A stretch of DNA of 64,000 nucleotides from a virus, in the IMG/VR virus record IMGVR_UViG_3300028840_005764, positions 78,862 through 142,861 of that record; one strand, given 5' to 3'. Below are positions 1 through 64,000 of the stretch, one piece after another. Under the pieces are notes generated by a model. The model did no database searches. It saw only the letters and a program-made list of their open reading frames with translations, and had not been told where the DNA came from. The position numbers and the translations under genes are program-made. The stretch's first letter is position 1, and the number at the start of each line of letters is the position of its first letter.

Positions 1-657
1 AAACATATTGTATTTGTTGATGAAAATAGTATTGAAGACAACAGTGACGCTTTGCGTCAAAAGGTGCGTTCTCTAAACGATGAACATCAGGACTCATTGA
101 ATAGGAAAAATCTTTTGGAGTCACAGATCAAAACTGTTGAACAGAAGCTTGCAATAGCTGAATTTTGGGTTGTAGGTTTTGGGTCAAAAGGTTTAAAAAA
201 CTTTGTGATCAACGGTATATTAGGATTACTGGAACAGAGGACAAACGAGTACCTCAGTGAACTGACTGACGGTTATATGCGTGTGTCTTGGGAGAGTGAA
301 AAACAATCAAAAAAGACAAAGAAATCTATGGATAAACTTATGTTAAATGTGAAGACAGGTAATAGAGGATATAGAGAATATCATTGGTGTAGTGAAGGGG
401 AAAGATCCAGAGTTTGGTTGTCAACAGAGTTGGCATTAAATGAAATCAAAAGAACAACTGTTGATATAGGTCTGATAGATGAATGTCTTGATGGTTTGGA
501 TTCACAAGGCATTGTAAAGGCTGTCGAGTTAATAAGTGGCGAGAGTACGAAGAGAAAAATGATATGTATTTCACACAGAGAAGGTGTTGAAAAACATTTC
601 AGAAATAAAAAAGTAGTTATCATGCACAAGGGAACGTCAACGCTGCGCGCAGCATAG
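1..657 (+). CDS. SbcC/Rad50-like recombination ATPase, C-terminal part (truncated by window edge)
   Basis: The frame is open from base 1, so the gene begins outside the window. The visible part has a coiled-coil-like stretch, then the C-terminal half of an ABC-type SMC/Rad50 ATPase: a signature-like WCSEGERSR, a Walker B with D-loop (GLIDECLDGLDS) and an H-loop (ICISHRE). In this family (SbcC, T4 gp46) the protein pairs with an Mre11-like nuclease to process DNA ends during recombination and phage replication. The nuclease partner is not visible here and may lie to the left. It precedes repair and recombination genes (RuvC-like, UDG), which fits. Confidence 0.8.
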   Translation, partial: KHIVFVDENSIEDNSDALRQKVRSLNDEHQDSLNRKNLLESQIKTVEQKLAIAEFWVVGFGSKGLKNFVINGILGLLEQRTNEYLSELTDGYMRVSWESEKQSKKTKKSMDKLMLNVKTGNRGYREYHWCSEGERSRVWLSTELALNEIKRTTVDIGLIDECLDGLDSQGIVKAVELISGESTKRKMICISHREGVEKHFRNKKVVIMHKGTSTLRAA

Positions 658-666
658 GGAGTAGAG

Positions 667-1233
667 ATGAAAGACCCAGCAGAATTGATGAAGTTGGTGA
701 ATTTCCAGAACATGAAGATCCGCGAGCTCGGCCTCAAGATCAACGAACTTGAGGGACAGGCGATTCACTTGTACCAGAACTTCGATGCTTTGGCCCAGTT
801 CTTGATCTACATGATTCAAAAGTTCGGAGAAGATCAAAGCGGTACTTGTTCGGTTGGCATTCCACTGGAAAGCCTGCGCTCGGTACCACCTGGAAGTTGG
901 GTTAAGACAGAGAACATCGAGGACATGAAGATCTTGACCGTGATGGAACATGATACGATGGAGGAGATTATGGGTCAGGGCGGCGGTGGTCCAGTGCCAT
1001 TGGCCGGTGCCACACCACCGGGACGGACAACACCTCCAGGACGTCCACAGCCTATGGCTGCCCCACCACCGCCGCCCCGCCCACCACGTCATTGCGCGCC
1101 ACCACCGCCTTCAGCGAAGATGGATATGGATGACGCCCCCACGTCAAAGCCATCAGTGCATGAGGTGACTTTGTCATCCCAGTCCGTGGTTCCGCAGGAT
1201 AGCAACCCGGCGCCCAGCACTGATGGTGAATGA
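667..1233 (+). CDS. Hypothetical protein with helical N-terminus and proline-rich tail
   Basis: 188 residues. Residues 1-60 look like an amphipathic coiled-coil helix; about residues 105-150 are dominated by Gly, Pro and Ala with PPPPP runs, and the tail is Ser/Pro-rich and probably disordered. It starts 9 bp after the Rad50-like gene with a GGGAG ribosome site and is followed at once by a zinc-ribbon gene. No enzymatic motif is seen. The base composition is clearly more GC-rich than the gene before it. Function unknown; the architecture suggests an adaptor or scaffold. Confidence 0.65.
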   Translation: MKDPAELMKLVNFQNMKIRELGLKINELEGQAIHLYQNFDALAQFLIYMIQKFGEDQSGTCSVGIPLESLRSVPPGSWVKTENIEDMKILTVMEHDTMEEIMGQGGGGPVPLAGATPPGRTTPPGRPQPMAAPPPPPRPPRHCAPPPPSAKMDMDDAPTSKPSVHEVTLSSQSVVPQDSNPAPSTDGE

Positions 1234-1234
1234 C

Positions 1235-1462
1235 ATGCCGATCTACGACTATTATTGTGAGAAATGCCATCAGAGGTTCGAGGACTGGCATACACGGATG
1301 GATGACGATCCGGAGCCATGCCCAACGTGCGGAGCTCTCTCGCCGCGTGTGAGGCATACAAGCCAGAATCTGAAGAAGGTTGAATACGTACCTCCTCCGC
1401 GTGCGAAACGCAGATTTGGTGAACATCGGGCCTGGCACCATAAGCGTCCTAGGTGGGTCTGA
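1235..1462 (+). CDS. FmdB-type zinc-ribbon protein
   Basis: 75 residues. The start at 1235 gives the FmdB-like opening MPIYDYYCEKC followed by CPTCG, two CxxC knuckles spaced as in the FmdB/regulatory zinc-ribbon family. The upstream ATG at 1223 is rejected because it would overlap the previous gene and spoil this N-terminus. The C-terminus is basic. The stop overlaps the start of the RuvC-like gene (TGATG), so translation is probably coupled. The exact role of such phage zinc ribbons is not known. Confidence 0.75.
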   Translation: MPIYDYYCEKCHQRFEDWHTRMDDDPEPCPTCGALSPRVRHTSQNLKKVEYVPPPRAKRRFGEHRAWHHKRPRWV

Positions 1463-2223
1463 TGGCGAAGAAACCGATTCCAGTCCAAGAACAGCGTCGT
1501 TTATTGGTCGAGAACATGAGATATTTACATCATGTTTTCACCAGTTACGATAAACAATGGGTGATGGGAATCGATCCATCGTTGAATCATACAGCTGTAG
1601 CAGTGCAAAAAATACGGAAAAAGCGTGTCAAAGTATCCAGTTCACCAGCTACAATACGAGATTCAAAGCAGAAAAAAACCGCTACACATCGAATCGCGCT
1701 TACCCGTCATTTCCTGATAAACCAGGTTCAAAAATACCCACCATTATTGATTGCGGTTGAAGGCTATGCCTACGGCCGCGCCATGAATCGTGAGCTGCTT
1801 GGAGAAGTCGGAGGTATGATTCGTCTGAATGTGTTTTGGGATCATCCAGATGAAGTTGGGCCGGTATTGATTGTTGGTGCCACGCAATTGAAAAAATTCA
1901 TTTTGGGTTCAGGAACAGTAGGAGGTGGTAAAAAGACAAAACAATTAATAATTATGAATGTGTTTAAGAAATGGGGTATTGAAGTAGCTGATGATAATGA
2001 AGCTGATGCTATAGTGTTGGTTAGGATGGCAAAAGAATTCGTGAAATTTGTTTTAAAATTACATGATAAAATTCCGTCTGATGAAAAAGGATTACGTAAT
2101 TTTGTAAATAATGGATGGGAAGAATATGGATATAAAAAATATATATGGGAAATATTTTGTTCGTTTGTGATCAATAAAGGTAATAACCAGCTCTTTGATT
2201 TTTGTAGTGAAGGCAAACTATGA
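1462..2223 (+). CDS. RuvC-like Holliday junction resolvase
   Basis: 253 residues with an RNase H-like fold pattern: D38 in MGIDPSLNHTAVAV, E100 in IAVEGYAYG, and an acidic third motif at about 177-182 (DDNEADAI). These are the metal ligands of RuvC-type resolvases, which cleave four-way junctions; in phages they resolve replication and recombination intermediates before packaging. The middle segment (GSGTVGGGKKTK) resembles the glycine/lysine-rich loop of phage RuvC relatives. The C-terminal 60 residues are not recognised. Start chosen at the ATG overlapping the preceding stop. It sits in a recombination and repair group. Confidence 0.8.
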   Translation: MAKKPIPVQEQRRLLVENMRYLHHVFTSYDKQWVMGIDPSLNHTAVAVQKIRKKRVKVSSSPATIRDSKQKKTATHRIALTRHFLINQVQKYPPLLIAVEGYAYGRAMNRELLGEVGGMIRLNVFWDHPDEVGPVLIVGATQLKKFILGSGTVGGGKKTKQLIIMNVFKKWGIEVADDNEADAIVLVRMAKEFVKFVLKLHDKIPSDEKGLRNFVNNGWEEYGYKKYIWEIFCSFVINKGNNQLFDFCSEGKL

Positions 2224-2774
2224 AAATTAAGAGAAGGCCTAGAAAAATTTATAGAATTCCAAAAGAATCTTTGAAAAAAGGATGTGTTCTTGAGAGTAAA
2301 TACTTTCCATATAAGTTGTTAATGTATATTATCAAATGGGGTATACCATATAATTTATATTCCAATAACAAAATGTATTATTTGAATATATTGGGTAAGG
2401 CGAAATACAAAAGAGAGAAACATTTTAATAGAAAGCCAAGAAGTTATTCTTCATGCGAGCCAATTTATAATAACGGCGTTAAACCTAAAGACAAAGACCC
2501 AGTTTTATATAAACAATATAAACAATTGAGAGAATGTTTTATTAATAAGGGTAGGCCATTACATGTTTACTGTGAATATGACATGCATCAGGTATCTTTG
2601 GAAACTTGTTTTTGCAGGTGTGATAAAGAATGTTCTTCGCTGCGGCCTCGCTGGTTGGTTGGGGAAGATGATGGTTTGTACAGTTATATGAATGATTTTA
2701 TGAAATTGCAGAGGTTGGTCAATTTGTTGTACGGCACCGTTAGAAAACGTGACATAGAACCAACCAATCAATGA
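2220..2774 (+). CDS. Hypothetical basic protein with cysteine cluster
   Basis: 184 residues, strongly basic at the N-terminus (KIKRRPRKIYR), with a cysteine/histidine cluster near residues 117-141 (CEYDMH, CFCRCDKEC) that could bind zinc. AT-rich and coupled to its neighbours by ATGA overlaps at both ends. No family recognised. Confidence 0.65.
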   Translation: MKIKRRPRKIYRIPKESLKKGCVLESKYFPYKLLMYIIKWGIPYNLYSNNKMYYLNILGKAKYKREKHFNRKPRSYSSCEPIYNNGVKPKDKDPVLYKQYKQLRECFINKGRPLHVYCEYDMHQVSLETCFCRCDKECSSLRPRWLVGEDDGLYSYMNDFMKLQRLVNLLYGTVRKRDIEPTNQ

Positions 2775-3073
2775 AGAGTGAGCGTGAAAATTTTACCGAA
2801 GGTGAAAGGGATATGTGTCGTTATTTATTGGCGGTTGCAATCAAAGATGCTGTCACCAATAGTAACAAACAATATGATATGAAGTGTAAACGTGATGCAG
2901 TAAGATGGTTAAAATCTGATAATGAAATGGGGTTCTCATTTATAAATGTTGTGTCTTTCTTATTTGGGGATCAATTAGATTATTCTTGTTTGAGGAAAAG
3001 GATATTAGAACTAATTGAAGAAAAATCAGTCACAGCAGATGACGCCAACATTGAAAGATTAATAGATGCATGA
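2771..3073 (+). CDS. Hypothetical small helical protein
   Basis: 100 residues, predicted mostly helical from its pattern (FTEGERDMCRYLLAVAIKDAV, then KRDAVRWLKSD). It resembles small phage proteins annotated only by length. It is coupled by ATGA to the gene before and overlaps the uracil-DNA glycosylase start by 8 bp, so it is probably co-translated with the repair genes. Function unknown. Confidence 0.6.
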   Translation: MKSERENFTEGERDMCRYLLAVAIKDAVTNSNKQYDMKCKRDAVRWLKSDNEMGFSFINVVSFLFGDQLDYSCLRKRILELIEEKSVTADDANIERLIDA

Positions 3074-3629
3074 AATACCAAGACAATCCATTTGTAACAT
3101 GTGCCGCCTGTGGAAAACCAGGAGGCAAGTGGTCGTGTCTGACGGCGGGATCCGTGAATGCCGAGTGGTGGTTGTTGGTGAGGCACCTGGTGCTGAAGAA
3201 GACAAGAAAGGCAAACCTTTCGTCGGTAAGAGCGGTAGCTTACTTCGAAGTGCTATTCAGGAATCTGTCGGGATCGTATTAGGTACAGATGCGGTCGTTC
3301 TCAATACTGTCAGCTGTAGACCACCCAATAATAGAGACCCCAAGGATGATGAGAAAGACGCATGTTTGAATTGGTTGCGTCTCAATATACGCAGGATCAA
3401 ACCGAGGATAGTATTATCTGTTGGCAAACATGCGGCGGCTGTATTCACCCCTGAGAGAGATAGAGGTTTATTTTTCAGTAAGCGATACTTATATGAGATG
3501 TGGCGCGAATATGGATTCATTATGATGCATGTGTGGCACCCTGGTTATGTTCTAAGAAATCGAACAAGTATGAATGAATGGTGTAGGCATTTGAAACTTT
3601 TCGGCGAAAGATTGTTGGAGTTGTCATGA
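3066..3629 (+). CDS. Family 4-type uracil-DNA glycosylase with Fe-S cluster
   Basis: 187 residues. Motif A is VVVGEAPGAEEDKKGKPF with the GEAPG signature of family 4 UDGs. The late motif HPGYVL fits the DNA-intercalating HPxxxL loop. Four cysteines (10, 13, 84, 100) have the C-x2-C ... C-x15-C spacing of the 4Fe-4S cluster in thermophilic family 4 enzymes. These enzymes excise uracil left by dUTP incorporation or cytosine deamination. It lies beside RuvC-like and Rad50-like genes and overlaps both neighbours slightly, indicating one operon. An N-terminal domain or fusion is absent. Confidence 0.88.
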   Translation: MHEIPRQSICNMCRLWKTRRQVVVSDGGIRECRVVVVGEAPGAEEDKKGKPFVGKSGSLLRSAIQESVGIVLGTDAVVLNTVSCRPPNNRDPKDDEKDACLNWLRLNIRRIKPRIVLSVGKHAAAVFTPERDRGLFFSKRYLYEMWREYGFIMMHVWHPGYVLRNRTSMNEWCRHLKLFGERLLELS

Positions 3630-3826
3630 TAATAAAATATGAATCTATATCTTGCCCAAAGTGTGGTTCTTATATATGTCAAAGTGTTGTAGTTAATACA
3701 TTGTTTTATGACTCAGGACCGGAATGTGTTCATGTTGGTTATTGTATATTTTGCAGACATTATTATGAAATAGATCCTATTGGCGAACGTCTAGTTGATA
3801 TGGGTTCAGTCAGTATAGCAAGGTGA
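3626..3826 (+). CDS. Zinc-ribbon microprotein
   Basis: 66 residues with two CxxC knuckles (CPKCG near residue 10 and CIFC near 40), the pattern of a small zinc ribbon. Coupled to the UDG gene by an ATGA overlap. Several unrelated-looking zinc-ribbon microproteins occur across this genome. Function unknown. Confidence 0.65.
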   Translation: MIIKYESISCPKCGSYICQSVVVNTLFYDSGPECVHVGYCIFCRHYYEIDPIGERLVDMGSVSIAR

Positions 3827-3830
3827 ACTA

Positions 3831-4109
3831 ATGCCAAAGACAAATATGAAACGTATGCGGCGTCGTATTAAACGCCATCGTAAAGAAAAAGAAGAATATG
3901 GAGGTCCTTTGATCGTTGTTGATGACGGCAATGATGTGAGATTCAATATTGGCAGTGGCAGGCTTGCTCCATGGAAAGGAGCATTGACTTCTGAGATGGC
4001 AACAGATCATGATGGTCGTGGTATTTTGAGGTGGATTATTGAAAAGAGTGATTTTGATGAGACTGCTAAAGAGATAATTACAGAGCAATTGGATTCGGTT
4101 TGGTTCTAA
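3831..4109 (+). CDS. Hypothetical protein with arginine-rich N-terminus
   Basis: 92 residues. Residues 5-20 are very basic (KRMRRRIKRHRK), suggesting nucleic acid contact; the rest is mixed acidic and hydrophobic. It follows the previous gene by 4 bp. No recognised domain. Confidence 0.6.
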   Translation: MPKTNMKRMRRRIKRHRKEKEEYGGPLIVVDDGNDVRFNIGSGRLAPWKGALTSEMATDHDGRGILRWIIEKSDFDETAKEIITEQLDSVWF

Positions 4110-4110
4110 T

Positions 4111-4359
4111 ATGAACAACGCAACCAGATATATATTAAGTTGTATTTTGCCAAGAACCCCTTCTTACATAGGTGGTAACTTTGCTATGACTACAAATGGT
4201 GCGTCAGAACCAGGGCCAATGGTTCGTTGCATAGATTGCGTTGAACGTAAGAAATGTAAACGTATATCTAGAAATGTTAATAAATATAAGAAAAGAGAAT
4301 GTAGATATTTTGTAATAGATTTAGTGAAACAATCTAATTATTATGCAAATAAAAAATGA
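4111..4359 (+). CDS. Hypothetical cysteine-containing small protein
   Basis: 82 residues with a basic cysteine cluster CIDCVERKKCKR that could chelate a metal with the later C in RECRYF. It starts 2 bp after the previous stop. The N-terminal third is weakly hydrophobic. Function unknown. Confidence 0.55.
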   Translation: MNNATRYILSCILPRTPSYIGGNFAMTTNGASEPGPMVRCIDCVERKKCKRISRNVNKYKKRECRYFVIDLVKQSNYYANKK

Positions 4360-4432
4360 TATACGATACACAATTACTTGAATATACAATTTATTCACAT
4401 ATAATAATCTTTATTAGTAAGAGGAGGTTGCT

Positions 4433-4603
4433 ATGACCAGAATTCTTGGTTTGTTGTTGGTTTTTGTCGGTCTTTTGTTAGGTTGTCCGAAGAAAAGTGC
4501 CGTGAAACCGGCGGATGAAGAGCCGCAGCTCAAGGTGGATGGCGGGAAAGTTGAATCTCCACAGAAAGCGGAGATCGCGAAGGAAGATGCGGGGAAGAAA
4601 TAG
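4433..4603 (+). CDS. Small lipoprotein
   Basis: 56 residues, preceded by a strong AAGAGGAGG ribosome site. The N-terminus is a signal peptide with a lipobox (LLVFVGLLLGC, cysteine 18), so the mature protein would be a 39-residue lysine/glutamate-rich lipid-anchored peptide. Phages use such lipoproteins for superinfection exclusion or as outer-membrane spanins; neither is proven here, and no paired inner-membrane spanin is seen next to it. It is the last plus-strand gene before the convergent minus-strand tRNA array. Confidence 0.75.
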   Translation: MTRILGLLLVFVGLLLGCPKKSAVKPADEEPQLKVDGGKVESPQKAEIAKEDAGKK

Positions 4604-4676
4604 CAGGGGTGGGAGGGTTCGAACCCCCGGCCCCCAGGACCAAAACCTGGTGTTCTACCAACTGAACTACACCCCT
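4604..4676 (-). tRNA. tRNA-Gln(TTG)
   Basis: Complete cloverleaf on the minus strand: acceptor AGGGGTG pairs with CACCCCT, anticodon loop TTTTGGT gives TTG, T-loop TTCGAAC, discriminator G as in bacterial glutamine tRNAs. CCA is not encoded. Its 5' end overlaps the MazG-like gene stop by two bases. Confidence 0.93.
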
Positions 4677-5007
4677 ATCTGTTATCACCACTTCCATTTA
4701 GTGCATCTCGTTGTTTTCTAGATGCTAATTTTTGTAGATTTTCAAATGCAACTCCTTCCATGTCTAAACCGAGCTCAGTACACATAGCAGCTATGTACCA
4801 AAGAACGTCACCAAGTTCTTTGCTTATTTCTCTTATTTTATCAGGAGTCATTATTCCATTGTTGTCACGTAATACTTTCTTTACTTTCTCGGCTACTTCT
4901 CCGGCTTCTCCCGTAAGACCAAGAACAGGATAAATATAGTTATTATAACGATTTGGATATTTGGCTGTTTCGAATGCACCTTCTTGATAATCGCGAAAAC
5001 TTAGCAT
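4675..5007 (-). CDS. MazG-like nucleotide pyrophosphohydrolase
   Basis: 110 residues with the all-alpha NTP pyrophosphohydrolase pattern: GLTGEAGEVAEKVKK (ExxE metal site) and KELGDVLWYIAAM (ExxD). MazG-type enzymes hydrolyse NTPs or dNTPs to monophosphates; phage copies have been proposed to act on nucleotide pools or alarmone signalling. It lies inside the tRNA array, flanked by tRNA-Gln and tRNA-Ser, with an AGGAG ribosome site. Single short-domain form, as common in phages. Confidence 0.88.
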   Translation of the reverse strand: MLSFRDYQEGAFETAKYPNRYNNYIYPVLGLTGEAGEVAEKVKKVLRDNNGIMTPDKIREISKELGDVLWYIAAMCTELGLDMEGVAFENLQKLASRKQRDALNGSGDNR

Positions 5008-5027
5008 GTTTTATCTCCTTATGTGAA

Positions 5028-5115
5028 TGGCGGAAGGGGAGGGATTCGAACCCCCGGAGCTTTTACACCCTCTTGTTTTCAAGACAAGTACCATAAGCCG
5101 CTCGGTCACCCTTCC
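5028..5115 (-). tRNA. tRNA-Ser(TGA)
   Basis: Class II tRNA with a long variable arm; anticodon loop CTTGAAA gives TGA; acceptor GGAAGGG/CCCTTCC, discriminator G, CCA encoded. First of four consecutive serine tRNA genes. Confidence 0.95.
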
Positions 5116-5127
5116 ACAAGAACAAGA

Positions 5128-5212
5128 CGGAAGGTAGAGGATTCGAACCTCTGGAGCTGTTACACCCTCACGCTCTCCAAGCGCGCGCCTTAAACCGCTC
5201 GGCCAACCTTCC
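5128..5212 (-). tRNA. tRNA-Ser(GGA)
   Basis: Class II tRNA; anticodon loop TTGGAGA gives GGA; anticodon stem CGCGC/GCGTG with one G-T pair; discriminator G; CCA not encoded. The variable arm matches that of the neighbouring serine tRNAs. Confidence 0.94.
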
Positions 5213-5220
5213 AAGATGAT

Positions 5221-5305
5221 CGGAAGAGAGAGGATTCGAACCTCTGAGGCTGTTACACCCACTTGTTTTCGAGACAAGCGCCTTCAACCACTCGGCCACT
5301 CTTCC
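5221..5305 (-). tRNA. tRNA-Ser(CGA)
   Basis: Class II tRNA; anticodon loop CTCGAAA gives CGA; acceptor GGAAGAG/CTCTTCC; discriminator G; no encoded CCA. Stem and variable arm closely resemble tRNA-Ser(TGA), suggesting duplication and anticodon change. Confidence 0.95.
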
Positions 5306-5306
5306 A

Positions 5307-5394
5307 TGGCGGAAGGTAGAGGATTCGAACCTCTGGAGCTGTTACACCCGCTGGTTTAGCAAACCAGTGCCTTCAACCTCTCGGCCAACCTTCC
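5307..5394 (-). tRNA. tRNA-Ser(GCT)
   Basis: Class II tRNA; anticodon loop TTGCTAA gives GCT; acceptor GGAAGGT/ACCTTCC; CCA encoded. With the three preceding genes this covers every serine codon box. Confidence 0.95.
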
Positions 5395-5530
5395 CTTGTA
5401 TTATATTTGTGAGATTTTCTAATTCTTTGATTGTGAAATCAATTATATCTACCATTTCTTGTTGTGTTTTGCCAAGGCACAGCTGCCTAGTGAAACATTC
5501 GATCATAATTTTTGCTTGTTTGGTCCCCAT
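5342..5530 (-). CDS. Possible small hypothetical protein overlapping tRNA-Ser(GCT)
   Basis: 62 codons from ATG at 5530. Residues 1-45 (for example KTQQEMVDIIDFTIKELEN) look like genuine helical protein with AT-rich codons like neighbouring genes, but the last 17 codons run into the tRNA-Ser(GCT) gene. Either a small gene ends inside the tRNA or the tRNA landed in its 3' end. Low confidence. Confidence 0.4.
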   Translation of the reverse strand: MGTKQAKIMIECFTRQLCLGKTQQEMVDIIDFTIKELENLTNIIQGKVGREVEGTGLLNQRV

Positions 5531-5534
5531 AGTT

Positions 5535-5609
5535 TGCCCCTGGAAGGATTCGAACCTTCACTGCGCGGTGCTTGAAACCGCTGTCTCTACCAAGTTGGAC
5601 TACAGGGGC
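5535..5609 (-). tRNA. tRNA-Leu(CAA) with short variable loop
   Basis: Acceptor GCCCCTG/CAGGGGC, anticodon stem GCGGT/ACCGC, loop TTCAAGC giving CAA, discriminator A. The variable loop is only five nucleotides, whereas bacterial leucine tRNAs normally have a long arm. D-stem short (GTC/GAC). Identity by anticodon; charging with leucine is inferred. Confidence 0.85.
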
Positions 5610-5664
5610 ATGATAACAAAAACAGCTTGACAATATCAGTGACTCAGTTATTATGGCGGCTTCG

Positions 5665-5718
5665 AAACACCGTAACCATCTTCTGCAGGCGCCCTGGAGA
5701 AACGTGGTTACGGTGTTT
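5665..5718. repeat. Long perfect hairpin between two tRNA-Leu genes
   Basis: Arms 5665-5678 and 5705-5718 are perfect 14 bp inverted repeats (AAACACCGTAACCA and its complement). The 26 nt loop contains a nested TTCT..AGAA and CAGG..CCTG pairing, so the whole 54 nt can fold as one extended hairpin. No T-run follows on either strand, so it is not a typical intrinsic terminator. It may protect or process the tRNA transcript. Confidence 0.75.
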
Positions 5719-5723
5719 TGCTT

Positions 5724-5798
5724 TGCCCACCCTGAGATTCGAACTCAGACTTTCACGGACCTGAACCGTGTCCCTCTACCAAGTTGGGGTAGGTGGGC
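5724..5798 (-). tRNA. tRNA-Leu(CAG) with short variable loop
   Basis: Acceptor GCCCACC/GGTGGGC, anticodon loop TTCAGGT gives CAG, discriminator A, variable loop AAAGT (five nt). Related to the neighbouring Leu(CAA) in D-arm sequence (CAACTTGGTAGAG). Confidence 0.86.
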
Positions 5799-5805
5799 TG
5801 GGGAA

Positions 5806-6033
5806 GGTACTGGTCGGATTCTCACCGGCGGTCCACCGATAGGGCCATGGTGGTCACTCACCCAGTGCGTTACCGGGAGTTGCTTATTCTGGCCCATAGC
5901 GCGACCCGTCGCGCACGCAGTACCACAGGAAATGCAGCAGCGGGACACCCCGGCGTCAGGATCTTGAGGCATCGGAACCGGGTCTAACATCCTCAAGTCT
6001 GTGTCCAGGCCACCTCGACCTCTCGACTGCTGC
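5806..6033 (-). ncRNA. Candidate structured RNA element(s) in the tRNA array
   Basis: The 237 bp between tRNA-Tyr and tRNA-Leu(CAG) hold no convincing gene but strong nested pairing. Block one: 5806-5812 pairs with 5918-5924 (GGTACTG/CAGTACC), enclosing a GCGCGA..TCGCGC hairpin. Block two: 5934-5940 with 6027-6033 (GCAGCAG/CTGCTGC), then 5943-5948 with 6001-6006 (GGACAC/GTGTCC), then 5963-5969 with 5991-5997 (CTTGAGG/CCTCAAG), all correctly nested. Block one resembles the element at 6241-6327. The minus strand is assumed because flanking tRNAs use it. An 80-codon minus-strand frame also exists here, ending inside tRNA-Leu(CAG), but has no well-placed ribosome site. Confidence 0.5.
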
Positions 6034-6035
6034 GA

Positions 6036-6120
6036 TGTGCGGGGGAGGATTCGAACCTCCATGTTTAGCCTGAGGCGGCAGGTTTACAGCCTGCTGGTTT
6101 CACCGTTCACCCACCCGCAC
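6036..6120 (-). tRNA. tRNA-Tyr(GTA)
   Basis: Class II tRNA with a long variable arm, anticodon loop CTGTAAA giving GTA, acceptor GTGCGGG/CCCGCAC, discriminator A, no encoded CCA. Typical bacterial tyrosine tRNA, which shows that the phage does keep class II arms where expected. Confidence 0.94.
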
Positions 6121-6129
6121 ATAAATCAA

Positions 6130-6202
6130 TACTCGTGCAGGGATTCGAACCCCGAACATCCTGGTCCTAAGCCAGGCGCCTCTGCCGTTGGGCTACACGA
6201 GC
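6130..6202 (-). tRNA. tRNA-Leu(TAG) with short variable loop
   Basis: Anticodon loop CTTAGGA gives TAG; anticodon stem CCTGG/CCAGG; variable loop ATGTT (five nt); acceptor GCTCGTG pairs with CACGAGT with a G-T first pair; discriminator A. Another leucine anticodon on a class I body. Confidence 0.88.
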
Positions 6203-6240
6203 AAATGAGGTAATGAAATGTCGAAAGGAGGTAAAAAATC

Positions 6241-6327
6241 AGGTACTGGCAGGATTTTGGCTACCTGCGGTATGGTCTCTTGACCCTGCTTTGTGGCAGT
6301 CGACACCCGTGCCGATCCGCAGTACCT
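6241..6327. ncRNA. Candidate structured RNA, relative of the 5806-5924 element
   Basis: An 8 bp closing stem (AGGTACTG at 6241-6248, CAGTACCT at 6320-6327) encloses GCAGG..CCTGC, GGTC..GACC and CTGC..GCAG hairpins. The first 30 bases align with the 5806 element (AGGTACTGG, GGATT and GCGGT blocks in the same order) and both end in GCAGTACC. Strand unknown. Two copies flanking tRNA-Tyr and tRNA-Leu(TAG) suggest a repeated RNA family. Confidence 0.5.
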
Positions 6328-6329
6328 TT

Positions 6330-6608
6330 CTAGAACTTCTTCCCTCTACGCGCTTGGTGCTTTTGCCAACGTTTCCTCTGGCGCTCGAGGAAATCGTTTT
6401 TCAATGGCGCGAGCTCCTCCAGCACGATGTGGGAAGAGGTTTGGCTATCTTCAGAAAAAACCAACACCGTATCTTGATTTATATACGTTGTTGATTCTTT
6501 ACACCACATACATTCTTGTACCCTTATTCTCTGGTATTCGTCAATATAAACATTAAGCTGTGCGCCACAAACATTGCAATAATATTGTTTTGGTTCAATA
6601 GCTATCAT
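6330..6608 (-). CDS. Zinc-ribbon protein
   Basis: 92 residues with CNVC (residues 11-14) and CMWC (33-36) knuckles, a small zinc ribbon, then a hydrophobic strand and a basic C-terminal helix (RQRKRWQKHQARRGKK). Overlaps the next minus-strand gene's stop by 4 bp. Function unknown. Confidence 0.65.
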   Translation of the reverse strand: MIAIEPKQYYCNVCGAQLNVYIDEYQRIRVQECMWCKESTTYINQDTVLVFSEDSQTSSHIVLEELAPLKNDFLERQRKRWQKHQARRGKKF

Positions 6609-6841
6609 TTCTTTTTCTCAATCTTTTTCATGACTTTCGCCATTCTTTTCTCTTGACCGTGAAAACATTTCATGATCTTTTTTAGTGCCTTTTTTGGGTT
6701 GTGGTGCATTATCTTACAATGTGTGCTTTGTTCTTCAGCTACCCATTTTTGATCTTTTTCGTGCCAGAAGACAGAGAATTGGTAGTTTTTTAAGAGAGGA
6801 TATTTCACTACACAGGCTCCACATCCCAAGCGACCATACAA
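6605..6841 (-). CDS. Small HicB-like hypothetical protein
   Basis: 78 residues. The core YQFSVFWHEKDQKWVAE followed by NPKKALKKIM resembles the beta-beta-alpha HicB antitoxin fold, and the C-terminus is lysine-rich. No HicA toxin partner is adjacent, so a toxin-antitoxin role is not supported. The true start may be downstream of 6841, since that ATG touches the tRNA-Thr gene. Confidence 0.5.
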   Translation of the reverse strand: MYGRLGCGACVVKYPLLKNYQFSVFWHEKDQKWVAEEQSTHCKIMHHNPKKALKKIMKCFHGQEKRMAKVMKKIEKKK

Positions 6842-7611
6842 GAGCCAGTGAGAGGAATCGAACCCCCAACATCTTCATTACAAGTGAAGCGCTCTACCGA
6901 TTGAGCTACACTGGCATACTCAAAATCACCACGTTCGATCGCCTCGAGATGTTTGATTGAAGGACGGCATTGGTTCAATGATTTGTTGTTGTTCAATACA
7001 CTCGTTGCAATCTTCGAGATAATATCCGGATCCGTCCAATATGACTGGCCTTTTTTCAATCTCAATTTCCGCACATGGTAACGGACAGCAGATTCTGACA
7101 GCTCTGTGACTCTGCAGATTTCTTTGACGGTAATTGTACCTGATTTCCAGATTATACCCATTGCTCTGCATTTTATTTCGATTGCTTTTCTGCTTCTTCC
7201 AAGGCGTTTGGATGCATATTTCAATGGCATTCTTCCGGCGAGAAAAAGTAGTAAATCTTCTTCTTTTTTTGTCCATGGTTTTACCTTAATGCCATGTCTT
7301 GATGGCATTATTTGTGCTTTCAAACCAAGTTTTTGAAGTTTGGTCCCAACAGCATTAATAGATCTATTCAGTTTTTCTGATATTTGTTTTTTTGTATGTG
7401 TTGGTAGAAGTTTTTTTAGTTGTTGAATTTCTTCATCAGACCACGGTGGATTATGTTTTAATTTTGCTATACCAAGTTGATTGACTTTGTTTTGTATTAC
7501 TTTATGGCTTCTATCTAAAGCTTCTGCAATTTCTTTTATTGATCTACGACCATGCCAATATCGTATGTAGTCGTATTCTTCTTCAGTGAATCTTCTTGAA
7601 TTATCACCCAT
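6808..7611 (-). CDS. DNA-binding protein with repeated Myb/SANT-like helices
   Basis: 267 residues. Three N-terminal helical repeats start with RRFTEEEYDYIRYWHGRR, PPWSDEEIQQLKKLLP and KPWTKKEEDLLLFLAG; each carries the tryptophan or aromatic plus acidic pattern of Myb/SANT or phage GcrA-like HTH units. A further HTH follows near residue 165 (VKEICRVTELSESAVRYHV). The frame continues through the whole tRNA-Thr gene before stopping at 6808, so the last 45 residues are partly tRNA-derived. Probably a DNA-binding regulator. Confidence 0.75.
   Translation of the reverse strand: MGDNSRRFTEEEYDYIRYWHGRRSIKEIAEALDRSHKVIQNKVNQLGIAKLKHNPPWSDEEIQQLKKLLPTHTKKQISEKLNRSINAVGTKLQKLGLKAQIMPSRHGIKVKPWTKKEEDLLLFLAGRMPLKYASKRLGRSRKAIEIKCRAMGIIWKSGTITVKEICRVTELSESAVRYHVRKLRLKKGQSYWTDPDIISKIATSVLNNNKSLNQCRPSIKHLEAIERGDFEYASVAQSVERFTCNEDVGGSIPLTGSCMVAWDVEPV
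6843..6915 (-). tRNA. tRNA-Thr(TGT) inside a coding frame
   Basis: Acceptor GCCAGTG/CACTGGC, anticodon loop CTTGTAA gives TGT, T-stem GGGGG/CCTCT with wobble pairs, discriminator T. The gene lies fully within the C-terminal coding frame of the Myb-like protein on the same strand. Confidence 0.92.
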
Positions 7612-7613
7612 GA

Positions 7614-7742
7614 TTATTCTTCACATTCATCGCAGATTTTTATATCTTTTTTAGCTTCTTTTTTTGTTAATTTATCACCGCAATATAAACAACATTTTGG
7701 ATGTGGTCTATTGTAATCTTTTTTCTTTGTTTTCTTTTCCAT
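7614..7742 (-). CDS. 42-residue zinc-ribbon microprotein
   Basis: ATG at 7742 opens a 42-codon lysine-rich frame with CLYC and CDEC knuckles, ending two bases before the Myb-like gene start. Codon use matches the AT-rich neighbours. Too short for most gene finders but well formed. Confidence 0.6.
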   Translation of the reverse strand: MEKKTKKKDYNRPHPKCCLYCGDKLTKKEAKKDIKICDECEE

Positions 7743-7758
7743 TATTTTACTCGCAGTC

Positions 7759-7796
7759 CCAACCCGCCCCCTACTACAACTTCAGGGGCGGGTTGG
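7759..7796. repeat. Perfect 12 bp GC-rich hairpin
   Basis: CCAACCCGCCCC at 7759-7770 and its exact complement at 7785-7796, loop 14 nt. No T-run on either side, so intrinsic termination is doubtful. It separates tRNA-Pro(TGG) from the zinc-ribbon gene, and like the 5665 hairpin it may shape tRNA precursor processing. Confidence 0.75.
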
Positions 7797-7859
7797 AATG
7801 TGCCCACGGAGGGGAAGGCACACATGCAGTATAACCGAGTCTCGTCTCATACAAAATGA

Positions 7860-7933
7860 TCCGGGTAGAAGGACTCGAACCTCCGACTTCCTGGTCCCAG
7901 GCCAGGAGCGCTACCAATCTGCGCCATACCCGG
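7860..7933 (-). tRNA. tRNA-Pro(TGG) with C33
   Basis: C1-G72 acceptor (CCGGGTA/TACCCGG) and A73 fit proline. Anticodon stem CCTGG/CCAGG, loop CCTGGGA gives TGG with G37, but position 33 is C rather than the nearly universal U. No encoded CCA. Confidence 0.88.
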
Positions 7934-7937
7934 TCGA

Positions 7938-8012
7938 TGTCCGTCCTGGGATTCGAACCCAGACTGGCAGCGCCCTCAACGCTGTTCCTCTACCTTGTTG
8001 GGATAGACGGAC
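7938..8012 (-). tRNA. tRNA-Leu(GAG) with short variable loop
   Basis: Acceptor GTCCGTC/GACGGAC, anticodon loop TTGAGGG gives GAG, variable loop CCAGT, discriminator A. D-arm resembles those of Leu(CAA) and Leu(CAG) here. Confidence 0.87.
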
Positions 8013-8263
8013 TAGAATGCCAGAGTTGGTGGTGTTCCATTGGTGAAGTACTCATACCATTCTTCTAACCAATCTCTTCTCACATCATCTGGCTCAATTA
8101 ATCTCCATGGTTTATTGCCTGTTTCTGGTTCTGGTGGCATTAACTTACAACAGAACACAGGGCAATATCTGCATATTGCTGATTGTCCATATTCATTAAT
8201 CTCATGTATATATAAACAATCTTCCGGACAATTATCAGGAAATTCTAATCCTTGAATATGCAT
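8012..8263 (-). CDS. Cysteine-rich hypothetical protein
   Basis: 83 residues with six cysteines in its N-terminal half (CPEDC, CRYC, CC), suggesting a compact zinc or disulfide domain. Its stop touches the 5' end of tRNA-Leu(GAG). It starts 2 bp before the MmcB-like gene ends. Unknown function. Confidence 0.6.
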   Translation of the reverse strand: MHIQGLEFPDNCPEDCLYIHEINEYGQSAICRYCPVFCCKLMPPEPETGNKPWRLIEPDDVRRDWLEEWYEYFTNGTPPTLAF

Positions 8264-8265
8264 TG

Positions 8266-8787
8266 TTATTCCTTTGGTCTTGGATATCTTTGTATTGATA
8301 CACTTGCTTTTCTTCTTGTCTCATGTTCATAACATTTGATGCAGATGCTGTGAGGCCAGTCGCCAACTCGTCTGAGTAGTGATACGAGACATGCGATTTC
8401 GGCTTTGGCGTTGTACGGTAGTAATATGTTTGGAGGCTTCTTGATGGTTATGGCTTTGCCAGTACTGCCGATGATTAGCAGCCCCCAGTTATCTGGGACT
8501 TCATGTTTTTCAATGATCCCCGCTGGTGCACAGTAGTAGCGGATTCTACCCATCCCCATCTCAGTCTTCTTCCTAAAGCTCTTTTTTTTGTCCTTTAGGA
8601 AATCAGATCTTGAGATCTTGCATTCAATAACTACGCTCACATTGCTACCAAATGCAAGTACGTCTGGTGACTCACGTGTCGTGCTAACAATTTCTGTTAT
8701 CACAACTGGATATTTTTTCTTGGCCCAGCGTGCAGCTTTTGCGATGACTTGTTCATGTGTGTAAGTGTACATGTATGTATATACCAC
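8266..8787 (-). CDS. MmcB-like PD-(D/E)XK nuclease
   Basis: 173 residues. The segment ESPDVLAFG followed by VVIECKISRSDFLKDKK gives the D ... E-x-K catalytic triad of PD-(D/E)XK enzymes and matches the MmcB repair family style (IECK plus SDFLxDKK). It could trim DNA during repair or recombination. The extreme C-terminus carries QRYPRPKE, a short peptide that recurs at ends of unrelated proteins here. The start may be one of the later methionines. A PLD or HNH domain is absent. Confidence 0.65.
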   Translation of the reverse strand: MVYTYMYTYTHEQVIAKAARWAKKKYPVVITEIVSTTRESPDVLAFGSNVSVVIECKISRSDFLKDKKKSFRKKTEMGMGRIRYYCAPAGIIEKHEVPDNWGLLIIGSTGKAITIKKPPNILLPYNAKAEIACLVSLLRRVGDWPHSICIKCYEHETRRKASVSIQRYPRPKE

Positions 8788-8800
8788 AACGCTGAATTTT

Positions 8801-9364
8801 TTATTGAGTTTTTGGTCTTGGATATCTTTTTATTGGCCTGGGGTATCTTTTTATTTTTGCATTAAGTTCTTTTTTCTTACCGCCATTCCATAATTTGTTT
8901 TGACAAATATATCCTATAGTAGACAAATGCACTCCATATATTGATGCAATGTATTTTAATGTATTACCATGTGTACGTAGTGTCTTAATCTCTTCAACGT
9001 CTTGTTCAGATAATTTAGCACTTGGATTTTTAGAACCCACTAATGAACGTTGATCAAGTATCATGTCATTCATATTATCTTGATGTGTGCCGATGATTAA
9101 ATGTTTTGGGTTACAGCACAATGTATTATTGCATGTGTGTCGCACACACATACCACTTGGGATTGGTCCATTGACATCTTCATACACAAGTCTGTGGGCC
9201 CTATACCATTTGCGATGTTTTTTTGAATAGTATACTTTGAACTCACCATAGTAGTTGTTAGTGCGACCCGATCTGGACTTCGCACCAGTCCATAACCAAC
9301 ATTCGTTAGGACCGCGCTGTTCTATCTTCTCCCATATGCGTTTGTGTATCTCTTTGTCGATCAT
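8801..9364 (-). CDS. HNH homing-type endonuclease with C-terminal HTH
   Basis: 187 residues. ECWLWTGAKS, AHRLVYE, VRHTCNNTLCCNPKHL and IGTHQDN are the ordered motifs of HNH_3 (His-Me finger) homing endonucleases; a NUMOD/HTH region follows (LSEQDVEEIKTLR, then YIASIYGVHLSTIGYI). Such free-standing enzymes cut intronless or insertless alleles to spread themselves. It lies about 100 bp from two tRNA genes with insertions. The tail holds two copies of KRYPRP. Separate from any intron by the sequence seen. Confidence 0.88.
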   Translation of the reverse strand: MIDKEIHKRIWEKIEQRGPNECWLWTGAKSRSGRTNNYYGEFKVYYSKKHRKWYRAHRLVYEDVNGPIPSGMCVRHTCNNTLCCNPKHLIIGTHQDNMNDMILDQRSLVGSKNPSAKLSEQDVEEIKTLRTHGNTLKYIASIYGVHLSTIGYICQNKLWNGGKKKELNAKIKRYPRPIKRYPRPKTQ

Positions 9365-9461
9365 TGTTGACTCTTTCTACTTGTTGGTATCAATCTAATA
9401 TACCACTAAAGTAAAAAGAATTCTTATACTTATGGGAGTTGAACTTCCGAGTCGAACCCGT

Positions 9462-9535
9462 TGCCACGGGAGGGATTCGAACCCTCACTTATGCGATTTT
9501 AAGTCGCATGCCTCTACCAGTTGGGCTACTGTGGC
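9462..9535 (-). tRNA. tRNA-Leu(TAA) with short variable loop
   Basis: Anticodon loop CTTAAAA gives TAA; stem TGCGA/TCGCA; variable loop TAAGT; acceptor GCCACAG with CCGTGGC has one A-C mismatch; discriminator A. Completes the set of five leucine anticodons, all on class I bodies. Confidence 0.86.
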
Positions 9536-9540
9536 GTGAA

Positions 9541-9673
9541 TCGGGAGAGGTGGAATCGAACCACCGACCTGGGAGCTCCATATGCTGAAGTGGCGTCTTA
9601 GTTCCATGTGTGAGGCACGAGCGTTAGTTTAGACGTCACTTACATCCCCGCTCTACCACTGAGCTATCTCCCG
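9541..9673 (-). tRNA. tRNA-Pro(TGG) candidate interrupted by a 61 nt insertion
   Basis: Acceptor CGGGAGA/TCTCCCG (C1-G72, A73 as in proline), D-stem GCTC/GAGC, T-arm GGTGG/CCACC are intact, but the anticodon arm is split. Removing 9581-9641 gives GGGAT, loop GTTGGAG, CTCCC, that is anticodon TGG with one T-C mismatch at 31-39. The insertion folds with its ends as an 11 bp stem (AAGTGACGTCT/AGACGCCACTT) and ends in CAGCATA, as does the insertion in the next tRNA. It is far too short for a group I intron. The junction is inferred. Confidence 0.7.
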
Positions 9674-9678
9674 AAAGG

Positions 9679-9819
9679 TGGACGGGCTAGGATTCGAACC
9701 TAGAAAAACTATGCTGAAACAACTTCTGAGTTCTCAATCGTATTGAGTGATGAAAGAAATTGTTGTTGCTTGCGTTGCTAGCTCTATAGGCTAGTGCCTT
9801 ACCATTTGGCTACCCGTCC
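9679..9819 (-). tRNA. tRNA-like gene (anticodon ATA) with a 58-68 nt insertion in the variable region
   Basis: Acceptor GGACGGG/CCCGTCC, D-stem GCC/GGC, anticodon stem CTAGC/GCTAG, loop CTATAGA (anticodon ATA), T-arm CTAGG/CCTAG. Between the anticodon stem and T-arm lies extra sequence; 9710-9767 folds as AACAAC..GTTGTT plus CTCAAT..ATTGAG and ends CAGCATA like the insertion in tRNA-Pro. Removing 58 nt leaves a class II-like arm AACG-CAAG-CGTT; removing 68 nt leaves a class I tRNA. An ATA anticodon is abnormal in bacteria, so amino acid identity is unresolved. Confidence 0.6.
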
Positions 9820-9820
9820 A

Positions 9821-9897
9821 TGGTGGGGGCAATAGGACTCGAACCTATAGCCATCTGCTTGTAAGGCAGACACTCTGCGCAATTGAGTTATGCCCCC
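9821..9897 (-). tRNA. tRNA-Val(TAC)
   Basis: Acceptor GGGGGCA/TGCCCCC, anticodon loop CTTACAA gives TAC, discriminator A, CCA encoded. Canonical class I cloverleaf. Confidence 0.95.
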
Positions 9898-9905
9898 ATG
9901 GGTTG

Positions 9906-9978
9906 TGGACCAGGGCGGAATTGAACCGCCGACTCGAGGCTCTTCAGGCCCCAGCTCTACCTACTGAGCTACCGGTCC
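9906..9978 (-). tRNA. tRNA-Phe(GAA)
   Basis: Acceptor GGACCGG/CTGGTCC, anticodon loop CTGAAGA gives GAA, variable GAGTC, discriminator A, no encoded CCA. Confidence 0.94.
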
Positions 9979-10035
9979 ACAAGATTCGTATTCAGTTTTC
10001 AAAGACTAAACATCAACGGATTGCCGAAGATGTTT

Positions 10036-10112
10036 TGGCGGGCCCAACGGGATTCGAACCCGTGTTACCGGCGTGACAGGCCAGCGTGCTAACCTGGCTA
10101 CACTATGAGCCC
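10036..10112 (-). tRNA. tRNA-Asp(GTC)
   Basis: Anticodon loop CTGTCAC gives GTC; acceptor GGGCTCA/TGGGCCC; discriminator G as expected for aspartate; CCA encoded. Confidence 0.93.
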
Positions 10113-10116
10113 ATAC

Positions 10117-10302
10117 CTACAGAATTCTGAGTTCCTTCCTACGAACCCATTGTTCTGTTCCATCCTTCCATCGAACCTTTACTGACTGCATCTTAGTAGT
10201 GCCTTTTCCATCTAGTACTCGACCGGTCTTACCGTTCTTACGGTGCTCTACAATAGTCGAGCCGTGAGTCAGCCAGTGATATCTTCTTTTCCCATCACTC
10301 AT
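10117..10302 (-). CDS. Small basic hypothetical protein
   Basis: 61 residues, strongly basic with beta-strand-like pattern (SVKVRWKDGTEQWVRRKEL), reminiscent of SH3-like folds. Its start overlaps the end of the next gene by 8 bp. No recognised family. Confidence 0.55.
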   Translation of the reverse strand: MSDGKRRYHWLTHGSTIVEHRKNGKTGRVLDGKGTTKMQSVKVRWKDGTEQWVRRKELRIL

Positions 10303-10555
10303 GGCGTATGTCTTCTGACATCTTCTCTTCGTCTTTTTTTCTCTTCGCTCGTACCATGTGTTCGGGGATCGCTATCATCGACACACTGATCTGTGGCCCT
10401 TTCTCTCCGAACTTCCAAATCTCGTTCTGGATGATGGTATGTAGCCGTCCGATCTCTTTCGGCGTAAACCATTCACAGTCCTGAGTTTCGGCACAGAAAT
10501 GCACACGATGGTATAACGGCTCGTCTCTTTTTATGTTTTTCCCAATACCCACCAC
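10295..10555 (-). CDS. Hypothetical protein
   Basis: 86 residues ending in a lysine-rich tail (RAKRKKDEEK). The middle (WFTPKEIGRLHTIIQNEIWKF) is probably helical. Downstream gene overlaps by 8 bp. Not recognised. Confidence 0.55.
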   Translation of the reverse strand: MVGIGKNIKRDEPLYHRVHFCAETQDCEWFTPKEIGRLHTIIQNEIWKFGEKGPQISVSMIAIPEHMVRAKRKKDEEKMSEDIRHE

Positions 10556-10594
10556 ATCTCCTTTCAGAAGTACGGCGGGGTACTTCTGAAATTT

Positions 10595-11461
10595 TCAATC
10601 CACCCAGGCCACACCTTCCATGCGGCCCTCGTTGGACTCGGTATTGCGAATCACCTTGCGCCAGCTCTTGAACGACACCGTCTTGTGCTCCGGGTGCCGC
10701 ACCTTCCCGCGCACGAAGATCTCCCGCCCCCTGATCGAGTAGCCATGCTCGAGGCGCACTCCATCAGCGACGATCAGCTCTTCTGCCACGTGCTGGTTCC
10801 CACCACCTCCACGTCTTCCTCGCCTGGCTGCGGCGATGTCGACTTTCCTTTGCACCAGGCCTTTGCCTACCGCTTCGTCGATATTGGCCTGCTCGTTGGC
10901 GTCCACGTTGAGGAAGAACCATTCTCCCTGGCGGATGGTACGCCCCATCTGCTTGCCTTCGTACAGCCACACGGTCGGAGCCTTGAGTCTGTCGTGGGCC
11001 CGCTGGACCGTTGGTGCCGCTTCTGGCAGCTGGGCGATGAACAATTGTCTTTCGTCCACACCCAACAGAAAGTGGCGTTTGTTGCTCGATGTGCGCCGAC
11101 GGACAACCACACGCCCCTTCTTCAGACGGCGCACGATGTCTCGCTGTGGCACTTCACGCGCGACGTACTGGCCCACCTCCTCGGTGAATTCCCGGGCCTT
11201 TTCGTGGACCATCAACACCAGTTGACTGAGTTTTTTGTCGGTGTTGATCACCTGGATGTTCACCTCTTCGCCAGGCCAGATCCTGAAGTATTCGCTGCGC
11301 CAGTTGCCCTTGATCTTGCGCTGGATGTCCATGCCGAACACAGCGCGGTTGACACCTCGGCCACCGACAGGATTGTCTGTGATTTCCAACTTGAGACCGG
11401 CCTTCGCGAATTGCGAGACCAGCGACTCGCACATGATTCTGAACTGACCCTTCATCAACAT
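10595..11461 (-). CDS. Conserved-looking phage protein of unknown function
   Basis: 288 residues, GC-rich in contrast to its neighbours. Mixed alpha/beta pattern with a basic RR-rich stretch near residues 110-125 (RRLKKGRVVVRRRTSS) and a glycine-rich RRGRRGGGGN linker near 215. No catalytic motif is evident. Flanked by tRNA-Asp and tRNA-Trp blocks. The start at MLMKGQF could be the third codon. Confidence 0.65.
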   Translation of the reverse strand: MLMKGQFRIMCESLVSQFAKAGLKLEITDNPVGGRGVNRAVFGMDIQRKIKGNWRSEYFRIWPGEEVNIQVINTDKKLSQLVLMVHEKAREFTEEVGQYVAREVPQRDIVRRLKKGRVVVRRRTSSNKRHFLLGVDERQLFIAQLPEAAPTVQRAHDRLKAPTVWLYEGKQMGRTIRQGEWFFLNVDANEQANIDEAVGKGLVQRKVDIAAARRGRRGGGGNQHVAEELIVADGVRLEHGYSIRGREIFVRGKVRHPEHKTVSFKSWRKVIRNTESNEGRMEGVAWVD

Positions 11462-11476
11462 CTTGTGTCCTTTTGA

Positions 11477-11548
11477 CGAGCGGCTAAGGAATCGAACCCT
11501 ACAGACGGTCGGGTTTGGAGCCCAACCCGCTTACCCAGAGCGCCGCCC
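11477..11548 (-). tRNA. tRNA-Trp(CCA), atypical D-arm
   Basis: Anticodon loop CTCCAAA gives CCA; stem TTGGG/CCCGA; acceptor GGGCGGC/GCCGCTC; discriminator G as in tryptophan tRNAs. The D-arm CGCT/AGCG appears to start directly on the acceptor stem, so positions 8-9 are missing, and three bases precede the anticodon stem. Probably functional but unusual. Confidence 0.75.
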
Positions 11549-11550
11549 AA

Positions 11551-11626
11551 TGGCTCCAGGGGTGGGGCTCGAACCCACGGCCAGCGACTTAACAGGCCGC
11601 CGCTCTACCAGCTGAGCTACCCTGGA
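11551..11626 (-). tRNA. tRNA-Asn(GTT)
   Basis: Acceptor TCCAGGG/CCCTGGA, anticodon loop CTGTTAA gives GTT, discriminator G, CCA encoded. Immediately upstream (11627-11660, minus strand) a D-arm-like sequence ending in CCTGTT looks like the 5' half of another copy. Confidence 0.93.
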
Positions 11627-11819
11627 ACAGGCGCAGCTCTTACCAATTGAACGGGCTACTAAGTCGATCTGACCCGGACAATAAGTCCGAATATGGCAGA
11701 GAAAAGGAGGTTGTGGTTTGGACCATGAACGTGACGCTGGTTGTAGTTTTCATGGCATCCTCCTGTGGGATCATTCGATCCTATCACCCACCATCGGCAA
11801 AGCACAACTCAAAATATAA
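11627..11819. other. Intergenic stretch with tRNA remnant
   Basis: Holds a half-tRNA-like sequence (11627-11660), a CGGAC..GTCCG mini-hairpin near 11680-11694, the possible 37-codon peptide gene and nothing else recognisable. Confidence 0.5.
11640..11753 (-). CDS. Possible 37-residue peptide with strong ribosome site
   Basis: ATG at 11753 is preceded by CAGGAGGATGCC, an excellent Shine-Dalgarno at good spacing. The frame (Thr/Ser-rich) ends in the tRNA-Asn-like remnant. No family and no transmembrane segment. A plus-strand frame from 11726 (MNVTLVVVFMASSCG) also exists but is less convincing. Confidence 0.4.
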   Translation of the reverse strand: MKTTTSVTFMVQTTTSFSLPYSDLLSGSDRLSSPFNW

Positions 11820-12008
11820 TTATTTTCTAATTATTTTTGGCGATGGGGTTGGGGATAATGATTGTTGATTGGACTCTTCTTCAAGTTCTTGAGTACATTG
11901 CTCACAAACAACTATATGCATACCATCATAAGGCATGAATTTATATGGAGGATTTCCGCATAATTCGCACGGCACTGCGCATTCAACATTTATTTTGTCT
12001 GTTGCCAT
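11820..12008 (-). CDS. Zinc-ribbon microprotein
   Basis: 62 residues with CELCG and CEQC knuckles (residues 14-18 and 35-38) and a Ser/Pro tail. Overlaps the next gene's end by 19 bp. Function unknown; one of many zinc ribbons here. Confidence 0.65.
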   Translation of the reverse strand: MATDKINVECAVPCELCGNPPYKFMPYDGMHIVVCEQCTQELEEESNQQSLSPTPSPKIIRK

Positions 12009-12496
12009 GGTTTCCCCTCATCAAGAACATGTTGTTGTATTTCCTTGAACGTGACTTGTGGTTTTTCACCGGATTTAAACATAGTAGATGTCGGAGTTGG
12101 TTTTGTTATAGTAACTAGTTTTTTATCATGTGATGATTCTTCAGCTACGCATTGGCTATCCTGGCATTCGTGCATTACGGGACAGTCGCTATCCGATTGA
12201 CATTCTCCCATGAATGCTCTGATTGCATCAGGTTCATCAGCTGCTGACACCGGCATCATAGGTGCCGCTGTATTCATTTGAAGTTTTATTTCATACATTA
12301 GATCTTTTAGTTCATCATGTTTTTCATTTAGTTTAGATATTTCTTGTGTTGAATAATTAAATAAACTATGAAGCATTAATTCATTTTTACTGTCACTTTT
12401 GATTGCAGCTATTAATGCAGCTATTGCTGTAATCAATGCTGGTATAGATACTAGAATATTTTTTGAGCCGCTGACTTTTTTCTCCTTATCAGACAT
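11990..12496 (-). CDS. Membrane-anchored protein with cysteine-rich ectodomain
   Basis: 168 residues. Residues 13-32 (ILVSIPALITAIAALIAAI) form one transmembrane segment; residues 45-75 are coiled coil; residues 97-116 hold CQSDSDC...CQDSQC, an EGF-like disulfide cluster, which implies export beyond the cytoplasm. Strong AAGGAGGG ribosome site. Possibly a membrane or envelope-interacting accessory protein. Confidence 0.65.
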   Translation of the reverse strand: MSDKEKKVSGSKNILVSIPALITAIAALIAAIKSDSKNELMLHSLFNYSTQEISKLNEKHDELKDLMYEIKLQMNTAAPMMPVSAADEPDAIRAFMGECQSDSDCPVMHECQDSQCVAEESSHDKKLVTITKPTPTSTMFKSGEKPQVTFKEIQQHVLDEGKPWQQTK

Positions 12497-12561
12497 ATCA
12501 TCCCTCCTTGTGCTGATTTAATCGTTATAGTATCACAATAAGTAATCAGTACCAGGAGTAA

Positions 12562-12634
12562 CGCGTCCGGCAGGATTCGAACCCGCGTAGTTCTGATTAG
12601 AAGTCAGATGCCTGATCCCCTAGGCTACGGACGC
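12562..12634 (-). tRNA. tRNA-Arg(TCT)
   Basis: Acceptor GCGTCCG/CGGACGC, anticodon loop CTTCTAA gives TCT, discriminator G. Followed on the minus strand by an 8 bp inverted repeat (GGTGATAG at about 12645 with CTATCACC) before the next tRNA. Confidence 0.94.
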
Positions 12635-12714
12635 GAAAGAAGTGGTGATAGCCGCCCACATCACTATCACCCGCACAAGCCCCAACCGAACCAAATGCTT
12701 GCACATCCCTGTAA

Positions 12715-12788
12715 CACGCCCGGCAGGATTCGAACCTGCGACCTCCTGGCCCGCAACCAGGCACGCTATCCAACTGCGCTACGAGCGC
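12715..12788 (-). tRNA. tRNA-Arg(GCG)
   Basis: Anticodon loop TTGCGGG gives GCG; stem CCTGG/CCAGG; acceptor GCGCTCG pairs with CGGGCGT through two G-T pairs; discriminator G. GCG is rare in bacteria, where arginine CGN boxes are usually read by ACG. Confidence 0.88.
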
Positions 12789-12979
12789 TCGTCTTCGTCG
12801 ATGAAGACTGTATTTTTTGGAAGTTTTTTTAGACTGAATGGTAACTCTTGATGATAATCCTCTGGTGGGAAAATACCCACAGGTATAAGAGTTTGTGTTG
12901 TAGCTGTCATCACTTCGTGGTCACCATACCCATCTTCGATGAGTTCAGTGATTCTTTGGTGTAGTTCCGATAGTGTCAT
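12779..12979 (-). CDS. Small phage protein, MTLSELHQRI family style
   Basis: 66 residues beginning MTLSELHQRITELIEDGYGD, a common opening of small conserved phage proteins of unknown role. Start chosen at 12979 because AGGTG lies just upstream and the preceding gene's stop is 2 bp away. Its 3' end overlaps tRNA-Arg(GCG) by 10 bp. Confidence 0.65.
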   Translation of the reverse strand: MTLSELHQRITELIEDGYGDHEVMTATTQTLIPVGIFPPEDYHQELPFSLKKLPKNTVFIDEDERS

Positions 12980-12980
12980 T

Positions 12981-13964
12981 TTACGCACCTGCTGAGCACA
13001 GAGACACATAAGGGTAGCCTTGCCGTTCCTTATACAGAATTTGCCCAGCCAGTTGTTGGTTGGCTACAGTCGCCACACTCATCTTGGGCAGTCTGCTGTC
13101 GGCTGCACCTTCTGACAGCAGCGGCTGTTGTGTCACGTGTTCGATCGTTTTTTCGCTCAGCAGTTTGACCTGCGCATTGGCGTTTTTCAGTGCGCGGTGA
13201 ATACCAGCCAGCGATTTGACCTCCACGCTCATGGGCACAAAGAATTTTGACGCTTGCCTGTGCCGCTTTTGATACTGAATTGCGAGTGAGCCGTAGCAGA
13301 CTCTTATCAGTGGTTCCCACACACGTTCCCAGAACGCCATGTTTGGAGCGCGTTCGACACCAACCACGTTTTCTCCCAGCAAGATGATGGCACCAATTTG
13401 TTTTGGCACCAACTCAAACTCAGCTACGAACTCATCCAGCTGCTTTTCAAAGTGCTTCAAGAAGTAAGTGAGGTGGCCACCAGTATGTGGCACTCCACTT
13501 TCTTTGTTCAGACTTCTGATGTGCGGCCAGATCTTGTCATAACCTTGTCTGTGTCTCATACTGAGAGCATGAGATCGTATTGATGCTGGCAATACCAACA
13601 TGGTGATCGCTTTCTGGTCTCTGATGTAACCACCTTGGCTGTCCTCGATGCACATGGCTGTCTCGATGGACTTGCGGCCGTTTGCTTTGACCAAAAACGC
13701 GCTTGGCACAGCGTGGTCTTGTGCACGTTCTCTTGTCACCCAACCAGCACCTGTCGGTACGATGCTTGGTCGTGTGCTGTCTGTATTGCGCACTTGAACC
13801 GTACCATAGTTCGATGTTTCCACATGGAAGTCTGGTGGTGCGAAGTCGTCATCTTGCGCGTCGCCCTCGTCGATGAGCGGGATGACAGACATGTGGCCCA
13901 CGGTTTGGGTTCTGCCACGTCCCATTCCTCTGAGGATTTCTTCGACTGTGAGGTTGCGTGTCAT
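12981..13964 (-). CDS. ARPP-1-like domain protein
   Basis: 327 residues. The N-terminal pattern (MTRNLTVEEILRGMGRGR, then YGTVQVRNTDSTRP, GAGW, QDHAV) resembles the ARPP-1 domain, named for association with ADP-ribosylglycohydrolase and rhodanese-phosphatase genes in bacterial and phage genomes; its biochemistry is not established. It ends 4 bp inside the start of the VWA gene, so the two are almost surely co-translated. No signal peptide. Confidence 0.5.
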   Translation of the reverse strand: MTRNLTVEEILRGMGRGRTQTVGHMSVIPLIDEGDAQDDDFAPPDFHVETSNYGTVQVRNTDSTRPSIVPTGAGWVTRERAQDHAVPSAFLVKANGRKSIETAMCIEDSQGGYIRDQKAITMLVLPASIRSHALSMRHRQGYDKIWPHIRSLNKESGVPHTGGHLTYFLKHFEKQLDEFVAEFELVPKQIGAIILLGENVVGVERAPNMAFWERVWEPLIRVCYGSLAIQYQKRHRQASKFFVPMSVEVKSLAGIHRALKNANAQVKLLSEKTIEHVTQQPLLSEGAADSRLPKMSVATVANQQLAGQILYKERQGYPYVSLCSAGA

Positions 13965-15574
13965 GACAGTGCCTTTCTCGTCTCAACTGACCCCAGGGCC
14001 AGACGTAGTAGGGCGTTGATTCCATTCACTGGCTCTGCCTCGATCATCCCTCGGATGAAGGTGGCTGTGAGCTGCCCAGGTTGCTGCACTGGCATTGTTG
14101 GTACACCGTCGTTGGGCGCCAGCTCACGTGCACCTTTCGACTCGGCAGCGAACACCGGGTTTAAATGATACACAGGCGTATCAATACCGATCTCCCGCAC
14201 GTGGTGCATGACCTCAGCGAAGCGCCCGGCTGGTGCATTCTCGTATCCGTCGCTGATCACGAACACAGCCTCGGGTTCGTCGTTCAGCGCCTCCACCAAG
14301 CTGTCAGCAATGGCTGTGTCACCCATCGGACGGACGAGACCATCGCCAGCTTCGATGTCTGTACCACTGACATGGTACTCCTGACTCTCATCACCGGTGT
14401 GCAACAGGGTGTCGCGCATGGCCAAGGCCACCGCCAGGGGTCGCAGTGGTTGGCTGCGGTGACCAGCCATCGATTGTGACGCGTCCACGATGACGGCCAC
14501 CGATTTGTAGCGCGTTGGGAACATCGCTGCGGTCTCCTTCGCCTTCTCGTCCAAGGCGTTCGCAATCTCTTGCGTCAGCCCACACTCGAACGCGTAGAGG
14601 TATAGGCGCACAGCGTCGTACTTCGTCGGGTCCATGTCGACTTCGACGTTTGCGCGCTTTGCTCTTTTCTGTACTGCCATCTTCTGGTGGCCGGTGAGCT
14701 TGCCGCCCTTGGCCACAAGTTTCAGCACATCCTCCTTCTTCGTGTCGGGGTGGTATGTGCTTCTCAGGCCCTCCAGGACCTCCAGAGGAAGTTTAGAGCC
14801 AGCCTTGATATCTTCCTTCGCTTTTTCAAACGAAACGAAGAGAGGCAGGCTCAGGCGTTCACGCACGTCCAGGATGAAGCCCACGCACTCGAGCACTTCC
14901 TTGTATCTGTTCAGCTGGCAGTGCTTCCGGATGTTCTGCTCGAGAATCGTTAGCTCCTTCTTCTTTCGGTAACGCCCACCCTTCTTCAGGATCGATCCGA
15001 TGATTGATGTTAGCCGTAGGCCCCAGGCGTGGGTCAGTGCCGCCCGCATTTTTGTCCTGTACTTCACCGACCAGAGTTGCAGTCTCGGGCTCGAGAGCAG
15101 CGTGCGCAGGATCAGTTTTCTTGTCCTGGCGTTGTTCGCCTTCTTCAGACCCAGGGATGCATCACCCACCCGCAGTCCATCGATCAGCTTCAACATGCGC
15201 TGTGGTGGCAGAGCTTGGAACAGGTGGTACAGCACCATGCGTTCTTGTCCCGGCTCGAGGAACGCTTGTTCCACGCCGTTCCGGGGGAATGACAGCAGCT
15301 TCTTCATACCGATCTGCACGCTGCGGTCGGTCAACCCTGGCAGCGTCAACAGCACGGCGTATACGTCCCTCTCCAGGCCAAAGAGTTCGTCGTGCACACG
15401 CAGTTCGGCAGCCTGTTGTTCGGCGCGCGTGTTGTAGTGCGTCGCGCGCCCCATGGAGCTGACAGCTGTGTCCAGGAATGAGCAGACGGATTTGCTCATC
15501 TTCTTCACAGCAGTCTTGTTCCGTGGCATCCACAGCAGCTGTTCATTCGAGTGCGTTTGCACCAACGTATTCAT
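13961..15574 (-). CDS. Ro60-like protein: helical repeat domain plus VWA
   Basis: 537 residues, nearly the length of Ro60. Residues about 50-350 are helical repeats with basic patches (LKKANNARTRKLILR, QLWSVKYRTKMRAALTHAWG), compatible with a TROVE ring. Residues 356-537 are a VWA domain with a complete MIDAS: D364-x-S366-x-S368, T420 and D442. TROVE-VWA proteins bind misfolded RNAs and Y RNAs; some mycobacteriophages carry them. TROVE assignment is by architecture and weak sequence resemblance, so a generic VWA protein remains possible. Coupled to the ARPP-1-like gene and surrounded by tRNAs. Confidence 0.6.
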   Translation of the reverse strand: MNTLVQTHSNEQLLWMPRNKTAVKKMSKSVCSFLDTAVSSMGRATHYNTRAEQQAAELRVHDELFGLERDVYAVLLTLPGLTDRSVQIGMKKLLSFPRNGVEQAFLEPGQERMVLYHLFQALPPQRMLKLIDGLRVGDASLGLKKANNARTRKLILRTLLSSPRLQLWSVKYRTKMRAALTHAWGLRLTSIIGSILKKGGRYRKKKELTILEQNIRKHCQLNRYKEVLECVGFILDVRERLSLPLFVSFEKAKEDIKAGSKLPLEVLEGLRSTYHPDTKKEDVLKLVAKGGKLTGHQKMAVQKRAKRANVEVDMDPTKYDAVRLYLYAFECGLTQEIANALDEKAKETAAMFPTRYKSVAVIVDASQSMAGHRSQPLRPLAVALAMRDTLLHTGDESQEYHVSGTDIEAGDGLVRPMGDTAIADSLVEALNDEPEAVFVISDGYENAPAGRFAEVMHHVREIGIDTPVYHLNPVFAAESKGARELAPNDGVPTMPVQQPGQLTATFIRGMIEAEPVNGINALLRLALGSVETRKALS

Positions 15575-15737
15575 AGCATCACCTCTCCCGTGGAGTTCTC
15601 CATCAAATTGTTTGTGGAGGAAAGGAAAGATCTAGCGGTAATTACGGAAGCTGGGTCTTTGACATAAACTATTTGTCTGAACCAGCATCACAGTTCCCGC
15701 TAAAAGAAATGGTTGAGTCAATTAGAGCATCACGTTT
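15575..15737. other. Intergenic region upstream of the VWA gene
   Basis: No gene seen. Contains a GGGAGAGGTGATGC ribosome region for the VWA gene on the minus strand and a partial copy (about 15682-15706) of the leader-like sequence seen beside the two tRNAs that follow. Confidence 0.4.
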
Positions 15738-15811
15738 TCTAAGTGACTGGACTTGAACCAGCTACCTACGGTTTTCAGGACCGTTGCTCTTTCCAACTGA
15801 GCTACACTAAA
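15738..15811 (-). tRNA. Degenerate tRNA, anticodon TGA with C33
   Basis: D-stem GCTC/GAGC, anticodon stem ACGGT/ACCGT, loop CCTGAAA (TGA by position), variable AGGTA, T-arm GCTGG/CCAGT. The acceptor TTTAGTG/CACTTAG has a T-T mismatch and a T-G end. TGA would be serine, but the short variable loop does not fit serine tRNAs and position 33 is C. May be decaying. Confidence 0.55.
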
Positions 15812-15876
15812 GTGACCCTCAAGTTCTCAACCAAAACAAGGCGTTTAAAGCGAGGGAAGTAGGACATCACGATTGA

Positions 15877-15949
15877 GTGAAAGAGAAGGATTTGAACCTT
15901 CAACCTTCGGCTCTGCATGCCGATGCTCGACCACTCGAGCTGTCTTCCT
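15877..15949 (-). tRNA. tRNA-Cys(GCA)
   Basis: Anticodon loop ATGCAGA gives GCA; stem TCGGC/GCCGA; T-arm GAAGG/CCTTC. The acceptor AGGAAGA/TCTTTCA has an A-A terminal mismatch. Its upstream leader (15949-15969) repeats that of the preceding tRNA. Confidence 0.8.
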
Positions 15950-15980
15950 AAAGTGACCTCCAAGTTCTCGCTAAAAAATA

Positions 15981-16009
15981 TATACCACAGGTGCTCGAAC
16001 TTTTCGCAA
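15981..16009 (-). promoter_or_regulatory. Candidate phage promoter upstream of tRNA-Cys
   Basis: Minus strand TTGCGA (16004-16009), 17 bp spacer, GGTATA (15981-15986) extended as TGTGGTATATA. Matches the spacing and -10 of the promoters at 48586 and 49387. Confidence 0.5.
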
Positions 16010-16058
16010 GTTTTTTTCTTATTTTTTCACTTTTTCTTCCATAATATATTGGGTGGAA

Positions 16059-16132
16059 TGCCCCCGGTGGGATTTGAACCCAACGTTGCCGGATTGAAAG
16101 CCCGGTGTCCTACCCGTTTGAACGACGGGGGC
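16059..16132 (-). tRNA. tRNA-Glu(TTC)
   Basis: Acceptor GCCCCCG/CGGGGGC, anticodon loop CTTTCAA gives TTC, variable CAACG, T-arm TTGGG/CCCAC, discriminator A. Last minus-strand tRNA of the array. Confidence 0.93.
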
Positions 16133-16138
16133 GAAGGA

Positions 16139-16861
16139 TTATTCTGCAATTGCGTCGTTGATCGCTGCATATATTTCATCTTTTGCTCTTGCTATTTTAT
16201 AGTATGGAACATGGAAAAATTCAGCTAGATGATTATTACGTATCACAAATTCAAATGGCAAATTGGATATGAGGCCTACGTGGCGTTCACGCATTTTTTG
16301 AATACGATCGTTTTTAATTTTATTCACCAGCTCTTCTGGTGGTGTGAGTAGTGAATGTAGGACACGCCGTGCAAAAGGTTTTAATCTTTTTTCTGTGTGT
16401 TCTAATATTTCTTTGTATCTATAATCCCATTTTGCTTGGCATGAATATGGATATGATTTGATTTTATCGACTGAGATATCTTGGTTTTTCATTACCTCAA
16501 TTTTTACATGTTGTTTTGGATCTTTAGGTGTGTATTTAGAATCTTTTCTAAATGCTGTCACAGCAGTATTTAAGAAGTTTTTGCGTGCTATATACATACA
16601 CCAAGTTTTGATTGATGCGCGTGTCTCATCATATTTGTCTAGATTCTTAAACATTTTTAAATATGCTTCTTGAACAAGATCTTCTTTATCTATAAATGAC
16701 GGTATAGATACTTTCCCAGCTTCACGCATAAGGAATGGCCGCAACTCTTGAATAGTTTTGAGGAATAGCTGTTTTCTTTCGTCAGTGACTGTGAATTTTT
16801 TCTGGCGTGGATAGAGTTTCGGGCGTGGGCGGAGCTTCGGGCGTGGTTTTCTGACAATCAC
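16139..16861 (-). CDS. Sigma-70-like RNA polymerase sigma factor
   Basis: 240 residues. Residues about 50-105 show region 2 features (FIDKEDLVQEAYLKMFKNL, then ASIKTWCMYIARKNFLN), and the C-terminus has an HTH-like region 4 (NHLAEFFHVPYYKIARAKDEI). Phage sigma factors redirect host RNA polymerase to late promoters. The N-terminus is a repeat-like basic proline tag (RKPRPKLRPRPKLYPRQ). Recurrent GGTATATAG promoter-like sites in the window are its natural candidates. Region 1.1 absent, as in ECF-type factors. Confidence 0.72.
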   Translation of the reverse strand: MIVRKPRPKLRPRPKLYPRQKKFTVTDERKQLFLKTIQELRPFLMREAGKVSIPSFIDKEDLVQEAYLKMFKNLDKYDETRASIKTWCMYIARKNFLNTAVTAFRKDSKYTPKDPKQHVKIEVMKNQDISVDKIKSYPYSCQAKWDYRYKEILEHTEKRLKPFARRVLHSLLTPPEELVNKIKNDRIQKMRERHVGLISNLPFEFVIRNNHLAEFFHVPYYKIARAKDEIYAAINDAIAE

Positions 16862-16995
16862 TGTACCCTCCGATTTTTTATCAGCGTATAGGACTATCGG
16901 TGGTGTGACTGATACGCAATAGAAAAATACAGATGATTGTCTTGAAACGTTAGGAATTACTTTAAGATTGGAACGTACTATTGGAGAACTTTTGT
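16862..16995. other. Upstream region of the sigma-like gene
   Basis: 134 bp without a gene. It probably carries the sigma-like gene's promoter on the minus strand, but no clear -10/-35 pair was identified. Confidence 0.4.
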
Positions 16996-17607
16996 TTAAA
17001 TTATCAAGTCAATAAGGTTATCAATATCATGACATTCTGGTTGGCTTTGGACTGCCTGTTGAGCTTTTTTGGTGGCTGCTTTCTTACCCATTCCACTTTC
17101 GCACAGGACCTCAACGATCTGCTCGACACGATAGTCCTCGAACTCATTGTTTTCATTGGCTTCATTGGTTTGTTCGAGAGACTGAGCCATGAGATCTCTC
17201 ATCAGCATACGCTTGCGCCCGGTTGGTGGTGGTGCGTTGTTTGATTCGTCTTCTGTGGCTTCTTCGACGCATTGAGCCAAGTTGTAGAACCCACGGTCTG
17301 CTGTCCACTTGATCTTCTGAACCACACCCACAGCATTGCTGTTGATGGTGATGCGCGCATTGACCTCGGCATACACCATCTCCTCTTCCTCCTCGACTTG
17401 GTACCAGCCGTTGTGTGCGTACAGGATTGGGACTACGGTGCGCACCTTCCACAATGTTGGGTCCATCTCGATGCTGTAGACGTGGGTGTCGGTGTCGTGT
17501 GCTGCTAGTGCCACGCCCAGTGCTTGGGTCAACCATTGGGGCAACCAGATCTCTTTGAGATATGCACGCTTTTGTTTTCTGTTGGCGTCATGTCCTTGGA
17601 CTAGCAT
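16996..17607 (-). CDS. Hypothetical acidic protein
   Basis: 203 residues, acidic in the middle (QVEEEEEMVYAEV). The last 50 residues (YRVEQIVEVLCESGMGKKAATKKAQQAV) look like a UBA-type or HTH three-helix unit. Strong AGGAGG ribosome site and an A-rich promoter-like motif upstream at 17631-17663. Function unknown. Confidence 0.65.
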   Translation of the reverse strand: MLVQGHDANRKQKRAYLKEIWLPQWLTQALGVALAAHDTDTHVYSIEMDPTLWKVRTVVPILYAHNGWYQVEEEEEMVYAEVNARITINSNAVGVVQKIKWTADRGFYNLAQCVEEATEDESNNAPPPTGRKRMLMRDLMAQSLEQTNEANENNEFEDYRVEQIVEVLCESGMGKKAATKKAQQAVQSQPECHDIDNLIDLII

Positions 17608-17630
17608 GATATCCTCCTGTGAATACCTTT

Positions 17631-17663
17631 ATTCTACAGCAAAAGTTTTGCTATTTTTCTATA
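17631..17663 (-). promoter_or_regulatory. A-rich promoter-like motif (copy 1)
   Basis: On the minus strand it reads ATAGAAAAAT then TTTTGCTGTAG. Similar sequences occur upstream of the minus-strand genes starting at 18627 (18665-18696), 19955 (19981-20012) and, more weakly, 22269 (22309-22345), always 20-80 bp before the start. Confidence 0.45.
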
Positions 17664-17664
17664 A

Positions 17665-18627
17665 TCAGGCAGCTTTGAGGAGGGTGTCGATCCGGTTCAT
17701 GGCCTCGGTCTTCATCTGCGCGGCGCCGCCCCACCACACGCTATTCAGGCGCGCTTCGTCACCACGGGACTGGCGGTGGTGGTCCGTGTACTCGGCCACG
17801 GCGTTGATCGCTGCCCACGCAGTACCGCGGAAGTCGGCGAGGCCGATGCCCTGGTCAAAGAGACGCACGACCTTGTTCCTGTTGTTCTGTGTGCGCGTCG
17901 GCACCTCGTTCTCGTCCTTTGCCGGGAACAAGCCCTGCGCCAGCATCTGCATCTGGATGTCGGTGAACTTCTGCCGCGCCATCCAGTCCGCGCGCTCCTG
18001 GAACCTGTTGAAGTACAGGTGTGCGAGCCCCAGCGCTTCTCTCGCCTGCTCCATCTTGTCCTTGTACTTGGTTGTGTGGCGGATCCTGAAGGTGTTGGTG
18101 GCACGGCCCATGGCGATGTTCAGCGTGTTTTGGCAGACCACTCTTTCCGGTGTGAACATGCCGCTGCAAGCGCCGCTACCGTCGTGCGACGTGCTCAGTA
18201 GCAGGTACTGCTCGAGGATGTCGTTTCCGGCCACACGCATGACCTCGGGCAGCTTCGCCTGCATCCACACCTTGCGACCGTTCCACAGGCTGCCAGCCGT
18301 GTGGTACATGGCGAGCTTCTCGCCCACGATCCCGTCCAGGAGCTCGAAGGCATCTCGATTCTGGATGCAGTGGTAGCGGCTGCCGCACACGCCCAGCGCC
18401 TCTTCCGTGTCCTTGCGCACGATGGCGTAGTTGCCCACCATCACGTTCATGCGCTCCTCACCGTAGTGCTCGGTGAACAGCTCGCGGGTCTCAACTTCCC
18501 AGTCCAAGCCCGCGGCCACGAGAGCCTCGTCACTGGTCGCGGCGTCTGGGACCTCCACACCCATACCGTGCCACGGGCGCTGTCCGTAGTAGAACATGTT
18601 GTCGTGTTCCTGGATACCTGCGGTCAT
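17665..18627 (-). CDS. DUF932 (phage/plasmid-like) protein
   Basis: 320 residues, GC-rich. The opening (FYYGQRPWHGMGVEVPDAAT) and the central segment (CQNTLNIAMG) are typical of the DUF932 or TIGR03299 phage/plasmid-like family, whose members are widespread but biochemically undefined, often next to helicases or nucleases. It is a full-length copy. Transcribed after an A-rich promoter-like motif. No catalytic residues are known for the family. Confidence 0.8.
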   Translation of the reverse strand: MTAGIQEHDNMFYYGQRPWHGMGVEVPDAATSDEALVAAGLDWEVETRELFTEHYGEERMNVMVGNYAIVRKDTEEALGVCGSRYHCIQNRDAFELLDGIVGEKLAMYHTAGSLWNGRKVWMQAKLPEVMRVAGNDILEQYLLLSTSHDGSGACSGMFTPERVVCQNTLNIAMGRATNTFRIRHTTKYKDKMEQAREALGLAHLYFNRFQERADWMARQKFTDIQMQMLAQGLFPAKDENEVPTRTQNNRNKVVRLFDQGIGLADFRGTAWAAINAVAEYTDHHRQSRGDEARLNSVWWGGAAQMKTEAMNRIDTLLKAA

Positions 18628-18705
18628 AGTGAGATCCTTTCTGTTTGCTGTATCGATGATTCAATACTAGCATACAGTTTTTTCTATTTTTCTATAAAGG
18701 AAAGT

Positions 18706-19128
18706 TTAGGAAGCGACAGGTGAGATTTCGATCTTGACCACTTCTTTGTCTTCGCCGATGGTCGTGTGCTCTTCCAACCCCTTGTTGTAGCTCGACTGCA
18801 TCTTGCGCGCGAAGTCCATGATCGGGCGTGGCTGGTCCGGATACTTTGCCAGCAGCTTCTCTTTGGCCAGCATCACGTCGTTGACCATCTTGTCCACGAT
18901 CAGCTTGTACTTTGGTGTACGTGCGCCTTTGCGTGGTGTGATGGTGATGGCGCAAGCCCACTTGCCCAGGACGTGGAGTCCAGCACCGAGCAGGCCAAGC
19001 ACCTTCTCTTCCTGCTTGACGATCTTTTCGTCCACAGACTTCAACCGTTCTTTGAGCTCATCTCGCTCTTCTCTCAGTTTGCGCAGCTTTGTGGTGGCTT
19101 TCTTCTCCTTGTCACTGTACTTCGCCAT
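18706..19128 (-). CDS. Coiled-coil hypothetical protein
   Basis: 140 residues from ATG 19128, preceded by GAGGGAG. The first 60 residues are a charged coiled coil (KLREERDELKERLKSVDEK), then a possible beta strand and a conserved-looking LLAKYPDQPRPIMDFAR. The upstream frame to 19188 is not needed. Unknown function. Confidence 0.65.
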   Translation of the reverse strand: MAKYSDKEKKATTKLRKLREERDELKERLKSVDEKIVKQEEKVLGLLGAGLHVLGKWACAITITPRKGARTPKYKLIVDKMVNDVMLAKEKLLAKYPDQPRPIMDFARKMQSSYNKGLEEHTTIGEDKEVVKIEISPVAS

Positions 19129-19135
19129 GTCTCCC

Positions 19136-19429
19136 TCAGAGGCAGCGCTTCTCGCCGCAGTCTTGGTCCGCACACACCAGCCAGTCACTCAACGGATATG
19201 TTGAGTCGCTGACCCTCATAGTGAATTCGGAACGGTGAAAAAATACCAACATATATGTACCGCATTTGTTGCATTTTTTTGGGAAAAAGTATTCGTACCG
19301 CAACAGACGTAGAATGTACCTCCACGCATCCCATGCCATACAGCAGACAGATTTTAAATGACCCTGTTTCAGGTGAATCCATCCAGCTATTGTGAAGTTC
19401 TTGATGTGTATTAACGTATTATTCTTCAT
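19136..19429 (-). CDS. Hypothetical protein with CxxC pairs
   Basis: 97 residues from ATG 19429. Cysteine pairs (CNKCG near residue 55 and CADQDCG near 87) suggest zinc binding. Starts 9 bp after the lipoprotein gene's stop. Function unknown. Confidence 0.55.
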   Translation of the reverse strand: MKNNTLIHIKNFTIAGWIHLKQGHLKSVCCMAWDAWRYILRLLRYEYFFPKKCNKCGTYMLVFFHRSEFTMRVSDSTYPLSDWLVCADQDCGEKRCL

Positions 19430-19437
19430 GATCGTAT

Positions 19438-19671
19438 TCACCGTTGGCAGCTTTTGATGCAACGGTTCTTTTCATTGACGCACGCCTTCTTCGTGTTGAT
19501 GTGGCTTCGCGACAGACATGTCTCGTACTGTGCATCGCACTCGGCGATGCACTGGTACACGTTGCTTGTATCTGTGGTGGTCGTGCTTGCGTATGGTGAG
19601 GTATATCCACCAGGTGGCACAGATATACATCCTATACAAAAAAACATTGTCACGATGATGATTTTCAACAT
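19438..19671 (-). CDS. Cysteine-patterned lipoprotein A
   Basis: 77 residues from ATG 19671 with an AGGAGG ribosome site. Signal peptide and lipobox (IIIVTMFFCIGC) predict a lipid-anchored protein. The mature part has C-x3-C-x6-C (CIAECDAQYETC) and later C-x6-C-x3-C (CVNEKNRCIKSC), likely a disulfide-stapled helical hairpin. The same spacing occurs in the lipoprotein at 38787. Function unknown; envelope-facing. Confidence 0.7.
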   Translation of the reverse strand: MLKIIIVTMFFCIGCISVPPGGYTSPYASTTTTDTSNVYQCIAECDAQYETCLSRSHINTKKACVNEKNRCIKSCQR

Positions 19672-19679
19672 ATTGCCTC

Positions 19680-19955
19680 CTATAGTTCTACATATGGCAG
19701 CCATTCTGCCGGGACAGAAAAGTCTGTGGCTATGCCCATTACACCAACAGAGAAGTGGTGGTCCATGTCGCTGTCTGCCAACAGCATCCAGAAACCTTGT
19801 TCGTTTTGGACTTCGACACGATCACCAAACAGGCGCCAGGCATGAGCTCGCATACCTTTGTTACCGTTGGTACCGAACACACCAATGGTTGCGCCCTTGC
19901 TGATAGCGGTTCGGATTGTGTCGTATTGTTTTTCTTCTTTGACGCTGAATAGCAT
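19680..19955 (-). CDS. Hypothetical protein
   Basis: 91 residues. A beta-rich pattern (ATIGVFGTNGNKGMR, RVEVQNEQGFWMLLADS) suggests a small globular domain. Expressed after an A-rich promoter-like motif at 19981-20012 with a GGAGG site. No family recognised. Confidence 0.6.
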   Translation of the reverse strand: MLFSVKEEKQYDTIRTAISKGATIGVFGTNGNKGMRAHAWRLFGDRVEVQNEQGFWMLLADSDMDHHFSVGVMGIATDFSVPAEWLPYVEL

Positions 19956-20052
19956 TTATTCCTCCACCATCTATAATTACACGATAGCAAAAGATTCGTA
20001 GAATTTTTCTATGAATGTGATGTAGAAAATTGGAGGCAGGATATCTGAGCGC

Positions 20053-20277
20053 TCATTCTCTCTCGTCGTACTCTTCTTTTGGATAGTCGCGCTCTCTCTT
20101 CTCATCAATGATGAGAGTGAGCCCACCATCCCTACGACGTGATGGAAACACAAGGCATTTCATCTCTGATAGATCAATTTCACATCGTGGTGCGCCCCAT
20201 TCACCAATGTAGAACGGAGGCTTCTCGGGATCGTTTTTATCGATTTTCTTCAATGGGATTTCAATACGTCCAGACAT
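20053..20277 (-). CDS. Hypothetical protein
   Basis: 74 residues with many charged residues and a very acidic or basic C-terminus (KRERDYPKEEYDERE). Downstream of the promoter candidate at 20347-20376. Not recognised. Confidence 0.55.
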   Translation of the reverse strand: MSGRIEIPLKKIDKNDPEKPPFYIGEWGAPRCEIDLSEMKCLVFPSRRRDGGLTLIIDEKRERDYPKEEYDERE

Positions 20278-20427
20278 TGTGTTTCCTTTTCTCCTTTGAC
20301 GTTGACATATAATATATCTGCTGAACCCTATAAAGGCGCACCTCTATATACCATAATTGGTGAAAGTTTTTGTGAATTTTTCAGGGTTGCCTAAAAGGCT
20401 AGGAATGGCGATACTTTGACGGATTTT
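20278..20427. other. Intergenic control region
   Basis: 150 bp without a gene. Contains the promoter candidate on the minus strand at 20347-20376 and a small GCCTAAAAGGC palindrome near 20390-20400 beside the end of the ATPase gene. Confidence 0.5.
20347..20376 (-). promoter_or_regulatory. Candidate phage promoter
   Basis: Minus strand TTCACA (20371-20376), 18 bp spacer, GGTATA (20347-20352), in the context ATTATGGTATATAGAG. Shares the GGTATATAG -10 with promoters at 48586 and 49387 and points toward the gene starting at 20277. Confidence 0.5.
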
Positions 20428-21756
20428 TTAGGCGCTTAAGGCACAAATGATCTTTGCGAACAGCTCGTCGCATGCATCTCGGTGCTCCACGCTGCCGTCC
20501 TCGAGACCACCGTCATGTGCCAGCTCATGCACGAGGGTGGAGATTAGCTGTTTGCGGTCTGTCAGCGTGCGTCTGGCGAGCTCAATGCGTCCATCACCCT
20601 GCCAGCGGCCGAGGATGGCGTCTGAGTAGAAGTCCACGATGTTGATCTCGTGGCCAGGGCAGTGCTCTTTCACCAGGTTCACAGCCCATTCGAAGCGCAC
20701 CTGCTCCTCGGCCTCCAGCTCCATCAGGCTGTAGATGTGCTTGGCCTGTGTCTCCAGCTGCTGCTGCTTGCTCTCGTATGACCCCGTCTCCTTTTCTATG
20801 ACAGCTTTCAGCGTGCGGCCCACAGCCACACCCTTGATACCATAGTGCTTGGCGTCCATGGTCTCGACACTGCTCGACACAGGAACGGCCTCGTCGCCGT
20901 GCTTCTCGGTGAAGATCTTGGCCATGGCCGTGGAGATGGTGCTGTTCGTGTACAGGTTATCGCGAACTGCACGCCCCTCTTCCCATTCATCATTCTGAAG
21001 CAGCTGCCAGATGTCTTCGGTCTTCACCATCTTGCGGGACAGAGCCTTGTTCAGCACTTTGGTGATCGCGTACTTCAAGGACCAGGGATCGGCCAGTCGA
21101 CGGTCACGATCCAAGTCCACATCGTCCAGGTCGTAGCCGTAGAAGTAGCGACCAGGCAACCGACCAACGTACACACCCTTGACGTACAGCACGCCAACCT
21201 TGTCCTCTGCCGTCAGGATCCTGTCATAGTCCAGGTCGATCATGTCGGCCTTCTTGATCTTCGACAGGAAGAGACAACGTTCCTTGATCTCGTCCCAGTC
21301 CTCTTTGCCCAGCCCAATGACATCGACCTGGATCGCATTGCGGTATTTGACGGGTGAGCACTCCACCTTCAGGACCTCAGCCCCGAACTGGTCGCTGTGC
21401 TCGATGTGCGGGATCCACTGCTCGGCCCCAGACCGGCAACGCACGGTGAAACCCATGCGGCTGAGAACCAACCACGCCAGCTTGAAGCCCTCACCGAACT
21501 TGCCACGCTGCCGGTTGTCTTCGGCCTTGGACGTGGTGCCCATGAGCAGAGTCTCGCGGTCGATGACCACACCTTGGTTCACGATGCGCAGCATCGGCTC
21601 CTTGGTGTTGGTAATGTAGTTGACCTCCATGTCCCGGCCGATGTCGTGAGCGTCCTGGGCGTTCTGCAGGAGCTCCCTGATGGCCTCCCACGCGCCCCAG
21701 TTGCGCACGTAGCCAGGGTTCAAGGTGAGCTCGAGAGTGGTTCTGGTGGCGCGCAT
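20428..21756 (-). CDS. GHKL-type ATPase fused to a HELAH metallopeptidase-like end
   Basis: 442 residues. N-terminal Bergerat-fold motifs: N-box AIRELLQNAQDAHD (residues 25-38), a G1-like LRIVNQGVVI and a G2 motif GKFGEGFKLA (about 84-93), as in Hsp90/MutL/histidine kinase ATPases. The C-terminus has LVHELAHDGGLEDGS with H410, E411 and H414, the zinc-peptidase HExxH, plus a later GSVEH. Combining an ATP switch and a protease-like site in one phage protein is unusual. It may instead be a wholly structural HExxH-like match. Confidence 0.6.
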   Translation of the reverse strand: MRATRTTLELTLNPGYVRNWGAWEAIRELLQNAQDAHDIGRDMEVNYITNTKEPMLRIVNQGVVIDRETLLMGTTSKAEDNRQRGKFGEGFKLAWLVLSRMGFTVRCRSGAEQWIPHIEHSDQFGAEVLKVECSPVKYRNAIQVDVIGLGKEDWDEIKERCLFLSKIKKADMIDLDYDRILTAEDKVGVLYVKGVYVGRLPGRYFYGYDLDDVDLDRDRRLADPWSLKYAITKVLNKALSRKMVKTEDIWQLLQNDEWEEGRAVRDNLYTNSTISTAMAKIFTEKHGDEAVPVSSSVETMDAKHYGIKGVAVGRTLKAVIEKETGSYESKQQQLETQAKHIYSLMELEAEEQVRFEWAVNLVKEHCPGHEINIVDFYSDAILGRWQGDGRIELARRTLTDRKQLISTLVHELAHDGGLEDGSVEHRDACDELFAKIICALSA

Positions 21757-21810
21757 ATCGTCTCCTATTGAGTCACACGTGGTTTGTATTCACACATTGT
21801 TGTTGTGGTT

Positions 21811-22269
21811 CTATTTGTCCTTGGGTCCGGTGATGAAGTACTTCATCGTTCTCTTCTCGCCCTTGCTCTGGACCTGCCCGGCCTTCTTCAACGCGGCAAT
21901 GGCGATGCTGATGTACTTGCTGGCCTCCCCCAAATGTTCGCCGATCTCGCTCACGCTCATCTCAGCACCGCTTTCACGCAGCACCTTGAGGATGTTGCGC
22001 TTGAGGACCTTGGGTTCACTGTGACGCTGCTCGCCGTTGACGCCGAACAGTTCCTTGAGTGTCATCTCCTGGACGTACTCCGTCACGCCTTTGTCGTCGA
22101 GCATGCCCAGGAAGTCGCTGAATGCCATGTCCGGTGTCATGTCGCTGATCTGCTCCTTGATCACGGGCCCGACGCCGTACAGCTCAATGAACTTCTTCAG
22201 CATCCCCTCGTTGGTCAATTGCCCCGTGGCCTTCTCGTTCTTGCTCTTGTTACTGATCTTTTTGCTCAT
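21811..22269 (-). CDS. Winged-helix protein
   Basis: 152 residues from ATG 22269 with GAGGAG upstream. The C-terminal third (VLKRNILKVLRESGAEMSVSE, IGEHLGEASKYISIAIAALKK, then KYFITGP) is a winged helix. The N-terminus is lysine-rich. Likely a DNA-binding regulator. Its promoter region holds the weak fourth copy of the A-rich motif. Confidence 0.6.
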   Translation of the reverse strand: MSKKISNKSKNEKATGQLTNEGMLKKFIELYGVGPVIKEQISDMTPDMAFSDFLGMLDDKGVTEYVQEMTLKELFGVNGEQRHSEPKVLKRNILKVLRESGAEMSVSEIGEHLGEASKYISIAIAALKKAGQVQSKGEKRTMKYFITGPKDK

Positions 22270-22410
22270 CTTTTTCTCCTCTTTTATCAGAGCGTTGTTT
22301 GTAATCAGTATATCATCGAACATCAAAGCATTTTGCTATTTTCATTTTATTCAATCGCTATGTCAATTAAAAACAGCATAACTTTGACAGAATTCTATGA
22401 CCTTTTATCT

Positions 22411-22983
22411 TTATATTATTACGTACGATATATGCGAATTGTAGCCAATGTCTTGCGGTCCAAATTCCTTCGCGGTTGTCAGTGTTGAATTGAACAGGTC
22501 GTTGGTGGCCATTTTTTTTCGGAGCTGTTTTTCAACACCGCTCCACCACCTACCACCCTGGGCTCCTGTGGCTATCAACGCCTGGCACAGGGCGATCGAC
22601 TGGCGGTAGGCCGTGGTGAGGTCAGGACATTCTGTGCCTGGTGTCGTGACGCAGGCAATGCCCTTTTGTCCGGGCCTGGAGAACACACGCACGCCGTCGA
22701 CTACCAGGTCTACCTGTTTGGAGTACGGGGTTCTGAGGCAAACCACAGCGCCGTGATGCGAGCCCTCGTGGTGCTTGGTGATCTGAATTGCGCCATGGCA
22801 GCGCTCCCAGCTCGGCACGAGGTTGGCGTTGTGCTTCATGCCCACTACCCGGCATCCGTCCAGCTCGGCAAAGGCCTGGACCAGCGGCAGCACGCCCAGA
22901 GGGTACTCAGCACCTGTGTCACGGTCGCCAAACGTGGCCTCGATTTTGGTGCCCTGCTTGGTTTGTAGCTGGTACCGGTACAT
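22411..22983 (-). CDS. Hypothetical protein
   Basis: 190 residues from ATG 22983 (GGGAGGATGTC upstream). Beta-rich start (MYRYQLQTKQGTKIEATFGD) with several Cys/His residues; GC-rich. No recognised domain. Confidence 0.6.
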   Translation of the reverse strand: MYRYQLQTKQGTKIEATFGDRDTGAEYPLGVLPLVQAFAELDGCRVVGMKHNANLVPSWERCHGAIQITKHHEGSHHGAVVCLRTPYSKQVDLVVDGVRVFSRPGQKGIACVTTPGTECPDLTTAYRQSIALCQALIATGAQGGRWWSGVEKQLRKKMATNDLFNSTLTTAKEFGPQDIGYNSHISYVII

Positions 22984-22993
22984 GACATCCTCC

Positions 22994-23353
22994 CTAGAAC
23001 AGGTCGTAGAGCAGGCCGTGGACGTAACCGTAGGGCTCGCAGTTGTAGCGCTCTGCGATGTACCGCCAGATGATGTCCTGCGACACGCCACGCGGCTCGG
23101 TGTCGCCAGCCCCAAGGTCGCTGTTGCCCGGCTTGCGGCGGGCGGTCTGGATGACGTAGAACGCGGCCTCCACGGCCGTGGTCAGCTCGTTGCCCGCCGC
23201 GAACTCCTCGTCCAGCAGACGCAGCGCCTTGCACGCGGCCTTGCTCAGCCGGTGTGCTGCGAGGCCAGCACCCTTCATGTGGGTGTAGAGCTGCCAGTCA
23301 TCGGCCTTCATCTTCATGATCTTCTCTTCGTGCTGCTGTCGGATCTTGTTCAT
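22994..23353 (-). CDS. Hypothetical helical protein
   Basis: 119 residues, all-helical look (LSKAACKALRLLDEEFAAGN, EAAFYVIQTARRKPG). TAGGAGA ribosome site. Between two GC-rich genes. Not recognised. Confidence 0.6.
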   Translation of the reverse strand: MNKIRQQHEEKIMKMKADDWQLYTHMKGAGLAAHRLSKAACKALRLLDEEFAAGNELTTAVEAAFYVIQTARRKPGNSDLGAGDTEPRGVSQDIIWRYIAERYNCEPYGYVHGLLYDLF

Positions 23354-23427
23354 GGTGTTTCTCCTAAAACTTTGGTGGTTTTTTCGTGCCCTTTAAGGGG
23401 GCGGCGGTTGTCCACCGCCCCCAGGTT

Positions 23428-25857
23428 TTACTTCAACATCTCTCGGATGATGCCCAGCGCCACGTCCGTCTCGTTGACCACGGACACACCGTCCACGACC
23501 TCACCGAACACCGCGCGCTTGGCCTCGATCATGCTGGCCAGGTACGTGTCGATCGAACCCATCATGTCCAGGTACTCGACGAACACCGGCGCGGTCTGGC
23601 CGATCCTGTGCAGCCTGTCCTCGGCCTGCGCCAGGTCAGCGGGGCGCCAGGTGCGCTCGACGAACAGCGCGTTCTGGCAGCGGTCCTGGAGGCCGTCAGT
23701 GCCGGTGCCAGCGGCCATGATGCTGAGCACTGCCACTCGAGCCTGGCCAGTCCTGAAGGTGTCCACGGCAGCCTGGCGCTGGTCGCTGGTGTCGCCACCG
23801 AGGATGCTCACGACCTCGTGCCCGGCCTCGCGCAGTCCCTTGGCCATGGCGGTCAGCACGCTGCGATGGTGGGCGAAGATCACAAGCTGCTCGTCCTCGC
23901 GGCTGGCCAAGAAGTCAGCGGCGTGGGCCACAGCCTGCTCGGTCTTGGCCTCAGCAGCCAGGCGTCGCAGTGTGGTCAGGCGGGCGATGGCCTCGGCACG
24001 CTGGGCTTTGGCCAGCTTGTCACCACCTTGTGCAGCGGCCCAGGACAGGAAGTCGCTGGCAGCCTGGCTGTACTCACGGCGGTCAGCGGCCTTGACCTCG
24101 ATGTTGGTGCAGGTCACGGTCTTGGCCGGCAGGTCCTCGAGCACCTCGGACTTGCGCCTGCGGACCATGTAGTGACCGATCAGCTGGTCGTGGAGGCGAT
24201 CGGCATTGCTCACGCCCGTGAAGTCCCAGCCCCAGCGCCCACGGTGCCCGGCGCAGAACTCGATCCCGAAGTTGAAGAAGGACTTCCACACCACGGGGTC
24301 GCAGATGTTCAGCTGGTGCCAGAGCTCTTTCGGGCGGTTCAACATGGGAGTGCCGGTGAGCAGCATGCGCTTGGTGACGGTCTTGGCGATGGCGTTGCAC
24401 GCCTTGCTCCGTGCGCTCTTGCTGTTCATGACATAGTGGCTCTCGTCGAGCACGAGGGTGGAGAAGCCCGCGGCGCACAACACGTCTTGGTGGCGGCGCA
24501 GCAGGTCGTAGTTGATGACCACGACGTCGGCAGCCTTGCAATTTTCGGTAGTCATACTGTCGCTTTTGTTGGTTTTGCGGCCCTCGACCACCTCGAAGAT
24601 CTTGTTGCCGTCGACAACGGCGATCTTGTGGGTGACGCCGTTGTTGAGCCAGGTGTTGACCTGGCGCGCCCAGTTGAGTTTGACGTTGGCCGGGACCACG
24701 ATGAGCGCCGGGAGGCGGCTTGCGTCGCGGCTGAGGTACGCCAGGGCCTGCACGGTCTTGCCAAGGCCCATGTCGTCGGCCACGATGGCCCCGAACTTCT
24801 CGCCCTGCCGCTCCAGGAACCGGACGCCGGCACTCTGGAAGGGGTAGAGCCGGCCACCGGGCAGCTCGATGGCCTCGTCAGCCTCGACGTTGGTGGCCCG
24901 TGCCAGGCGCTTGGCGTCGGCCTCGCGCTCCTCGCGCCCTTCGAGCTCAGGGGCCCACCGCACGTCCTCGCCGTACATGTCCTTGATGATGGCCACGGCC
25001 TCGTCCCAGCTCGGGCGAGTGACCCACCACGCCTTGGTCTGGGGGTCGAAGCGGCGATGGCCGCGGGGCAGGGCCTTGATGCGGGCCACCAGCGTGGGGT
25101 TGTACGGCGCCTTGATGCCCAGCTCGCTGCCGCGCACCTTGGTCAGACAGGTGGGCTCGTTGTTCTCGGGCTTGGCCTTGGGCGTGGCCTCGGTGGTCGC
25201 AGGCGCCTGCTCGGTCTGCTCGACCAGCTCACGGGCCTCGCGGCTGAAGGTGGCCTTGGGGAAGTTCTCAGCGATCATGGCGAAGACCTGCTTGGCGATG
25301 GCTGGCTTGGTCGCGAACTCGTTGCGCTTCTCGGCCCGGTTGAAGAACCGGGTGGGGATCGCCCGGAACTTGTCGAGCAGCTCGGGGCAGTAGCTGGTCT
25401 TGACGGCGAGGCGCTTGCCGTACTTGCCTGCGTCCACGACGCTGACGGCGGCCTTGCGCGCGCCCTGGTCATGACCCTTGATGCGAAGGTTGGCACCGGC
25501 GATGGCCGCGCTGTTCCGGAGGCCGAGGGCCACAAGGGCGTCGCAAGCGGCTGTGGCCTGCTCAGGGGCGAGACCCTGGCACAGGGCCTGGAGGATGGCG
25601 TTGCCCGCCTTGTTCAGGCCGGCGTCGAGGGAGATGGTGAGACCGGCTCGGGCACAGGCCTCGTCAAAGGCCACGGGGTCAGCCGCGCCGTTGACCTGGT
25701 CGAGGACGTAGCGGTAGGTCTGGGCGCACCACGGCCCCATCCCGCGCTCGGCGCTCTCGGGCACGAAGAGCGGCTCACCACACACGACGCAGTTGCCCAG
25801 CTGGCGGCGCTCCAGCTCCACGTTCACGCTGTTGTTGTCCTTGGTGGTCTTACACAT
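23428..25857 (-). CDS. SNF2-family helicase with HARP-like and zinc-finger N-terminus
   Basis: 809 residues. An N-terminal CVVCG...PWC zinc finger (residues 23-45) precedes two repeats reminiscent of the HARP domain of SMARCAL1 (YCPELLDKFRAIP and YNPTLVARIKALPRGHRRF). The SNF2 core follows: VADDMGLGKT (Walker A), LVLDESHY, LLTGTPMLN and motif VI QAEDRLHRIGQ. Such annealing helicases rewind or remodel DNA at replication forks. It is the longest gene in this block. A 859-codon frame on the opposite strand is only its GC-rich shadow. Confidence 0.88.
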   Translation of the reverse strand: MCKTTKDNNSVNVELERRQLGNCVVCGEPLFVPESAERGMGPWCAQTYRYVLDQVNGAADPVAFDEACARAGLTISLDAGLNKAGNAILQALCQGLAPEQATAACDALVALGLRNSAAIAGANLRIKGHDQGARKAAVSVVDAGKYGKRLAVKTSYCPELLDKFRAIPTRFFNRAEKRNEFATKPAIAKQVFAMIAENFPKATFSREARELVEQTEQAPATTEATPKAKPENNEPTCLTKVRGSELGIKAPYNPTLVARIKALPRGHRRFDPQTKAWWVTRPSWDEAVAIIKDMYGEDVRWAPELEGREEREADAKRLARATNVEADEAIELPGGRLYPFQSAGVRFLERQGEKFGAIVADDMGLGKTVQALAYLSRDASRLPALIVVPANVKLNWARQVNTWLNNGVTHKIAVVDGNKIFEVVEGRKTNKSDSMTTENCKAADVVVINYDLLRRHQDVLCAAGFSTLVLDESHYVMNSKSARSKACNAIAKTVTKRMLLTGTPMLNRPKELWHQLNICDPVVWKSFFNFGIEFCAGHRGRWGWDFTGVSNADRLHDQLIGHYMVRRRKSEVLEDLPAKTVTCTNIEVKAADRREYSQAASDFLSWAAAQGGDKLAKAQRAEAIARLTTLRRLAAEAKTEQAVAHAADFLASREDEQLVIFAHHRSVLTAMAKGLREAGHEVVSILGGDTSDQRQAAVDTFRTGQARVAVLSIMAAGTGTDGLQDRCQNALFVERTWRPADLAQAEDRLHRIGQTAPVFVEYLDMMGSIDTYLASMIEAKRAVFGEVVDGVSVVNETDVALGIIREMLK

Positions 25858-26115
25858 GATGTTGCCCTCGTTGGTTTGAGTTCTCGACGTGATGTCATCG
25901 TCTCAAAAAATGCTGATTTAATCAAACTTTATTTTCTTTATTTTACAACAACAAGTTTTTATTGAATTTATTGGAAATCAAGATGAGTACTGCATTGAGA
26001 CGATCTTCATTGGCAGCCACATCTCGAGCTATGCCAGCCATACAGTAGGCTATATTAGCCACGAACCAGGGCTTTGAAATTATTAGTGTTTTTAGCTTTA
26101 TGCTAGGCTAGGAGA
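25858..26115. other. Gene-free control region upstream of the helicase gene
   Basis: 258 bp: AT-rich tract with ATAAAGAAAATAAAG near 25920-25945 on the minus strand, resembling the tract at 28460-28490, then several TAGCC/GGCTA half-sites of the hairpin family of this region. No gene seen. Confidence 0.5.
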
Positions 26116-26418
26116 TCAGGCAGGAACGTGGACCCAGATGAAGCCGTGGCAGTGGCGGCAGCCGTACACGTACATGTCGCCGTCCAGGGCCAGGACCTCG
26201 ACACCGGTGCTCTCTGCGTGGCAGCGGGCGCAGCTCACGTCGCACACGAAGCGGTGCAGCACGCGCACTTTCTCATCGGTGTCCGGGCGCCGCACCCAGT
26301 CCGGGCGCTGCTGGGGGTTGACGAGCAGCACGCCCCGGCCCTCGGGCAGGTCCTCGAGCACCTCGCAGAACGAACCCAGTGCGTCTCCAGGCATCTTGCT
26401 TTTCCAATAGGTATCCAT
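26116..26418 (-). CDS. Zinc-binding hypothetical protein
   Basis: 100 residues with CARC (near residue 62) and CRHC (near 87) knuckles forming a zinc ribbon; the N-terminal half may be a regulatory extension. First of a run of GC-rich genes of similar style. Function unknown. Confidence 0.6.
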   Translation of the reverse strand: MDTYWKSKMPGDALGSFCEVLEDLPEGRGVLLVNPQQRPDWVRRPDTDEKVRVLHRFVCDVSCARCHAESTGVEVLALDGDMYVYGCRHCHGFIWVHVPA

Positions 26419-26462
26419 CGTTCTGACCTCCGTTTGCCCAGCACAGGGCAGCCTGCTAAGCC

Positions 26463-26933
26463 TCAGCTACAGTCTGGGCACAAGTGCCGTTTGACTTCTC
26501 GCACTGCGCCGTCTTGTTGTTGCATCATCAATACTGGTATGCAGTCTGTTCTCCATTTCCCGCAGTTCCAGCAGCACTTGAGCCCGTGGTATCGGATGAT
26601 CGACAGATAAAGAATGCCCGCAGCTCGCCACGGGTCATTGCCCAGCGGGTGTTGTTGTAGATCGGGGTCTGCTGCTTCGATCTCCACTTGCTCTTGAGCC
26701 ACTACCCATCCAGCGCCAAGTGCCACGGGCAGCCCTTTGTAGTCGCCGGCCACCTGCTTGCACACTTCCCAGCACCTGTTGAGTGTGGGCAGCCGCTCGT
26801 ACCACACCGGGTGCTTGTCTTCGAGCTCTTGAGCGGTGAGGAGGGCACACTCGGCACAGCACGCACGCGCACTTGTCAGCCCGTCATAGTCGTGTTGCTC
26901 TATTTCGTTGCCACAGATTGGACAGCGCTTCAT
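26463..26933 (-). CDS. Protein with terminal zinc ribbons
   Basis: 156 residues. CPICG at the N-terminus with CCAEC, and a second set CCWNCG ... CPDC at the C-terminus. Two metal sites separated by a helical linker. Overlaps the next gene's end (ATGA-type). Not recognised. Confidence 0.6.
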   Translation of the reverse strand: MKRCPICGNEIEQHDYDGLTSARACCAECALLTAQELEDKHPVWYERLPTLNRCWEVCKQVAGDYKGLPVALGAGWVVAQEQVEIEAADPDLQQHPLGNDPWRAAGILYLSIIRYHGLKCCWNCGKWRTDCIPVLMMQQQDGAVREVKRHLCPDCS

Positions 26934-27124
26934 GGTTGATCCTCCTCGGTCAGGGGTGGGTGCAGGTGACAGTCCTCACCATGCACCGGGCACGTGGTGT
27001 GGAACCTGGCCTGCTCGGCGCCGCACACCTGGCACACCCAGCGCCCCACGTCATCGAGGCGCATCCCGCGCAGGCCTCGGGGATCGTCGCACGTGCAGTT
27101 CCAGCAGTAGCCATTGGCAGTCAT
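26930..27124 (-). CDS. Zinc-ribbon microprotein
   Basis: 64 residues from ATG 27124, with CWNC, CQVCG and CPVHGEDC pairs. The start overlaps the stop of the upstream gene (ATGA), supporting this shorter frame over the one beginning at 27226. Confidence 0.6.
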   Translation of the reverse strand: MTANGYCWNCTCDDPRGLRGMRLDDVGRWVCQVCGAEQARFHTTCPVHGEDCHLHPPLTEEDQP

Positions 27125-27309
27125 CGGTTCTGCCCCCAGACCTCGGGCAGGAACCCGCCCTTGCACAGCCAGCCGTGCAGCGCGTCGAGGTGGTTGACCA
27201 GTTCGATCACCTCGTAGTCGTAGCACCCGCCCTTCGAGTCGCAGCCGTCACGCTCGGCGATGTCCACACAGATCTGCAGGATCTCTTTGAGACAGGCGTT
27301 GGGGTCCAT
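27121..27309 (-). CDS. Small helical protein
   Basis: 62 residues from ATG 27309 (AAAGGACAAGTG upstream). Helical start (PNACLKEILQICVDIAERDG), similar to small phage gene products annotated only as hypothetical. Confidence 0.55.
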   Translation of the reverse strand: MDPNACLKEILQICVDIAERDGCDSKGGCYDYEVIELVNHLDALHGWLCKGGFLPEVWGQNR

Positions 27310-27328
27310 CACTTGTCCTTTCTTGTTG

Positions 27329-27535
27329 TCATGACGCCACCACTCTTTGCACCGACCGGACACCAGCGTAGAAAAACGTGGTGCCGCTTGGTCTGCGCAC
27401 GTGGACCTTCACAGTGTTCTCACCGTAGTCCTCGACGCGCAGCACATAGTCGATGTTCTCAGGCTTGCTGCCATCGCCCCACACCACACGGTCACCGGGC
27501 ACGAGGTCAACGGTCTTTTTCTCGATGGTCTCCAT
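27329..27535 (-). CDS. Small beta-rich hypothetical protein
   Basis: 68 residues. DLVPGDRVVWGDG and repeated beta strands suggest an SH3-like or Hint-like barrel, but no splicing residues are present. Preceded by a TAGCCCA hairpin. Confidence 0.55.
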   Translation of the reverse strand: METIEKKTVDLVPGDRVVWGDGSKPENIDYVLRVEDYGENTVKVHVRRPSGTTFFYAGVRSVQRVVAS

Positions 27536-27545
27536 GTTCTCTCCC

Positions 27546-27563
27546 TAGCCCAGCGATGGGCTA
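27546..27563. repeat. TAGCC-type hairpin containing a TAG stop (copy 1)
   Basis: TAGCCCA at 27546-27552 and TGGGCTA at 27557-27563, loop GCGA. On the minus strand the stem's first bases are the TAG stop of the gene ending at 27561. Confidence 0.75.
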
Positions 27564-27791
27564 GTACAGTATCACTCCCATGCTCAGCTCTTCGCAGTGC
27601 CGGGGCGCGTCCTCCAGCTCCAGGCCCAGGCGACCAGCGGCCCAGCCCACCTCGACCATGACATCCTCGCCGCAGGCCAATGCCGGGCAGGGCTCAGCCA
27701 TCCCCCGTCTGCTGTACTCTGGCAGGACCTCCACCTTGATGTTGAGCTTGTGGAGCTCGGTGGCGATCTTCATTGCCTGGTACAGGGTCAT
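27561..27791 (-). CDS. Small paralogous protein A
   Basis: 76 residues, clearly related to the protein at 30269 (shared MTL-QA-KI, VEV, EYS-R, EVGWA-G-LG, L-MGV-LY spacing). Probably a duplicated small domain. Its TAG stop lies in a hairpin. Function unknown. Confidence 0.65.
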   Translation of the reverse strand: MTLYQAMKIATELHKLNIKVEVLPEYSRRGMAEPCPALACGEDVMVEVGWAAGRLGLELEDAPRHCEELSMGVILY

Positions 27792-27809
27792 GCTGAGTCT
27801 CCCTCGTTG

Positions 27810-27827
27810 TAGCCCATCACTGGGCTA
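27810..27827. repeat. TAGCC-type hairpin containing a TAG stop (copy 2)
   Basis: TAGCCCA at 27810-27816, loop TCAC, TGGGCTA at 27821-27827; the last bases form the TAG stop of the gene ending at 27825. Confidence 0.75.
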
Positions 27828-28202
27828 GTAGTAGTCGTCGGGATCGGGCGCCTGGTCCCAGGCGCACTCCATCAGCTCATCCAGCTCCACGGCACAGACC
27901 TCGCCGTCGGCCCACTTCACCACCACGATGTCGACGTGCAGCGCGCGGTACTCGCCGGGCTTGCCGTAGACGGACGAGAGCTTGATCATGGTGTCCTGGT
28001 CCATGTCCAGGATCTCGTGGGTTTCGCACTCGACGTCGTACACCTCGAAGTCTCCACCCTCTTCGGGGTGGCAGTCCTCGGGTGGCCCCCAGATCTTGGC
28101 GGGGATCACGGGTGTGGCGTAGGCCTCGAAGCGCAGGGTGCGCTCACCATGCCGGGGGCCAGTGACGATCTCGTGGTGGTACTCGAAAAAGATGGTGCTC
28201 AT
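27825..28202 (-). CDS. Acidic hypothetical protein
   Basis: 125 residues, very acidic (pIs low by eye), with beta-strand pattern (GERTLRFEAYATPV, ALHVDIVVVKWADGE). Tail PDPDDYY. Not recognised. Confidence 0.6.
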   Translation of the reverse strand: MSTIFFEYHHEIVTGPRHGERTLRFEAYATPVIPAKIWGPPEDCHPEEGGDFEVYDVECETHEILDMDQDTMIKLSSVYGKPGEYRALHVDIVVVKWADGEVCAVELDELMECAWDQAPDPDDYY

Positions 28203-28203
28203 G

Positions 28204-28419
28204 TCAGCTCTCCTCTCGCTGGATCCCGGTCAGGTTGCGCAGACGACGGACCTGTGCGACAGACACCAGGCCCAGCTGCTCGGCGACCTCTACCTCGCTC
28301 AGACTACAGTCGGACAGCAGCGCGTTGCGCAGGCGCTGGCGCTCGCGCTCCGCCAGGTACTGATCGGCGGCGCTGATCGCCTCGCGTGCTTTCTGCTGCC
28401 ATCTTTCGTAGTCTGTCAT
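28204..28419 (-). CDS. Small HTH protein
   Basis: 71 residues. A helical, arginine-rich first half and LSEVEVAEQLGLVSVAQVRRL, a helix-turn-helix pattern, in the second. Possible small DNA-binding regulator. Confidence 0.6.
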   Translation of the reverse strand: MTDYERWQQKAREAISAADQYLAERERQRLRNALLSDCSLSEVEVAEQLGLVSVAQVRRLRNLTGIQREES

Positions 28420-28506
28420 TGATCGTCCTCCAGCTTTCCATTATGCACGAAACGCTTATTTCATCAACATTTCTTTTCTTTATTTCATAACGTGTTGATA
28501 TCTAGC

Positions 28507-28980
28507 CTATTCCTCGGCTAATGCGTACAGTGCCCAACTGCCCCCGGGCGCCGTTACCAGACCGGTGCCAGCGCATCGATCACAGCCTGGACACGGATCG
28601 TCGCTCACGTCGCCAAACTCCCAGCGCACCACTCGTTTGCCGCGCACGATCTCGGCCACCTCGCGCCCATGGCAGTTGCACTCGCGCTGGGACTCCGGGA
28701 GCACAGCACAGCTCGCCACGAGTCGGTACCGATACTCGCCCTCGCGGTACGCTGCTGGCCATTCGCAGCTGTAGTTGCCGTGTGCATACACCGTGCACGA
28801 CAGGCCCCAGTAGTCGTTGCCAGTGAAATAGTCCAACACCCACGGCACGTAGTCCGGATCCACGTTGTCCCACACGCCCCAGGCGCAGGCCTCGAGGGCC
28901 TTGGGCGGGGCCTCGAATTCATAGCCCCCGGTGTCGATGCCGTAGCCTATCGTGAGGCTAAGCCGCTGTTCCTCGGTCAT
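28507..28980 (-). CDS. Protein with DnaJ-like zinc finger
   Basis: 157 residues from ATG 28980, which overlaps the next gene's stop. CPGCDRCAGTG near the C-terminus resembles one CxxCxGxG unit of DnaJ-type fingers; CNCHG occurs nearby. The rest is beta-rich and aromatic. Stop TAG lies in a TAGCC hairpin (28503-28520). Confidence 0.6.
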   Translation of the reverse strand: MTEEQRLSLTIGYGIDTGGYEFEAPPKALEACAWGVWDNVDPDYVPWVLDYFTGNDYWGLSCTVYAHGNYSCEWPAAYREGEYRYRLVASCAVLPESQRECNCHGREVAEIVRGKRVVRWEFGDVSDDPCPGCDRCAGTGLVTAPGGSWALYALAEE

Positions 28981-29309
28981 TGTCGCATCTCCTTTCGCAC
29001 GGGCAGGCTGAGTAGTTCCACCACCGTCAGGGCCACGGAGTGCTCGAGTTCTGCCCACGGCAAGCCCTCTGACACGTTGTCTGGCCACATGGCAGCGATC
29101 ATGGGCTCGCCCGTTTGATAATCGGTGTAGTATTGGAACGGTATGAGCTCACCATTCATGGTGGCCATGCCAATGATCATCAGCTGTGGTTCGTCGCCCG
29201 GCTCAGGCCGGGAGCAGTGCCAGTGCACGATGACGCCTCGCACTTCACCCTTGTGCTGCCCGCGCTTCACGGTGTGGAAATACAGGTCAATGGCGTCTGA
29301 GCTCAGCAT
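28977..29309 (-). CDS. Hypothetical protein
   Basis: 110 residues with a beta-rich core (RGVIVHWHCSR, LMIIGMATMNGE). Coupled by overlap to the DnaJ-finger gene. Not recognised. Confidence 0.6.
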   Translation of the reverse strand: MLSSDAIDLYFHTVKRGQHKGEVRGVIVHWHCSRPEPGDEPQLMIIGMATMNGELIPFQYYTDYQTGEPMIAAMWPDNVSEGLPWAELEHSVALTVVELLSLPVRKEMRQ

Positions 29310-29393
29310 GGCTTCTCCCTTGGCTGTTGGTGAGAAGACGCGGGGCCCTGGTACTTTCTGACAGCAAACATCAAAAAAAATCAGCCTTTCTTT

Positions 29394-29960
29394 CTACCTC
29401 AGACCGTAAGTGGTCATTGTCGTAAAAGCGCTCAGAAGTTCTTCAAGCGTGCACGTGGTTCTGTCGGGTGGCCGCAGTGCTGAAAAGATCGTGTACCAGT
29501 CACGCCACCACCACGTGATGTCACGATAGCGCAGAGCCAGGTAGCAGCCGTTGGGCTCAGGGCGCAGAGCACGGCACACCAGCGGCCTGCGCCTCCACGA
29601 CAGCACGCAGCCCCGGGCGCCGAGCATGCTGCATTGCCCCAGGATATGGCCTGTGCACGGCCCGTGGTACGGTAGGTCCTCGAACAACTCGTCGGTGGTT
29701 CGTGGTCGGACAAAGTACCGGCGGCGCGATCCTTCGGTCGGACCTCGCACCCAGTCCAGGGCCCAGCGGCCAGAGGCCAGGGCCTGCATCACGAGCTCAA
29801 CACTGTGATCGAAGTCCGCGGGGTGCGCTGCACCGGGCTCGGTATGGCAACAGCGCCCGCGGCACACTTGGCACAGGACCGTTGGCCTGTACACGGCTAT
29901 GTCAGCCCCGGCCACGGCTAATGCCCACAACACGGGTAGTCGATGCACCCGCAGCTGCAA
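29394..29960 (-). CDS. YkgJ-like Fe-S/zinc chelating protein
   Basis: 188 residues with CQVCRGRCC near residues 30-38 and GARGCVLSWRRRPLVCRALRP near 115-135, the two cysteine blocks of the YkgJ (UPF0153) family of small metal-cluster proteins, whose biochemical role is unsettled. N-terminal start uncertain because it overlaps the next gene. Confidence 0.6.
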   Translation of the reverse strand: MQLRVHRLPVLWALAVAGADIAVYRPTVLCQVCRGRCCHTEPGAAHPADFDHSVELVMQALASGRWALDWVRGPTEGSRRRYFVRPRTTDELFEDLPYHGPCTGHILGQCSMLGARGCVLSWRRRPLVCRALRPEPNGCYLALRYRDITWWWRDWYTIFSALRPPDRTTCTLEELLSAFTTMTTYGLR

Positions 29961-30214
29961 CCGATCCGCGACCCGTCCTGGAGGTAGACCCCGTAGCGAT
30001 CGAAGTGTGAGGCCACGGCGCCGGGCGAACGATCGCCACGCTCGTACGCCGTGCGGCCGTCATATCGTCCGTGGTTCACCTCGTGATCCGACTTCTCGCA
30101 GTCGACGCACGCAACGCGCCCCCCGCCGTACCACTTGGCGCGCGTCCCCCGCCGCAGACGCCAGCCACAGTGCACGCAGGTCCCCGCGTACTTCAACGTG
30201 ATGACTCGTGCCAT
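29918..30214 (-). CDS. Zinc-ribbon protein
   Basis: 98 residues from ATG 30214. CVHCGWR ... CVDC near residues 13-40 form a zinc ribbon; C-terminal CSCGCIDYPCCGH is a second cysteine cluster. Basic middle. Function unknown. Confidence 0.6.
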   Translation of the reverse strand: MARVITLKYAGTCVHCGWRLRRGTRAKWYGGGRVACVDCEKSDHEVNHGRYDGRTAYERGDRSPGAVASHFDRYGVYLQDGSRIGCSCGCIDYPCCGH

Positions 30215-30253
30215 GTCCAGACCCAACCCTTCTAGCCCCTCACGGGGCTGCTG

Positions 30254-30271
30254 TAGCCCTTGTCAGGGCTA
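30254..30271. repeat. TAGCC-type hairpin containing a TAG stop (copy 3)
   Basis: TAGCCCT at 30254-30260, loop TGTC, AGGGCTA at 30265-30271, with a second AGCCCC..GGGGCT hairpin at 30234-30249. The last bases are the TAG stop of the gene ending at 30269. Confidence 0.75.
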
Positions 30272-30505
30272 GTAGAGGACGACGCCCGTGCCCAGTGCAT
30301 CGCTCCTCGACGGTACCTCGCGCAGCGTCATTCCCAGCACGCCACACGCCCAGCCCACCTCAGTCCAGCAGTCGACGTCGCAGTACAGGGCGACACACGT
30401 CTTGCCGTACATGCACCGCCCACTGTACTCTTCCCTGACCTCGACGCCATCAACCCCAGCGTCCTCGAGCAGTCTCACGATTTTGTGTGCCTGGTCCAGT
30501 GTCAT
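30269..30505 (-). CDS. Small paralogous protein B
   Basis: 78 residues, paralogue of the 27561 protein. The two share nearly all aromatic and glycine positions, so they are a local duplication. Function unknown. Confidence 0.65.
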   Translation of the reverse strand: MTLDQAHKIVRLLEDAGVDGVEVREEYSGRCMYGKTCVALYCDVDCWTEVGWACGVLGMTLREVPSRSDALGTGVVLY

Positions 30506-30541
30506 GTCGCGTTCCTTTCTCTGGTTTGAGGTGTTCGGGGC

Positions 30542-30757
30542 TCAGGCGTCCCACGTCTTGACGCAGGTGCCGTCGATGTACGCCGTGATGTGCAGCACAC
30601 CGTCGAGGTCCACGCCCATTGCGTCCCGGAGCTCGGCGTGCAGCGCCATCTCCGTACCGGCCTCTGCCAGCAGCCGGCCGTCTGACCACGCGAGGTGCTG
30701 GCCCCTGCCCTTGTACGTGGAGTGCGTTGTGTAGATGCCAGTTGTGCCTGTTGCCAT
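30542..30757 (-). CDS. Hypothetical small protein
   Basis: 71 residues, threonine-rich start (MATGTTGIYTTHSTY) and mixed alpha/beta remainder. Last gene before the 1 kb gene-free stretch. Not recognised. Confidence 0.55.
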   Translation of the reverse strand: MATGTTGIYTTHSTYKGRGQHLAWSDGRLLAEAGTEMALHAELRDAMGVDLDGVLHITAYIDGTCVKTWDA

Positions 30758-31747
30758 GGTCGATCTCCTTTAGCCCTCAACGAGGCTGGTTTAGCTTACC
30801 AAACAGCTATTCTAAAGCCTTATTCAACAATGTCAACAAAAAAAGTGTAAATAAAACCACAACAAGTTCCTATCACCGTTTATCCCGTAGTATACAAAGT
30901 ATACTACATCGGATATCTCACCTCTAATCTAGCCCACCGCACGGCTAAAAACGCGCCCGCCCGCAGCCAGCCACCAGCCCCGCGCTGTTCCCCCACCAAA
31001 TAGTTCCAACTACCACGACTATCACTGCTGTACTCCCCACTACCCACTACCGTAGTACAGTACCCTGTACTGATATGTACTCGTTTTGAGGGTTTCGTTG
31101 TTTCCCTTTATATATTCTTTGTGCATTATGCGGTGTGCGGCTTTTCACGTGTGTTGTGTTGTGTGTCGGTCGTGTGGGTGTACGTCAGTGGCCACAGGCT
31201 CACAGTTTACAAGTTTACACAGTGGTTGTGGGGTGGGTGTGGGACGTGGTTAAACACCCCAAAACACCTGCCGCCACACCTCATCGAGGCCGTCAACCCC
31301 CAATTTTGACGTTTTTTCTGTCGCCGTTGAACCTCCTGTGTCGAGAGACACCACCCCGTTTCTATAGTACGTAGTACTACGGGAAAACTTTGGTGACTTT
31401 CACAGCCCCGCATAGGGCTGTAGCACCTGCACCTCAGGCTAAAAGTGTTTTAGCCGCAGCTAAGGCTAACTCAGCCTTGCACAGGTTTAGCCACACGTTA
31501 TGCTAGTGTCTCGTTTTGACGCTTTCACACCTCCGGCTTAGGCACCAGCCCATCACTAGGCTAACGCCGAGTTAGTGTATCACTTTGGTACAGGGTTGAT
31601 CCCGGGCTCAGCCCCGATAAAGCCCTACGTCATCAGCCACACCTTAGGCTAAAAGCTCCTTGACTTTGACGGTTTTGTACCTTGCCTTTAGAGACACCTC
31701 CAAATATTTCGACCTCGGTTTTCAGCCTCGCTCTTGCACCTGGCCCC
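30758..31747. other. Gene-free 1 kb region rich in palindromes and TAGCC half-sites
   Basis: Contains an AT-rich tract resembling 25920 (about 30830-30870), a 21 bp near-palindrome GTAGTATAC-AAA-GTATACTAC at 30887-30907, GTAC-rich inverted repeats near 31050-31071 and 31366-31381, and many TAGCC/GGCTA half-sites. A plus-strand frame at 31121-31309 exists but has no ribosome site. I see no gene here; it looks regulatory. Confidence 0.55.
30887..30907. promoter_or_regulatory. Perfect 9 bp operator-like palindrome
   Basis: GTAGTATAC (30887-30895), AAA, GTATACTAC (30899-30907). Symmetry and position in a control region suggest a repressor operator; no binding protein is identified. Confidence 0.5.
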
Positions 31748-32245
31748 CTACGGCATGCACACCCAGACCGGGGTGCTGCTGGTGCCCGCCACCCGCGTGA
31801 CCGACGAGAACACCTCGCACAGCTCAGCCTCGATCTCTGACGGTCTCAGGTCCGCCTTTCGAGGGCTCTGTGGGTAGTTGCACACCACGGATCCGTCCCA
31901 CGTGCAGGCGTCGAACAGCTCACGGATCGTGATGCGCAGCATGGTGCGCGAGCTCAGTACGTTGAGCACGTTGCTGGCATACACCAGGGTGTATGTGCGG
32001 CTGAGCGCTCGGGTGTCGTGCACGCCTGGCCTGACGTTCTCCCCGAAGTCGTAGGCTGTGACGTCCAGGCCCCTGGCCCTTAGCATCTGCGCGTGTTGCG
32101 CCGTGGTCCCGGATCCGAAGTCTAGGATTGTGTCCTCGGGCCTGGCGATCTCCAGCACCATGCGTGGGACGATGGCCTTGGCACCCACGGCACCTGCGCC
32201 CCGGCTTGTGGCGTTAGCCACCTTGACATCAGCGGTCGAATACAT
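31748..32245 (-). CDS. SAM-dependent methyltransferase-like protein
   Basis: 165 residues. TILDFGSGTTAQHAQML matches the GxGxG SAM-binding loop of class I methyltransferases, LDVTAYDFGEN the acidic strand 2 end, and YASNVLNVL the strand 4 region. Substrate unknown; phage examples modify DNA or RNA bases. Shorter than most methyltransferases, so it may be minimal or truncated. Confidence 0.65.
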   Translation of the reverse strand: MYSTADVKVANATSRGAGAVGAKAIVPRMVLEIARPEDTILDFGSGTTAQHAQMLRARGLDVTAYDFGENVRPGVHDTRALSRTYTLVYASNVLNVLSSRTMLRITIRELFDACTWDGSVVCNYPQSPRKADLRPSEIEAELCEVFSSVTRVAGTSSTPVWVCMP

Positions 32246-32284
32246 GGAAACACCTCCACATCTTTTGACGGTTTTTGACCGGCC

Positions 32285-32512
32285 TTAGCGCACCACGCCA
32301 CAGGCGCACCCCGTGCACCCACACAGGGCGCGCCGCACACGGCGCACACGGCGGCGCATGGCCCCGTCCCCGTTGTCTGCCAGGTGGCAAACGTAGGTCC
32401 ACACGTCACACCCCAACGCCTGTGCGTGTGAGGCCACGGTCTGTGGCACGCGCACCCGGGTCTCGGTGCCGTGGAATGAATTCGACAGGGTCACGGTGGT
32501 GGTCTTGCTCAT
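32285..32512 (-). CDS. Small basic protein with cysteine-rich tail
   Basis: 75 residues; arginine-rich middle (RRRVRRVRRALCG) and a tail of closely spaced cysteines (CGCTGCACG). Could bind nucleic acid and metal. Not recognised. Confidence 0.5.
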   Translation of the reverse strand: MSKTTTVTLSNSFHGTETRVRVPQTVASHAQALGCDVWTYVCHLADNGDGAMRRRVRRVRRALCGCTGCACGVVR

Positions 32513-32610
32513 GTTCGCGCTCCTCTTTTTGACGGTCCCCAGCCCGCCGTTAGGGGTGGAGCCGGGCTGTTCTGTGGCACAACCCGGTGGAAGCCTAGGG
32601 GCAGGCTAAT

Positions 32611-33132
32611 CTAGCCTACGGCCTTGGTCAGCACCTCGGCACCCGCCCGCACCACGAGGTCCTCCACGCGCTCGACCTCCGCACTTTTGACGGATATGGA
32701 CCCGCGCTTGTGCTGCGGCGGGAGCTTTGACGTCACCTCGCGATCGAAGCGCTCCATGGCATCGGTCACGCCCTCCTGCTCCAGGACAGCGTTGCGCGCC
32801 TTGGTCCCCTGCTTGCCGATTTTGATGGCCTCAGGGATCGCCTCTGCGAGGTAGCGCAGGGCGTCGTCACGCGTGATCCCCATGCGACGGATGAGGAGCG
32901 CACACACGATCGTGAAGGGGATCGACGTGGTGGGCTTGGCGTCGGGCACATCACGGCCCTTGGCGAACTCCCCGCACACGTGCACGTGAAAGTCAAAGGA
33001 GTGCGCGCCCGTTTCGAGGGCATCGCGTGCGCCGTTTACCGTGTCTTTGCTCCCCCCATCTGTGAGGATCTTCGCCAGGGCGACGATCTGAGTGGAGGTG
33101 AGGTCCGCGATCTTGGTGGTGTTCTTGGCCAT
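32611..33132 (-). CDS. Hypothetical protein
   Basis: 173 residues from ATG 33132 (MAKNTTKIADLTSTQ). Helical repeats (PFTIVCALLIRRMGI, TRDDALRYLAEAIPEAIK) and a basic C-terminus. Its stop TAG lies in a GGCTA/TAGCC hairpin. Not recognised. Confidence 0.6.
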   Translation of the reverse strand: MAKNTTKIADLTSTQIVALAKILTDGGSKDTVNGARDALETGAHSFDFHVHVCGEFAKGRDVPDAKPTTSIPFTIVCALLIRRMGITRDDALRYLAEAIPEAIKIGKQGTKARNAVLEQEGVTDAMERFDREVTSKLPPQHKRGSISVKSAEVERVEDLVVRAGAEVLTKAVG

Positions 33133-33223
33133 GGTACGCGCTCCCGTTTTGATGGGTGCCCATCTCCCCGTTAGGGCATGGTGAGGGGTTGTTCTTGGGC
33201 ACAACCCCACAAAGCCCGGGACT

Positions 33224-34030
33224 CTACTCGCTCGCGCTCAGCGCGGCGCTCAGCTTCGCCTTGCGTGCACCATGCGCAGGGAAGCCCACGATCCCCTTGC
33301 GCTGGCGTTGACAGAGCTTGCACGTGGCACACGTGATATCATCGCGCACCGCAGCAGGACACACGCCCACGGTGCGGCCCGCAGGGGTTTTGACGGGTTT
33401 GTCGGTGCCCATAGGGAGCACGCAGACCACGGGCGCGATCTCAAGTTCGGCCAGTGCGTCCACTTCTGCCAGGTTATCCGCGCTCAGGTTTACCGTGAAT
33501 CCGCTTTCATTCATTGCCTGGATCACGGCCCTATTGTGCGCCGCATTTTCCTTGCCCGTTTCTCCCAATACGTCGTGATGCGTATACGTGAACCCCCCGC
33601 GGTTTGCGCCCACGGAATTTGCCTGGCACAACATGGCAGCAGACTCTGCGCAGATGCGATCGGGGTTGTCTTGCTCGGGGCGCAGATCTCCTAGTTCATT
33701 GTGTCGCCAGATCGTGACGCTATCCGGATCCATCTCTGCCACGGATTGGCAGAAATTTGACCAATTTGAGACGCTGTTATAGGCGCTGGCGTCGACGCGG
33801 TCCCAATGAAATCTACAGTTTCCCCCCTCCCCGTAACAACCCCCCGATCCACGGAGCGGGCAGACGATCGGGCAAGTGGAACGGCTCGAACGGCTCACCG
33901 GGATCTCACCGGTTTTGATATTCTTTGAGACGTGGGTTAGTTGGTGCGTTGTCGGGCTCGCATTGCGTTTGGCGACGGTGAGAAGTGCGAGGAAAAGAGC
34001 GGCGATCGTGTTCTTGATCTCTGTCATCAT
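33224..34030 (-). CDS. Phage protein with TCPxxCPL...GGCY motif
   Basis: 268 residues. The N-terminal TCPIVCPLRGSGGCYGEGGN followed by HWDRVD resembles a conserved phage family of unknown function with a cysteine cluster that may bind a metal or Fe-S cluster. Later cysteines (CATCKLCQRQR) form a second cluster. Weak N-terminal hydrophobic segment. Function unknown. Confidence 0.6.
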   Translation of the reverse strand: MMTEIKNTIAALFLALLTVAKRNASPTTHQLTHVSKNIKTGEIPVSRSSRSTCPIVCPLRGSGGCYGEGGNCRFHWDRVDASAYNSVSNWSNFCQSVAEMDPDSVTIWRHNELGDLRPEQDNPDRICAESAAMLCQANSVGANRGGFTYTHHDVLGETGKENAAHNRAVIQAMNESGFTVNLSADNLAEVDALAELEIAPVVCVLPMGTDKPVKTPAGRTVGVCPAAVRDDITCATCKLCQRQRKGIVGFPAHGARKAKLSAALSASE

Positions 34031-34096
34031 GGCTTGATCCCTTCTGACGTCTTATGAAAACTTGGTGTGTTTTCTGCGCCCGTTTGCGTGTCTTGT

Positions 34097-34657
34097 TTAG
34101 AACGTTCCCCGGTAGTTTCCAGCGCCATCCCAGAACAAGCGCGATCCGTCGGGCGCGATCGTTCCCTCGTCGTCAAAGTGCCAACCGTCGACGCTGGCGA
34201 TCGTTGCGGCAAGCTTGCCGATCGCGTTTTCTGTTTCGGTGTAGTGACATTGCGCGTAGTAGAGACGATCGCCCATGGTTTCGCACGTGCTGTCATCATA
34301 TGGCACGTGGATCGGTGCGTGCGCCGCTTTCTCGTCGAGACGATCTGCCATTGTCCCGAAGATCGGCGCGATCGTCGCGTTGTCTTGCGTCGCCAGCGCT
34401 TCCTGAATTTGGCCACTATGATCGCGCCGATCGGCGCGATCCTTGCGCTGGCGCGCTTCTGATTTGTACCATCGATCGTCTTTGTTGAGCTTGCGCGCGT
34501 GCTTCGGAGTGCGATCGATCGCGTTCGGCGCCACGGACTCGAACAACTTGCGATCGCGCTTTGCTGCGTTGCGTGTTGCTGTTCTGCGCGTTGCGCGCTT
34601 GCGGTTCTTTGGTGCGCTTGTGGCCAGTGTTGCGAGTGTTGCGAGTGTTGCGAGCAT
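34097..34657 (-). CDS. Basic protein with LAT repeats
   Basis: 186 residues from ATG 34657. Opens with LATLATLATLATSA from a 9 bp tandem repeat (34620-34655) then a very basic arginine/lysine stretch. The C-terminal half (DRLYYAQCHYTETENAIG) is globular. DNA-binding is possible. Not recognised. Confidence 0.55.
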   Translation of the reverse strand: MLATLATLATLATSAPKNRKRATRRTATRNAAKRDRKLFESVAPNAIDRTPKHARKLNKDDRWYKSEARQRKDRADRRDHSGQIQEALATQDNATIAPIFGTMADRLDEKAAHAPIHVPYDDSTCETMGDRLYYAQCHYTETENAIGKLAATIASVDGWHFDDEGTIAPDGSRLFWDGAGNYRGTF

Positions 34658-34689
34658 CGTGTTTCCCTCGTGTTTCGTGGTTTCTCGTT

Positions 34690-35010
34690 TCAATCCAAGA
34701 TCGGGCAATGGCAAATTGCGGTTCTGTCTTCGCGCTTTGCGGGTGCGCTGTTGAGTTCAACAAAGAGGCTTGCGTGATAGGCCTCAAGTTCGGTTTTGAT
34801 GCGCTCGCACCTTGCCACGGCGATCGGGTAGAGACGATCGCAAGCTGCGAGCGTGCGCGCTTGGCACGCTTCGGGTGCCCAGTATGCATGCCAAGCGGCG
34901 ATCGTTTCGGGTGCTACTTGTACTGTGTGCGCAAGTGGCAAGCGCTTGTGATTGGCGATCATGCTGGCGACGGCAAGAGCGGCGGAGATACAAAGCAAGA
35001 TCGTGATCAT
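34690..35010 (-). CDS. Small membrane or secreted protein
   Basis: 106 residues with an N-terminal hydrophobic segment (ITILLCISAALAVASMIA) and several cysteines (EACQARTLAACDR). Either a signal peptide or a membrane anchor. Function unknown. Confidence 0.6.
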   Translation of the reverse strand: MITILLCISAALAVASMIANHKRLPLAHTVQVAPETIAAWHAYWAPEACQARTLAACDRLYPIAVARCERIKTELEAYHASLFVELNSAPAKREDRTAICHCPILD

Positions 35011-35313
35011 GTGGTTTCCCTCGTGTTGATATCTCTTTATATCACGCTTTAGAGCGTGATTAGATATTTTTTTAATAACGTATTGATATCATTGAAATCT
35101 TAGCTCTTGTCTAGGCTAGTATTTCGTGTTGTGTGTGCATATGTCACATTAGCCTACATGCAAGCTAAGTTATTGAATTCATTGACTAAGCAATGTGATC
35201 TCATTACCCTATAACTTCACATAAAAGACCTATAACTATCGGCACAACTTATTGTTATTATTATACAATCTCGACCATAGGCAAAAAAACGGTTTTCGAT
35301 TGTGTTTTTCCAA

Positions 35314-35331
35314 TGTCCTACATGTAGGACA
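35314..35331. promoter_or_regulatory. Perfect 18 bp palindrome, operator-like
   Basis: TGTCCTACATGTAGGACA is fully symmetric. A related half-site TTGTCCTACAT lies at 35382-35392. Dimeric repressor binding is the simplest reading. Confidence 0.55.
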
Positions 35332-35627
35332 AGGTATACAAATGGGGGTGGATGTAGTATGGCGGGCGCGCCCCTACTACCTTGTCCTACATCTAGTTTG
35401 TGGTGCTCGTTTCACTTGTTTTGGTATAATACTTGCTAGAAAAGTGAGACAATACCTACATTTGTTTACACACATAATTATATATAACTTATGCATAATT
35501 TATATATCATTGTACCTATGGCACCATATATATATGTCGTGCTGAGAGCTCCTAGGATGCTCTCTAACGAACGAAAAAATCGGAGATATCAGCCTATGGA
35601 TAGGCTTGCGATCGTCCAATACAGAGG

Positions 35628-35649
35628 AAATGTGATCTAAATCACATTT
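35628..35649. promoter_or_regulatory. CRP-type binding site
   Basis: AAATGTGATCTAAATCACAT plus TT matches the E. coli CRP consensus in all but one central base; TGTGA and TCACA half-sites are exact. A host CRP or homologue could bind. Confidence 0.6.
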
Positions 35650-35857
35650 TAAAATATATCTTATCACTGCCTCAAAACGAGACGATCACTAGTGTGTCAA
35701 ATTGCGACAGTGCATAGCTTATCGCTAGGCTACCCAAGCCGAGACCTAGGCTAGTCTAGCAAGTATCGTGCCAAGCAGTGATATTGAGATAACAACTTAC
35801 ACATGAATACATATCAATACATTTACATACATAAGAGCATATCTTCACACATATGGT

Positions 35858-36000
35858 TACAATTGAACACAAAAGAGCATAATTGCATACAAAAGCATAC
35901 TTATACGCATAACTACGCATATAAAACTACAATTACATACAATCTCTTACTTGTATCTACAATTGAACACAAAAACGCATAAATACATACAAAAGAACAC
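35858..36000. repeat. Direct repeats spaced exactly 100 bp
   Basis: Two 43 bp copies (35858-35900 and 35958-36000) begin with TACAATTGAACACAAAA and match at about 37 of 43 positions; between and around them CATAC words recur every 10-11 bp. Confidence 0.75.
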
Positions 36001-36284
36001 ATTGCAGCATATGAACACACAATCGCGCACACACGCGCACTTGTGGCGCATCTAACCTACACGTAGGCTAAAGTAGGATAACGCAAGGCTAAATAGCTTA
36101 TCACTAGGCTAGCAATAATCGTGCCATCATCTTAGCTTGGCGCGTGGCTAATTTTCACCGTATCTTATCATAGAAAACTGGCCAGATGTTATGTTGGCAC
36201 GATTCTCGCAATGTTAGGTGCCGGAATATTTTGGGGTCATATTTTTGATGCCCTAGCCCACCCCCCGGCTACCACAGCCTACCG

Positions 36285-36402
36285 GTGAGCTAATCATAGA
36301 CATCAGTGAGCTAATACAGTATTGAGAGCTAATCATAGACACCGGTGAGCTAATACCGTCATGAGTGAGCTAATTACAGACACCGGTGAGCTAATCCCAA
36401 TC
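36285..36402. repeat. Six-unit iteron array
   Basis: Units starting near 36285, 36306, 36325 (imperfect), 36345, 36365 and 36386 share GTGAGCTAAT and are spaced 20-21 bp, close to two helical turns. This is typical of iterons at origins or partition sites. Confidence 0.8.
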
Positions 36403-36663
36403 CCCTATGACCCACCAATCCCACGGCATCCACCATAGTCACAGACCCCCCGGGCCCCACCACCAATTGCCAGCCCACACAGAACTCAACAGAACTAGTA
36501 TCACGTCTGTAGAAAAAAATATTAGAGTTGGCGGGCCGCGTCCAGTCCCGTCTATCAACGTACATCCGCCACCCGGCCCCCGTCACAGGGGCTGTGGGAC
36601 TGGGCGCCCGGCGCTTACCACGCCACGCCACTCACGTTCAACAACCTGTTCTGGGAACGTTAA

Positions 36664-37080
36664 CTAAGAAAGTAGGTCACTGCGTCCAAGGACCTCAACG
36701 TCGTACACCAATTGATAAATGAATTCTCTATTTCTGGTACAGAACTGACTCCCAGCCAACATGCCCATAGACTTGATGAATGCGTTATACGTTTCTACCT
36801 CGGCAACAGCGTATAGATGTAGACGATTTGTTTCTACGCCCCACACACATTTATACAGTTCTTTGACCACGTCCCCAACCATTCTCATGGCTTGGTACAC
36901 GGCGTCTACATCACCCAGTTCCAGGGCCTCAAGTATTGTAAATACAGTAATTGTTTCTAATCCTTTTTCTGCGAAGAAATGGCGTACTAGCCACACAGGC
37001 CATTCCCTACACGGAGTGGCGTCCTTCATTATGTCATCTATACTCCAGTGCCTAATCCTTTTGGTTTTCATCTTTGGCAC
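36664..37080 (-). CDS. Hypothetical helical protein
   Basis: 138 residues, mostly helical by pattern (ILEALELGDVDAVYQAMRMVGDVV). N-terminus basic. First gene after the noncoding region. Not recognised. Confidence 0.6.
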   Translation of the reverse strand: MPKMKTKRIRHWSIDDIMKDATPCREWPVWLVRHFFAEKGLETITVFTILEALELGDVDAVYQAMRMVGDVVKELYKCVWGVETNRLHLYAVAEVETYNAFIKSMGMLAGSQFCTRNREFIYQLVYDVEVLGRSDLLS

Positions 37081-37105
37081 CTGACTTTTTATAATGGTTT
37101 TTTAT

Positions 37106-37345
37106 CTAGCCAGAGAACGTAGAGCTGCAGCCCTCACACACGTCGATGAACAACGTTGTGGACAACGGTGGATCACTGTACAGCAGATCGTCGTCAATCA
37201 GCGGGGAGCCGGGTGCCTGGCCCAAGAACGAGTCCTCGCCCCACACGTCCTCACTCAGCTCACTACAGCCGTTGTGCGTCTCAAGCGTGAACATCAACCA
37301 ATGCCTCCCACCACACACAGGACACGGTCTAAGACTTCTCATCAC
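37106..37345 (-). CDS. Zinc-ribbon protein
   Basis: 79 residues with CPVCGG near the N-terminus and CEGC near the C-terminus, an elongated ribbon. Overlaps the HD-domain gene end by 4 bp. Unknown function. Confidence 0.6.
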   Translation of the reverse strand: MMRSLRPCPVCGGRHWLMFTLETHNGCSELSEDVWGEDSFLGQAPGSPLIDDDLLYSDPPLSTTLFIDVCEGCSSTFSG

Positions 37346-37890
37346 AGACTCCTATCACCATTCAGGGTTACGAGTGCGGACACCATGATTTTTGACATTC
37401 GTTGCCAGAGTCCTTCACACAGTCCCGGGCGGTAGACAGCCGCCGTGAAGTCCGTGTGCTCCTTGCAGTACATCTTTAGCCGTGAGTCTTGGTACTTGAC
37501 GCAGGTCTCGAGGTTCGCGAGTCTGTCCCCGGCCTTCGTGATGAGAGCGGCTATGTGCACTGGGTTCCTGGCGTCACACGCAGCCAGCCGCTTACGGCTC
37601 TGGGCCTTACGCGCTCTGCGATTCGGTCCCGGTCTATCTGATACCAGGTCCACGGCGTGAGCGATTTGCCAGTCGAAGTTCTGCGCCACGTCGTCAAGCG
37701 TGGCACTCGTGTCCTCAACTATATCGTGGAGATAGCCGACAACCGAGATCATGGAGCCGTAGTGCTGGAGATGGCGCACAACGTGATCCAGGTGCTCGAC
37801 GTACGGCCGGTGGTCGTACAGCTGTGTACCATGTGCGTGGTACGCCAGGCCCCGGGCCCTTGCCACATCCACCCAGTCATAAGTTTTCAT
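37342..37890 (-). CDS. HD-domain (p)ppGpp hydrolase-like protein
   Basis: 182 residues with the HD layout of SpoT/MESH1 hydrolases: RGLAYHAHG, PYVEHLDHVV and GYLHDIVEDT (histidines and HD), then DRLANLE. No synthetase domain. It could degrade the host alarmone ppGpp or a related metabolite during infection. It overlaps a zinc-ribbon gene and shares its operon with unknown small genes. Confidence 0.75.
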   Translation of the reverse strand: MKTYDWVDVARARGLAYHAHGTQLYDHRPYVEHLDHVVRHLQHYGSMISVVGYLHDIVEDTSATLDDVAQNFDWQIAHAVDLVSDRPGPNRRARKAQSRKRLAACDARNPVHIAALITKAGDRLANLETCVKYQDSRLKMYCKEHTDFTAAVYRPGLCEGLWQRMSKIMVSALVTLNGDRSL

Positions 37891-37892
37891 GG

Positions 37893-38198
37893 TTATTCTC
37901 GTATGATGAGTTTTGAATCCGGTAGAGGAAACACTTCCGTATCCCTCTCAAGTATTTGTACATTTCCGCTTTCGACGAAACAAACGGCGAGAGATAGTTT
38001 CTTTTTTAGCCATTTATCTGTATCAAATACAGTTGTTGTTAAACCTTTTGTTCCAGGTTTACAATGATCTACACCAATTTCTTTTGGATTTATTAAAATT
38101 GCCGGCATTCTGCTGTCACCAACGTAAAAAACTTCTCCATATTCCATACTAAATAATTTTTTCTCTTTGTTTTTTGTTTTTTTTATAGTGATTTTCAT
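37893..38198 (-). CDS. Small beta-rich phage protein
   Basis: 101 residues from ATG 38198. FSMEYGEVFYVGDSRMP followed by repeated beta strands resembles the small protein at 42460 (GEVFTYP near its start). The pair may be one family of phage accessory proteins. Confidence 0.55.
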   Translation of the reverse strand: MKITIKKTKNKEKKLFSMEYGEVFYVGDSRMPAILINPKEIGVDHCKPGTKGLTTTVFDTDKWLKKKLSLAVCFVESGNVQILERDTEVFPLPDSKLIIRE

Positions 38199-38202
38199 CT
38201 TA

Positions 38203-38388
38203 TTACTCCGTTGTGTCGTACTCTTTGTACCTCTGTCTTTCGGCTTTGTTTCTATATCTTTTCCACCAGCGTCTTGCCCGAGCCACATGCGTCGAATTAC
38301 AGCCCTTCTCAGGGCAAGGGTTCTCCCATCTCGGACCGTTATCATGGTATCTCTCTGTACCCCGGCGATGATTGGGGCCCTTGCTCAT
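38203..38388 (-). CDS. Small basic protein with cysteine pair
   Basis: 61 residues; CPEKGC, then arginine-rich helix (RARRWWKRYRNKAER). Nucleic acid contact plausible. Function unknown. Confidence 0.5.
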   Translation of the reverse strand: MSKGPNHRRGTERYHDNGPRWENPCPEKGCNSTHVARARRWWKRYRNKAERQRYKEYDTTE

Positions 38389-38407
38389 TGTGCCTGCTCG
38401 TAGCTGA

Positions 38408-38734
38408 TCATTCTAGAACCTCGTGCAGCCACGCCAGCGTGTTACACAATTTGCACGGCTTGTTGGAATAGAAGTTATTGTCCCAGTCCCATACTCCGGA
38501 GACAGAATGCGCGTGCCCAGGGGCATTCTTGATGTTTGGCCTTGGTGGCCCCACCCACACCAGTGCCTCGGGCGTTCTCTTGGGACCGTGCTGGTTGCAG
38601 TACCAAGCGTCGAGAAACTCCAACACAGCCCCGCGCAGCCGTCCGTTCTCGTCGCGGAGTCTTTCGACCTCATACTCGAGACAGTCGACGCAAACGTCTC
38701 GGTCGGCCTCACATGTGCAAGCTGCTCCACCCAT
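38408..38734 (-). CDS. Cysteine-containing hypothetical protein
   Basis: 108 residues from ATG 38734. CTCEADRDVCVDCLE at the N-terminus, then a coiled-coil (RLRDENGRLRGAVLE) and CKLC at the C-terminus. Not recognised. Confidence 0.55.
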   Translation of the reverse strand: MGGAACTCEADRDVCVDCLEYEVERLRDENGRLRGAVLEFLDAWYCNQHGPKRTPEALVWVGPPRPNIKNAPGHAHSVSGVWDWDNNFYSNKPCKLCNTLAWLHEVLE

Positions 38735-38786
38735 CACACTCCTCCTCGCCGCGTAGGGCGTCCTACAAACACGCTCATTCACCTAT

Positions 38787-39008
38787 TTACTGCACCTGCT
38801 CGTCACACGCCGTGAGGCAATCACTGAGCTTGAACTCACAGCTGTTCCAGTAGTAGACGCTATTGGCATCGCGGCACGCGTCACGCTCCTCCACGCACTT
38901 TTTCTCGCACAGTTCTGTTGGCGTCATTGGCATGGGTTCGGGTACCGTGGCACACGACACAGGTAGAATTAGCGACAGTAGAGCAAGTTGGCGGCAGTGG
39001 TTATTCAT
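38787..39008 (-). CDS. Cysteine-patterned lipoprotein B
   Basis: 73 residues. Signal peptide with lipobox-like LILPVSC. Mature part has CEKKCVEERDAC and CEFKLSDCLTAC, the same C-x3-C-x6-C and C-x6-C-x3-C spacing as the lipoprotein at 19438. Likely a disulfide-stapled helical hairpin on the cell surface. Confidence 0.7.
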   Translation of the reverse strand: MNNHCRQLALLSLILPVSCATVPEPMPMTPTELCEKKCVEERDACRDANSVYYWNSCEFKLSDCLTACDEQVQ

Positions 39009-39192
39009 CGTCTTGCTGAATTTCTATAATACAACCTCCTTCATACGAATATGGTAGATGGACTTCCTCGCCAGGAGCCACCGGAATTTGTGGGGATGCG
39101 TCTTCAGCCTGTACGAAGACCGGGTGCTCAGACTCGTTTCTCAGTTTGCGGCCGTTGTTCAGCAAGCGAAATCGATCGAAGTGCATTGGCAT
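39001..39192 (-). CDS. Small beta-rich protein
   Basis: 63 residues from ATG 39192, probably beta-barrel-like (ESEHPVFVQAEDASPQIPVAP). Acidic C-terminus. The ends overlap the lipoprotein gene by 8 bp. Confidence 0.5.
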   Translation of the reverse strand: MPMHFDRFRLLNNGRKLRNESEHPVFVQAEDASPQIPVAPGEEVHLPYSYEGGCIIEIQQDDE

Positions 39193-39200
39193 TTTGTCTC

Positions 39201-39575
39201 CTACGTCAGTTCCCAATAGAAGTTCATGGCCGTGAGGCCTGGTCTTTCTCCGTTCTTTGATGATGTACTGTGTATCACTTGTTCCCAACCAGCTTCCACA
39301 TATTTTTCGGCTACACGCTGTCTGACGTCATTTGAGTATTCGCCGCTTACGATAACTGTCATTGGATTTCGTATGGCTTGGTTATTTCTCTTTGCACATT
39401 GAACTAATTCTTTTATTTTTTCTTCAATCTCATTTATTAGTTTATCTACCATCGCGTATCTAGCTATTCCCCTAACTTCATCTGGGGTCGTGAGTTTGCG
39501 TTGGTTACTACGCTCTTTGATCCATTGCATCATTTTTGTGACTTCCAACATCATTTCTCGTTCTGATCTGCTCAT
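39201..39575 (-). CDS. Hypothetical helical protein
   Basis: 124 residues from ATG 39575 (MSRSEREMMLEVTKMMQ). Long helix then a globular end. No family recognised. Confidence 0.55.
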   Translation of the reverse strand: MSRSEREMMLEVTKMMQWIKERSNQRKLTTPDEVRGIARYAMVDKLINEIEEKIKELVQCAKRNNQAIRNPMTVIVSGEYSNDVRQRVAEKYVEAGWEQVIHSTSSKNGERPGLTAMNFYWELT

Positions 39576-39579
39576 TTTA

Positions 39580-39801
39580 TTACCTTTGTTCGTCAGGGTT
39601 ACAATCAAATCTTTCGCACAGTTTTCTGGCGTTCATCTCACCTAGGCCAGTGCATTTCTGTATCAGCCAGTAGAGAGGAGCTGGCGACATGAACCGCACA
39701 GTACGTACAAGACCTTCAAGTATTTCTTCATCAGAAGGTTTTGTTTTAAAACGACGTACATGTTCAACGACGACGTCTCTGTTTCTTTGATAACGATTCA
39801 T
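39580..39801 (-). CDS. Small protein, possibly HhH-like
   Basis: 73 residues from ATG 39801. CTGLGEMNARKLCERF suggests a helix-hairpin-helix-like GLG element; the N-terminus is basic. DNA contact possible. Weak call. Confidence 0.45.
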   Translation of the reverse strand: MNRYQRNRDVVVEHVRRFKTKPSDEEILEGLVRTVRFMSPAPLYWLIQKCTGLGEMNARKLCERFDCNPDEQR

Positions 39802-39805
39802 AATG

Positions 39806-40018
39806 CTATTCCTCTGGGAAATGACCATATGCCATCAGGCACAACAAATCATTTCTAAGTTTTTCCGTCAGTTCGTTTTCCGGATGCTTGTTGATCCACA
39901 GGAGCTTAGCCACATTGTATGCAGCGGCGACTGGATCTTTCAATGAATACATTACTTGTTTTCTTGTATATCCAAGTTGTTCATACAACTGGAACAACAT
40001 TTCAATTCTATTCATCAA
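39806..40018 (-). CDS. Small helical protein
   Basis: 70 residues, helical (MFQLYEQLGYTRKQVMYSL, PENELTEKLRNDLLCLMA). Overlaps its neighbour by 11 bp. Function unknown. Confidence 0.5.
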   Translation of the reverse strand: MMNRIEMLFQLYEQLGYTRKQVMYSLKDPVAAAYNVAKLLWINKHPENELTEKLRNDLLCLMAYGHFPEE

Positions 40019-40421
40019 TATGCCTCATTATTCTTTGGACGATGTTATTTCTGTACAGATAATCAGGGACTGAATTTGTTAATTCTGATCTGTATTCTTC
40101 ACACAATGTTTTAAGTTTTTTGTATTTTTTTATTACCAAAAATAATTCAGATATTTCATTTGGACTGAGTCTGACACCCTTCCCAACTTTTCTATTCTTG
40201 TGCATTCTTTCGAGCACAGGGCTCATATATGGCTTCTTTAGATTTACATACTCTTCTTGCAGGTATTTGACTTCTGCCTCGGCATTCGCGCATCGTACAG
40301 CCAATTCCTTGCACAAGGCATGGGCTCTTTCCAGGTCTTCTTGTTCCCTGGTCTTAGTGTGTTTGATTTTTTGTTGTTTTGCCCAGAGTTCCGACTGAGT
40401 ATCAGGATCTATTGGAGACAT
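40008..40421 (-). CDS. Coiled-coil protein
   Basis: 137 residues dominated by charged coiled coil (AEVKYLQEEYVNLKKP) with a possible globular end. May scaffold. Not recognised. Confidence 0.6.
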   Translation of the reverse strand: MSPIDPDTQSELWAKQQKIKHTKTREQEDLERAHALCKELAVRCANAEAEVKYLQEEYVNLKKPYMSPVLERMHKNRKVGKGVRLSPNEISELFLVIKKYKKLKTLCEEYRSELTNSVPDYLYRNNIVQRIMRHIDE

Positions 40422-40607
40422 TTATTTATCCTCTTCCGCGTTTTTTATCACTGAAAGGACATTCAATTGAGTTTTTTTCAATAAATCTTCAATAATTTTC
40501 AATTGATTTCTAAGTATTTCTTGATCTTTTTCTAGATTTTTTATCCTATTTTGTAATGCATTTATGATTTTTTCATCATTTTCCATTTGTTTTAACCAGA
40601 TTTTCAT
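40422..40607 (-). CDS. Small coiled-coil protein
   Basis: 61 residues, one heptad-rich helix (ALQNRIKNLEKDQEILRNQ). Probably an oligomerisation factor or small cofactor of a neighbouring protein. Confidence 0.5.
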   Translation of the reverse strand: MKIWLKQMENDEKIINALQNRIKNLEKDQEILRNQLKIIEDLLKKTQLNVLSVIKNAEEDK

Positions 40608-40791
40608 AGAATTTGTGAGTATTTTCCTCTATTTCTTTTTGTTTTTCTTTAGGATATTCCCATAGATGACCGAATCTTTTATCTTCATTGCACTTAGCAC
40701 ATCTCCAGTATGGTGCCTCGTTATACAACTTCATCAGGATACTGCAGTTCAAACAGACAGGAGGCCCCAGTCCCATTACTTTTCCTTTCAC
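40576..40791 (-). CDS. Zinc-ribbon protein
   Basis: 71 residues with CLNCS and CAKC pairs and a lysine/glutamate-rich tail. Overlaps the preceding gene by 32 bp. Function unknown. Confidence 0.55.
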   Translation of the reverse strand: MKGKVMGLGPPVCLNCSILMKLYNEAPYWRCAKCNEDKRFGHLWEYPKEKQKEIEENTHKFYENLVKTNGK

Positions 40792-41429
40792 TATACACCG
40801 ATTGCACTGGTTATTTTTCTATGTTCTTTGAACGCCGCATCATATGGCTCGCGTTTTTCTTTCCATAGCTTTACGTCTTCTGCCGTAATTTTCTTGTCAC
40901 CAGTCAAGTCTTTGAACCAAGACCATGTTTTTTCGTCATATGGATCAATAAATTTTTCTGCCATAGCTATATAATATCCGTCTTTAACCAATCCCATAAT
41001 GCAAGCATTGGTTATTTCGTATTCAAAAGCTGTTTTGTTCATAAGCACATAATCATCTTCGTTCCAAAACTCTTGGTCGCATGCGATTTCGATTTTCTTT
41101 GCAGAATGCGCGAGTCCGTTGAATGTACCTGACCGTAAATTAGATTTCAATTTTCTATTACGTAGTGTACATGTGATTTTCTTTATATGTTTTCGTAGAG
41201 AATTTGTATTGAATGGATGAGGCCCCATATCAGAAAGATATAGTGATAGTATTCTTTGTATTTGAGTTTGTGATATTTTCAATCCTTTATCAACAGTAAA
41301 GGACATTCCTTCCACTGTGAAATCAACTAATATTTTTCTAGTGATTAATGTTATTGTTAATATCATTACTGGTATCAATAAAATTGAAAATACAAAAACA
41401 ATGATAACTGCAACTGAAGCGGCGTTCAT
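40791..41429 (-). CDS. Membrane-anchored hypothetical protein
   Basis: 212 residues from ATG 41429. Strong N-terminal transmembrane segment (VAVIIVFVFSILLIPVMILT), then a mixed domain with LTGDKKITAEDVKLWK, an EF-hand-like phrase without clear calcium ligands. Not recognised. Confidence 0.6.
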   Translation of the reverse strand: MNAASVAVIIVFVFSILLIPVMILTITLITRKILVDFTVEGMSFTVDKGLKISQTQIQRILSLYLSDMGPHPFNTNSLRKHIKKITCTLRNRKLKSNLRSGTFNGLAHSAKKIEIACDQEFWNEDDYVLMNKTAFEYEITNACIMGLVKDGYYIAMAEKFIDPYDEKTWSWFKDLTGDKKITAEDVKLWKEKREPYDAAFKEHRKITSAIGV

Positions 41430-41749
41430 GTCAATAACCACCTGTTGACGTTTTTGCCAGTTCTTGTGCAGAGTATTTTACCATCTTGTTTCACTAGTTC
41501 CATACGCTCAAGTTCGCGCAGTTTTCTATGAACGTCACTGTGCTTTGGCGATACGTTACTCATCCAGATATTGATCTCGAATGCCGTCATTCCATTAGGA
41601 TAAATATTCTTATGTTTGTACATGGCCGAGTACACCTCGACCTGGCGTTCGGTAAGCTTGCCAGATGCTATCAGCTTGTTGTACGCCTCCTGCTGGCGTC
41701 TGCGTGCTTCGAGCACGTCACTGGTTGGTTCTAGTGTCATGGCCTCCAT
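41426..41749 (-). CDS. Winged-helix-like protein
   Basis: 107 residues. The pattern LTERQVEVYSAMYKHKNIY, AFEINIWMSNVSPKHSDVHR, LRELERMELVKQDG is a typical winged helix (helix 2, recognition helix, wing). Likely transcription regulator; overlaps the membrane-protein gene by 4 bp. Confidence 0.6.
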   Translation of the reverse strand: MEAMTLEPTSDVLEARRRQQEAYNKLIASGKLTERQVEVYSAMYKHKNIYPNGMTAFEINIWMSNVSPKHSDVHRKLRELERMELVKQDGKILCTRTGKNVNRWLLT

Positions 41750-41752
41750 CGG

Positions 41753-42022
41753 CTACTCCTTCGGGCAGCAGCGATACTCTGTGCCGCCATAATGGTTCCT
41801 GACATGACGCTCACAGTTCAAGCATACTTCGTTTGTGGGATCATCTCCACGCTCAAAGCGATGTGATTGTAGAGTCAGCATATTTGAACGAGCGTCTTGT
41901 TCCAGGATTTTCATGGCGTAGGAATTTGCTTGTTGTAGATCACTTAGCAATATTTTTGTAGTGCTATGTAATTTGCCAAAACTCGTATGGACTTCAATAT
42001 ATGTAACAATTTCTTCCGGCAT
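41753..42022 (-). CDS. Zinc-containing hypothetical protein
   Basis: 89 residues from ATG 42022; C-terminal CLNCERHVRNH...CC could bind zinc. Not recognised. Confidence 0.5.
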   Translation of the reverse strand: MPEEIVTYIEVHTSFGKLHSTTKILLSDLQQANSYAMKILEQDARSNMLTLQSHRFERGDDPTNEVCLNCERHVRNHYGGTEYRCCPKE

Positions 42023-42033
42023 AATAATCACCA

Positions 42034-42234
42034 TTAACTACTGGCTTTGATGAATTTCTTCAGCAGCAGACGTAGTTTCTTTGCGTCTTCAACCGTCAGC
42101 ATGCACGGTACATAACCGTAGTCAATGCGTTGGGTACGTGAAAAAAGTATGGCTCGTTTCTTTTGTTTTGTGCAATGGCATAGATACAGAGTGCCTGTCT
42201 CTGTTTCTACTGCGCCATATGTTTTTTGACTCAT
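42034..42234 (-). CDS. Small hypothetical protein
   Basis: 66 residues with CHC and a helical C-terminus (KKLRLLLKKFIKAS). Overlaps by 4 bp with the next gene. Function unknown. Confidence 0.5.
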   Translation of the reverse strand: MSQKTYGAVETETGTLYLCHCTKQKKRAILFSRTQRIDYGYVPCMLTVEDAKKLRLLLKKFIKASS

Positions 42235-42434
42235 ATTTTACTCTTTGGGCTATCAGATACTATAATCTCTTTGGTGTCGCCACATTTTCGGCAGTAAAGC
42301 ATAGAGTATGTTATTGTGTGGTCATAGGCAGGGGTACCTAATCCAGTTGTTTGCCCATTCATTTTATAATAATTAGCTCTGACGATGTGGTATTCATGGC
42401 CTGTTTCTCTGCAACTTGCTGCTGTGTGTCCCAT
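42231..42434 (-). CDS. Small hypothetical protein with CxxC
   Basis: 67 residues; CRKCGDTK near the end, plus C and H residues near the start. Possibly a zinc knuckle. Not recognised. Confidence 0.5.
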   Translation of the reverse strand: MGHTAASCRETGHEYHIVRANYYKMNGQTTGLGTPAYDHTITYSMLYCRKCGDTKEIIVSDSPKSKI

Positions 42435-42459
42435 TAGTATTGTTCCTCCATATGATGTG

Positions 42460-42753
42460 TTATTCCAATACTATATGCGCTTTTAGCGGTATTACTATTC
42501 TTTCATTTGGTTCAAATTCTATCTGACCATCGTTTAAGCGAACTACTTGTGTCTTATCGCGACTGGCTGCTGCTTGTTTTTTGTTTGTTGGCTTTGATGA
42601 TATTTTCATGAATACATATAAATAATTATCGTCTTCATCTGGCTCTTCAGCTTCATAGTCCTCTAATTCATTTGGATATGTAAAAACTTCTCCATGTTTT
42701 ATTCGTTCTAAAGTGGCTGCTGGTTGCGTTACTCTTCTATCTTTCACCTGCAT
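42460..42753 (-). CDS. Beta-rich protein similar to the 37893 product
   Basis: 97 residues. The segment LERIKHGEVFTYP and later strands match the layout of the 37893 protein (GEVFYVG). Probably paralogous beta proteins. Function unknown. Confidence 0.5.
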   Translation of the reverse strand: MQVKDRRVTQPAATLERIKHGEVFTYPNELEDYEAEEPDEDDNYLYVFMKISSKPTNKKQAAASRDKTQVVRLNDGQIEFEPNERIVIPLKAHIVLE

Positions 42754-43009
42754 CTTTTTCTCCTCTTATAACAAATTCGTTTCTTATTGTATCAGTATTA
42801 TTCATTTTTTGTGTTGCTAACAAACAATAATAATGTGCTCCTATTGTGACACGTCGCCCTTTATGACCACCAGACTTGTAAGCAGGTCGCACCATGAGCT
42901 CACAATCTGTTTGATCTTCGCCACAAATAAAACATGTCAATGATGGATCGCCATCTTCATATATTTTCAATACTAGAGAATTTGTTAACTCTTGTTTGGA
43001 TCCTGACAT
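42737..43009 (-). CDS. Zinc-ribbon protein
   Basis: 90 residues with CFICG and CELM/CLL pairs and a C-terminal basic tail. Overlaps its upstream neighbour by 16 bp. Unknown function. Confidence 0.55.
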   Translation of the reverse strand: MSGSKQELTNSLVLKIYEDGDPSLTCFICGEDQTDCELMVRPAYKSGGHKGRRVTIGAHYYCLLATQKMNNTDTIRNEFVIRGEKDAGER

Positions 43010-43080
43010 CCTGCTTCCTTCAACATTCGCAGTATTTCAGGTGGGTCGCCCCAAGCTGGATCTAGATTATTTACTTTCAA
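42985..43080 (-). CDS. Possible 31-residue protein with TTG start
   Basis: TTG at 43080, NNLDPAWGDPPEILRMLK, then GCQDPNKS. It overlaps both neighbours (14 and 25 bp) and has no strong ribosome site, but the sequence looks protein-like. Tentative. Confidence 0.35.
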   Translation of the reverse strand: MKVNNLDPAWGDPPEILRMLKEAGCQDPNKS

Positions 43081-43471
43081 TATCGCCACCAATAATGACT
43101 TTGCCGGTAGATTTAAGCCCATTTAAAACTGTATCTAAATCCTTACCCTTGAATCGATGACGATGTTGATGTTCTGGCGCGTCGTCTTTGCCTAAAGCAC
43201 GCAACGCTCGTAATACAATCCAATTCTTGGAAACTTCTTGAGTATCTACTTTTTGCCAAATTTCTTCTAGGGCTTTTTTCATTCTGTCGTTTTTATCAAG
43301 CAAATCTCCATAATTTCTCCATGCATCACGTTCGTTGGCGGCGTGTTCAAAAGCTTCAAGTGCCTTGATCATCAGCTGAGCCAGAATGAAATCTGGAGTA
43401 TCAGATACATTTTCGAGCGTGTATGTGTTGATCAATTTTTCCAGATCTTTTCTGAATCCTTGGTTGCTCAT
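43067..43471 (-). CDS. Phage protein similar to small FRKDLE-type products
   Basis: 134 residues from ATG 43471 (MSNQGFRKDLEKLINTYT). Opening, the TPDFILAQ motif and AWRNYG resemble a common small phage protein of unknown role. Function unknown. Confidence 0.6.
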   Translation of the reverse strand: MSNQGFRKDLEKLINTYTLENVSDTPDFILAQLMIKALEAFEHAANERDAWRNYGDLLDKNDRMKKALEEIWQKVDTQEVSKNWIVLRALRALGKDDAPEHQHRHRFKGKDLDTVLNGLKSTGKVIIGGDIESK

Positions 43472-43479
43472 GATCCACC

Positions 43480-43689
43480 TCAATACAGGACAGCCTCTAC
43501 ACCACCAACGATGAAACGTTTATTTTGTCCGAAAACTGTTTGGTCTAGCATACACACATTGATATTTTGTGGTGTAATACCATATTTCTTTTCAAACTCA
43601 TTAATAACATCTTGAATTACTCTAGATAGATCATGTTCTAGTTCTGCTTTGGCTTCTTTCAGCTGATTGATATGAACTGACAGATCCAT
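43480..43689 (-). CDS. Small helical protein
   Basis: 69 residues; coiled-coil start (AKAELEHDLSRVIQD) then beta tail (CMLDQTVFGQNKRF). Not recognised. Confidence 0.5.
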   Translation of the reverse strand: MDLSVHINQLKEAKAELEHDLSRVIQDVINEFEKKYGITPQNINVCMLDQTVFGQNKRFIVGGVEAVLY

Positions 43690-43704
43690 TGTTAGCTCCT
43701 ATAT

Positions 43705-44013
43705 CTATATTGGTGTTCTTACGGTTGCGCTCTTGAACGGCCAACCAATACATACATTGACCATTACTTTTCTACCATTTAGGTTTGTTGCTTTTACTTT
43801 ATATAATGCAGCATCATTTTTGTTACATCCTCTGAATCCGACGAGAAATATTGATTTATCAAGTATTTCAATATCTGTGAATCCTAGTATTTCCACAGCT
43901 TTTATAGCTTGGTCTTTTGTTGTACATGCGCCTCTAGCTAATGAAAATGATATTATTAATATAAGTGTTATGTAGAATATTGTTGTCGTTATAGATTGTT
44001 TTTTACGCATCAA
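43705..44013 (-). CDS. Secreted or periplasmic small protein
   Basis: 102 residues with a lysine-rich start and hydrophobic stretch (TTTIFYITLILIISFSL) then ARGACTT, a signal peptide cleavage-like site. The mature part is beta-rich. Overlaps the next gene by 11 bp. Function unknown. Confidence 0.6.
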   Translation of the reverse strand: MMRKKQSITTTIFYITLILIISFSLARGACTTKDQAIKAVEILGFTDIEILDKSIFLVGFRGCNKNDAALYKVKATNLNGRKVMVNVCIGWPFKSATVRTPI

Positions 44014-44254
44014 ATTTCCCGTTTATTATTGAATCTAATATTTTACACGCAAGGTGATCGGCATCAGTGAGTGTTATATCTCCAGGGCCATATCTCCATA
44101 TCATATCGTTTATTCCACGTTTTAATTCTGATACGTTGTCTGGTTCTAATTCTTTTGGTGTTGGTTCTGCTGATGTGGTTGGAGGAAATCCAAATCGTCT
44201 ACGTTCTGATTTAGAAAGCGCACCGGCAGGGCCGCCTTTTGGTGAATCGTCCAT
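44003..44254 (-). CDS. Hypothetical protein
   Basis: 83 residues, proline-rich in the middle (PPTTSAEPTPKELEP) and helical at the end. Not recognised. Confidence 0.5.
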   Translation of the reverse strand: MDDSPKGGPAGALSKSERRRFGFPPTTSAEPTPKELEPDNVSELKRGINDMIWRYGPGDITLTDADHLACKILDSIINGKFDA

Positions 44255-44255
44255 A

Positions 44256-44666
44256 TCAACCGCCTCCTGTTTCAGCCAAAATCTTCTTGTAATAACTCAC
44301 TAGCTCGTCGATATTTTCTTTGTTTTTGATGAGGCTCATGGCTTTCAGCGCACGTCTTTGTTCTTTGGCGTCAAGCCATTGATTATCTTTGTACTCTTTT
44401 TTCAAATCTTTCTTTTGTTCTCGGTACACATCAATCTCAGCGTCGATAGCGTTGATCGAGCGGATGAAGTCCGCGATGAGCTGTTCTTTGCTTCTGGATG
44501 TGTCTTCTGGCTCGGCTTCCGCCTCTTGTTGCAGCTTGGCGGCTATGGCCTTGCGCAGTGCTTTCTTCTTGGTGGTATCATCGTACGGCACGTCATAGAC
44601 TCGTGCCATTTTTTTAAGTTGTTTTTTTGAAAGTTCTTCAAGATTCTTTGGTATTTGATTCGTCAT
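44256..44666 (-). CDS. Helical hypothetical protein with SAP-like start
   Basis: 136 residues from ATG 44666. IPKNLEELSKKQLKKMARVY looks like a SAP- or Rho-N-type helix pair; a coiled coil follows (YREQKKDLKKEYKD). May bind nucleic acid. Function unknown. Confidence 0.55.
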   Translation of the reverse strand: MTNQIPKNLEELSKKQLKKMARVYDVPYDDTTKKKALRKAIAAKLQQEAEAEPEDTSRSKEQLIADFIRSINAIDAEIDVYREQKKDLKKEYKDNQWLDAKEQRRALKAMSLIKNKENIDELVSYYKKILAETGGG

Positions 44667-44808
44667 CATCAACCTCTTCACTCAAAATGAGTCTCAGCTT
44701 TGGTTGTTTGCCAGCCGGCGGAATTGGAGTGTCATGTGGTGATTCGTTTTCATAGTGTAGAAAAACTTTCAACCACTTCTTCTTGAATTCTTTCCAATTT
44801 ATGACCAT
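44638..44808 (-). CDS. 56-residue hypothetical protein
   Basis: ATG at 44808, MVINWKEFKKKWLKVFLH, proline-rich middle and acidic tail (SEEVDDDESN). Overlaps both neighbours: 29 bp into the gene starting at 44666 and 10 bp before. Good protein character and AT-rich codons. Confidence 0.5.
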   Translation of the reverse strand: MVINWKEFKKKWLKVFLHYENESPHDTPIPPAGKQPKLRLILSEEVDDDESNTKES

Positions 44809-45122
44809 TGTATTTCTTCTCTTTTATGACAATAATGTTCTATGATTTGTTCTTTTGTAAATTGGCTTTCATGGGGACCGGCCCGGTTGTTGGATATGAT
44901 CTCATCAGCAGTATCTCCATACATACTGCTGCTTCCGTTTTTTTCTACACGCGCAAGACGTTGTTCAAGTTCTGTAAGACCTCGTTTGCCATATTCTTCT
45001 TTATAGTATTCCTTGAATTCTTCTAACGACAAACCAAAAGTCGCTGGTGCGTCTACAACAGTAGACCACTCCATGTACCAGTCGTGTTCTCCGTCATTCA
45101 GCTTGATTATGAATCTGGGCAT
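44799..45122 (-). CDS. Hypothetical protein
   Basis: 107 residues from ATG 45122. Helical (LSLEEFKEYYKEEYGKRGL). No recognised domain. Confidence 0.5.
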   Translation of the reverse strand: MPRFIIKLNDGEHDWYMEWSTVVDAPATFGLSLEEFKEYYKEEYGKRGLTELEQRLARVEKNGSSSMYGDTADEIISNNRAGPHESQFTKEQIIEHYCHKREEIQWS

Positions 45123-45331
45123 TCTTCTACCTCTGCCGCGTCTAACCACGCGGCATACGTGTGTTCAAATGTACCGTGATCATCGGGATGTAATTCTATT
45201 ATCATACCACTTTTGAGTATTACTTTAACTATTGTGCCACTACTCCATGAATCTGTTTTACTCATGTAATCGATATTATTGAATGGTATGATTGTTCCAA
45301 ATTTTGATTGGAAAAAATTGCTAGGCATCAT
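45107..45331 (-). CDS. Small hypothetical protein
   Basis: 74 residues, beta-rich (GTIVKVILKSGMIIELHPDD). Overlaps its upstream neighbour by 11 bp. Not recognised. Confidence 0.5.
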   Translation of the reverse strand: MMPSNFFQSKFGTIIPFNNIDYMSKTDSWSSGTIVKVILKSGMIIELHPDDHGTFEHTYAAWLDAAEVEECPDS

Positions 45332-45851
45332 CCCCCTCCCTTATCCAAAATTCGCACAGTTTGGAGAAGTGTTTGGTACTCAGGTATATTGGAAGATCTT
45401 TCACTGGTTTTTTATGATGTGCAAGATACGGGATGATATCCCAATCCTCTCCAGCCTCGAATCTTGAAGCTGCTGCACAAAGGATTTTTTGAGCTTTTTC
45501 TGGTTCGTTGAAAAATCTCAGTATGTTGTCTAGATTTTTCCATTCTTCTGCTATTGGCCAATCGACAACTTTGTCTTCTTTGCACCTGTCTCTTGCCGCG
45601 TTTTGAGACACTAGCGCATAGAAAATTCGTGTTCGTAGATTACAGTGGCCTATGGTCGGGGTCTTTGGCTTCTCTAATCCATATGCTTTGCCGAGCGCCC
45701 ACGCGTAGTTCGGGCAAATATTGACAAATGCCAGTGCATGGTGAAGATATGCTTCTCTGATTTCATCTTCTTCCAACTCCCCATATTTTGATTTCATTCC
45801 TTCTGAGCGCCACATTTGTCTGATCACGGCCAGAGCTGCATTGTCATTCAT
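45321..45851 (-). CDS. Hypothetical helical protein
   Basis: 176 residues from ATG 45851. Repeated helices with aromatic and acidic residues (DEIREAYLHHALAFVN) resemble TPR-like packing. No catalytic motif. Function unknown. Confidence 0.55.
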   Translation of the reverse strand: MNDNAALAVIRQMWRSEGMKSKYGELEEDEIREAYLHHALAFVNICPNYAWALGKAYGLEKPKTPTIGHCNLRTRIFYALVSQNAARDRCKEDKVVDWPIAEEWKNLDNILRFFNEPEKAQKILCAAASRFEAGEDWDIIPYLAHHKKPVKDLPIYLSTKHFSKLCEFWIREGDDA

Positions 45852-45852
45852 A

Positions 45853-46053
45853 TCAGTCCCTCTTGTAGGTTTTCTCAATATAGTCTTTGGCTTCTTTTAA
45901 TGTCTGGAAGTTGTGTGTAGATACAGGCCCAAATGCACCGAAAATATCTTTGCCATAATCTAATACATAACCGTAGTTATATTTGTCGTCTTGAAAGAAA
46001 TGTCGGAAGTTGCCGCGAGGAGAACGCCATATTGGTTTCGATCTTTTTCTCAT
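45853..46053 (-). CDS. Small basic protein
   Basis: 66 residues; aromatic and basic (RRSKPIWRSPRGNFRHFF-like start), then NFQTLKEAKDYIEKTY. Possibly a small nucleic acid binding protein. Weak call. Confidence 0.5.
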   Translation of the reverse strand: MRKRSKPIWRSPRGNFRHFFQDDKYNYGYVLDYGKDIFGAFGPVSTHNFQTLKEAKDYIEKTYKRD

Positions 46054-46493
46054 GGAAATTTTCTCCTACCGGCGTCATCTTTGCCATATTTATCAAGGCA
46101 ATAATCACACTCCTTATTACCACGAAATCCTTCTTCATCTAGAACTTGTTTTTCTAGTTCACAAAACCACCAACGAAGATTTTGTCGTGGTTCGTTGCTA
46201 AAACCATGCTCTACAGCAGACAAATTACTAGATGCAAATTTGCCGTATCTCATAAACTCAAGTGCTCGCATGACGCCGAATGCCTCACAGTACCATGGGC
46301 AATTGCAGGATAAAGAGACTCTGTCTGTGTCTTCACCGTGATTTCTGAGAGCGTCCCTGGACGCGTGTAGCAGTGCTTTGATAGTGCTTTCTGTTTCTTT
46401 GATTATGACATCTGTCAATTTTTTTAGTCTGACTGTTGACGTCAAGCCTTCGCGAAAGTATTTTGGTTTGTTGTTATTTGGTAATGAGCTCAT
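46050..46493 (-). CDS. Hypothetical protein with cysteine pairs
   Basis: 147 residues with NCPWYCEAFG and CDYC segments and a lysine/aspartate-rich tail. Not recognised. Confidence 0.5.
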   Translation of the reverse strand: MSSLPNNNKPKYFREGLTSTVRLKKLTDVIIKETESTIKALLHASRDALRNHGEDTDRVSLSCNCPWYCEAFGVMRALEFMRYGKFASSNLSAVEHGFSNEPRQNLRWWFCELEKQVLDEEGFRGNKECDYCLDKYGKDDAGRRKFP

Positions 46494-46496
46494 TTA

Positions 46497-46721
46497 TTAC
46501 CTCTCGATCGTATCGCCAGCTGGAATAACTTCTACTTCTATATATGGAAAATGTTTTTTTACATACGCCACACCACATCTATATGCAACATCAAACGATA
46601 ATGTAAGTGGTTCTATACTGACGTGCGCCGGGAATGGAGAAGGAAAATTAGTTTTTAAAAAGACTTTGTCAGTTGCGTGTGCCAGTATAACTGTGGCTTT
46701 AACAAATCGTAGACCGTACAT
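46497..46721 (-). CDS. Hypothetical beta-rich protein
   Basis: 74 residues with a beta pattern (MYGLRFVKATVILAHATD). Starts next to the gene ending at 46721. Not recognised. Confidence 0.5.
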   Translation of the reverse strand: MYGLRFVKATVILAHATDKVFLKTNFPSPFPAHVSIEPLTLSFDVAYRCGVAYVKKHFPYIEVEVIPAGDTIER

Positions 46722-47095
46722 TATATTATTCCTATATATTTAAGTAAAGCCATGGCGATTAGAACAAATAATGATAATACACCAATTACAATACATATTA
46801 GAACGAATGCGACTATGATTTCTATTATTGTAAAACCTTTATTTAGATTTGATTTATTTCTTTTTATTAATTTCATTATCTCGTCTATCTTTACTTCTAC
46901 AGCTCCAGCGGCTATTGCTTTTTCTTGAAGCTGTTCATCAAGCTCATAGCAAGGATGTAATTTTGTATTTAAGAATTTCGAACGATCCAATCCAAGTTTT
47001 TCTTCAGCAAACTTATGAAGGAATTTGACATCACCATCAGATATTAGTTTTTGATTATGTATCATCATCTTTTTTGGGCGCGGATATAGCGGCAT
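46721..47095 (-). CDS. Membrane protein with YPRPK tag and prepilin-like motif
   Basis: 124 residues. Opens MPLYPRPKK, a peptide tag shared with other proteins here. About residues 85-105 read NKGFTIIEIIVAFVLIC, resembling the type IV prepilin/N-methylation motif, and lie in a C-terminal hydrophobic helix. No signal peptide precedes it, so export is uncertain. Function unknown. Confidence 0.6.
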   Translation of the reverse strand: MPLYPRPKKMMIHNQKLISDGDVKFLHKFAEEKLGLDRSKFLNTKLHPCYELDEQLQEKAIAAGAVEVKIDEIMKLIKRNKSNLNKGFTIIEIIVAFVLICIVIGVLSLFVLIAMALLKYIGII

Positions 47096-47444
47096 CTTTT
47101 CCTCTGTTCTTTTTGAAGCAATTGCGTATTACTTGCATCTTCCAATATGTGTCAATCAGAATGCAAAGTTGACGTACAGATACATCTATTGTAGCTGTGT
47201 CGCCGTTCATGGTGCGCATGCCATAATCGGCTTCAGAAAGTAATCTCGTTATTTCTTTGTCATTGAGAGTGCTGTAATCTTGATCTCTAGCACATGTGAT
47301 GAGATTGACTAATTTCTTTTGATCGTTGTCTGATAGAAGCGGTGTTTCTATCTCTTTCAAATCTCCAGTTGAAATGTAGAACGTATGTGTTTTCGCACGT
47401 GGATATTTTTGTTTTTCCGCGTGTTTTTTTATTTTGTACGGCAT
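47055..47444 (-). CDS. Hypothetical protein with basic start
   Basis: 129 residues; basic opening (MPYKIKKHAEKQKYPRAK, a tag-like YPRAK) then a helical body (LSDNDQKKLVNLITCARD). Promoter-like GGTATATAA lies just upstream (47466-47471 on the minus strand). Not recognised. Confidence 0.55.
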   Translation of the reverse strand: MPYKIKKHAEKQKYPRAKTHTFYISTGDLKEIETPLLSDNDQKKLVNLITCARDQDYSTLNDKEITRLLSEADYGMRTMNGDTATIDVSVRQLCILIDTYWKMQVIRNCFKKNRGKDAAISAPKKDDDT

Positions 47445-47480
47445 GGCGATAACCTCCGACGGTTATATACCACAATGCCT

Positions 47481-48518
47481 TTATTTTTTTACTGACAAAA
47501 TGGCATCACGAATAGCGATTGCGAGATTGTAGGCGAGGGGTGGGGCCACTGAGTTTCCAATCTGCCCAAGAACAGAATAGATCGGGCCACTGAAAACGTA
47601 GTCCTTTGGGAATCCCTGGATGATTTTGATGTCCTCGAGCGACAGCCTGTAGCACCCGTGGTTCTTTCCTTGTACAGCCTTGTCCAGAGCATCCAAACGC
47701 GTCTTCTGGATGCCGTGTGCCCAAATCTGGAGCTTCTCCCACACGCCTTTGGCGTAGGCTGAGTTCATGATGGAGGTTGTTGGATTCTTCTTCTTGAGGC
47801 CAGAAGTCAATGTTGGTGCCAATGTGTCGAATCCGATGGCTGGCAATCCGAGAGCTTCGCGCACGCCCATCTCGAAGCTGTGTGTGGGTAACGGTATGTG
47901 GAAATTCTTCATAAATTTCTTATTTCTGAACCCAATGAAAAACACGCGTTGTCGATTCTGTGGGCATCCGAAATCGTTGGCGTGCAACAAGCATTTGATA
48001 GTAGTGTACTTTTCATCTCTTGCCGGGATGAATATCTGCTCGCGCACGTACTCGTAGAAGCGATCGGAGAGAATGTTGGGGACATTTTCAATCAAGAAGA
48101 TTTTCGGTCGTAGTGTTTTGACGATCTGCATGAACGCAGGGATCATGTCGCGTTCATCATCACCCCCCTTCAGCTTCCCATTTTTCGAGAACGGTTGGCA
48201 CGGAGGGCCGCCAATGATGACATCTGGTTTGTCATATTTTCTGAAATCTGTTTCCGTCACATCGCCATGAACCTTGATTTTTTGATGGTTTAGGCGAAGT
48301 GTGTTGGCTGATTTGTCGTGGGTCTCATTGAAGCAGAGGATGTCGAAGCCCGCGCGAATGAACCCTAGATCCAGTCCGCCACATCCGCTGAATAACGATA
48401 TGGTTTTGATGCCGTTTTTTTTCAATTGTTGAATGAAATCACCAGGTTCAATTTTCGGTGTAGGAACCTTATAATTTTGTTTCATTTTCTTCGTTTTTGG
48501 TCTAGGTTTTAGTTGCAT
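47481..48518 (-). CDS. C5 cytosine-specific DNA methyltransferase
   Basis: 345 residues with the C5 motif order: motif I TISLFSGCGGLDLGF, IV GGPPCQPFSKNGK with the catalytic PC, VI FLIENVPN, VIII NRQRVFFIGF and X GNSVAPPLAYNLA. It probably protects phage DNA from host restriction. The N-terminus MQLKPRPKTKKM carries the basic tag seen in other proteins. No paired restriction gene is adjacent. Confidence 0.92.
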   Translation of the reverse strand: MQLKPRPKTKKMKQNYKVPTPKIEPGDFIQQLKKNGIKTISLFSGCGGLDLGFIRAGFDILCFNETHDKSANTLRLNHQKIKVHGDVTETDFRKYDKPDVIIGGPPCQPFSKNGKLKGGDDERDMIPAFMQIVKTLRPKIFLIENVPNILSDRFYEYVREQIFIPARDEKYTTIKCLLHANDFGCPQNRQRVFFIGFRNKKFMKNFHIPLPTHSFEMGVREALGLPAIGFDTLAPTLTSGLKKKNPTTSIMNSAYAKGVWEKLQIWAHGIQKTRLDALDKAVQGKNHGCYRLSLEDIKIIQGFPKDYVFSGPIYSVLGQIGNSVAPPLAYNLAIAIRDAILSVKK

Positions 48519-48635
48519 TTGTCACTTCCTCCTTGACTATTAGCAGTATAGTCGGCTAAATTAGCCTAGTCAATGTTAAAAATTCTTGACAAATGTTTCC
48601 TAGGTGATGGTATATAGAAAAAATTGAGGTAAAAC
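48519..48635. other. Divergent intergenic region
   Basis: 117 bp between the minus-strand methyltransferase gene and the plus-strand block. GACTAT..ATAGTC and GGCTAAATTAGCC inverted repeats, then the plus promoter at 48586. No gene. Confidence 0.6.
48586..48616 (+). promoter_or_regulatory. Strong candidate phage promoter
   Basis: TTGACA (48586-48591), 17 bp spacer to GGTATA (48609-48614) in GATGGTATATAGAAAA. Points at the gene starting at 48636 with GAGGT 5 bp before ATG. The -35 is consensus-like, the -10 carries the phage GGTATATAG style. Confidence 0.6.
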
Positions 48636-49049
48636 ATGTCAGAGATCTGCACCTACGTTGAGTTCTACTTTTCCGGTATGCTCTTTCCTGAAGTATCACG
48701 TCAGGAGATGGATTCTGATGACTACCGTGAAGTGCGGCAAGACATGCCAGGAAGGTCATATGCCTTTGCATTCAACAGAATTGAAACGATCACCGTTGAA
48801 TTCTCAAATGGAGTCAGACGAAAAATTACGCAAAGTCTTGGAAGAAGTCCTATTTATTATCCGGATGGAAAGGTTTTTAGCATTGCAGAGATTAAAGAAC
48901 AAAAACCTGATTCGGTGTTGTATAGAAATATGTGTGTGAATGATTGGGATGCAGTCGTTTGCACAAAGCAAGGTAATTACCAGCATTTAGAAGAAGGTGA
49001 TGTAGTTTTTGGTGAGAATTATAGCTTCACGTATAAGAGACGAAAATGA
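48636..49049 (+). CDS. Hypothetical protein of the plus-strand early-looking block
   Basis: 137 residues; beta-rich start (ICTYVEFYFSGMLFPEV) and several aromatic residues. First gene after the promoter at 48586. Coupled by ATGA to the next gene. Not recognised. Confidence 0.6.
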   Translation: MSEICTYVEFYFSGMLFPEVSRQEMDSDDYREVRQDMPGRSYAFAFNRIETITVEFSNGVRRKITQSLGRSPIYYPDGKVFSIAEIKEQKPDSVLYRNMCVNDWDAVVCTKQGNYQHLEEGDVVFGENYSFTYKRRK

Positions 49050-49228
49050 GTTGGAAGAGCGGTACTGAATTATATGAAGCAATAATGGACGCTTTGCGTA
49101 AAACAGGATTGTCTCACGAGGCGTTTGCTGATGCTGGTTGGGATTGTGAATACGAATGCAGAAGAGTGGACCAAGCATACGATGAAGCTTTAGACGAATT
49201 GTATCCAGATATGGATTGGGGTGATTGA
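49046..49228 (+). CDS. Small hypothetical protein
   Basis: 60 residues, helical and acidic (ELYEAIMDALRKTGLSHE). Ends immediately before tRNA-Met(CAT). Not recognised. Confidence 0.55.
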   Translation: MSWKSGTELYEAIMDALRKTGLSHEAFADAGWDCEYECRRVDQAYDEALDELYPDMDWGD

Positions 49229-49302
49229 AGCGGGATGGCGCAGTTGGATAGCGCGCCGGACTCATGATCCGGTGGTCGGGGGTTCGAGTCCCCCTCCCGC
49301 AA
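49229..49302 (+). tRNA. tRNA-Met(CAT) or Ile2-like
   Basis: Anticodon loop CTCATGA gives CAT; stem CCGGA/TCCGG; D-stem GCGC/GCGC; acceptor GCGGGA pairs with TCCCGC but position 1-72 is A-A. CAT could be elongator methionine or lysidine-modified isoleucine. The stem lacks the GGG/CCC of initiators. First base follows the preceding stop. Confidence 0.85.
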
Positions 49303-49305
49303 TAT

Positions 49306-49379
49306 GGACCGGTAGCTCAGTAAGGTAGAGCAGCTGACTTTTAATCAGCATGTCGTGGGTTCAACTCCCGCCCGGTTCA
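49306..49379 (+). tRNA. tRNA-Lys(TTT)
   Basis: Acceptor GGACCGG/CCGGTTC, anticodon loop CTTTTAA gives TTT, variable ATGTC, discriminator A. Confidence 0.93.
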
Positions 49380-49386
49380 AAAAAAC

Positions 49387-49415
49387 TTGTGAAGAAAAAT
49401 CAATGCTGCGGTATA
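49387..49415 (+). promoter_or_regulatory. Candidate phage promoter
   Basis: TTGTGA (49387-49392), 17 bp spacer, GGTATA (49410-49415) in GCGGTATATAGG. Same style as 48586 and 20347; transcribes the gene at 49446. Confidence 0.55.
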
Positions 49416-49445
49416 TAGGTAGCAGTGATAAAACGGAGGCAGAAG

Positions 49446-50198
49446 ATGGCAAAGATGCATGAATTGTTGGCAGTCGAATCGGATCTCGCCGGCAACTACA
49501 AGCGGGTGAGAGACGAGGGGATCAACACCCTCAGCAAGAAACCAGATCACTTCTTCGGGCATCACAAATCGCTGTTGATGTTCGATGAGTCGCGCAAGAA
49601 CGAAGAAGCGAGTGCCGAGCAGCACAAAGAGATGACTACCACGGTCCACGATAAGATCGATTGGGTGAATGACTCGGCCATCAACTACTTCGACGCGCTT
49701 CTGCAGAAGGAATCCACGAATCAGACGGCGAAGGCCGATCTCGTGGTGGATGGCAAGACGATGGCGAAGGACGTGCCCGCGACGTTTCTTCTGGGTATGG
49801 AGACGAAGCTTCGTGAAGTTCGCCAGCTGTATGAAGCCGCGCCTACGTTGCCGCCGGGTGTGAAGTGGGAGCATGCGGAGCAGGATGGCCGCGGGGTGTG
49901 GCGCACAGCCAATCCCGAGGTCACGGAGAAGACGGAGAAAACTGTCGAGCACAAGATCATTGTGCCGGCCACAGACAAGCACCCAGCACAAGTTGAGAAG
50001 TGGACTGCGAACAAGGTCATCGGCCAATTCACTACGACCAAGGTCAGTGGTGCGTGGACCGTGGCGCAGAAGGCGGATTGCCTGGGGAGGATTGACAAAC
50101 TCTTGCGTGCAGTGAAGAAGGCTCGGCAGCGCGCGAACACCGTCGAGGTGGTTGAGCGTACCGTGGCCAAGGAACTCTTCGACTACATCTCGGGGTAA
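49446..50198 (+). CDS. Conserved-looking phage protein
   Basis: 250 residues from ATG 49446 with CGGAGGC upstream. Helical, charged (KMHELLAVESDLAGNYKR, EKTEKTVEHKIIVPA) and GC-rich. It resembles a family of phage and actinobacterial proteins of unknown function that begin with a LHxLLAVE-type helix. No enzymatic motif. Followed by the permuted tRNA region. Confidence 0.65.
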   Translation: MAKMHELLAVESDLAGNYKRVRDEGINTLSKKPDHFFGHHKSLLMFDESRKNEEASAEQHKEMTTTVHDKIDWVNDSAINYFDALLQKESTNQTAKADLVVDGKTMAKDVPATFLLGMETKLREVRQLYEAAPTLPPGVKWEHAEQDGRGVWRTANPEVTEKTEKTVEHKIIVPATDKHPAQVEKWTANKVIGQFTTTKVSGAWTVAQKADCLGRIDKLLRAVKKARQRANTVEVVERTVAKELFDYISG

Positions 50199-50227
50199 CC
50201 CGGGTGTAATACAAGGGCAGCTTTGTT

Positions 50228-50292
50228 GTGAGCGTCAGTCTCAGCTTCCAAGACAAGAATGCGGCCGTGGTTGTTGCCACGGTTAGACGCTT
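50228..50292 (+). ncRNA. Candidate structured RNA before the permuted tRNA
   Basis: AGCGTC (about 50228) pairs with GACGCT (about 50287), enclosing GTCT..AGAC and a perfect CCGTGG-TTGTTG-CCACGG hairpin, a three-way-junction-like shape. No frame with a ribosome site covers it. Possibly part of the transcript that carries the tRNA halves. Confidence 0.4.
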
Positions 50293-50325
50293 GTCGACAT
50301 CAGCGTATTGCCCACCAGCACGGCT

Positions 50326-50507
50326 GGTTCAGGACTCGAGAGATCGGTGCCGAGGTCAAAATTCCACCCTGGTCGTTGGTTCGATCCCAACCCTTGCCTC
50401 CAATGTCACGCGCGAGCGCCGAGGTGTTCGTGCTGTGGGTGCCATTCGTGGTGCCCACTTTTGGCAAGGTAACTCAGTGGCAGAGTCAGGGCCCAACAGC
50501 ATGAACC
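50326..50507 (+). tRNA. Candidate circularly permuted tRNA (3' half before 5' half)
   Basis: The 3' half (50366-50402) reads ACCCT, GGTC, T-arm GTTGG-TTCGATC-CCAAC, acceptor CCTTGCC, T73 and encoded CCA. Sixty bases later the 5' half begins at 50463: GGCAAGG (perfect complement of CCTTGCC), TA, D-stem ACTC/GAGT, then AGGG, which pairs with CCCT. The flanks GGTTCA (50326-50331) and TGAACC (50502-50507) also pair, so the precursor can fold. U73 with CCA fits glycine; the loop in the 5' half contains CCAACA, like the neighbouring tRNA (AAC). Identity unresolved. Confidence 0.6.
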
Positions 50508-50554
50508 TAGGTACTCGAATCAGAACGAGGCAGGAGCGAAGCCAAACTAGAGTA

Positions 50555-50631
50555 AACGTGTTGGCCCAATATGGTAGGGCAGTGGCTCAACAAGCTACGG
50601 GTTCCGGGTTCGAGTCCCGGATACGTTGCCA
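50555..50631 (+). tRNA. tRNA-Val-like(AAC) with C33
   Basis: Acceptor AACGTGT/ATACGTT, D-stem GCCC/GGGC, anticodon stem GTGGC/GCTAC, loop TCAACAA gives AAC, variable GGGTT, T-arm CCGGG/CCCGG, discriminator G, CCA encoded. C at position 33 and A34 are both unusual. Complete cloverleaf. Confidence 0.75.
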
Positions 50632-50720
50632 AAAACTCTATTCACTTAGGTCGGACGTCGGAGGCGCGTGACTGGAGATGATCGCGTTTTCTGGCGTCCG
50701 GCCACCTTTTGGATGCCACA

Positions 50721-51140
50721 ATGTCCAGATCAAGAAGAAATCGCCGCAATAAACAAAAGCAACCATCGACCCTCGACGAATCAGAACATCAGCCTACAGA
50801 TGAAGAGCTTGGTTATAAGACCAAGAATGTGCATCAAGTTTCAGTTCAATGTATACCATCATTGAATAAAGAGCAGGGTGTAGTTTATTTTGACGTTCGT
50901 GTTGAACCTGAGTTTCTACGTAGCGTGATTGGTCGTACACGCCACAGCGTGGCGTTAGTTGATTTGGAACGTCTTGGGAAAAAGCCAAACGAAATAGCTG
51001 CTGAGTTAGCCCAGCAAACTATGATTTTTCTCGAACGATACATAGGAAAGATGTCTGACAAGGTTAAAAAGGACAAAGCTAAGGTTATAGAAAAATATAG
51101 TATCAAAAAGATACGACGTCGTGTTCCAGAAGGAGAATAA
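50721..51140 (+). CDS. Basic hypothetical protein
   Basis: 139 residues from ATG 50721. N-terminal MSRSRRNRRNKQKQ is basic and disordered; then a globular part (VYFDVRVEPEFLRSVIGR) and a lysine-rich C-terminus. Could bind nucleic acid. Unknown. Confidence 0.6.
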   Translation: MSRSRRNRRNKQKQPSTLDESEHQPTDEELGYKTKNVHQVSVQCIPSLNKEQGVVYFDVRVEPEFLRSVIGRTRHSVALVDLERLGKKPNEIAAELAQQTMIFLERYIGKMSDKVKKDKAKVIEKYSIKKIRRRVPEGE

Positions 51141-51141
51141 C

Positions 51142-51429
51142 ATGCCCAGGCCAGTAATCACATATCCTGAGTTAGGGAAAGAGATTGGTGAGCTACTTGA
51201 GAAAAAGCAAGCCGCATACGGCGACTCATTTGGCAAAGCCGGTAGGGTAATGGATATCCTATATCCCGAGGGCATTTCTCTTGAACATGTGGATGATGCT
51301 CTGGTTGTTGTACGCATTATTGACAAACTGTTTCGTATCGCTACAGACAAAGACGCATTAGGCGAGAGTCCTTGGCGTGATATTGCGGGATACGCCATTC
51401 TCGCGTTGAAACGAGATTCAGATATTTAA
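51142..51429 (+). CDS. MazG/DUF1599-like nucleotide-associated protein
   Basis: 95 residues with KQAAYGDSFGKAG and VVVRIIDKLFRIATD, GESPWRDIAGYAILA, the helical pattern of DUF1599-type nucleotide-associated and MazG-like proteins. May hydrolyse or recognise a nucleotide. Start after GGAGAATAAC. Confidence 0.6.
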   Translation: MPRPVITYPELGKEIGELLEKKQAAYGDSFGKAGRVMDILYPEGISLEHVDDALVVVRIIDKLFRIATDKDALGESPWRDIAGYAILALKRDSDI

Positions 51430-51431
51430 TA

Positions 51432-51674
51432 TTGACGCGTGGTATTGATGTGGTCATCAGGGGACAAAAAATAGTTGATAGGATTATTGAGCTTCTTCAG
51501 AAGGATCCTGAGCTGACTGATTTCGCATTACGTGAACGTCTTGGTGTTACTCAGTCTACAGTTAAGAAAGCCAGGAAACTAGCTGGTATTGAAGCACCAG
51601 AACCAGTCAATAAACACTACAAAATTAAGACTCCAGAACGTTGGCCGACGCCAGTGAAAGAGGATAGTGACTGA
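51432..51674 (+). CDS. Small HTH protein
   Basis: 80 residues; TTG at 51432 or GTG near 51447. IVDRIIELLQKDPELTDF then LRERLGVTQSTVKKARKLAG is a clear helix-turn-helix. Likely regulator. Confidence 0.6.
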   Translation: MTRGIDVVIRGQKIVDRIIELLQKDPELTDFALRERLGVTQSTVKKARKLAGIEAPEPVNKHYKIKTPERWPTPVKEDSD

Positions 51675-51849
51675 AGTGGTTAGTTCTAACAAAATTCCTG
51701 GGAATTGGCTTAATGCTTTGGAGATGGCCGACAAGATTGCGGAGATCATTAAGGAGACTAGAGACAATCCGACAGTGATTGGTCATATAGAAGCATTGAA
51801 ACGTATTGCTCAATTGATTGGGATGGAAGAAGAGGTCGAGGAAAAATGA
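51667..51849 (+). CDS. Small helical protein
   Basis: 60 residues (GTG start), helical (ALEMADKIAEIIKETRD). Overlaps both neighbours by a few bases. Function unknown. Confidence 0.5.
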   Translation: MTEVVSSNKIPGNWLNALEMADKIAEIIKETRDNPTVIGHIEALKRIAQLIGMEEEVEEK

Positions 51850-51914
51850 GCTGGATGTGTGAGAAGACGTCTTTGTCCAGGGCTCTGTACGACGAGATCG
51901 GGAAGTTGCTATGA
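51846..51914 (+). CDS. 22-residue coupled peptide
   Basis: ATGA overlap with the gene before; MSWMCEKTSLSRALYDEIGK plus two residues; its stop overlaps the next ATG. Probably real because it fills an operon gap with tight overlaps at both ends. Confidence 0.5.
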   Translation: MSWMCEKTSLSRALYDEIGKLL

Positions 51915-52294
51915 CCGTCTTACAACCCATGTTCGTGGCCGTTGGCGTCTTTGTCGATCTGACCTGGCAGCAGATGGCCGAGAATCTGTGTTCGAGGTCG
52001 GTTTTAGATGGTACGTCCCTGGCTAAATACGATCGACCGTGGTCGGAGTTGTGTGGGTATGAGCAGAGAAACGTGGCCCTGCATCTCGGCCACCATTTCG
52101 GTGTCGAGGTTCGTGACCATCGCGAGTACGGTGTGTTCAAGACTTTCGTCTGCTCACTCGTCGGTCAGATCAACGAGTCTATCGCCGTCGGCCGTCTTGA
52201 CGTGTCCTGGGACGACGTGAACTCGAAGGTTATGTTAGTCAAGAGGGCCGCGGGGGGCGGTGACGTAAGACTCTATATGAGTAGGGGTTTCTGA
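51911..52294 (+). CDS. Hypothetical protein
   Basis: 127 residues with a hydrophobic start (TVLQPMFVAVGVFVDLTWQQ) but no clear transmembrane segment, and GC-rich codons. Precedes thyA in the same operon. Unknown. Confidence 0.55.
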   Translation: MTVLQPMFVAVGVFVDLTWQQMAENLCSRSVLDGTSLAKYDRPWSELCGYEQRNVALHLGHHFGVEVRDHREYGVFKTFVCSLVGQINESIAVGRLDVSWDDVNSKVMLVKRAAGGGDVRLYMSRGF

Positions 52295-52336
52295 TGACGA
52301 CTACTTCTTTGGGTTCATGGATGTTGGAGGATTGAG

Positions 52337-53284
52337 ATGAGACAATACCTGCAGCTGCTGCGAGACATCAAGGAATACGGCGTCTTCAAGGGTGACCGGA
52401 CTGGGACTGGGACTCAGAGTCTCTTTGGCGCCCAGAGTCGCTACGACTTGCGCGAGGGTTTCCCACTGATGACGACGAAGAAGATGTTCACCAGGGGCAT
52501 CTTCGAGGAGCTGCTGTGGTTCATTCGTGGCTCGACCAACGTCCGCGAGCTCCAGGAGAAAAAGGTCAAGATCTGGGACGAGTGGACCCGGCCCGGTGGC
52601 CACAGTGCCGGACCCGTCTACGGCAAGCAGTGGCGCCATTGGGGCACGGACACCGAGACCCTGGTCGATGACGTCGGCAACCATCTCGGTCACTACCGGG
52701 GCGGTCGGGACCAGCTCCTGGAGCTTATCGCCCGCATCAAAGAAAAACCAGACGACAGGCGCCTGATCGTCACGGCCTGGAACCCTGACGAGGTGCCGCT
52801 GATGGCGCTGCCCTCGTGCCACATCCTCTTCCAGTGCTGGACGCGGGAGTTGACGCTGGAGGAGAGAGGTGAATGGGCCCAACACAATGAGACCAAATCT
52901 CTGGGGCATTTCGGCGAACCAAGTCATGACTTTTGTACGCGTATTGGCATCCCGCGTCGGGGCCTGACCCTACAGCTCTACCAGCGTAGCTGCGACGTCT
53001 TCCTCGGCGTCCCGTTCAACATCGCCTCCTACGCCCTGCTCACGCACATGATCGCCCAGGTCTGCGGGATGGTGGCCCTCGAATTCGTCCACACCTACGG
53101 CGACGTCCATATATACAACAATCACCGTGAGCAGGTTGACTTGCAACTGGCGAGGGAACCAAAGCCACTACCAAAGCTCTGGCTCGACCCGACGGTCAAG
53201 AACATTGACGACTTTCGGATGGAACACATTAAGGTGGAGGGCTACGAATACCATCCCAAGATCAGGGCTGAGGTTAGTGTTTGA
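52337..53284 (+). CDS. thyA: Thymidylate synthase (ThyA type)
   Basis: 315 residues with hallmark ThyA segments: GDRTGTGTQSLFG, MTTKK, LLWFIRGSTN, AGPVYGKQWR, MALPSCHILFQ with the catalytic cysteine (normally ALPPCH), QRSCDVFLGVPFNIASYA and HTYGDVHIYNNH. It makes dTMP from dUMP with methylene-tetrahydrofolate. Paired with the DHFR gene just downstream. An extra 20-30 residue insertion sits before the catalytic region (ADDRRLIVTAWNP). Confidence 0.96.
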   Translation: MRQYLQLLRDIKEYGVFKGDRTGTGTQSLFGAQSRYDLREGFPLMTTKKMFTRGIFEELLWFIRGSTNVRELQEKKVKIWDEWTRPGGHSAGPVYGKQWRHWGTDTETLVDDVGNHLGHYRGGRDQLLELIARIKEKPDDRRLIVTAWNPDEVPLMALPSCHILFQCWTRELTLEERGEWAQHNETKSLGHFGEPSHDFCTRIGIPRRGLTLQLYQRSCDVFLGVPFNIASYALLTHMIAQVCGMVALEFVHTYGDVHIYNNHREQVDLQLAREPKPLPKLWLDPTVKNIDDFRMEHIKVEGYEYHPKIRAEVSV

Positions 53285-53550
53285 TGGCAAAATCATATGA
53301 GCTCGCCACACCATGTCCAAATTGCGGTCAACAGGATTATTATGATGCCTGGGCTGGTGCGCGCCAGTGGTCTTCAAGTTGGGGTCACAATTACACATGT
53401 TGTTCAGAAGAATGTGGGCGTGAATTTGGTAAAAAGCTCGCTAATAGCAAGAAAGGCGAACGTATCCGTGAATTGAAAAGTAAAATAGCGCAGTTGGAAA
53501 TGGAAATAATGGAACTAGCATATGAAGTTATGCATGGGAATCTTGATTAA
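53281..53550 (+). CDS. Zinc-ribbon protein
   Basis: 89 residues with CPNCG and CCSEECG pairs, then a coiled coil. Overlaps thyA by 4 bp and ends before the DHFR gene, so it is translated with the folate pair. Function unknown. Confidence 0.65.
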   Translation: MMAKSYELATPCPNCGQQDYYDAWAGARQWSSSWGHNYTCCSEECGREFGKKLANSKKGERIRELKSKIAQLEMEIMELAYEVMHGNLD

Positions 53551-53563
53551 CTGGAGGATTGAC

Positions 53564-54079
53564 ATGGATATTACAATGTTGATTGCAATTGCAGATAACA
53601 ACGTTATTGGTGATGGTGGTAAGCTCCCTTGGCATTTGTCATCTGACCTGAAGCGTTTCAAACGCATGACCATGGGCAAGTGTGTCATCGTGGGGCGCAA
53701 GACGTACGAGTCGATGCCAGAGCTCAAGGGCCGTGAGGTCATTGTCGTGACCAAACGCGGGGTACCGTGCGATATGTGGGCTGAGACCCCTGAGAAGGCT
53801 TTGGCAATGGCAGTAACCGTTTCCAGCCTCATAGGGGCTGGTGAAATCATTGTTGCTGGCGGCAAGATGATTTATGAAGCTATGGAAGAATATCTTACCA
53901 AAGCTGTAGTTACACATCTTTTCGATACTCCGTTTGGAGATACGATCTACAAACTCGGCATCCGTGCTATTGACAACGCGAACTGGGGGTGGAACGTACT
54001 CGAGAGAGGGCGCGACAAGAGCAAGATCAATAATAGAGAAATTGGTTACGAAGTTCTGGTTGGCAGGAGACTGTGTTAG
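53564..54079 (+). CDS. Dihydrofolate reductase
   Basis: 171 residues from ATG 53564 (GGAGGATTGAC upstream). DHFR motifs: IADNNVIGDGGKLPWHLSSDLKRFK, GRKTYESMP and EIIVAGGKMIYEA. Regenerates tetrahydrofolate consumed by ThyA, so the two form a phage dTMP module. The stop overlaps the next tRNA by one base. Confidence 0.94.
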   Translation: MDITMLIAIADNNVIGDGGKLPWHLSSDLKRFKRMTMGKCVIVGRKTYESMPELKGREVIVVTKRGVPCDMWAETPEKALAMAVTVSSLIGAGEIIVAGGKMIYEAMEEYLTKAVVTHLFDTPFGDTIYKLGIRAIDNANWGWNVLERGRDKSKINNREIGYEVLVGRRLC

Positions 54080-54151
54080 CCCCCGTAGCTCAGCGGTCAG
54101 AGCCGCCGCCTCATAAGCGGACGGTCGTAGGTTCAAATCCTGCCGGGGGCA
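54079..54151 (+). tRNA. tRNA-Met(CAT)
   Basis: Anticodon loop CTCATAA gives CAT; acceptor GCCCCCG/CGGGGGC; variable CGGTC; discriminator A. Second CAT tRNA in the window. Confidence 0.92.
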
Positions 54152-54184
54152 TTTAATTACAAACAACAGTGAAAGGATATCACA

Positions 54185-54649
54185 ATGCCAACACAAGAGT
54201 ATTTAGAAAGAAAAAAAATAGCCGCTAAAAAGATAGAATCAGCTAGATGGTTAATGAAAAAACAACCAAACATATCAAATCAAGAAATAAATGAGCGATT
54301 TGGTGCACAGTTCGGGTCTATGATTGATGGTTCGTCTCTTGCTAAACTTCGCGAAGAACTTGGCATATCTGGACCTGGTCGTGGTGCTAAGCGCTCGAAG
54401 CGTAAGAAAACAAAACGTAAGAAATCAAAGGGAAAGAATACAAAAAATCTACATATGAAAGATTTACATGACATTGGTGTTCTTAAACAACCAAAAGAAG
54501 TAGATACAGAATTATCTGATGCCATAGATTTTTTGTATGCCTTGATGATTGATAATAATATACAAAATATACATATGAATATTGACGGAGATGTTTCAAT
54601 TGAAAGACTTACTAGCGTGAGCTATACAGCAACAACAGTGGAGGAATGA
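54185..54649 (+). CDS. Lysine-rich DNA-binding-like protein
   Basis: 154 residues. Middle segment GAKRSKRKKTKRKKSKGKN is strongly basic and disordered; the N-terminus holds a helical unit (NISNQEINERFGAQFGSMI). Possibly chromatin-like or DNA-binding. Coupled by ATGA to the next gene. Confidence 0.6.
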   Translation: MPTQEYLERKKIAAKKIESARWLMKKQPNISNQEINERFGAQFGSMIDGSSLAKLREELGISGPGRGAKRSKRKKTKRKKSKGKNTKNLHMKDLHDIGVLKQPKEVDTELSDAIDFLYALMIDNNIQNIHMNIDGDVSIERLTSVSYTATTVEE

Positions 54650-55053
54650 TGCACAATCGTATGCGGCTGGTTTTTGTCCAGCAGGATGTTGATTTTCGTA
54701 AGAGCGACGAATCAATTCTCGACGCGTGTCTTAAAGAAGAAGGTAAGAATCTTCCTGCTTTGCGACCGAATGACGTGCTGATGTTCGTATCAAAAAGCGG
54801 TAACCAGATTCTCTTCATTTTGAATTTTGGTGAGCTCGACACCTATACCGGCTACATTCGCAGATTCATCGACACCCGACGTTGGCGCCTGTGCGGTGGT
54901 GGCAGATGGAATCCGTTGATGATCAAGAACTATGGTCTTGAAGTTGGCATTGATTTTGTCAATCTGAGAAAATATGATGAGATCATAGAGGAAAAGATTC
55001 GCGCTCGAACAGGTGGCAATGTCATCAAACTCAGAAAACGTCACGCCGCTTAG
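54646..55053 (+). CDS. Hypothetical protein
   Basis: 135 residues with alternating strands and helices (RLVFVQQDVDFRKSDESIL). No motif recognised. Function unknown. Confidence 0.55.
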   Translation: MMHNRMRLVFVQQDVDFRKSDESILDACLKEEGKNLPALRPNDVLMFVSKSGNQILFILNFGELDTYTGYIRRFIDTRRWRLCGGGRWNPLMIKNYGLEVGIDFVNLRKYDEIIEEKIRARTGGNVIKLRKRHAA

Positions 55054-55094
55054 TCCTTTCTCTATCCAACAACACATAAAGAAGGAGTAGTCGT

Positions 55095-55340
55095 ATGAGA
55101 TACGATGAAGATATGTTTTTGCGTACTGAGTCTGGTACCATGGAATATTTGTGGGATAAATGGTGGAAAAAGCTTTGGTTGTCATTCGCACAACACAGTA
55201 CAAAGGGGTTGATGGAACCACCATCATTTTTGAGAAAAGAATTCTATAGAGATGTCAATATTGTGGTAGAAAATAGATTAAAGGAAATTGCACCGGAGAA
55301 GTGTGTCGCTGGAAGCATCCGTCTCAAACGAGATATGTGA
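55095..55340 (+). CDS. Small hypothetical protein
   Basis: 81 residues; helical and basic (WDKWWKKLWLSFAQH) with tryptophan pairs. GGAGTAGTC upstream. Not recognised. Confidence 0.5.
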   Translation: MRYDEDMFLRTESGTMEYLWDKWWKKLWLSFAQHSTKGLMEPPSFLRKEFYRDVNIVVENRLKEIAPEKCVAGSIRLKRDM

Positions 55341-55348
55341 GGTTGATG

Positions 55349-55954
55349 ATGAAAGTGAAAGATTTTGTTGTTGGATTGTGGCTTTATTTGTGGATTCGTT
55401 TTTTTCTATTCTTTGATATGAGAAAATTTCAGATTGAAAAATCTCGTGCAATACGTGAGAGCAAAGAAGAGAGAATGTCTTTTGATACTTTTAATAGCCC
55501 AGAAACTATTGAAAATATATTCAAAGTTGTAAGATATCGTTCAGATCCTGTTGGAGGATTGTGGGATTATATTAGTGATCCAGAGCATATGTATTTCAAA
55601 ATAAAGACATGGAACTATCAAGAATTTCCAGAAGGCCCATATATCGGCGATTGTGATGATTATGCATTTATGTTCGCGAAATTAATAGTACTCGTTGAAG
55701 GAGTTTCCGAAGTACAACTTTTAAGCACATGTTATCGTGGAAGTGCACACACAACATGTTTATACAAATATGATGAAAAAATGTATATGTTTGATTATGG
55801 TATTATGGAAGTTGAAGATTCTTTTTCAGCTGCGCGTTCGGTGGCGGAACGACATTCGAAAGATAAATCACCTGTAATTCGTTTTACTGTTGTAGAACAA
55901 GTGCTGAAGGACAAATCGTATCCGGTTAAGGCAAAAGCCAGACTATTCAAATAG
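55349..55954 (+). CDS. Transglutaminase-like cysteine peptidase
   Basis: 201 residues from ATG 55349 with GTGAGG 6 bp upstream. An N-terminal membrane-like helix (FVVGLWLYLWIRFFLFF) precedes GDCDDYAFMFAKLIVLV (Cys), SAHTTCLYKYDEK (His) and MYMFDYG (Asp), the C-H-D triad of transglutaminase-like folds. May act on cell wall peptides or proteins. Membrane-anchored if the helix is real. Confidence 0.65.
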   Translation: MKVKDFVVGLWLYLWIRFFLFFDMRKFQIEKSRAIRESKEERMSFDTFNSPETIENIFKVVRYRSDPVGGLWDYISDPEHMYFKIKTWNYQEFPEGPYIGDCDDYAFMFAKLIVLVEGVSEVQLLSTCYRGSAHTTCLYKYDEKMYMFDYGIMEVEDSFSAARSVAERHSKDKSPVIRFTVVEQVLKDKSYPVKAKARLFK

Positions 55955-56503
55955 GAATACAGCAGCGGCAACCACAGTCGTCCACACCCCTTTTTTGCTA
56001 GCCCCCTGAGCAGCCGTTGTAATCTCTGTGCTTGTTATGACCTTGCCACTCATTTCGTAAATTTCTTTGCGCTCATTGTAGTCGGCGTCCGGATCGAACT
56101 CGACACCAAGGGTGCTTGCCAACATTGTTGCTGCGAGGTCCTCTGCGTATTCACCAGCTTCGCCAGCGAGTTTTCCGTAGCTGTGGTACTCAGACAGATA
56201 ACCCCAGTGACTGTTGTCTACAGGGCGTGCTAGGCCGATACTGGCTGAGATTATTCTACCGGGTTCGTTGGTGCTGCATTTCGACATCACAGTGAAGCAT
56301 ATGGAGCCAGGAGGCAATGCGTCCTTTGGCACGGATTCACGTGATATGACCTCACAGTGTGGTGGGCAGATACTGGATACTGTGACCAAGTTGAGGTTGG
56401 CGATCCCAGCATCGCGTAATGCCATTTCGAAACTGGAAAGTTGGGCATTGCACGTGCCAATGCCTTTGGTCAAGAAGAGTTTCTTTGGTATGAATGTATA
56501 CAT
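55943..56503 (-). CDS. Pyruvoyl-dependent arginine decarboxylase
   Basis: 186 residues. FIPKKLFLTKGIGTCNAQ, NLNLVTVSSICPPHCEVI, PGSICFTVM, TNEPGRIISASIGLA and WGYLSEYHSYG match the pyruvoyl-type ArgDC family in order. S43-S44 sits at the self-cleavage site known from the Methanocaldococcus enzyme (LVSVSS), generating the pyruvoyl group. It would make agmatine from arginine. Rare in a phage and oppositely oriented to its plus-strand surroundings. Confidence 0.88.
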   Translation of the reverse strand: MYTFIPKKLFLTKGIGTCNAQLSSFEMALRDAGIANLNLVTVSSICPPHCEVISRESVPKDALPPGSICFTVMSKCSTNEPGRIISASIGLARPVDNSHWGYLSEYHSYGKLAGEAGEYAEDLAATMLASTLGVEFDPDADYNERKEIYEMSGKVITSTEITTAAQGASKKGVWTTVVAAAVFLFE

Positions 56504-56513
56504 GTTGATACTC

Positions 56514-57326
56514 CTACCAAAAAAAGAACGGCTTTTTTATGATTTCTTCCCTTGGTTCGTACATGTCTTTCATCTCTTCTATTGTTGCGTGTTCGTTATT
56601 CCTTCTGTCGATTTTGAAATTGTCTGTTGATGATTCTTCTTCTGGGAATATCGAATCAAGAATCTTTTTGAATGGAAATGCAGGTCCTGGGTCTAATTTT
56701 CTCGTAGGATCTACATCTGAATGCCCTACAATAAAGTCTCGTGCAATATGTGGATGTCTATCAAGAATATCATTTAGAAGTATTTCTACAGCTTGTAGCA
56801 CTGGAGATTGATATGGTTCCCACAAATCAACAGTATTGTCACCAGGCCAATATTTGTTTCTTTTCATTACTTCTGTTGTAGTGGCGTGTATGCGCGGGGA
56901 ATCCCCAGAATACGGATGTGTCCAACGTCGATATCTTGTGTATATTTCACCTATTGCTCTTTGTACACGCGCGCCACTGGCCAATGTGACTGGCGCTTCA
57001 TGCTGTGTGCATTTGTATAGGTTTCCCCAGTTGCTGATTTCAATTCCTATTGTCCACAGATTGAGTGAACCACGCCCGTGTAGCATTGGTTTTGTTGCTG
57101 AACTTCCAGCGTGCCATGCGGCACGATTTTCTTGAATCATCTGTGTGATTTTCCCGTTACGCGCTATCACATAATGCGCAGAGGCCTTTGCCTGTTCCAT
57201 CTGGAACCATTTGATGGTCCCTGCAGTACTACCGCCTGCAGTGTAATGTATAATAATCCCATCGACATCATTGCCTTTTCTGCTTGAGCTGTTGGGAGAT
57301 GGTCTGAATTGGTAATTGCCCATCAC
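56514..57326 (-). CDS. N-acetylmuramoyl-L-alanine amidase (endolysin)
   Basis: 270 residues. GIIIHYTAGGSTAGTIKWF, SAHYVIARNGKITQMIQE, NLWTIGIEIS and FIVGHSDVDPTRKLDPGPAF are the ordered motifs of amidase_2 (PGRP-like) enzymes, with H27 and GHSD giving the zinc ligands. It cleaves the glycan-peptide bond for host lysis. No separate cell-wall binding domain is obvious. Adjacent to the exonuclease on the minus strand. Confidence 0.93.
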   Translation of the reverse strand: MMGNYQFRPSPNSSSRKGNDVDGIIIHYTAGGSTAGTIKWFQMEQAKASAHYVIARNGKITQMIQENRAAWHAGSSATKPMLHGRGSLNLWTIGIEISNWGNLYKCTQHEAPVTLASGARVQRAIGEIYTRYRRWTHPYSGDSPRIHATTTEVMKRNKYWPGDNTVDLWEPYQSPVLQAVEILLNDILDRHPHIARDFIVGHSDVDPTRKLDPGPAFPFKKILDSIFPEEESSTDNFKIDRRNNEHATIEEMKDMYEPREEIIKKPFFFW

Positions 57327-57331
57327 ATCCT

Positions 57332-58240
57332 CTACAAATTTAGTAGCAGGGTCATTGTTTCTGGATCTCTATATATACTTCGAAACTTCAAATCTCTTAA
57401 CAATGAAAGTAATCTTTTTGGTTTTTGTTTTCTTCCGTTCAAACGTACCAATTCTATATCTCGTTTTAATTGAGTTATTTTAAGAAATGTTTTCACGTCT
57501 TCTTGTGCAGATTCTAGTTTCTCTTTAATCTTTGGTGTCATTTTTATATATTCTCTAGCAGCATAAACGTTATTAACTGTTGGTCTTACAAATTGTGAAA
57601 ATATATTTTTTACAGCTATTTTGCCAAGACCTTTGGCTCCAGGAATGTTATCTGTGGTATCGCCGACAAAAGCCAAATAATGTGGATAATATTTTGGTTG
57701 GAATCCATATTCTGCTATGAACGCCTTGATATTCCATAGTTTTGTATCACCGTGTTTCATTCTGATCACAACTGTACCTGGCGCTATCATTTGGAACATG
57801 TCGTGATCGTTGGAGAGAATGAAATATTTTGGGCCTGGATTTTGTGCGATATAGGAAGCAATGATGTCATCACCTTCTTCACCGAACACTCGATATTGAG
57901 GGATGCCATCTAATTGTAGGATTTTTTTACAATAATCTAACGACGTAATGACATCGTCAAAATTCATATTTTTTGTTTTGAATTTTCTACCTTTTTTATA
58001 GTCGGGATATATTTCTTTTTTTCTTTTTGCGCCGCCATCCCAAAATACTATGAAATATTTTGGGTCATATCTTTTTTTAATATGTATTAACGTTTTAACG
58101 AATCCAAATATTAATCCAGTATAGATAACCTCATCATCAATATTTGTTGAGAATTGTTCATGTGCGAATAAGCTTCTAAATGCTAATGCGTTACCGTCTA
58201 CAAGAATTATACGATTTTTGTTTCTTTTTTTTTCTTTCAT
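57332..58240 (-). CDS. 5'-3' exonuclease / flap endonuclease
   Basis: 302 residues similar to T5 D15-like nucleases: ILVDGNALAFRSLFAHE (early acidic), FIVFWDGGAKRKKE, GEEGDDIIASYI, ILSNDHDMFQM and VGDTTDNIPGAKGLGKI (helix-hairpin-helix). It removes RNA primers and trims flaps in phage replication. No polymerase domain is fused. Confidence 0.9.
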   Translation of the reverse strand: MKEKKRNKNRIILVDGNALAFRSLFAHEQFSTNIDDEVIYTGLIFGFVKTLIHIKKRYDPKYFIVFWDGGAKRKKEIYPDYKKGRKFKTKNMNFDDVITSLDYCKKILQLDGIPQYRVFGEEGDDIIASYIAQNPGPKYFILSNDHDMFQMIAPGTVVIRMKHGDTKLWNIKAFIAEYGFQPKYYPHYLAFVGDTTDNIPGAKGLGKIAVKNIFSQFVRPTVNNVYAAREYIKMTPKIKEKLESAQEDVKTFLKITQLKRDIELVRLNGRKQKPKRLLSLLRDLKFRSIYRDPETMTLLLNL

Positions 58241-58349
58241 AGTTCTTCTTCCTCTTATAAATTGTTTTTGGAGTTTTCTATACCATATCCATTACTTGTC
58301 ATGATGAGAAAAATATTCTAAACTTTATTTTGGGGATATGGAGAAAAAG

Positions 58350-58880
58350 ATGGCTCGTAATACAAGAAAGAAAGTCCTTAAGTTCAAGCAACGTCGAGCG
58401 ATTTCTCTGCTCACTGCTTACATGCAAGATGAACAAATCGTTGCCGATGAGGTTGGTGTCAAGCTCACTACACTCCGTAACTGGATGAAGCAAGACCGCT
58501 TCAAGCAGCAGTTGGAAGCCGCCATGCAGCGCGTCGAGGCGTACGACGCGCGGTACCGAACAACCCAGAACAGGGCGTTGGCCACCCAGCTCTATGATGA
58601 AGCGCATCGGCGCGTCGCGATGCGCAAAGACATCCAGGCTATGTCTTTCCCGTCGTTGATGAAGCAGATCCAAGCCATCAACCATGAAGTCAGGATCGAC
58701 ACTGGTGAAGCAACAGGTCGCTCGAAAGTCGAGCATGAGCACAAGCATGAATTTGACTTGGACATGTTGATTCAGAGGTTCAGAGATAACGAAGCCAGCG
58801 ATATTCATCCGCATTTGCGTTTGGTGGAATCGCCGGCCGAGGACGAAGAAGACGAAGAGAAGGAGGCCGCAAGTGGCTGA
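58350..58880 (+). CDS. Terminase small subunit candidate
   Basis: 176 residues from ATG 58350. N-terminal HTH (RRAISLLTAYMQDEQIVADE, VGVKLTTLRNWMK) then a charged helical oligomerisation region and an acidic C-terminus. Position directly before the large terminase supports a DNA-recognition role in packaging. Confidence 0.7.
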   Translation: MARNTRKKVLKFKQRRAISLLTAYMQDEQIVADEVGVKLTTLRNWMKQDRFKQQLEAAMQRVEAYDARYRTTQNRALATQLYDEAHRRVAMRKDIQAMSFPSLMKQIQAINHEVRIDTGEATGRSKVEHEHKHEFDLDMLIQRFRDNEASDIHPHLRLVESPAEDEEDEEKEAASG

Positions 58881-59199
58881 AAAAAAGAAGAAGAAAAAGG
58901 GTGGTATTGGCGATGTTCTTCTTGGTGAGATGAAAGTCGAGCCAGATGAAGACGAAATCACGAAGGAGGTGCCGGTGCCGGTATCGGCGGAAGAGCCCAA
59001 AGTGATGGCGGAGCCCCCGAAGCCTTTGGCAGAGCCAGAAAAACCAGCTCCCAAAGAGCCAGCTAAGAAGCTGGTGGCGTCTCCAACTGCCCCTGGCGTC
59101 AAAAAGATGCTTGACCACAATCCGACTATGCTGCGCAAACATCACTCCATCATGAATCAGAAAGCCCCATCGTCACGGAAGTATTTCCAGTCTCGATGA
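58873..59199 (+). CDS. Hypothetical lysine/proline-rich protein
   Basis: 108 residues with a KKKKKK start and proline/glutamate repeats (PVPVSAEEPKVMAEPPKP). Disordered linker-like. Between small and large terminase genes, overlapping the former. May be a packaging cofactor. Confidence 0.55.
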   Translation: MAEKKKKKKGGIGDVLLGEMKVEPDEDEITKEVPVPVSAEEPKVMAEPPKPLAEPEKPAPKEPAKKLVASPTAPGVKKMLDHNPTMLRKHHSIMNQKAPSSRKYFQSR

Positions 59200-59218
59200 G
59201 TTTGCGTCAGGACAAGAC

Positions 59219-61204
59219 ATGCTTTCTATAGAAGGTGGCACACCTAAAATAAAATCTAGTTCAAAACATAAAAAAACAACGCCGCCAAAAAAGGAAGTAA
59301 TTCTTAAACCACGGCCAAAGCTACGGGCAGAGCCAAAACGCGTTCCGAAGCCGCCGGATTGGCAACCTCCACGCTATCGTGTCATTGCCAAAAAACAGTT
59401 AGATGTTCAAAATGCTCAGAATCTTCTCTCGACAATCCCAGGTTTTTTGTTGGGGTTGACAAAAGATCTCGAAGATAGTCCCACGAAATTATATGATTAT
59501 CAAGTAGAACATATCCTTGATAACGCAATATTCAGGGCTGTTGATAAAGCTCGACAGATTGGCGAGTCCTACGTTGCAGCTGGCGAGGCATTGGCGAAGT
59601 GCCATCTCAAGAACAACCACACCTCCATCTTCATTTCGTTCAATCACGAAGAGGCGATGGAGAAGATCCGGTTCGCTAGAGCGCTGTACGATTCTATGCC
59701 CACCGAGTTCAAGAAGGAGCTGGTGGTCGACAACAAGCAGTCGTTGGAATTTGAGCGCCATGGAAAGCTCACGCGTATCCTGAGTTTCGCACAACGGCAG
59801 CCTCGTGGTAAGGGTACGAACACTGACATCCTGCTTGATGAGTTCGCCCACATGATGTGGGCGCGTGAGATCTACGCTGCGGCCGTACCAGTTCTGTCTC
59901 GTGGTTCTGGCGTGCTGACGGTGGCTTCTACGCCACTGGGCAAGAACACACTACACTACGAAATCATGAACAATCGAGAAGACTTTCCTGAGTTTTCTCG
60001 TATGCGTATTCCGTGGTGGTATTGCCCTGAGCTGTGTTCGGATGTTGAGCGCGCACGTGAAGAAGCGCCGCTCATGGATACCGAGGATAGGGTCAAGAAG
60101 TTCGGAACCAAGCGGTTTCGCATCCTATTCCGGAACATGGAAGATGTAGAGACTTTCAAACAAGAGTATGAACTATTTCATATTGATGAATCTGTTTCGT
60201 ATTATCCTCTTGATTTAATCAGAACTTGTACATTCGAAGATGAAAACAAATTAATCCTAGAACCTAATATCGATCCAGAGGAAGTGCCGGTTGGTTTTGC
60301 GCCCATCGAGGATGCAAGTGGTTTGATGGTTCCTGATACCATTATGAATCACTACTCTGGCCAGAACATCAACTGGAATTGTGAAATATTAACAGTTCGT
60401 GGTGATGAGCAGGATTACGTTGACAGGGCCAAGGAGGTCATAGACCAACTGGCTCTATCAATGAGTGAGAGCTCGTATGGCCGCGATCTCTTATTGGGCA
60501 TGGACATTGGGCGTGAAAGGGATTCTTCTGAGATTTCTATTCTAGAAGAAGTTGAGTTGCCAACACACAATATTCACATTGAACGACTTATGTTGGAACT
60601 TGATCGAATTCCATTTAGAGATCAAGAAGAAGTAGTACGCCACTGTCTACAAATCTTTCCCAACATGAAGAAGGTAAATATCGACGCCACTGGCCACGGT
60701 TCCAACCTCGCGGAGAACTTGGAGCTTGATTTCCCTCAAGTGGTTGAGGGGATTAAATTTGATCTTGAAAACAAGGCAGAAATGGCAAAGAACTTTAGGT
60801 TTCGCCTAGAGGACAGAGCTATTGCTTTGTATAATGATACGCGTTCGGTTAGACAAATACATAGCATAAAGAAGAAAATTACAGATTCAGCCAATATTAC
60901 ATATACCGCAGAAAAAAACAAAAAACACCATGGTGATAAATTCTGGTCCAAGGCTTTAGCAAGCGTTGGTGGAACTACATATGATAGAAACAGAGTTGTA
61001 AAACGAATAATTCGTATTGGGAACGAGCAACGGGCCTTTTCTATCAATCAAAAACAAAAAGATAATAACTCTGTGATAAGGATATCTAATAGGTCTATAA
61101 TACCTGTTCAATCCAATATCGGTGGATATAGGACAACCACAGGGTTATTCAACGGCATGGCTTCAATGAGCGATATGTTCACCGACAACAAGTATTATGG
61201 GTAA
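59219..61204 (+). CDS. Terminase large subunit
   Basis: 661 residues. Walker A-like KARQIGESY, Walker B DILLDEFAHM, the coupling VLTVASTPLGK, and nuclease region motifs LLGMDIGRERDSSE and VNIDATGHGSN. The enzyme cuts concatemeric DNA and pumps it into proheads. Starts with the basic tag LKPRPKLRAEPKR near residue 23, as in other proteins here. Uncertain subtype, but the ATPase-nuclease order is clear. Confidence 0.9.
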   Translation: MLSIEGGTPKIKSSSKHKKTTPPKKEVILKPRPKLRAEPKRVPKPPDWQPPRYRVIAKKQLDVQNAQNLLSTIPGFLLGLTKDLEDSPTKLYDYQVEHILDNAIFRAVDKARQIGESYVAAGEALAKCHLKNNHTSIFISFNHEEAMEKIRFARALYDSMPTEFKKELVVDNKQSLEFERHGKLTRILSFAQRQPRGKGTNTDILLDEFAHMMWAREIYAAAVPVLSRGSGVLTVASTPLGKNTLHYEIMNNREDFPEFSRMRIPWWYCPELCSDVERAREEAPLMDTEDRVKKFGTKRFRILFRNMEDVETFKQEYELFHIDESVSYYPLDLIRTCTFEDENKLILEPNIDPEEVPVGFAPIEDASGLMVPDTIMNHYSGQNINWNCEILTVRGDEQDYVDRAKEVIDQLALSMSESSYGRDLLLGMDIGRERDSSEISILEEVELPTHNIHIERLMLELDRIPFRDQEEVVRHCLQIFPNMKKVNIDATGHGSNLAENLELDFPQVVEGIKFDLENKAEMAKNFRFRLEDRAIALYNDTRSVRQIHSIKKKITDSANITYTAEKNKKHHGDKFWSKALASVGGTTYDRNRVVKRIIRIGNEQRAFSINQKQKDNNSVIRISNRSIIPVQSNIGGYRTTTGLFNGMASMSDMFTDNKYYG

Positions 61205-61207
61205 ATC

Positions 61208-62869
61208 ATGCAAACGGAAATGACACAAACGCACGTCCGTAGAATCCCGATGCCTAAGCGGGAGGAGATTGCACAGCTTCCGCAGGTTGCGCAAACAATA
61301 TTAGGTATGTTCGAAGAGGGATTGGACATACGTGACTATAAAGATCTAGCTCGTTCGTTCGTGGATTCTGTGAATGGGAAATCACCTGTATTTGGAAAAG
61401 CCGCTATTAGATACAAGAATCCCAGGATTGTCGATCCTAAGAATTTTTATAGTAGTATCGGCGAATATAATCCAGACAGAATCCCAGTTGAAACTTATGA
61501 AAAAATGAGGCTTGATCCTACGATTGCGCTGGCTACATCTCTCATAGAGCTACCAATTCTGGGTCAGAATTTTCGCATTGTTTGTACCGATGAAAAAATC
61601 TCAGCTGTTGTTGAGGTTCTTCTTCGTCAAATATATAGAAAACTTATTAAATCTATGCTCCGCGCGATTCAATTTGGTTTCGCAGCTGGAGAAAAAGTTT
61701 ATGAAAAGGTTAAACTTAAAGTTGAGGTTGTTGAAGAAGGGGGAGCCAAAAGAACTCTTCACAACAGATATACAGTAAGAATTAAGAAAGTTAAATTTGC
61801 GCATCCAAAATCAGTACGAATTATCAGAGATGAGAAAACCGAAGAAATCAAATATGTGACTCAACCTGCAATACACACAAGTTGGGAAACACCAAAAAAG
61901 GTTAAGATAAGTAAGTGTGTTTGGTTCACAGAAGATGATGAATACGGGAATTTCTTTGGCAATGCGCGTTATACAGCTGCATATCAACCGTGGTATTGGT
62001 GGGCCATTGTTGTGCAGTTCATGCTTCGGTATCTTGAACGGCGCGGTTCCCCAGGTGTTGTTGGTAAAGCGCCATTTGGTCAATCTATCGACAACGATGG
62101 CCAAAAAGCAAACAATCTTGACATTATCATGAAAGCCGCTGCGGCTTTGGGTTCGAATACTGCTGTTTCTATTCCAAGTTCATACGACAAGAATGCAAAC
62201 AAACCGTTGTGGGAACTTGAACTGATTCAAGATGATCAGCGCGGAGACATGTTCATTACTGTTCTGCAGATGTTGAACAGGCTGAAGCTCAGCGCATTGT
62301 TCGTGCCTGATAAAGTTGCTGTTGCCGAAGGTTCGTCGACCAATGCGACAGCAGAATCCCATGTTGATGTGCATTTGATGAGCTTAGAATCTTTGATTCA
62401 GGTTCTTGAAGATGCAATAAATCAACAAGTAATACCTGATTTGGTTAGCTATAATTTTCCTCCGACAAAACAAGTTCCGTGTTCAATAAAGATCGAAAGA
62501 TTAAATTATAGCAAGAGAACTTTGTTAAGGGATGTACTGATAAGAATGCTAATGCTTTCCGCAGGTTCTATTCGAGATGGTGTTTGGCCGAAGAACCTTC
62601 CATCAATACAAAAAATTGCTGATTTTCTTGAAGTTCCTATTGATGAATCGTCTAAAATATTCTTGAATGATATCAAATCAGATGGTAATGATGATGATAA
62701 CGATTCAAATGATAATGAACCGGATGATGATGCATCTGATGACAGTAAACCAGATGACGATGATGATGAACCGCTGGGAAAAGAACAAAAGATAAAAGAT
62801 AGGAACAAAGATGCTGTTCCGCGCAAAGAGCGTACGAGCCGGGACAGAAAATCACGCGAAAGAATTTAA
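61208..62869 (+). CDS. Portal protein (DUF935-like)
   Basis: 553 residues. DPTIALATSLIELPILGQ, FGFAAGEKVYEKV, QPWYWWAIVVQFM, RRGSPGVVGKAPFG and the LSALFVPDKVAVAEGSS/VDVHLMSLESLI region resemble DUF935-type (Mu gp29-like) portals. The last 50 residues are an extremely acidic disordered tail (DDDASDDSKPDDDDDEP). Forms the dodecameric DNA gate. Right after the terminase. Confidence 0.82.
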   Translation: MQTEMTQTHVRRIPMPKREEIAQLPQVAQTILGMFEEGLDIRDYKDLARSFVDSVNGKSPVFGKAAIRYKNPRIVDPKNFYSSIGEYNPDRIPVETYEKMRLDPTIALATSLIELPILGQNFRIVCTDEKISAVVEVLLRQIYRKLIKSMLRAIQFGFAAGEKVYEKVKLKVEVVEEGGAKRTLHNRYTVRIKKVKFAHPKSVRIIRDEKTEEIKYVTQPAIHTSWETPKKVKISKCVWFTEDDEYGNFFGNARYTAAYQPWYWWAIVVQFMLRYLERRGSPGVVGKAPFGQSIDNDGQKANNLDIIMKAAAALGSNTAVSIPSSYDKNANKPLWELELIQDDQRGDMFITVLQMLNRLKLSALFVPDKVAVAEGSSTNATAESHVDVHLMSLESLIQVLEDAINQQVIPDLVSYNFPPTKQVPCSIKIERLNYSKRTLLRDVLIRMLMLSAGSIRDGVWPKNLPSIQKIADFLEVPIDESSKIFLNDIKSDGNDDDNDSNDNEPDDDASDDSKPDDDDDEPLGKEQKIKDRNKDAVPRKERTSRDRKSRERI

Positions 62870-62887
62870 ACCCATCCGGAGAAATCG

Positions 62888-64000
62888 ATGCCAGCCAAAG
62901 TTGAACGCTGTGTGCAGAATCTTCTAAAGAAAAAGAATTTCCGTCCCAAAGAGGACGAGAAGAAGAGAAAAAGTTCTGCCTACGCGATTTGTACAGCTGC
63001 GCAAAACAAGAAAAATGCAGATGCTATCATTGAGATGCTCTCTGAGCTTCCGGATAGCATCTCGATCGATTTGGATGAACACGGCGGTATCAAGCTCACA
63101 GAGAACGAAGGCATTGAAGACGAGGTGTACACGGAAGATCCGTCCGAGGACCCGTGCTACGACGTCTTTTTTGATGAGTCAAAGGATGAAAAAGATCCTG
63201 GGACTTTTCACACCTTCCACGAGATTTCGCTGGCCGACAACGACAAGAAGAAGGACAAGACTTACGCCGACGACGATGACCAAAAGCAGCCGTTGCAGAA
63301 ACGTATCGAAACGCTGCGCGAGGGTCTTTTTCATCACTGGTTGTACGGCGACATCAATTTCGATCGTAAGTACTTCATGAGCGTCATTCAGAACTTTGTG
63401 AATGGTGTTATTGACCGTGACGTTTCACTTGATGTTGGCCACGAGCCTTGGCTGGGCGCAGTTGCCTGGGTGCAGAAACTGGGTCTTCGACGTCGTGAGT
63501 TCAAGGACAAAAAGAAACGCTACGTGCTAACGGCGGATGCTGAGTTCACCGACGTGGGCGAGGAAATGATCGCCGGGAAGCGTTTCCGGTATTTTTCCAT
63601 TGAGGTGACAGACAACTTCTCGGACAAGGAAACTGGTGAAGAGTACGGCCCTACGATGATGGGTGGTGCGCTCACCAATCGTCCATACATTCCTGGTATG
63701 CAACCAATTGAGTTGAGTGAAGACGTTACTTACGGTGGCGTCATCATGAAGCGCTCCAAAACCACCGATGGAGAGCCCGCCGTTGGAGGTGATGGGGCCG
63801 AACGAAGGGTACTTGATGAAAAGGAGGAAAAACCAAACGAAGAAGTTCTAGCCATTCTTGCAAAGCTCGACGACTATATAAAACAACAAGATATAAAATT
63901 GCAGGCTAGACCTCCAGATAGTCAATTGCCCGACGCGGCGTTCGCGCTCGTGAAAAGGGTAGACGGAAAGGTCACGAAGAGGAGTCTGCCTCATCACGGT
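62888..64000 (+). CDS. Mu-like prohead protease fused to N-terminal phage domain (truncated at window end)
   Basis: 371 codons, open to the edge. The N-terminus (VERCVQNLLKKKNF, then AYAICTAAQNK) is a conserved phage prefix found before capsid-related proteins. From about residue 180 the Mu gpI-like protease appears: SLDVGHEPWLGAVAWVQKL, LTADAEFTDVGEEMIAGK, FRYFSIEV and MMGGALTNRPYIPGM. It matures the prohead and scaffold. The remaining C-terminus (KRVDGKVTKRSLPHH) may lead into a scaffold region. Confidence 0.82.
   Translation, partial: MPAKVERCVQNLLKKKNFRPKEDEKKRKSSAYAICTAAQNKKNADAIIEMLSELPDSISIDLDEHGGIKLTENEGIEDEVYTEDPSEDPCYDVFFDESKDEKDPGTFHTFHEISLADNDKKKDKTYADDDDQKQPLQKRIETLREGLFHHWLYGDINFDRKYFMSVIQNFVNGVIDRDVSLDVGHEPWLGAVAWVQKLGLRRREFKDKKKRYVLTADAEFTDVGEEMIAGKRFRYFSIEVTDNFSDKETGEEYGPTMMGGALTNRPYIPGMQPIELSEDVTYGGVIMKRSKTTDGEPAVGGDGAERRVLDEKEEKPNEEVLAILAKLDDYIKQQDIKLQARPPDSQLPDAAFALVKRVDGKVTKRSLPHHG

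What the first reader, a model, noticed from the sequence alone, without database searches (positions are those of the whole stretch)
50326..50507. A tRNA gene that looks circularly permuted
The 3' half with T-arm, acceptor and encoded CCA (ending 50402) lies 60 bp upstream of the 5' half (starting 50463). The two acceptor strands are perfect complements (GGCAAGG/CCTTGCC), AGGG/CCCT can form the anticodon stem, and flanking GGTTCA/TGAACC also pair. Permuted tRNAs are known from some algae and archaea; I know of no phage example. A rearranged, dead gene is the alternative.
Basis: partly seen in the sequence, partly recalled or inferred. Interest (0 to 1): 0.88.

Follow-up and report, generated by a model that had tools for sequence, protein, structure and literature searches.

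The report
Backwards tRNA mimic in phage RNA
The scrambled tRNA is real, and it is the tRNA-shaped head of a large, previously unlabelled RNA that many unrelated phages (and some bacteria) carry right after one conserved gene of unknown function, so it is neither a dead gene nor an ordinary working tRNA.

Summary
The T-arm, acceptor 3' strand and CCA (50375-50402) lie 60 nt upstream of the acceptor 5' strand and D-arm (50463-50486). All four tRNA helices form, and unconstrained folding finds them (z = -3.1).

It is not unique and not dead. The same permuted module follows the gene PF25283/DUF7873 in 73 of 74 viral loci, in isolated phages of Rhizobium, Vibrio, Klebsiella, Gordonia and Rhodococcus, and in Bacteroidota genomes. 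Compensatory changes are massive: 435 double-changed cells against 137 in shuffles.

The 'decoding tRNA' reading fails. The anticodon stem runs through a conserved internal loop into a second helix, and U33 is present in only 46% of loci.

The module is the head of a roughly 490-nt RNA. This has a leader with a strong 6-nt period (z = 14.7), a hairpin site that often holds a tRNA or a bare anticodon arm, and a terminal hairpin. The closest known relative is the bacterial Y RNA YrlA, a permuted tRNA mimic; size, gene neighbour, Rfam score and basal stem all differ.

My best model is a tRNA-mimic RNP with DUF7873, whose head is matured by host RNase P and CCA enzymes. The conserved RNA is shown by comparison; processing and protein partner are inferred.

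The parts
49425..50198 (+). DUF7873 (PF25283) protein gene, unknown function, constant upstream neighbour; homologues start at the Met of MAKLHE (about 49446)
   Evidence: Pfam E 5.8e-73; 123 viral relatives, 88 phage records, 23 bacterial loci; AF2 pLDDT 89
50211..50320 (+). leader domain: closing helix GGGCAG 50215-50220 / TTGCCC 50308-50313, hexamer-phased stretch 50227-50249, internal hairpin 50265-50282
   Evidence: MFE z -2.67; family-wide 6-nt period z 14.7; anchored closing helix p 8e-8 against crossed loci
50346..50356 (+). helix H2, 3' strand GGTGCCGAGGT
   Evidence: pairs with 50505-50515 and in the MFE fold
50367..50371 (+). stem at the anticodon-stem position, 3' strand CCCTG
   Evidence: 4 or more contiguous bp in 60/71 loci against 21% in crossed controls
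50375..50402 (+). tRNA-like 3' half: T-arm 50375-50391, acceptor 3' strand 50392-50398, U73, CCA 50400-50402
   Evidence: T-stem 99.7% paired in 65 sequences
50403..50462 (+). intervening sequence between CCA and the 5' acceptor strand, two hairpins; 3-79 nt in relatives, ending URU
   Evidence: -3 T 49/69, -2 purine 65/69, -1 T 43/69
50463..50486 (+). tRNA-like 5' half: acceptor 5' strand 50463-50469, D-arm 50472-50486
50487..50491 (+). stem at the anticodon-stem position, 5' strand CAGGG, followed by internal loop CCCAACAGCATGA
50505..50515 (+). helix H2, 5' strand ACCTAGGTACT, then CGAATCAGAA (family: CAACGAAAGAA)
50555..50631 (+). tRNA-like insert at the family's plug-in site ('tRNA-Val', anticodon AAC, C33)
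   Evidence: ARAGORN, Rfam 51.5 bits; same site holds a tRNA, anticodon arm or hairpin in relatives
50649..50703 (+). terminal hairpin GGTCGGACGTC...GGCGTCCGGCC (relatives: 12-13 bp, loop AGGNNA)
   Evidence: MFE z -5.17; family

Best explanation
The region encodes a structured non-coding RNA of about 490 nt (roughly 50211-50703), directly downstream of and probably co-transcribed with DUF7873. SHOWN by comparative sequence: a circularly permuted tRNA-like head (T-arm, acceptor, CCA, spacer, acceptor, D-arm), mounted through its 'anticodon' stem, a conserved internal loop and helix H2 on a larger RNA. That RNA has a leader with a 6-nt repeat phase, a hairpin site often occupied by a tRNA or an anticodon arm, and a terminal hairpin. 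INFERRED: (1) host tRNA enzymes treat the head as tRNA: RNase P cuts before the 5' acceptor strand (URU at -3 to -1) and the 3' side is trimmed or given CCA, leaving a nicked two-strand head. (2) DUF7873, possibly as a multimer, binds the RNA, the hexamer-phased leader being the natural site. (3) The RNP works like a Y RNA: the tRNA mimic recruits or occupies a tRNA-binding host factor (nuclease, modification enzyme, synthetase or ribosome factor) during infection. It does not decode codons.
For: Position: beside DUF7873 in 73/74 viral loci at >50 bits, in named phages and in bacterial loci. Negative controls: four tRNA-rich phages without DUF7873 reach at most 40.6 bits. Covariation: 90.5% of cells paired and 435 double changes, shuffles 59.1% and 137. 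H2 and the stem extend it. CCA at 74-76 in 60/69 loci, also missing from Bacteroidota copies (L118, L126, L130). URU before the 5' strand. 6-nt period z 14.7, lag 12 z 7.1. No conserved U33. A73 is the rarest discriminator, 9/69. YrlA, an established permuted tRNA mimic (PMC8394870, PMC11472068), is the only Rfam family that matches the whole head in relatives, at sub-threshold scores of 29-42 bits.
Against: There is no expression, processing or binding data. Most rows of the alignment were chosen by a scan that demanded acceptor pairing, so the 100% pairing of that helix is partly built in (the stem, H2, and loci found only by the model, such as L060, L061, L063, L118, L133, were not). The leader's closing helix is only moderately supported, and the leader period is weaker in the window's own copy. 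The window's terminal loop lacks the AGGNNA consensus. DUF7873 has no detectable RNA-binding homologue.
Confidence: 0.6

Rival explanations
1. A true permuted tRNA gene as in red algae: the precursor is circularised or ligated and opened at the acceptor, giving a normal decoding tRNA.
For: Gene order, encoded CCA, complete acceptor, T and D arms, URU before the 5' end.
Against: No anticodon loop: the stem continues into helix H2 across an internal loop of about 12/8 nt, which is not a bulge-helix-bulge; U33 in 46% only; no acceptor or discriminator identity; and the leader and terminal domains would be unexplained.
Confidence: 0.06
2. A diverged Y RNA (YrlA family): the head tethers PNPase or another effector and the body binds a Ro60/TROVE protein.
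For: Same permuted fold; Rfam YrlA hits at 29-42 bits in relatives; TROVE genes in 5/20 of these phage records and 3/8 bacterial genomes.
Against: No TROVE in the window's record or most relatives; below the 69-bit gathering score and no hit at all in the window's copy; in L030 and Rhizobium phage TM21B a separate YrlA-like RNA lies near TROVE while this RNA stays with DUF7873; about 490 nt against 90-150.
Confidence: 0.22
3. A two-piece (permuted) tmRNA-like ribosome-rescue RNA.
For: Same topology; beta_tmRNA hits the T-arm-spacer-acceptor stretch in L099 and L100.
Against: Canonical D-stem, no G3-U70 (window pair 3-70 is C-G), no tmRNA model hit in the window; Gordonia phage Phendrix has a separate ordinary tmRNA.
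Confidence: 0.04
4. Degenerate, rearranged tRNA debris in a tRNA island.
For: It lies among many tRNAs; the nearby inner tRNA-Val is atypical (A34, C33).
Against: Compensatory change at 20 of 21 pairs over 65 sequences, fixed position after DUF7873 across unrelated phages.
Confidence: 0.01

Closest known systems
YrlA bacterial Y RNA (Rfam RF02553; PDB 6CU1)
   Same: Circularly permuted tRNA mimic: T-arm, acceptor, loop, acceptor, D-arm, mounted on a stem through the anticodon-stem position
   Different: CCA encoded in most loci; about 490 nt instead of 90-150; partner gene DUF7873 instead of Ro60; the hexamer-phased leader, the plug-in tRNA or anticodon arm and the terminal hairpin are not part of the YrlA model; sub-threshold Rfam scores
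Permuted tRNA genes of algae and archaea
   Same: 3' half upstream of 5' half, spacer between the acceptor ends
   Different: No anticodon loop, no bulge-helix-bulge, extended helix instead; bacterial and phage hosts
Two-piece permuted tmRNA (RF01850, RF04321)
   Same: tRNA-like domain split at the acceptor with an intervening segment
   Different: Canonical D-arm, no G3-U70, no tmRNA model match across the RNA
GOLLD and ROOL RNAs
   Same: Large structured RNAs of phages near tRNA islands; GOLLD linkers sometimes contain tRNAs (PMC12286853)
   Different: No Rfam match; smaller; permuted tRNA head; linked to a protein gene

Membership tests
YrlA (RF02553) | Permuted tRNA-like module with T-loop, D-loop and acceptor | tested here: met
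YrlA (RF02553) | Scores above the Rfam gathering threshold (69 bits) | tested here: not met
   no hit on the window's copy at E<=1; best DUF7873-linked relative 42.4 bits
YrlA (RF02553) | Encoded near a Ro60/TROVE gene | tested here: not met
   no TROVE in the 142,861-nt record, 5/20 records tested have one; the record may be a fragment
YrlA (RF02553) | Length 90-150 nt with 5' and 3' ends forming one basal Ro-binding stem | tested here: not met
   conserved domains span about 50211-50703
YrlA (RF02553) | Binds Ro60 and tethers PNPase | not testable with these tools
   needs biochemistry
Permuted tRNA gene | 3' half precedes 5' half, acceptor strands pair | tested here: met
Permuted tRNA gene | Joined halves form a 7-nt anticodon loop with U33 | tested here: not met
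   helix H2 continues the stem; U at 33 in 46% of 69 loci
Permuted tRNA gene | Bulge-helix-bulge at the join for the splicing endonuclease | tested here: not met
   internal loop of about 12/8 nt then a long helix
Permuted tRNA gene | Mature tRNA accumulates | not testable with these tools
   needs small-RNA sequencing
Two-piece tmRNA | Matches a tmRNA covariance model across the RNA | tested here: not met
   (window); relatives L099 and L100 match only a 65-nt acceptor stretch
Two-piece tmRNA | G3-U70 alanine identity | tested here: not met
   window pair 3-70 is C-G; columns 32/101 of A4 mostly G-C and C-G
Two-piece tmRNA | Tag reading frame | not tested
   no systematic search for tag peptides was made
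GOLLD / ROOL | Matches the Rfam GOLLD or ROOL models | tested here: not met
   no such hit in the window region or relatives

The most novel reading that the evidence does not exclude
A new class of phage ribonucleoprotein: DUF7873 subunits assemble on the 6-nt-phased leader and display a host-matured tRNA mimic plus an exchangeable anticodon arm, acting as bait or antagonist for tRNA-targeting host factors such as defence anticodon nucleases. The closely related copies L085/L087 and L065/L067 differ in the displayed anticodon (TGA/TAA and TAA/TGT).
Probability: 0.13. Interest if true: 0.92.

Novelty: new variant of a known kind. Interest (0 to 1): 0.74.

Why it matters
It reveals a widespread, well-conserved structured RNA in tRNA-rich and jumbo phages that Rfam, ARAGORN and genome annotation all miss, tied to one conserved protein of unknown function. 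It shows that permuted tRNA mimicry, known from Y RNAs, is used far more broadly and in a composite RNA with a period-6 leader. It also gives immediately testable questions: what the tRNA head recruits, whether RNase P processes it, and what DUF7873 does. Isolated phages (Rhizobium, Vibrio, Klebsiella, Gordonia) make the experiments possible.

Tried and rejected
(1) Natural permuted group I intron-exon: my first idea. The shared sequences did not give the P3-P7 core order, Rfam found no intron, and H2 explains the pairing; the only formal intron test run was Rfam. (2) Permuted tmRNA: see rivals. (3) DUF7873 as a Cas7/RAMP-like RNA-coating protein (6-nt footprint): Foldseek's best PDB hits include many Cas7 and Csm chains but none is significant (E 0.03-0.3, TM about 0.13), and hhalign against five RAMP proteins gave probability <1%. 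Kept only as a faint lead. (4) Inner tRNAs biased to particular anticodons: position 36 not different from other tRNAs of the loci (p 0.18). (5) The unanchored search for the leader closing helix was hardly better than crossed controls (37% as good); anchored it is better. (6) The YrlA hit at 49257-49366 is the junction of two ordinary tandem tRNAs, so YrlA and R1 hits in tRNA arrays need the score cut used here.

Full report
CHECK. The window is part (78862-142861) of a 142,861-nt uncultured virus record. At 50375-50402 stand a T-arm, the acceptor 3' strand CCTTGCC, U73 and CCA. At 50463-50486 stand GGCAAGG and a D-arm. ARAGORN lists 27 tRNAs but not this one, and Rfam finds nothing here even at E<=1. 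Unconstrained folding of 50340-50515 gives T-arm, acceptor stem, D-arm, a five-pair stem at the anticodon-stem position and a further outer helix (MFE -71, z -3.14).

RELATIVES. The gene just upstream (49425-50198) is PF25283, DUF7873, E 5.8e-73. Its homologues were fetched from viral contigs, named phages and bacterial genomes. Two contigs are identical to the window here; the other proteins aligned are 35-56% identical. In nearly all of them a permuted half-pair lies within a few hundred bases downstream of the stop codon, with none in 3.4 Mb of shuffles. Acceptor pairs are quite different from locus to locus yet complementary (for example GGCCAAG/CTTGGCC, TGGCGGG/CCCGCCA, GGGCTCG/CGAGCCC). 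On a 65-sequence alignment, 90.5% of cells pair (shuffles 59.1%) and 435 cells carry double changes (shuffles 137); sliding the structure by one column drops pairing to 44-47%. Caveat: the scan itself required acceptor pairing. The stem and H2 were not required, and loci found only by the covariance model R1 (L060, L061, L063, L118, L133 and others) share the same arms.

SPECIFICITY. R1 scores more than 50 bits beside DUF7873 in 73 of 74 viral loci (the exception L029 has 22 bits at the right place). In 17 of 18 records searched whole, the top hit (49-74 bits) is this element; the exception, the Pseudanabaena phage, reaches 34.7 bits, also beside its DUF7873. Lower hits in the window are mostly junctions of adjacent tRNAs. 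Four tRNA-rich phages that lack DUF7873 reach at most 40.6 bits.

ANATOMY. The stem at the anticodon-stem position pairs four or more contiguous bases in 60 of 71 loci, against 21% when halves of different loci are crossed. It leads through a loop of the type NNWTTAGNNTGA (5') / YCAAAANN (3') into helix H2. The tRNA head therefore has no anticodon loop, and position 33 is U in only 46%. CCA stands at 74-76 in 60 of 69 loci; several Bacteroidota copies lack it. That is what one expects where CCA is added by enzyme rather than encoded (my knowledge of those genomes, not tested here). The spacer is 3-79 nt and ends URU (-3 T 49/69, -2 purine 65/69, -1 T 43/69), compatible with RNase P cleavage. 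The discriminator is rarely A (9/69) and the 1-72 pair varies, so a single amino-acid identity is not conserved.

Upstream of the head, the leader has a clear 6-nt period: autocorrelation at lag 6 has z 14.7 and at lag 12 z 7.1, other lags at most 1.6. The units are of the type AGCTTT, AAACTT, AGACTC. In the window this is the stretch GAGCGTCAGTCTCAGCTTC. A helix closing the leader (window GGGCAG/TTGCCC) is supported when anchored (p 8e-8). Downstream of H2 there is a plug-in site, at about 72-92 nt from the 5' acceptor end. It holds a tRNA (23 loci, 20 of them without CCA), a bare anticodon arm, another permuted tRNA (L066, L084) or a plain hairpin. Canonical anticodon-type arms occur in 40 of 71 loci against 2.1 expected (a few of the 40 are T-arms of inner tRNAs). 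Then comes a 12-13-bp hairpin with loop AGGNNA. The window has the tRNA-Val-like gene 50555-50631 (A34, C33) at that site, and a strong terminal hairpin 50649-50703 (z -5.17) with a larger loop.

WHAT IT WORKS LIKE. Among known RNAs, only bacterial Y RNA (YrlA) has this design: a circularly permuted tRNA mimic mounted on a stem (PMC8394870; PMC11472068 describes the circular permutation of PDB 6CU1). Rfam's YrlA model aligns to the heads of several relatives at 29-42 bits, below its 69-bit threshold. It also matches tandem tRNA junctions, so this shows likeness, not descent. TROVE (Ro60) genes occur in 5 of 20 phage records and 3 of 8 bacterial genomes tested, not in the window's record. Where both exist (L030, Rhizobium phage TM21B) a separate YrlA-like RNA lies near TROVE. 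I therefore do not file this RNA as YrlA, but say that its head works like one. Jumbo-phage TROVE proteins, with a tRNA-like partner in cellular organisms, have been noted (PMC7824862), and Y RNAs have been predicted in mycobacteriophages (PMC12282133, citing Chen 2014, which is not held here). No held paper mentions DUF7873, and the searches found none describing a permuted tRNA in a phage.

MECHANISM. Shown: a conserved RNA with a permuted tRNA-like head and the domains above, coupled to DUF7873. Inferred: maturation of the head by tRNA enzymes, leaving two strands held by the acceptor stem; binding of DUF7873, with the hexamer-phased leader as the likely site; and recruitment or occupation of a tRNA-binding host factor. 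The AF2 model of DUF7873 is confident (pLDDT 89) but has no significant structural match. A Cas7-like reading was tested by profile comparison and not supported.

VERDICT. Observation confirmed; interpretation partly supported; a new, composite variant of tRNA-mimic RNA, widespread in phages, function open. Library limits (no bioRxiv, few subscription papers) mean that prior description elsewhere cannot be excluded.

Noticed in passing
window 9679-9819 (-) and about 9545-9677 (-): Two tRNA-like genes with insertions of roughly 60-80 nt (one between anticodon arm and T-arm, one inside the anticodon arm), missed by ARAGORN; Rfam tRNA gives 55.2 bits for the first.
   Followed up: partly
L101 about 3380-3440, L102, L078 3786-3864, L084 4009-4094, L066, L100 3364-3439, L103 3859-4109: Second permuted tRNA-like modules in the same transcript region, e.g. 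CCCCTGC-ACCA-CAT-GCGGGGG in Gordonia phage Phendrix; apparently plugged into other hairpin positions.
   Followed up: partly
L139 227-303 and L030 438-574: YrlA-like permuted RNAs near TROVE/Ro60 genes in Rhizobium phage RHph_TM21B (with encoded CCA) and in a viral contig, separate from the DUF7873-linked RNA.
   Followed up: partly
L101 581-1109 (Gordonia phage Phendrix): Ordinary tmRNA (RF00023, 89 bits) absent from the deposited annotation.
   Followed up: no
L043 about 4152-4226: Inner tRNA at the plug-in site has anticodon UUA, which would read the UAA stop codon.
   Followed up: no
L085/L087 and L065/L067: Closely related copies differ in the anticodon of the inner arm (TGA/TAA; TAA/TGT), suggesting fast change of the displayed anticodon.
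   Followed up: partly
Bacteroidota contigs L117, L123, L126, L127 and others: DUF7873 in bacterial genome assemblies, several on contigs over 200 kb beside housekeeping genes such as EPSP synthase (L123), so it is not only a phage gene; also present in Deinobacterium chartae, the one control genome that has TROVE.
   Followed up: partly

What the first reader, a model, noticed from the sequence alone, without database searches (positions are those of the whole stretch)
55943..56503. Phage-encoded pyruvoyl arginine decarboxylase
All family motifs and the Ser-Ser cleavage site are present. Phages encoding polyamine synthesis are uncommon. Agmatine could help package DNA or alter host acid or arginine metabolism.
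Basis: partly seen in the sequence, partly recalled or inferred. Interest (0 to 1): 0.66.

Follow-up and report, generated by a model that had tools for sequence, protein, structure and literature searches.

The report
Phage gene for pyruvoyl arginine decarboxylase
A large bacteriophage with a complete genome carries, next to its cell-lysis enzyme, an intact gene for a self-processing enzyme that should turn arginine into agmatine, the first step to polyamines; phages were known to do this with an unrelated protein fold, but no phage in the annotated databases searched here carries this one.

Summary
Window 55943-56503 (-) is an intact 186-aa PvlArgDC (PF01862, E 7e-56) with the Ser43-Ser44 cleavage site and the residues equivalent to M. 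jannaschii Asn47 and Glu109. Its AlphaFold model (pLDDT 92.5) matches only M. jannaschii PvlArgDC in the PDB. It is truly phage-encoded: the record is a 142.9-kb virus genome with an exact 144-bp terminal repeat. The gene ends a short leftward operon (5'-3' exonuclease, amidase endolysin, decarboxylase) beside the terminase genes. A second, diverged phage (147.7 kb, 112-bp terminal repeat, TerL 52%) has it at the same place (64% identity). Sister phages hold a different orphan gene there. INPHARED, PHROGs and BFVD contain no such protein. IMG/VR gave further phage contigs with the gene, and a single viral origin is rejected (p 0.001). The nearest cellular homologues often lie beside agmatinase, so arginine-to-agmatine for polyamines is the likely role. 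No agmatinase was found in the 12 phage records searched, so the host would complete the pathway. Phage arginine decarboxylases of the unrelated AdoMetDC fold are already published (PNAS 2023). This is therefore a new variant of a known kind; activity and benefit are untested.

The parts
55943..56503 (-). PvlArgDC gene, 186 aa proenzyme (20.0 kDa); predicted cleavage gives a beta chain of 43 aa (4.7 kDa) and an alpha chain of 143 aa (15.3 kDa)
56372..56377 (-). Ser43-Ser44 self-cleavage site; Ser44 becomes the pyruvoyl group (M. jannaschii Ser52-Ser53)
   Evidence: alignment to 1n2m (S53A) and 2qqd; Ser44 invariant and Ser43 at least 90% in 61 sequences
56390..56392 (-). Asn38, equivalent to M. 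jannaschii Asn47
   Evidence: alignment to the N47A mutant chain 2qqd; invariant in 61 sequences
56189..56191 (-). Glu105, equivalent to M. jannaschii Glu109
   Evidence: invariant in 61 sequences
56511..56514 (-). GGAG ribosome-binding site overlapping the endolysin stop codon (TAG 56514-56516)
   Evidence: sequence
56514..57326 (-). Amidase_2 endolysin, directly upstream in the same operon
   Evidence: PF01510 E 9e-28; PHROG endolysin/amidase families
57332..58240 (-). 5'-3' exonuclease, first gene of the leftward operon
   Evidence: PF02739/PF01367, phrog_107
55346..55954 (+). Convergent neighbour of unknown function, 12-bp tail-to-tail overlap with the decarboxylase gene; homologue at the same place in the second phage
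   Evidence: no Pfam or PHROG match
58338..58880 (+). Terminase small subunit
   Evidence: PHROG 2538 and others
59219..61204 (+). Terminase large subunit
   Evidence: PF03237, phrog_5909 and others
61208..62869 (+). Portal protein
   Evidence: PF06074, phrog_113

Best explanation
A lytic-type tailed phage of a bacterium encodes a working PvlArgDC. Shown: an intact gene of this family and fold with the cleavage and catalytic residues, in a complete phage genome, kept at the same locus in a diverged phage. Inferred: the proenzyme self-cleaves between Ser43 and Ser44, Ser44 becomes the pyruvoyl group, and the trimer decarboxylates arginine to agmatine. It is probably made with the endolysin and exonuclease of its operon. 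Host agmatinase or agmatine deiminase turns agmatine into putrescine or homospermidine, which lifts polyamine supply for translation and DNA condensation during phage production. The phage supplies only the entry step.
For: Family and active site. Fold: pLDDT 92.5, top 12 PDB matches all M. jannaschii PvlArgDC. Nearly every column at least 90% conserved in the nearest cellular homologues is kept. Window vs L110 coding differences are mostly synonymous (pS 0.85, pN 0.27). Phage origin: virus record, 144-bp terminal repeat, terminase, portal and endolysin beside it. Same locus and orientation in L110/L113 at 64% identity, with a 14-bp tail overlap there. Pathway: an agmatinase-family gene on the same strand within 4 kb, usually adjacent, in 22 of 80 nearest cellular homologues, with a deoxyhypusine-synthase homologue in several. 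Bacterial host: endolysin, sigma-70 region 2 protein.
Against: No activity data exist. The residue aligned with M. jannaschii Asp35 is Glu26 here and throughout the nearest subgroup; no enzyme of that subgroup with measured substrate was found here, so substrate rests on gene neighbourhood. No downstream polyamine enzyme was found in the phage, so the fate of agmatine depends on an unidentified host. Timing of expression is inferred from gene order only.
Confidence: 0.68

Rival explanations
1. Agmatine itself is the useful product: a divalent cation made late, together with lysis proteins and beside the terminase, that neutralises DNA for packaging.
For: Place in an endolysin operon next to the terminase genes; no arginase-family gene in any of the 12 phage records searched and no agmatine deiminase in the window's genome.
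Against: Gene order is weak evidence for timing; in cells the enzyme's neighbours point to putrescine and homospermidine.
Confidence: 0.15
2. Acid or arginine control: decarboxylation consumes protons and arginine, steadying cell pH late in infection or starving competitors, as in the chlamydial arginine-agmatine exchange system (PMC2720952).
For: Same enzyme family serves such a system in Chlamydia (PMC2720952).
Against: No transporter gene adjoins it; only nearby genes and selected ORFs of the phage were checked for one.
Confidence: 0.1
3. The enzyme has shifted substrate (for example ornithine or lysine) while keeping the fold.
For: Phage AdoMetDC homologues did shift substrate (PMC9992855); Glu26 replaces Asp35.
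Against: Glu at this site is universal in the nearest cellular subgroup, whose genes adjoin agmatinase.
Confidence: 0.06
4. A cellular gene mis-binned or chimerically assembled into a viral contig, or a decaying passenger.
For: GC 50% against 35-43% for the adjacent genes.
Against: Same 12.5 kb in two other assemblies, syntenic homologue in a second phage, terminal repeats, intact conserved residues.
Confidence: 0.01

Closest known systems
Methanocaldococcus jannaschii PvlArgDC (PDB 1n2m, 1mt1, 2qqd, 2qqc)
   Same: Same fold (Foldseek E 2e-18, TM 0.89 by target length), cleavage serines, Asn47 and Glu109 equivalents
   Different: About 26% identity over the structural alignment; phage protein has longer mid and C-terminal segments and Glu26 in place of Asp35
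Bacterial and archaeal PvlArgDC genes adjoining agmatinase (e.g. Thiodictyon plasmid pTs417, Caldilineaceae, Desulfobacteraceae)
   Same: 53-61% identity, same conserved residues
   Different: Cellular copies often adjoin agmatinase, some with a deoxyhypusine-synthase homologue; the phage gene adjoins lysis genes and its genome has no arginase-family gene
Pelagiphage HTVC201P arginine decarboxylase (PMC9992855)
   Same: Phage-encoded, pyruvoyl-dependent, same reaction (predicted here, measured there), and agmatine would be handled by host enzymes
   Different: That enzyme has the AdoMetDC (SpeD) fold and evolved from it; this one is of the non-homologous PvlArgDC fold
Chlorovirus PBCV-1 arginine decarboxylase (PMC9992855)
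   Same: Virus-encoded arginine-to-agmatine step
   Different: PLP-dependent alanine-racemase fold, eukaryotic host, virus also encodes downstream enzymes

Membership tests
PvlArgDC (PF01862) | Full-length match to the family profile above cut-off | tested here: met
   189 bits vs 22.7, profile 1-160/161; TIGR00286 above cut-off, NF009064 below cut-off
PvlArgDC (PF01862) | Ser-Ser (or Thr-Ser) self-cleavage site giving the pyruvoyl group | tested here: met
   Ser43-Ser44 aligns with Mj Ser52-Ser53; presence of residues only, cleavage itself not tested
PvlArgDC (PF01862) | Asn47 and Glu109 equivalents | tested here: met
   Asn38 and Glu105, both invariant in 61 sequences
PvlArgDC (PF01862) | PvlArgDC fold | tested here: met
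   Model pLDDT 92.5; PDB matches
PvlArgDC (PF01862) | Self-cleavage and L-arginine decarboxylation | not testable with these tools
   Needs purified protein
Phage auxiliary metabolic gene | Gene lies within a genuine phage genome, not a host fragment | tested here: met
   Virus record with 144-bp terminal repeat, flanked by phage genes, same place in a second phage
Phage auxiliary metabolic gene | Benefit to phage replication through host metabolism | not testable with these tools
   No culture or infection data
AdoMetDC-fold phage arginine decarboxylase | AdoMet_dc (PF02675) domain | tested here: not met
   Protein matches PF01862 only; PF02675 absent from the genome

The most novel reading that the evidence does not exclude
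Phages have repeatedly and independently captured the PvlArgDC-fold arginine decarboxylase from cells, as a third fold recruited by viruses for the same reaction besides the AdoMetDC and alanine-racemase folds. In this phage group it occupies a swappable cargo slot at the end of the lysis operon, so agmatine supply is tied to the late, packaging and lysis phase.
Probability: 0.4. Interest if true: 0.6.

Novelty: new variant of a known kind. Interest (0 to 1): 0.42.

Why it matters
If active, it shows that viruses have recruited at least three unrelated protein folds for one step, arginine to agmatine, which would make agmatine or putrescine supply a repeated selective need in infection. Two complete phage genomes with the gene at a fixed place, and close sisters without it, give a natural comparison. 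The gene is small and easy to express, so the claim is directly testable.

Tried and rejected
Chimera or mis-binning: rejected. Archaeal host with agmatine needed for tRNA agmatidine: disfavoured, since TiaS is absent from the phage and the endolysin and sigma-70-like protein point to bacteria. A phage-encoded pathway beyond the first step: none of agmatinase/arginase, agmatine deiminase, AdoMetDC or spermidine synthase in the genome; no arginase-family or AdoMetDC match in 11 other records. A single viral origin of phage PvlArgDC: rejected by AU test, p 0.0011. Naming a cellular donor: the quick trees place the window protein without support. The idea that the convergent neighbour is transglutaminase-like rests on a C-H-D/N pattern read by eye; its AlphaFold model was too poor to test it (pLDDT 40). 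Source habitat could not be established: PMC7449369 names the contributor of the metagenomes but the passages read gave no habitat.

Full report
WHAT IS THERE. The ORF at 55943-56503 (-) encodes 186 aa. It matches PF01862 over its full length, E 7.4e-56, and TIGR00286 above the curated cut-off, but scores below the cut-off of NF009064 (180 vs 207 bits). In the phmmer alignment to the PDB chains, the S53A chain 1n2m places Ala at our Ser44 and the N47A chain 2qqd places Ala at our Asn38. This fixes the correspondence: Asn38 = Asn47, Ser43-Ser44 = Ser52-Ser53, Glu105 = Glu109. Across 61 family members Asn38, Ser44 and Glu105 are invariant and Ser43 is at least 90% conserved. Nearly all columns that are at least 90% conserved among the nearest cellular homologues are kept. 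The AlphaFold model has mean pLDDT 92.5, and its twelve significant PDB matches are all M. jannaschii PvlArgDC.

IS IT REALLY A PHAGE GENE. The window is the last 64 kb of a 142,861-base virus record, whose first and last 144 bases are identical, as expected of a completely assembled genome. The gene is flanked by an amidase endolysin and a 5'-3' exonuclease on the same strand and by terminase and portal genes. A GGAG ribosome-binding site overlaps the endolysin stop codon. The 12.5 kb around the gene is identical in two other IMG/VR contigs. The genome also carries 27 tRNA genes, a sigma-70 region 2 protein, a C5 cytosine methylase, thymidylate synthase and dihydrofolate reductase. Endolysin and sigma-like protein indicate a bacterial host.

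THE SAME GENE IN A SECOND PHAGE. Searching with the large terminase brought in L110 and L113, which share an identical 17.9-kb stretch. L113 lies in a 147,747-base record with a 112-bp terminal repeat. It carries the decarboxylase (64% identity) in the same place and orientation: exonuclease, a small membrane-type protein, an M15 peptidase, then the decarboxylase, with the same convergent neighbour on the other side. The tail-to-tail overlap is 12 bp in the window and 14 bp in L110. Only 45 of 155 ORFs of the window's genome have a match in that genome, so the two are well diverged. Sister phages L105, L107 and L112 (TerL 55-59%) lack the gene; an unrelated 164-171 aa protein ends their lysis operon. 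On the TerL tree the sisters without the gene form a clade beside the window phage, with L110 outside. An old gene lost or replaced in the sisters, or horizontal transfer between phages, both fit. The decarboxylase data do not reject window plus L110 as one clade (p 0.71-0.78). Codon comparison gives pS 0.85 (saturated) and pN 0.27, consistent with purifying selection.

HOW RARE. No match by tblastn in 50,697 INPHARED records, with this protein or with a short-form relative. No PHROG family. No significant structural match among BFVD viral proteins. Pattern scans of IMG/VR found about 19 contigs, counting duplicates, a lower bound because scans need exact short patterns. For several, phage genes adjoin: terminase, portal and a phage PAPS reductase in L092; portal and major head protein around the gene in L094, major head protein near it in L095; others carry DNA polymerase A or ribonucleotide reductase. 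Holding six viral sequences as one clade is rejected (p 0.0011), while one of them (L140) groups with Desulfobacteraceae-type sequences at 99% support. Phages have therefore acquired this gene more than once.

WHAT IT LIKELY DOES. Of the 80 nearest cellular homologues, 22 have an agmatinase-family gene within the fetched flanks (up to 4 kb), all on the same strand and most within 210 bp; in some a deoxyhypusine-synthase homologue lies between them. Deoxyhypusine-synthase homologues act as homospermidine synthases in some bacteria (PMC9992855). The natural reading is arginine to agmatine to putrescine and onward. The phage record has no arginase-family, agmatine deiminase, AdoMetDC or spermidine synthase gene, and eleven other phage records carrying the gene have no arginase-family or AdoMetDC match. 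The host would have to complete the path, as proposed for pelagiphage enzymes in PMC9992855. That polyamines help phage replication is reported there and in PMC11898732. Timing with lysis is inferred from gene order only. Substrate is inferred; the residue aligned with Asp35 is Glu in this whole subgroup.

COMPARISON WITH THE KNOWN. PMC9992855 measured arginine decarboxylation by pelagiphage proteins of the AdoMetDC fold and calls the M. jannaschii enzyme a different fold. The passages I read do not report a PvlArgDC-fold protein in a phage; supplementary tables were not open to me. The enzyme is an ordinary family member; its setting is new relative to the collections searched. I rate it a new variant of a known kind.

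LIMITS. No activity, host, expression or fitness data. Trees of this 180-residue protein are poorly resolved. The window's closest cellular donor is unknown.

Noticed in passing
window 55346-55954 (+); homologue L110 4180-4803 (+): Convergent neighbour of the decarboxylase, found by pattern scan only in the two phage populations that carry it; a conserved GDCDDY / AH.TC / F[DN]YG pattern resembles a Cys-His-Asp/Asn catalytic set, but the predicted structure was too poor to judge.
   Followed up: partly
L105 2256-2753 (-), L107 4841-5335 (-), L112 4910-5425 (-): A 164-171 aa orphan protein ends the lysis operon in sister phages, where the decarboxylase sits in the window phage; no convincing Pfam match and no INPHARED match.
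   Followed up: partly
window 1-64000: Strongly mosaic base composition, GC 0.32 to 0.65 per kilobase, with 27 tRNA genes.
   Followed up: no
window 12981-13964 (-): Match to ARPP-1 (PF20208, E 7e-27), a domain named only for its association with ARG and rhodanese-phosphatase proteins.
   Followed up: no
L142 11891-12976 and 12977-14029 (+): In a 136-kb phage record that also carries the decarboxylase, two ORFs look by eye like an F420 ligase-type protein and an IMP dehydrogenase or GMP reductase; not tested.
   Followed up: no
L005 (plasmid record NZ_CP061967.1, labelled Klebsiella pneumoniae): A short-form PvlArgDC followed by ORFs that look like spermidine synthase and agmatinase, unusual for Klebsiella; the record may be mislabelled or contaminated.
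   Followed up: no
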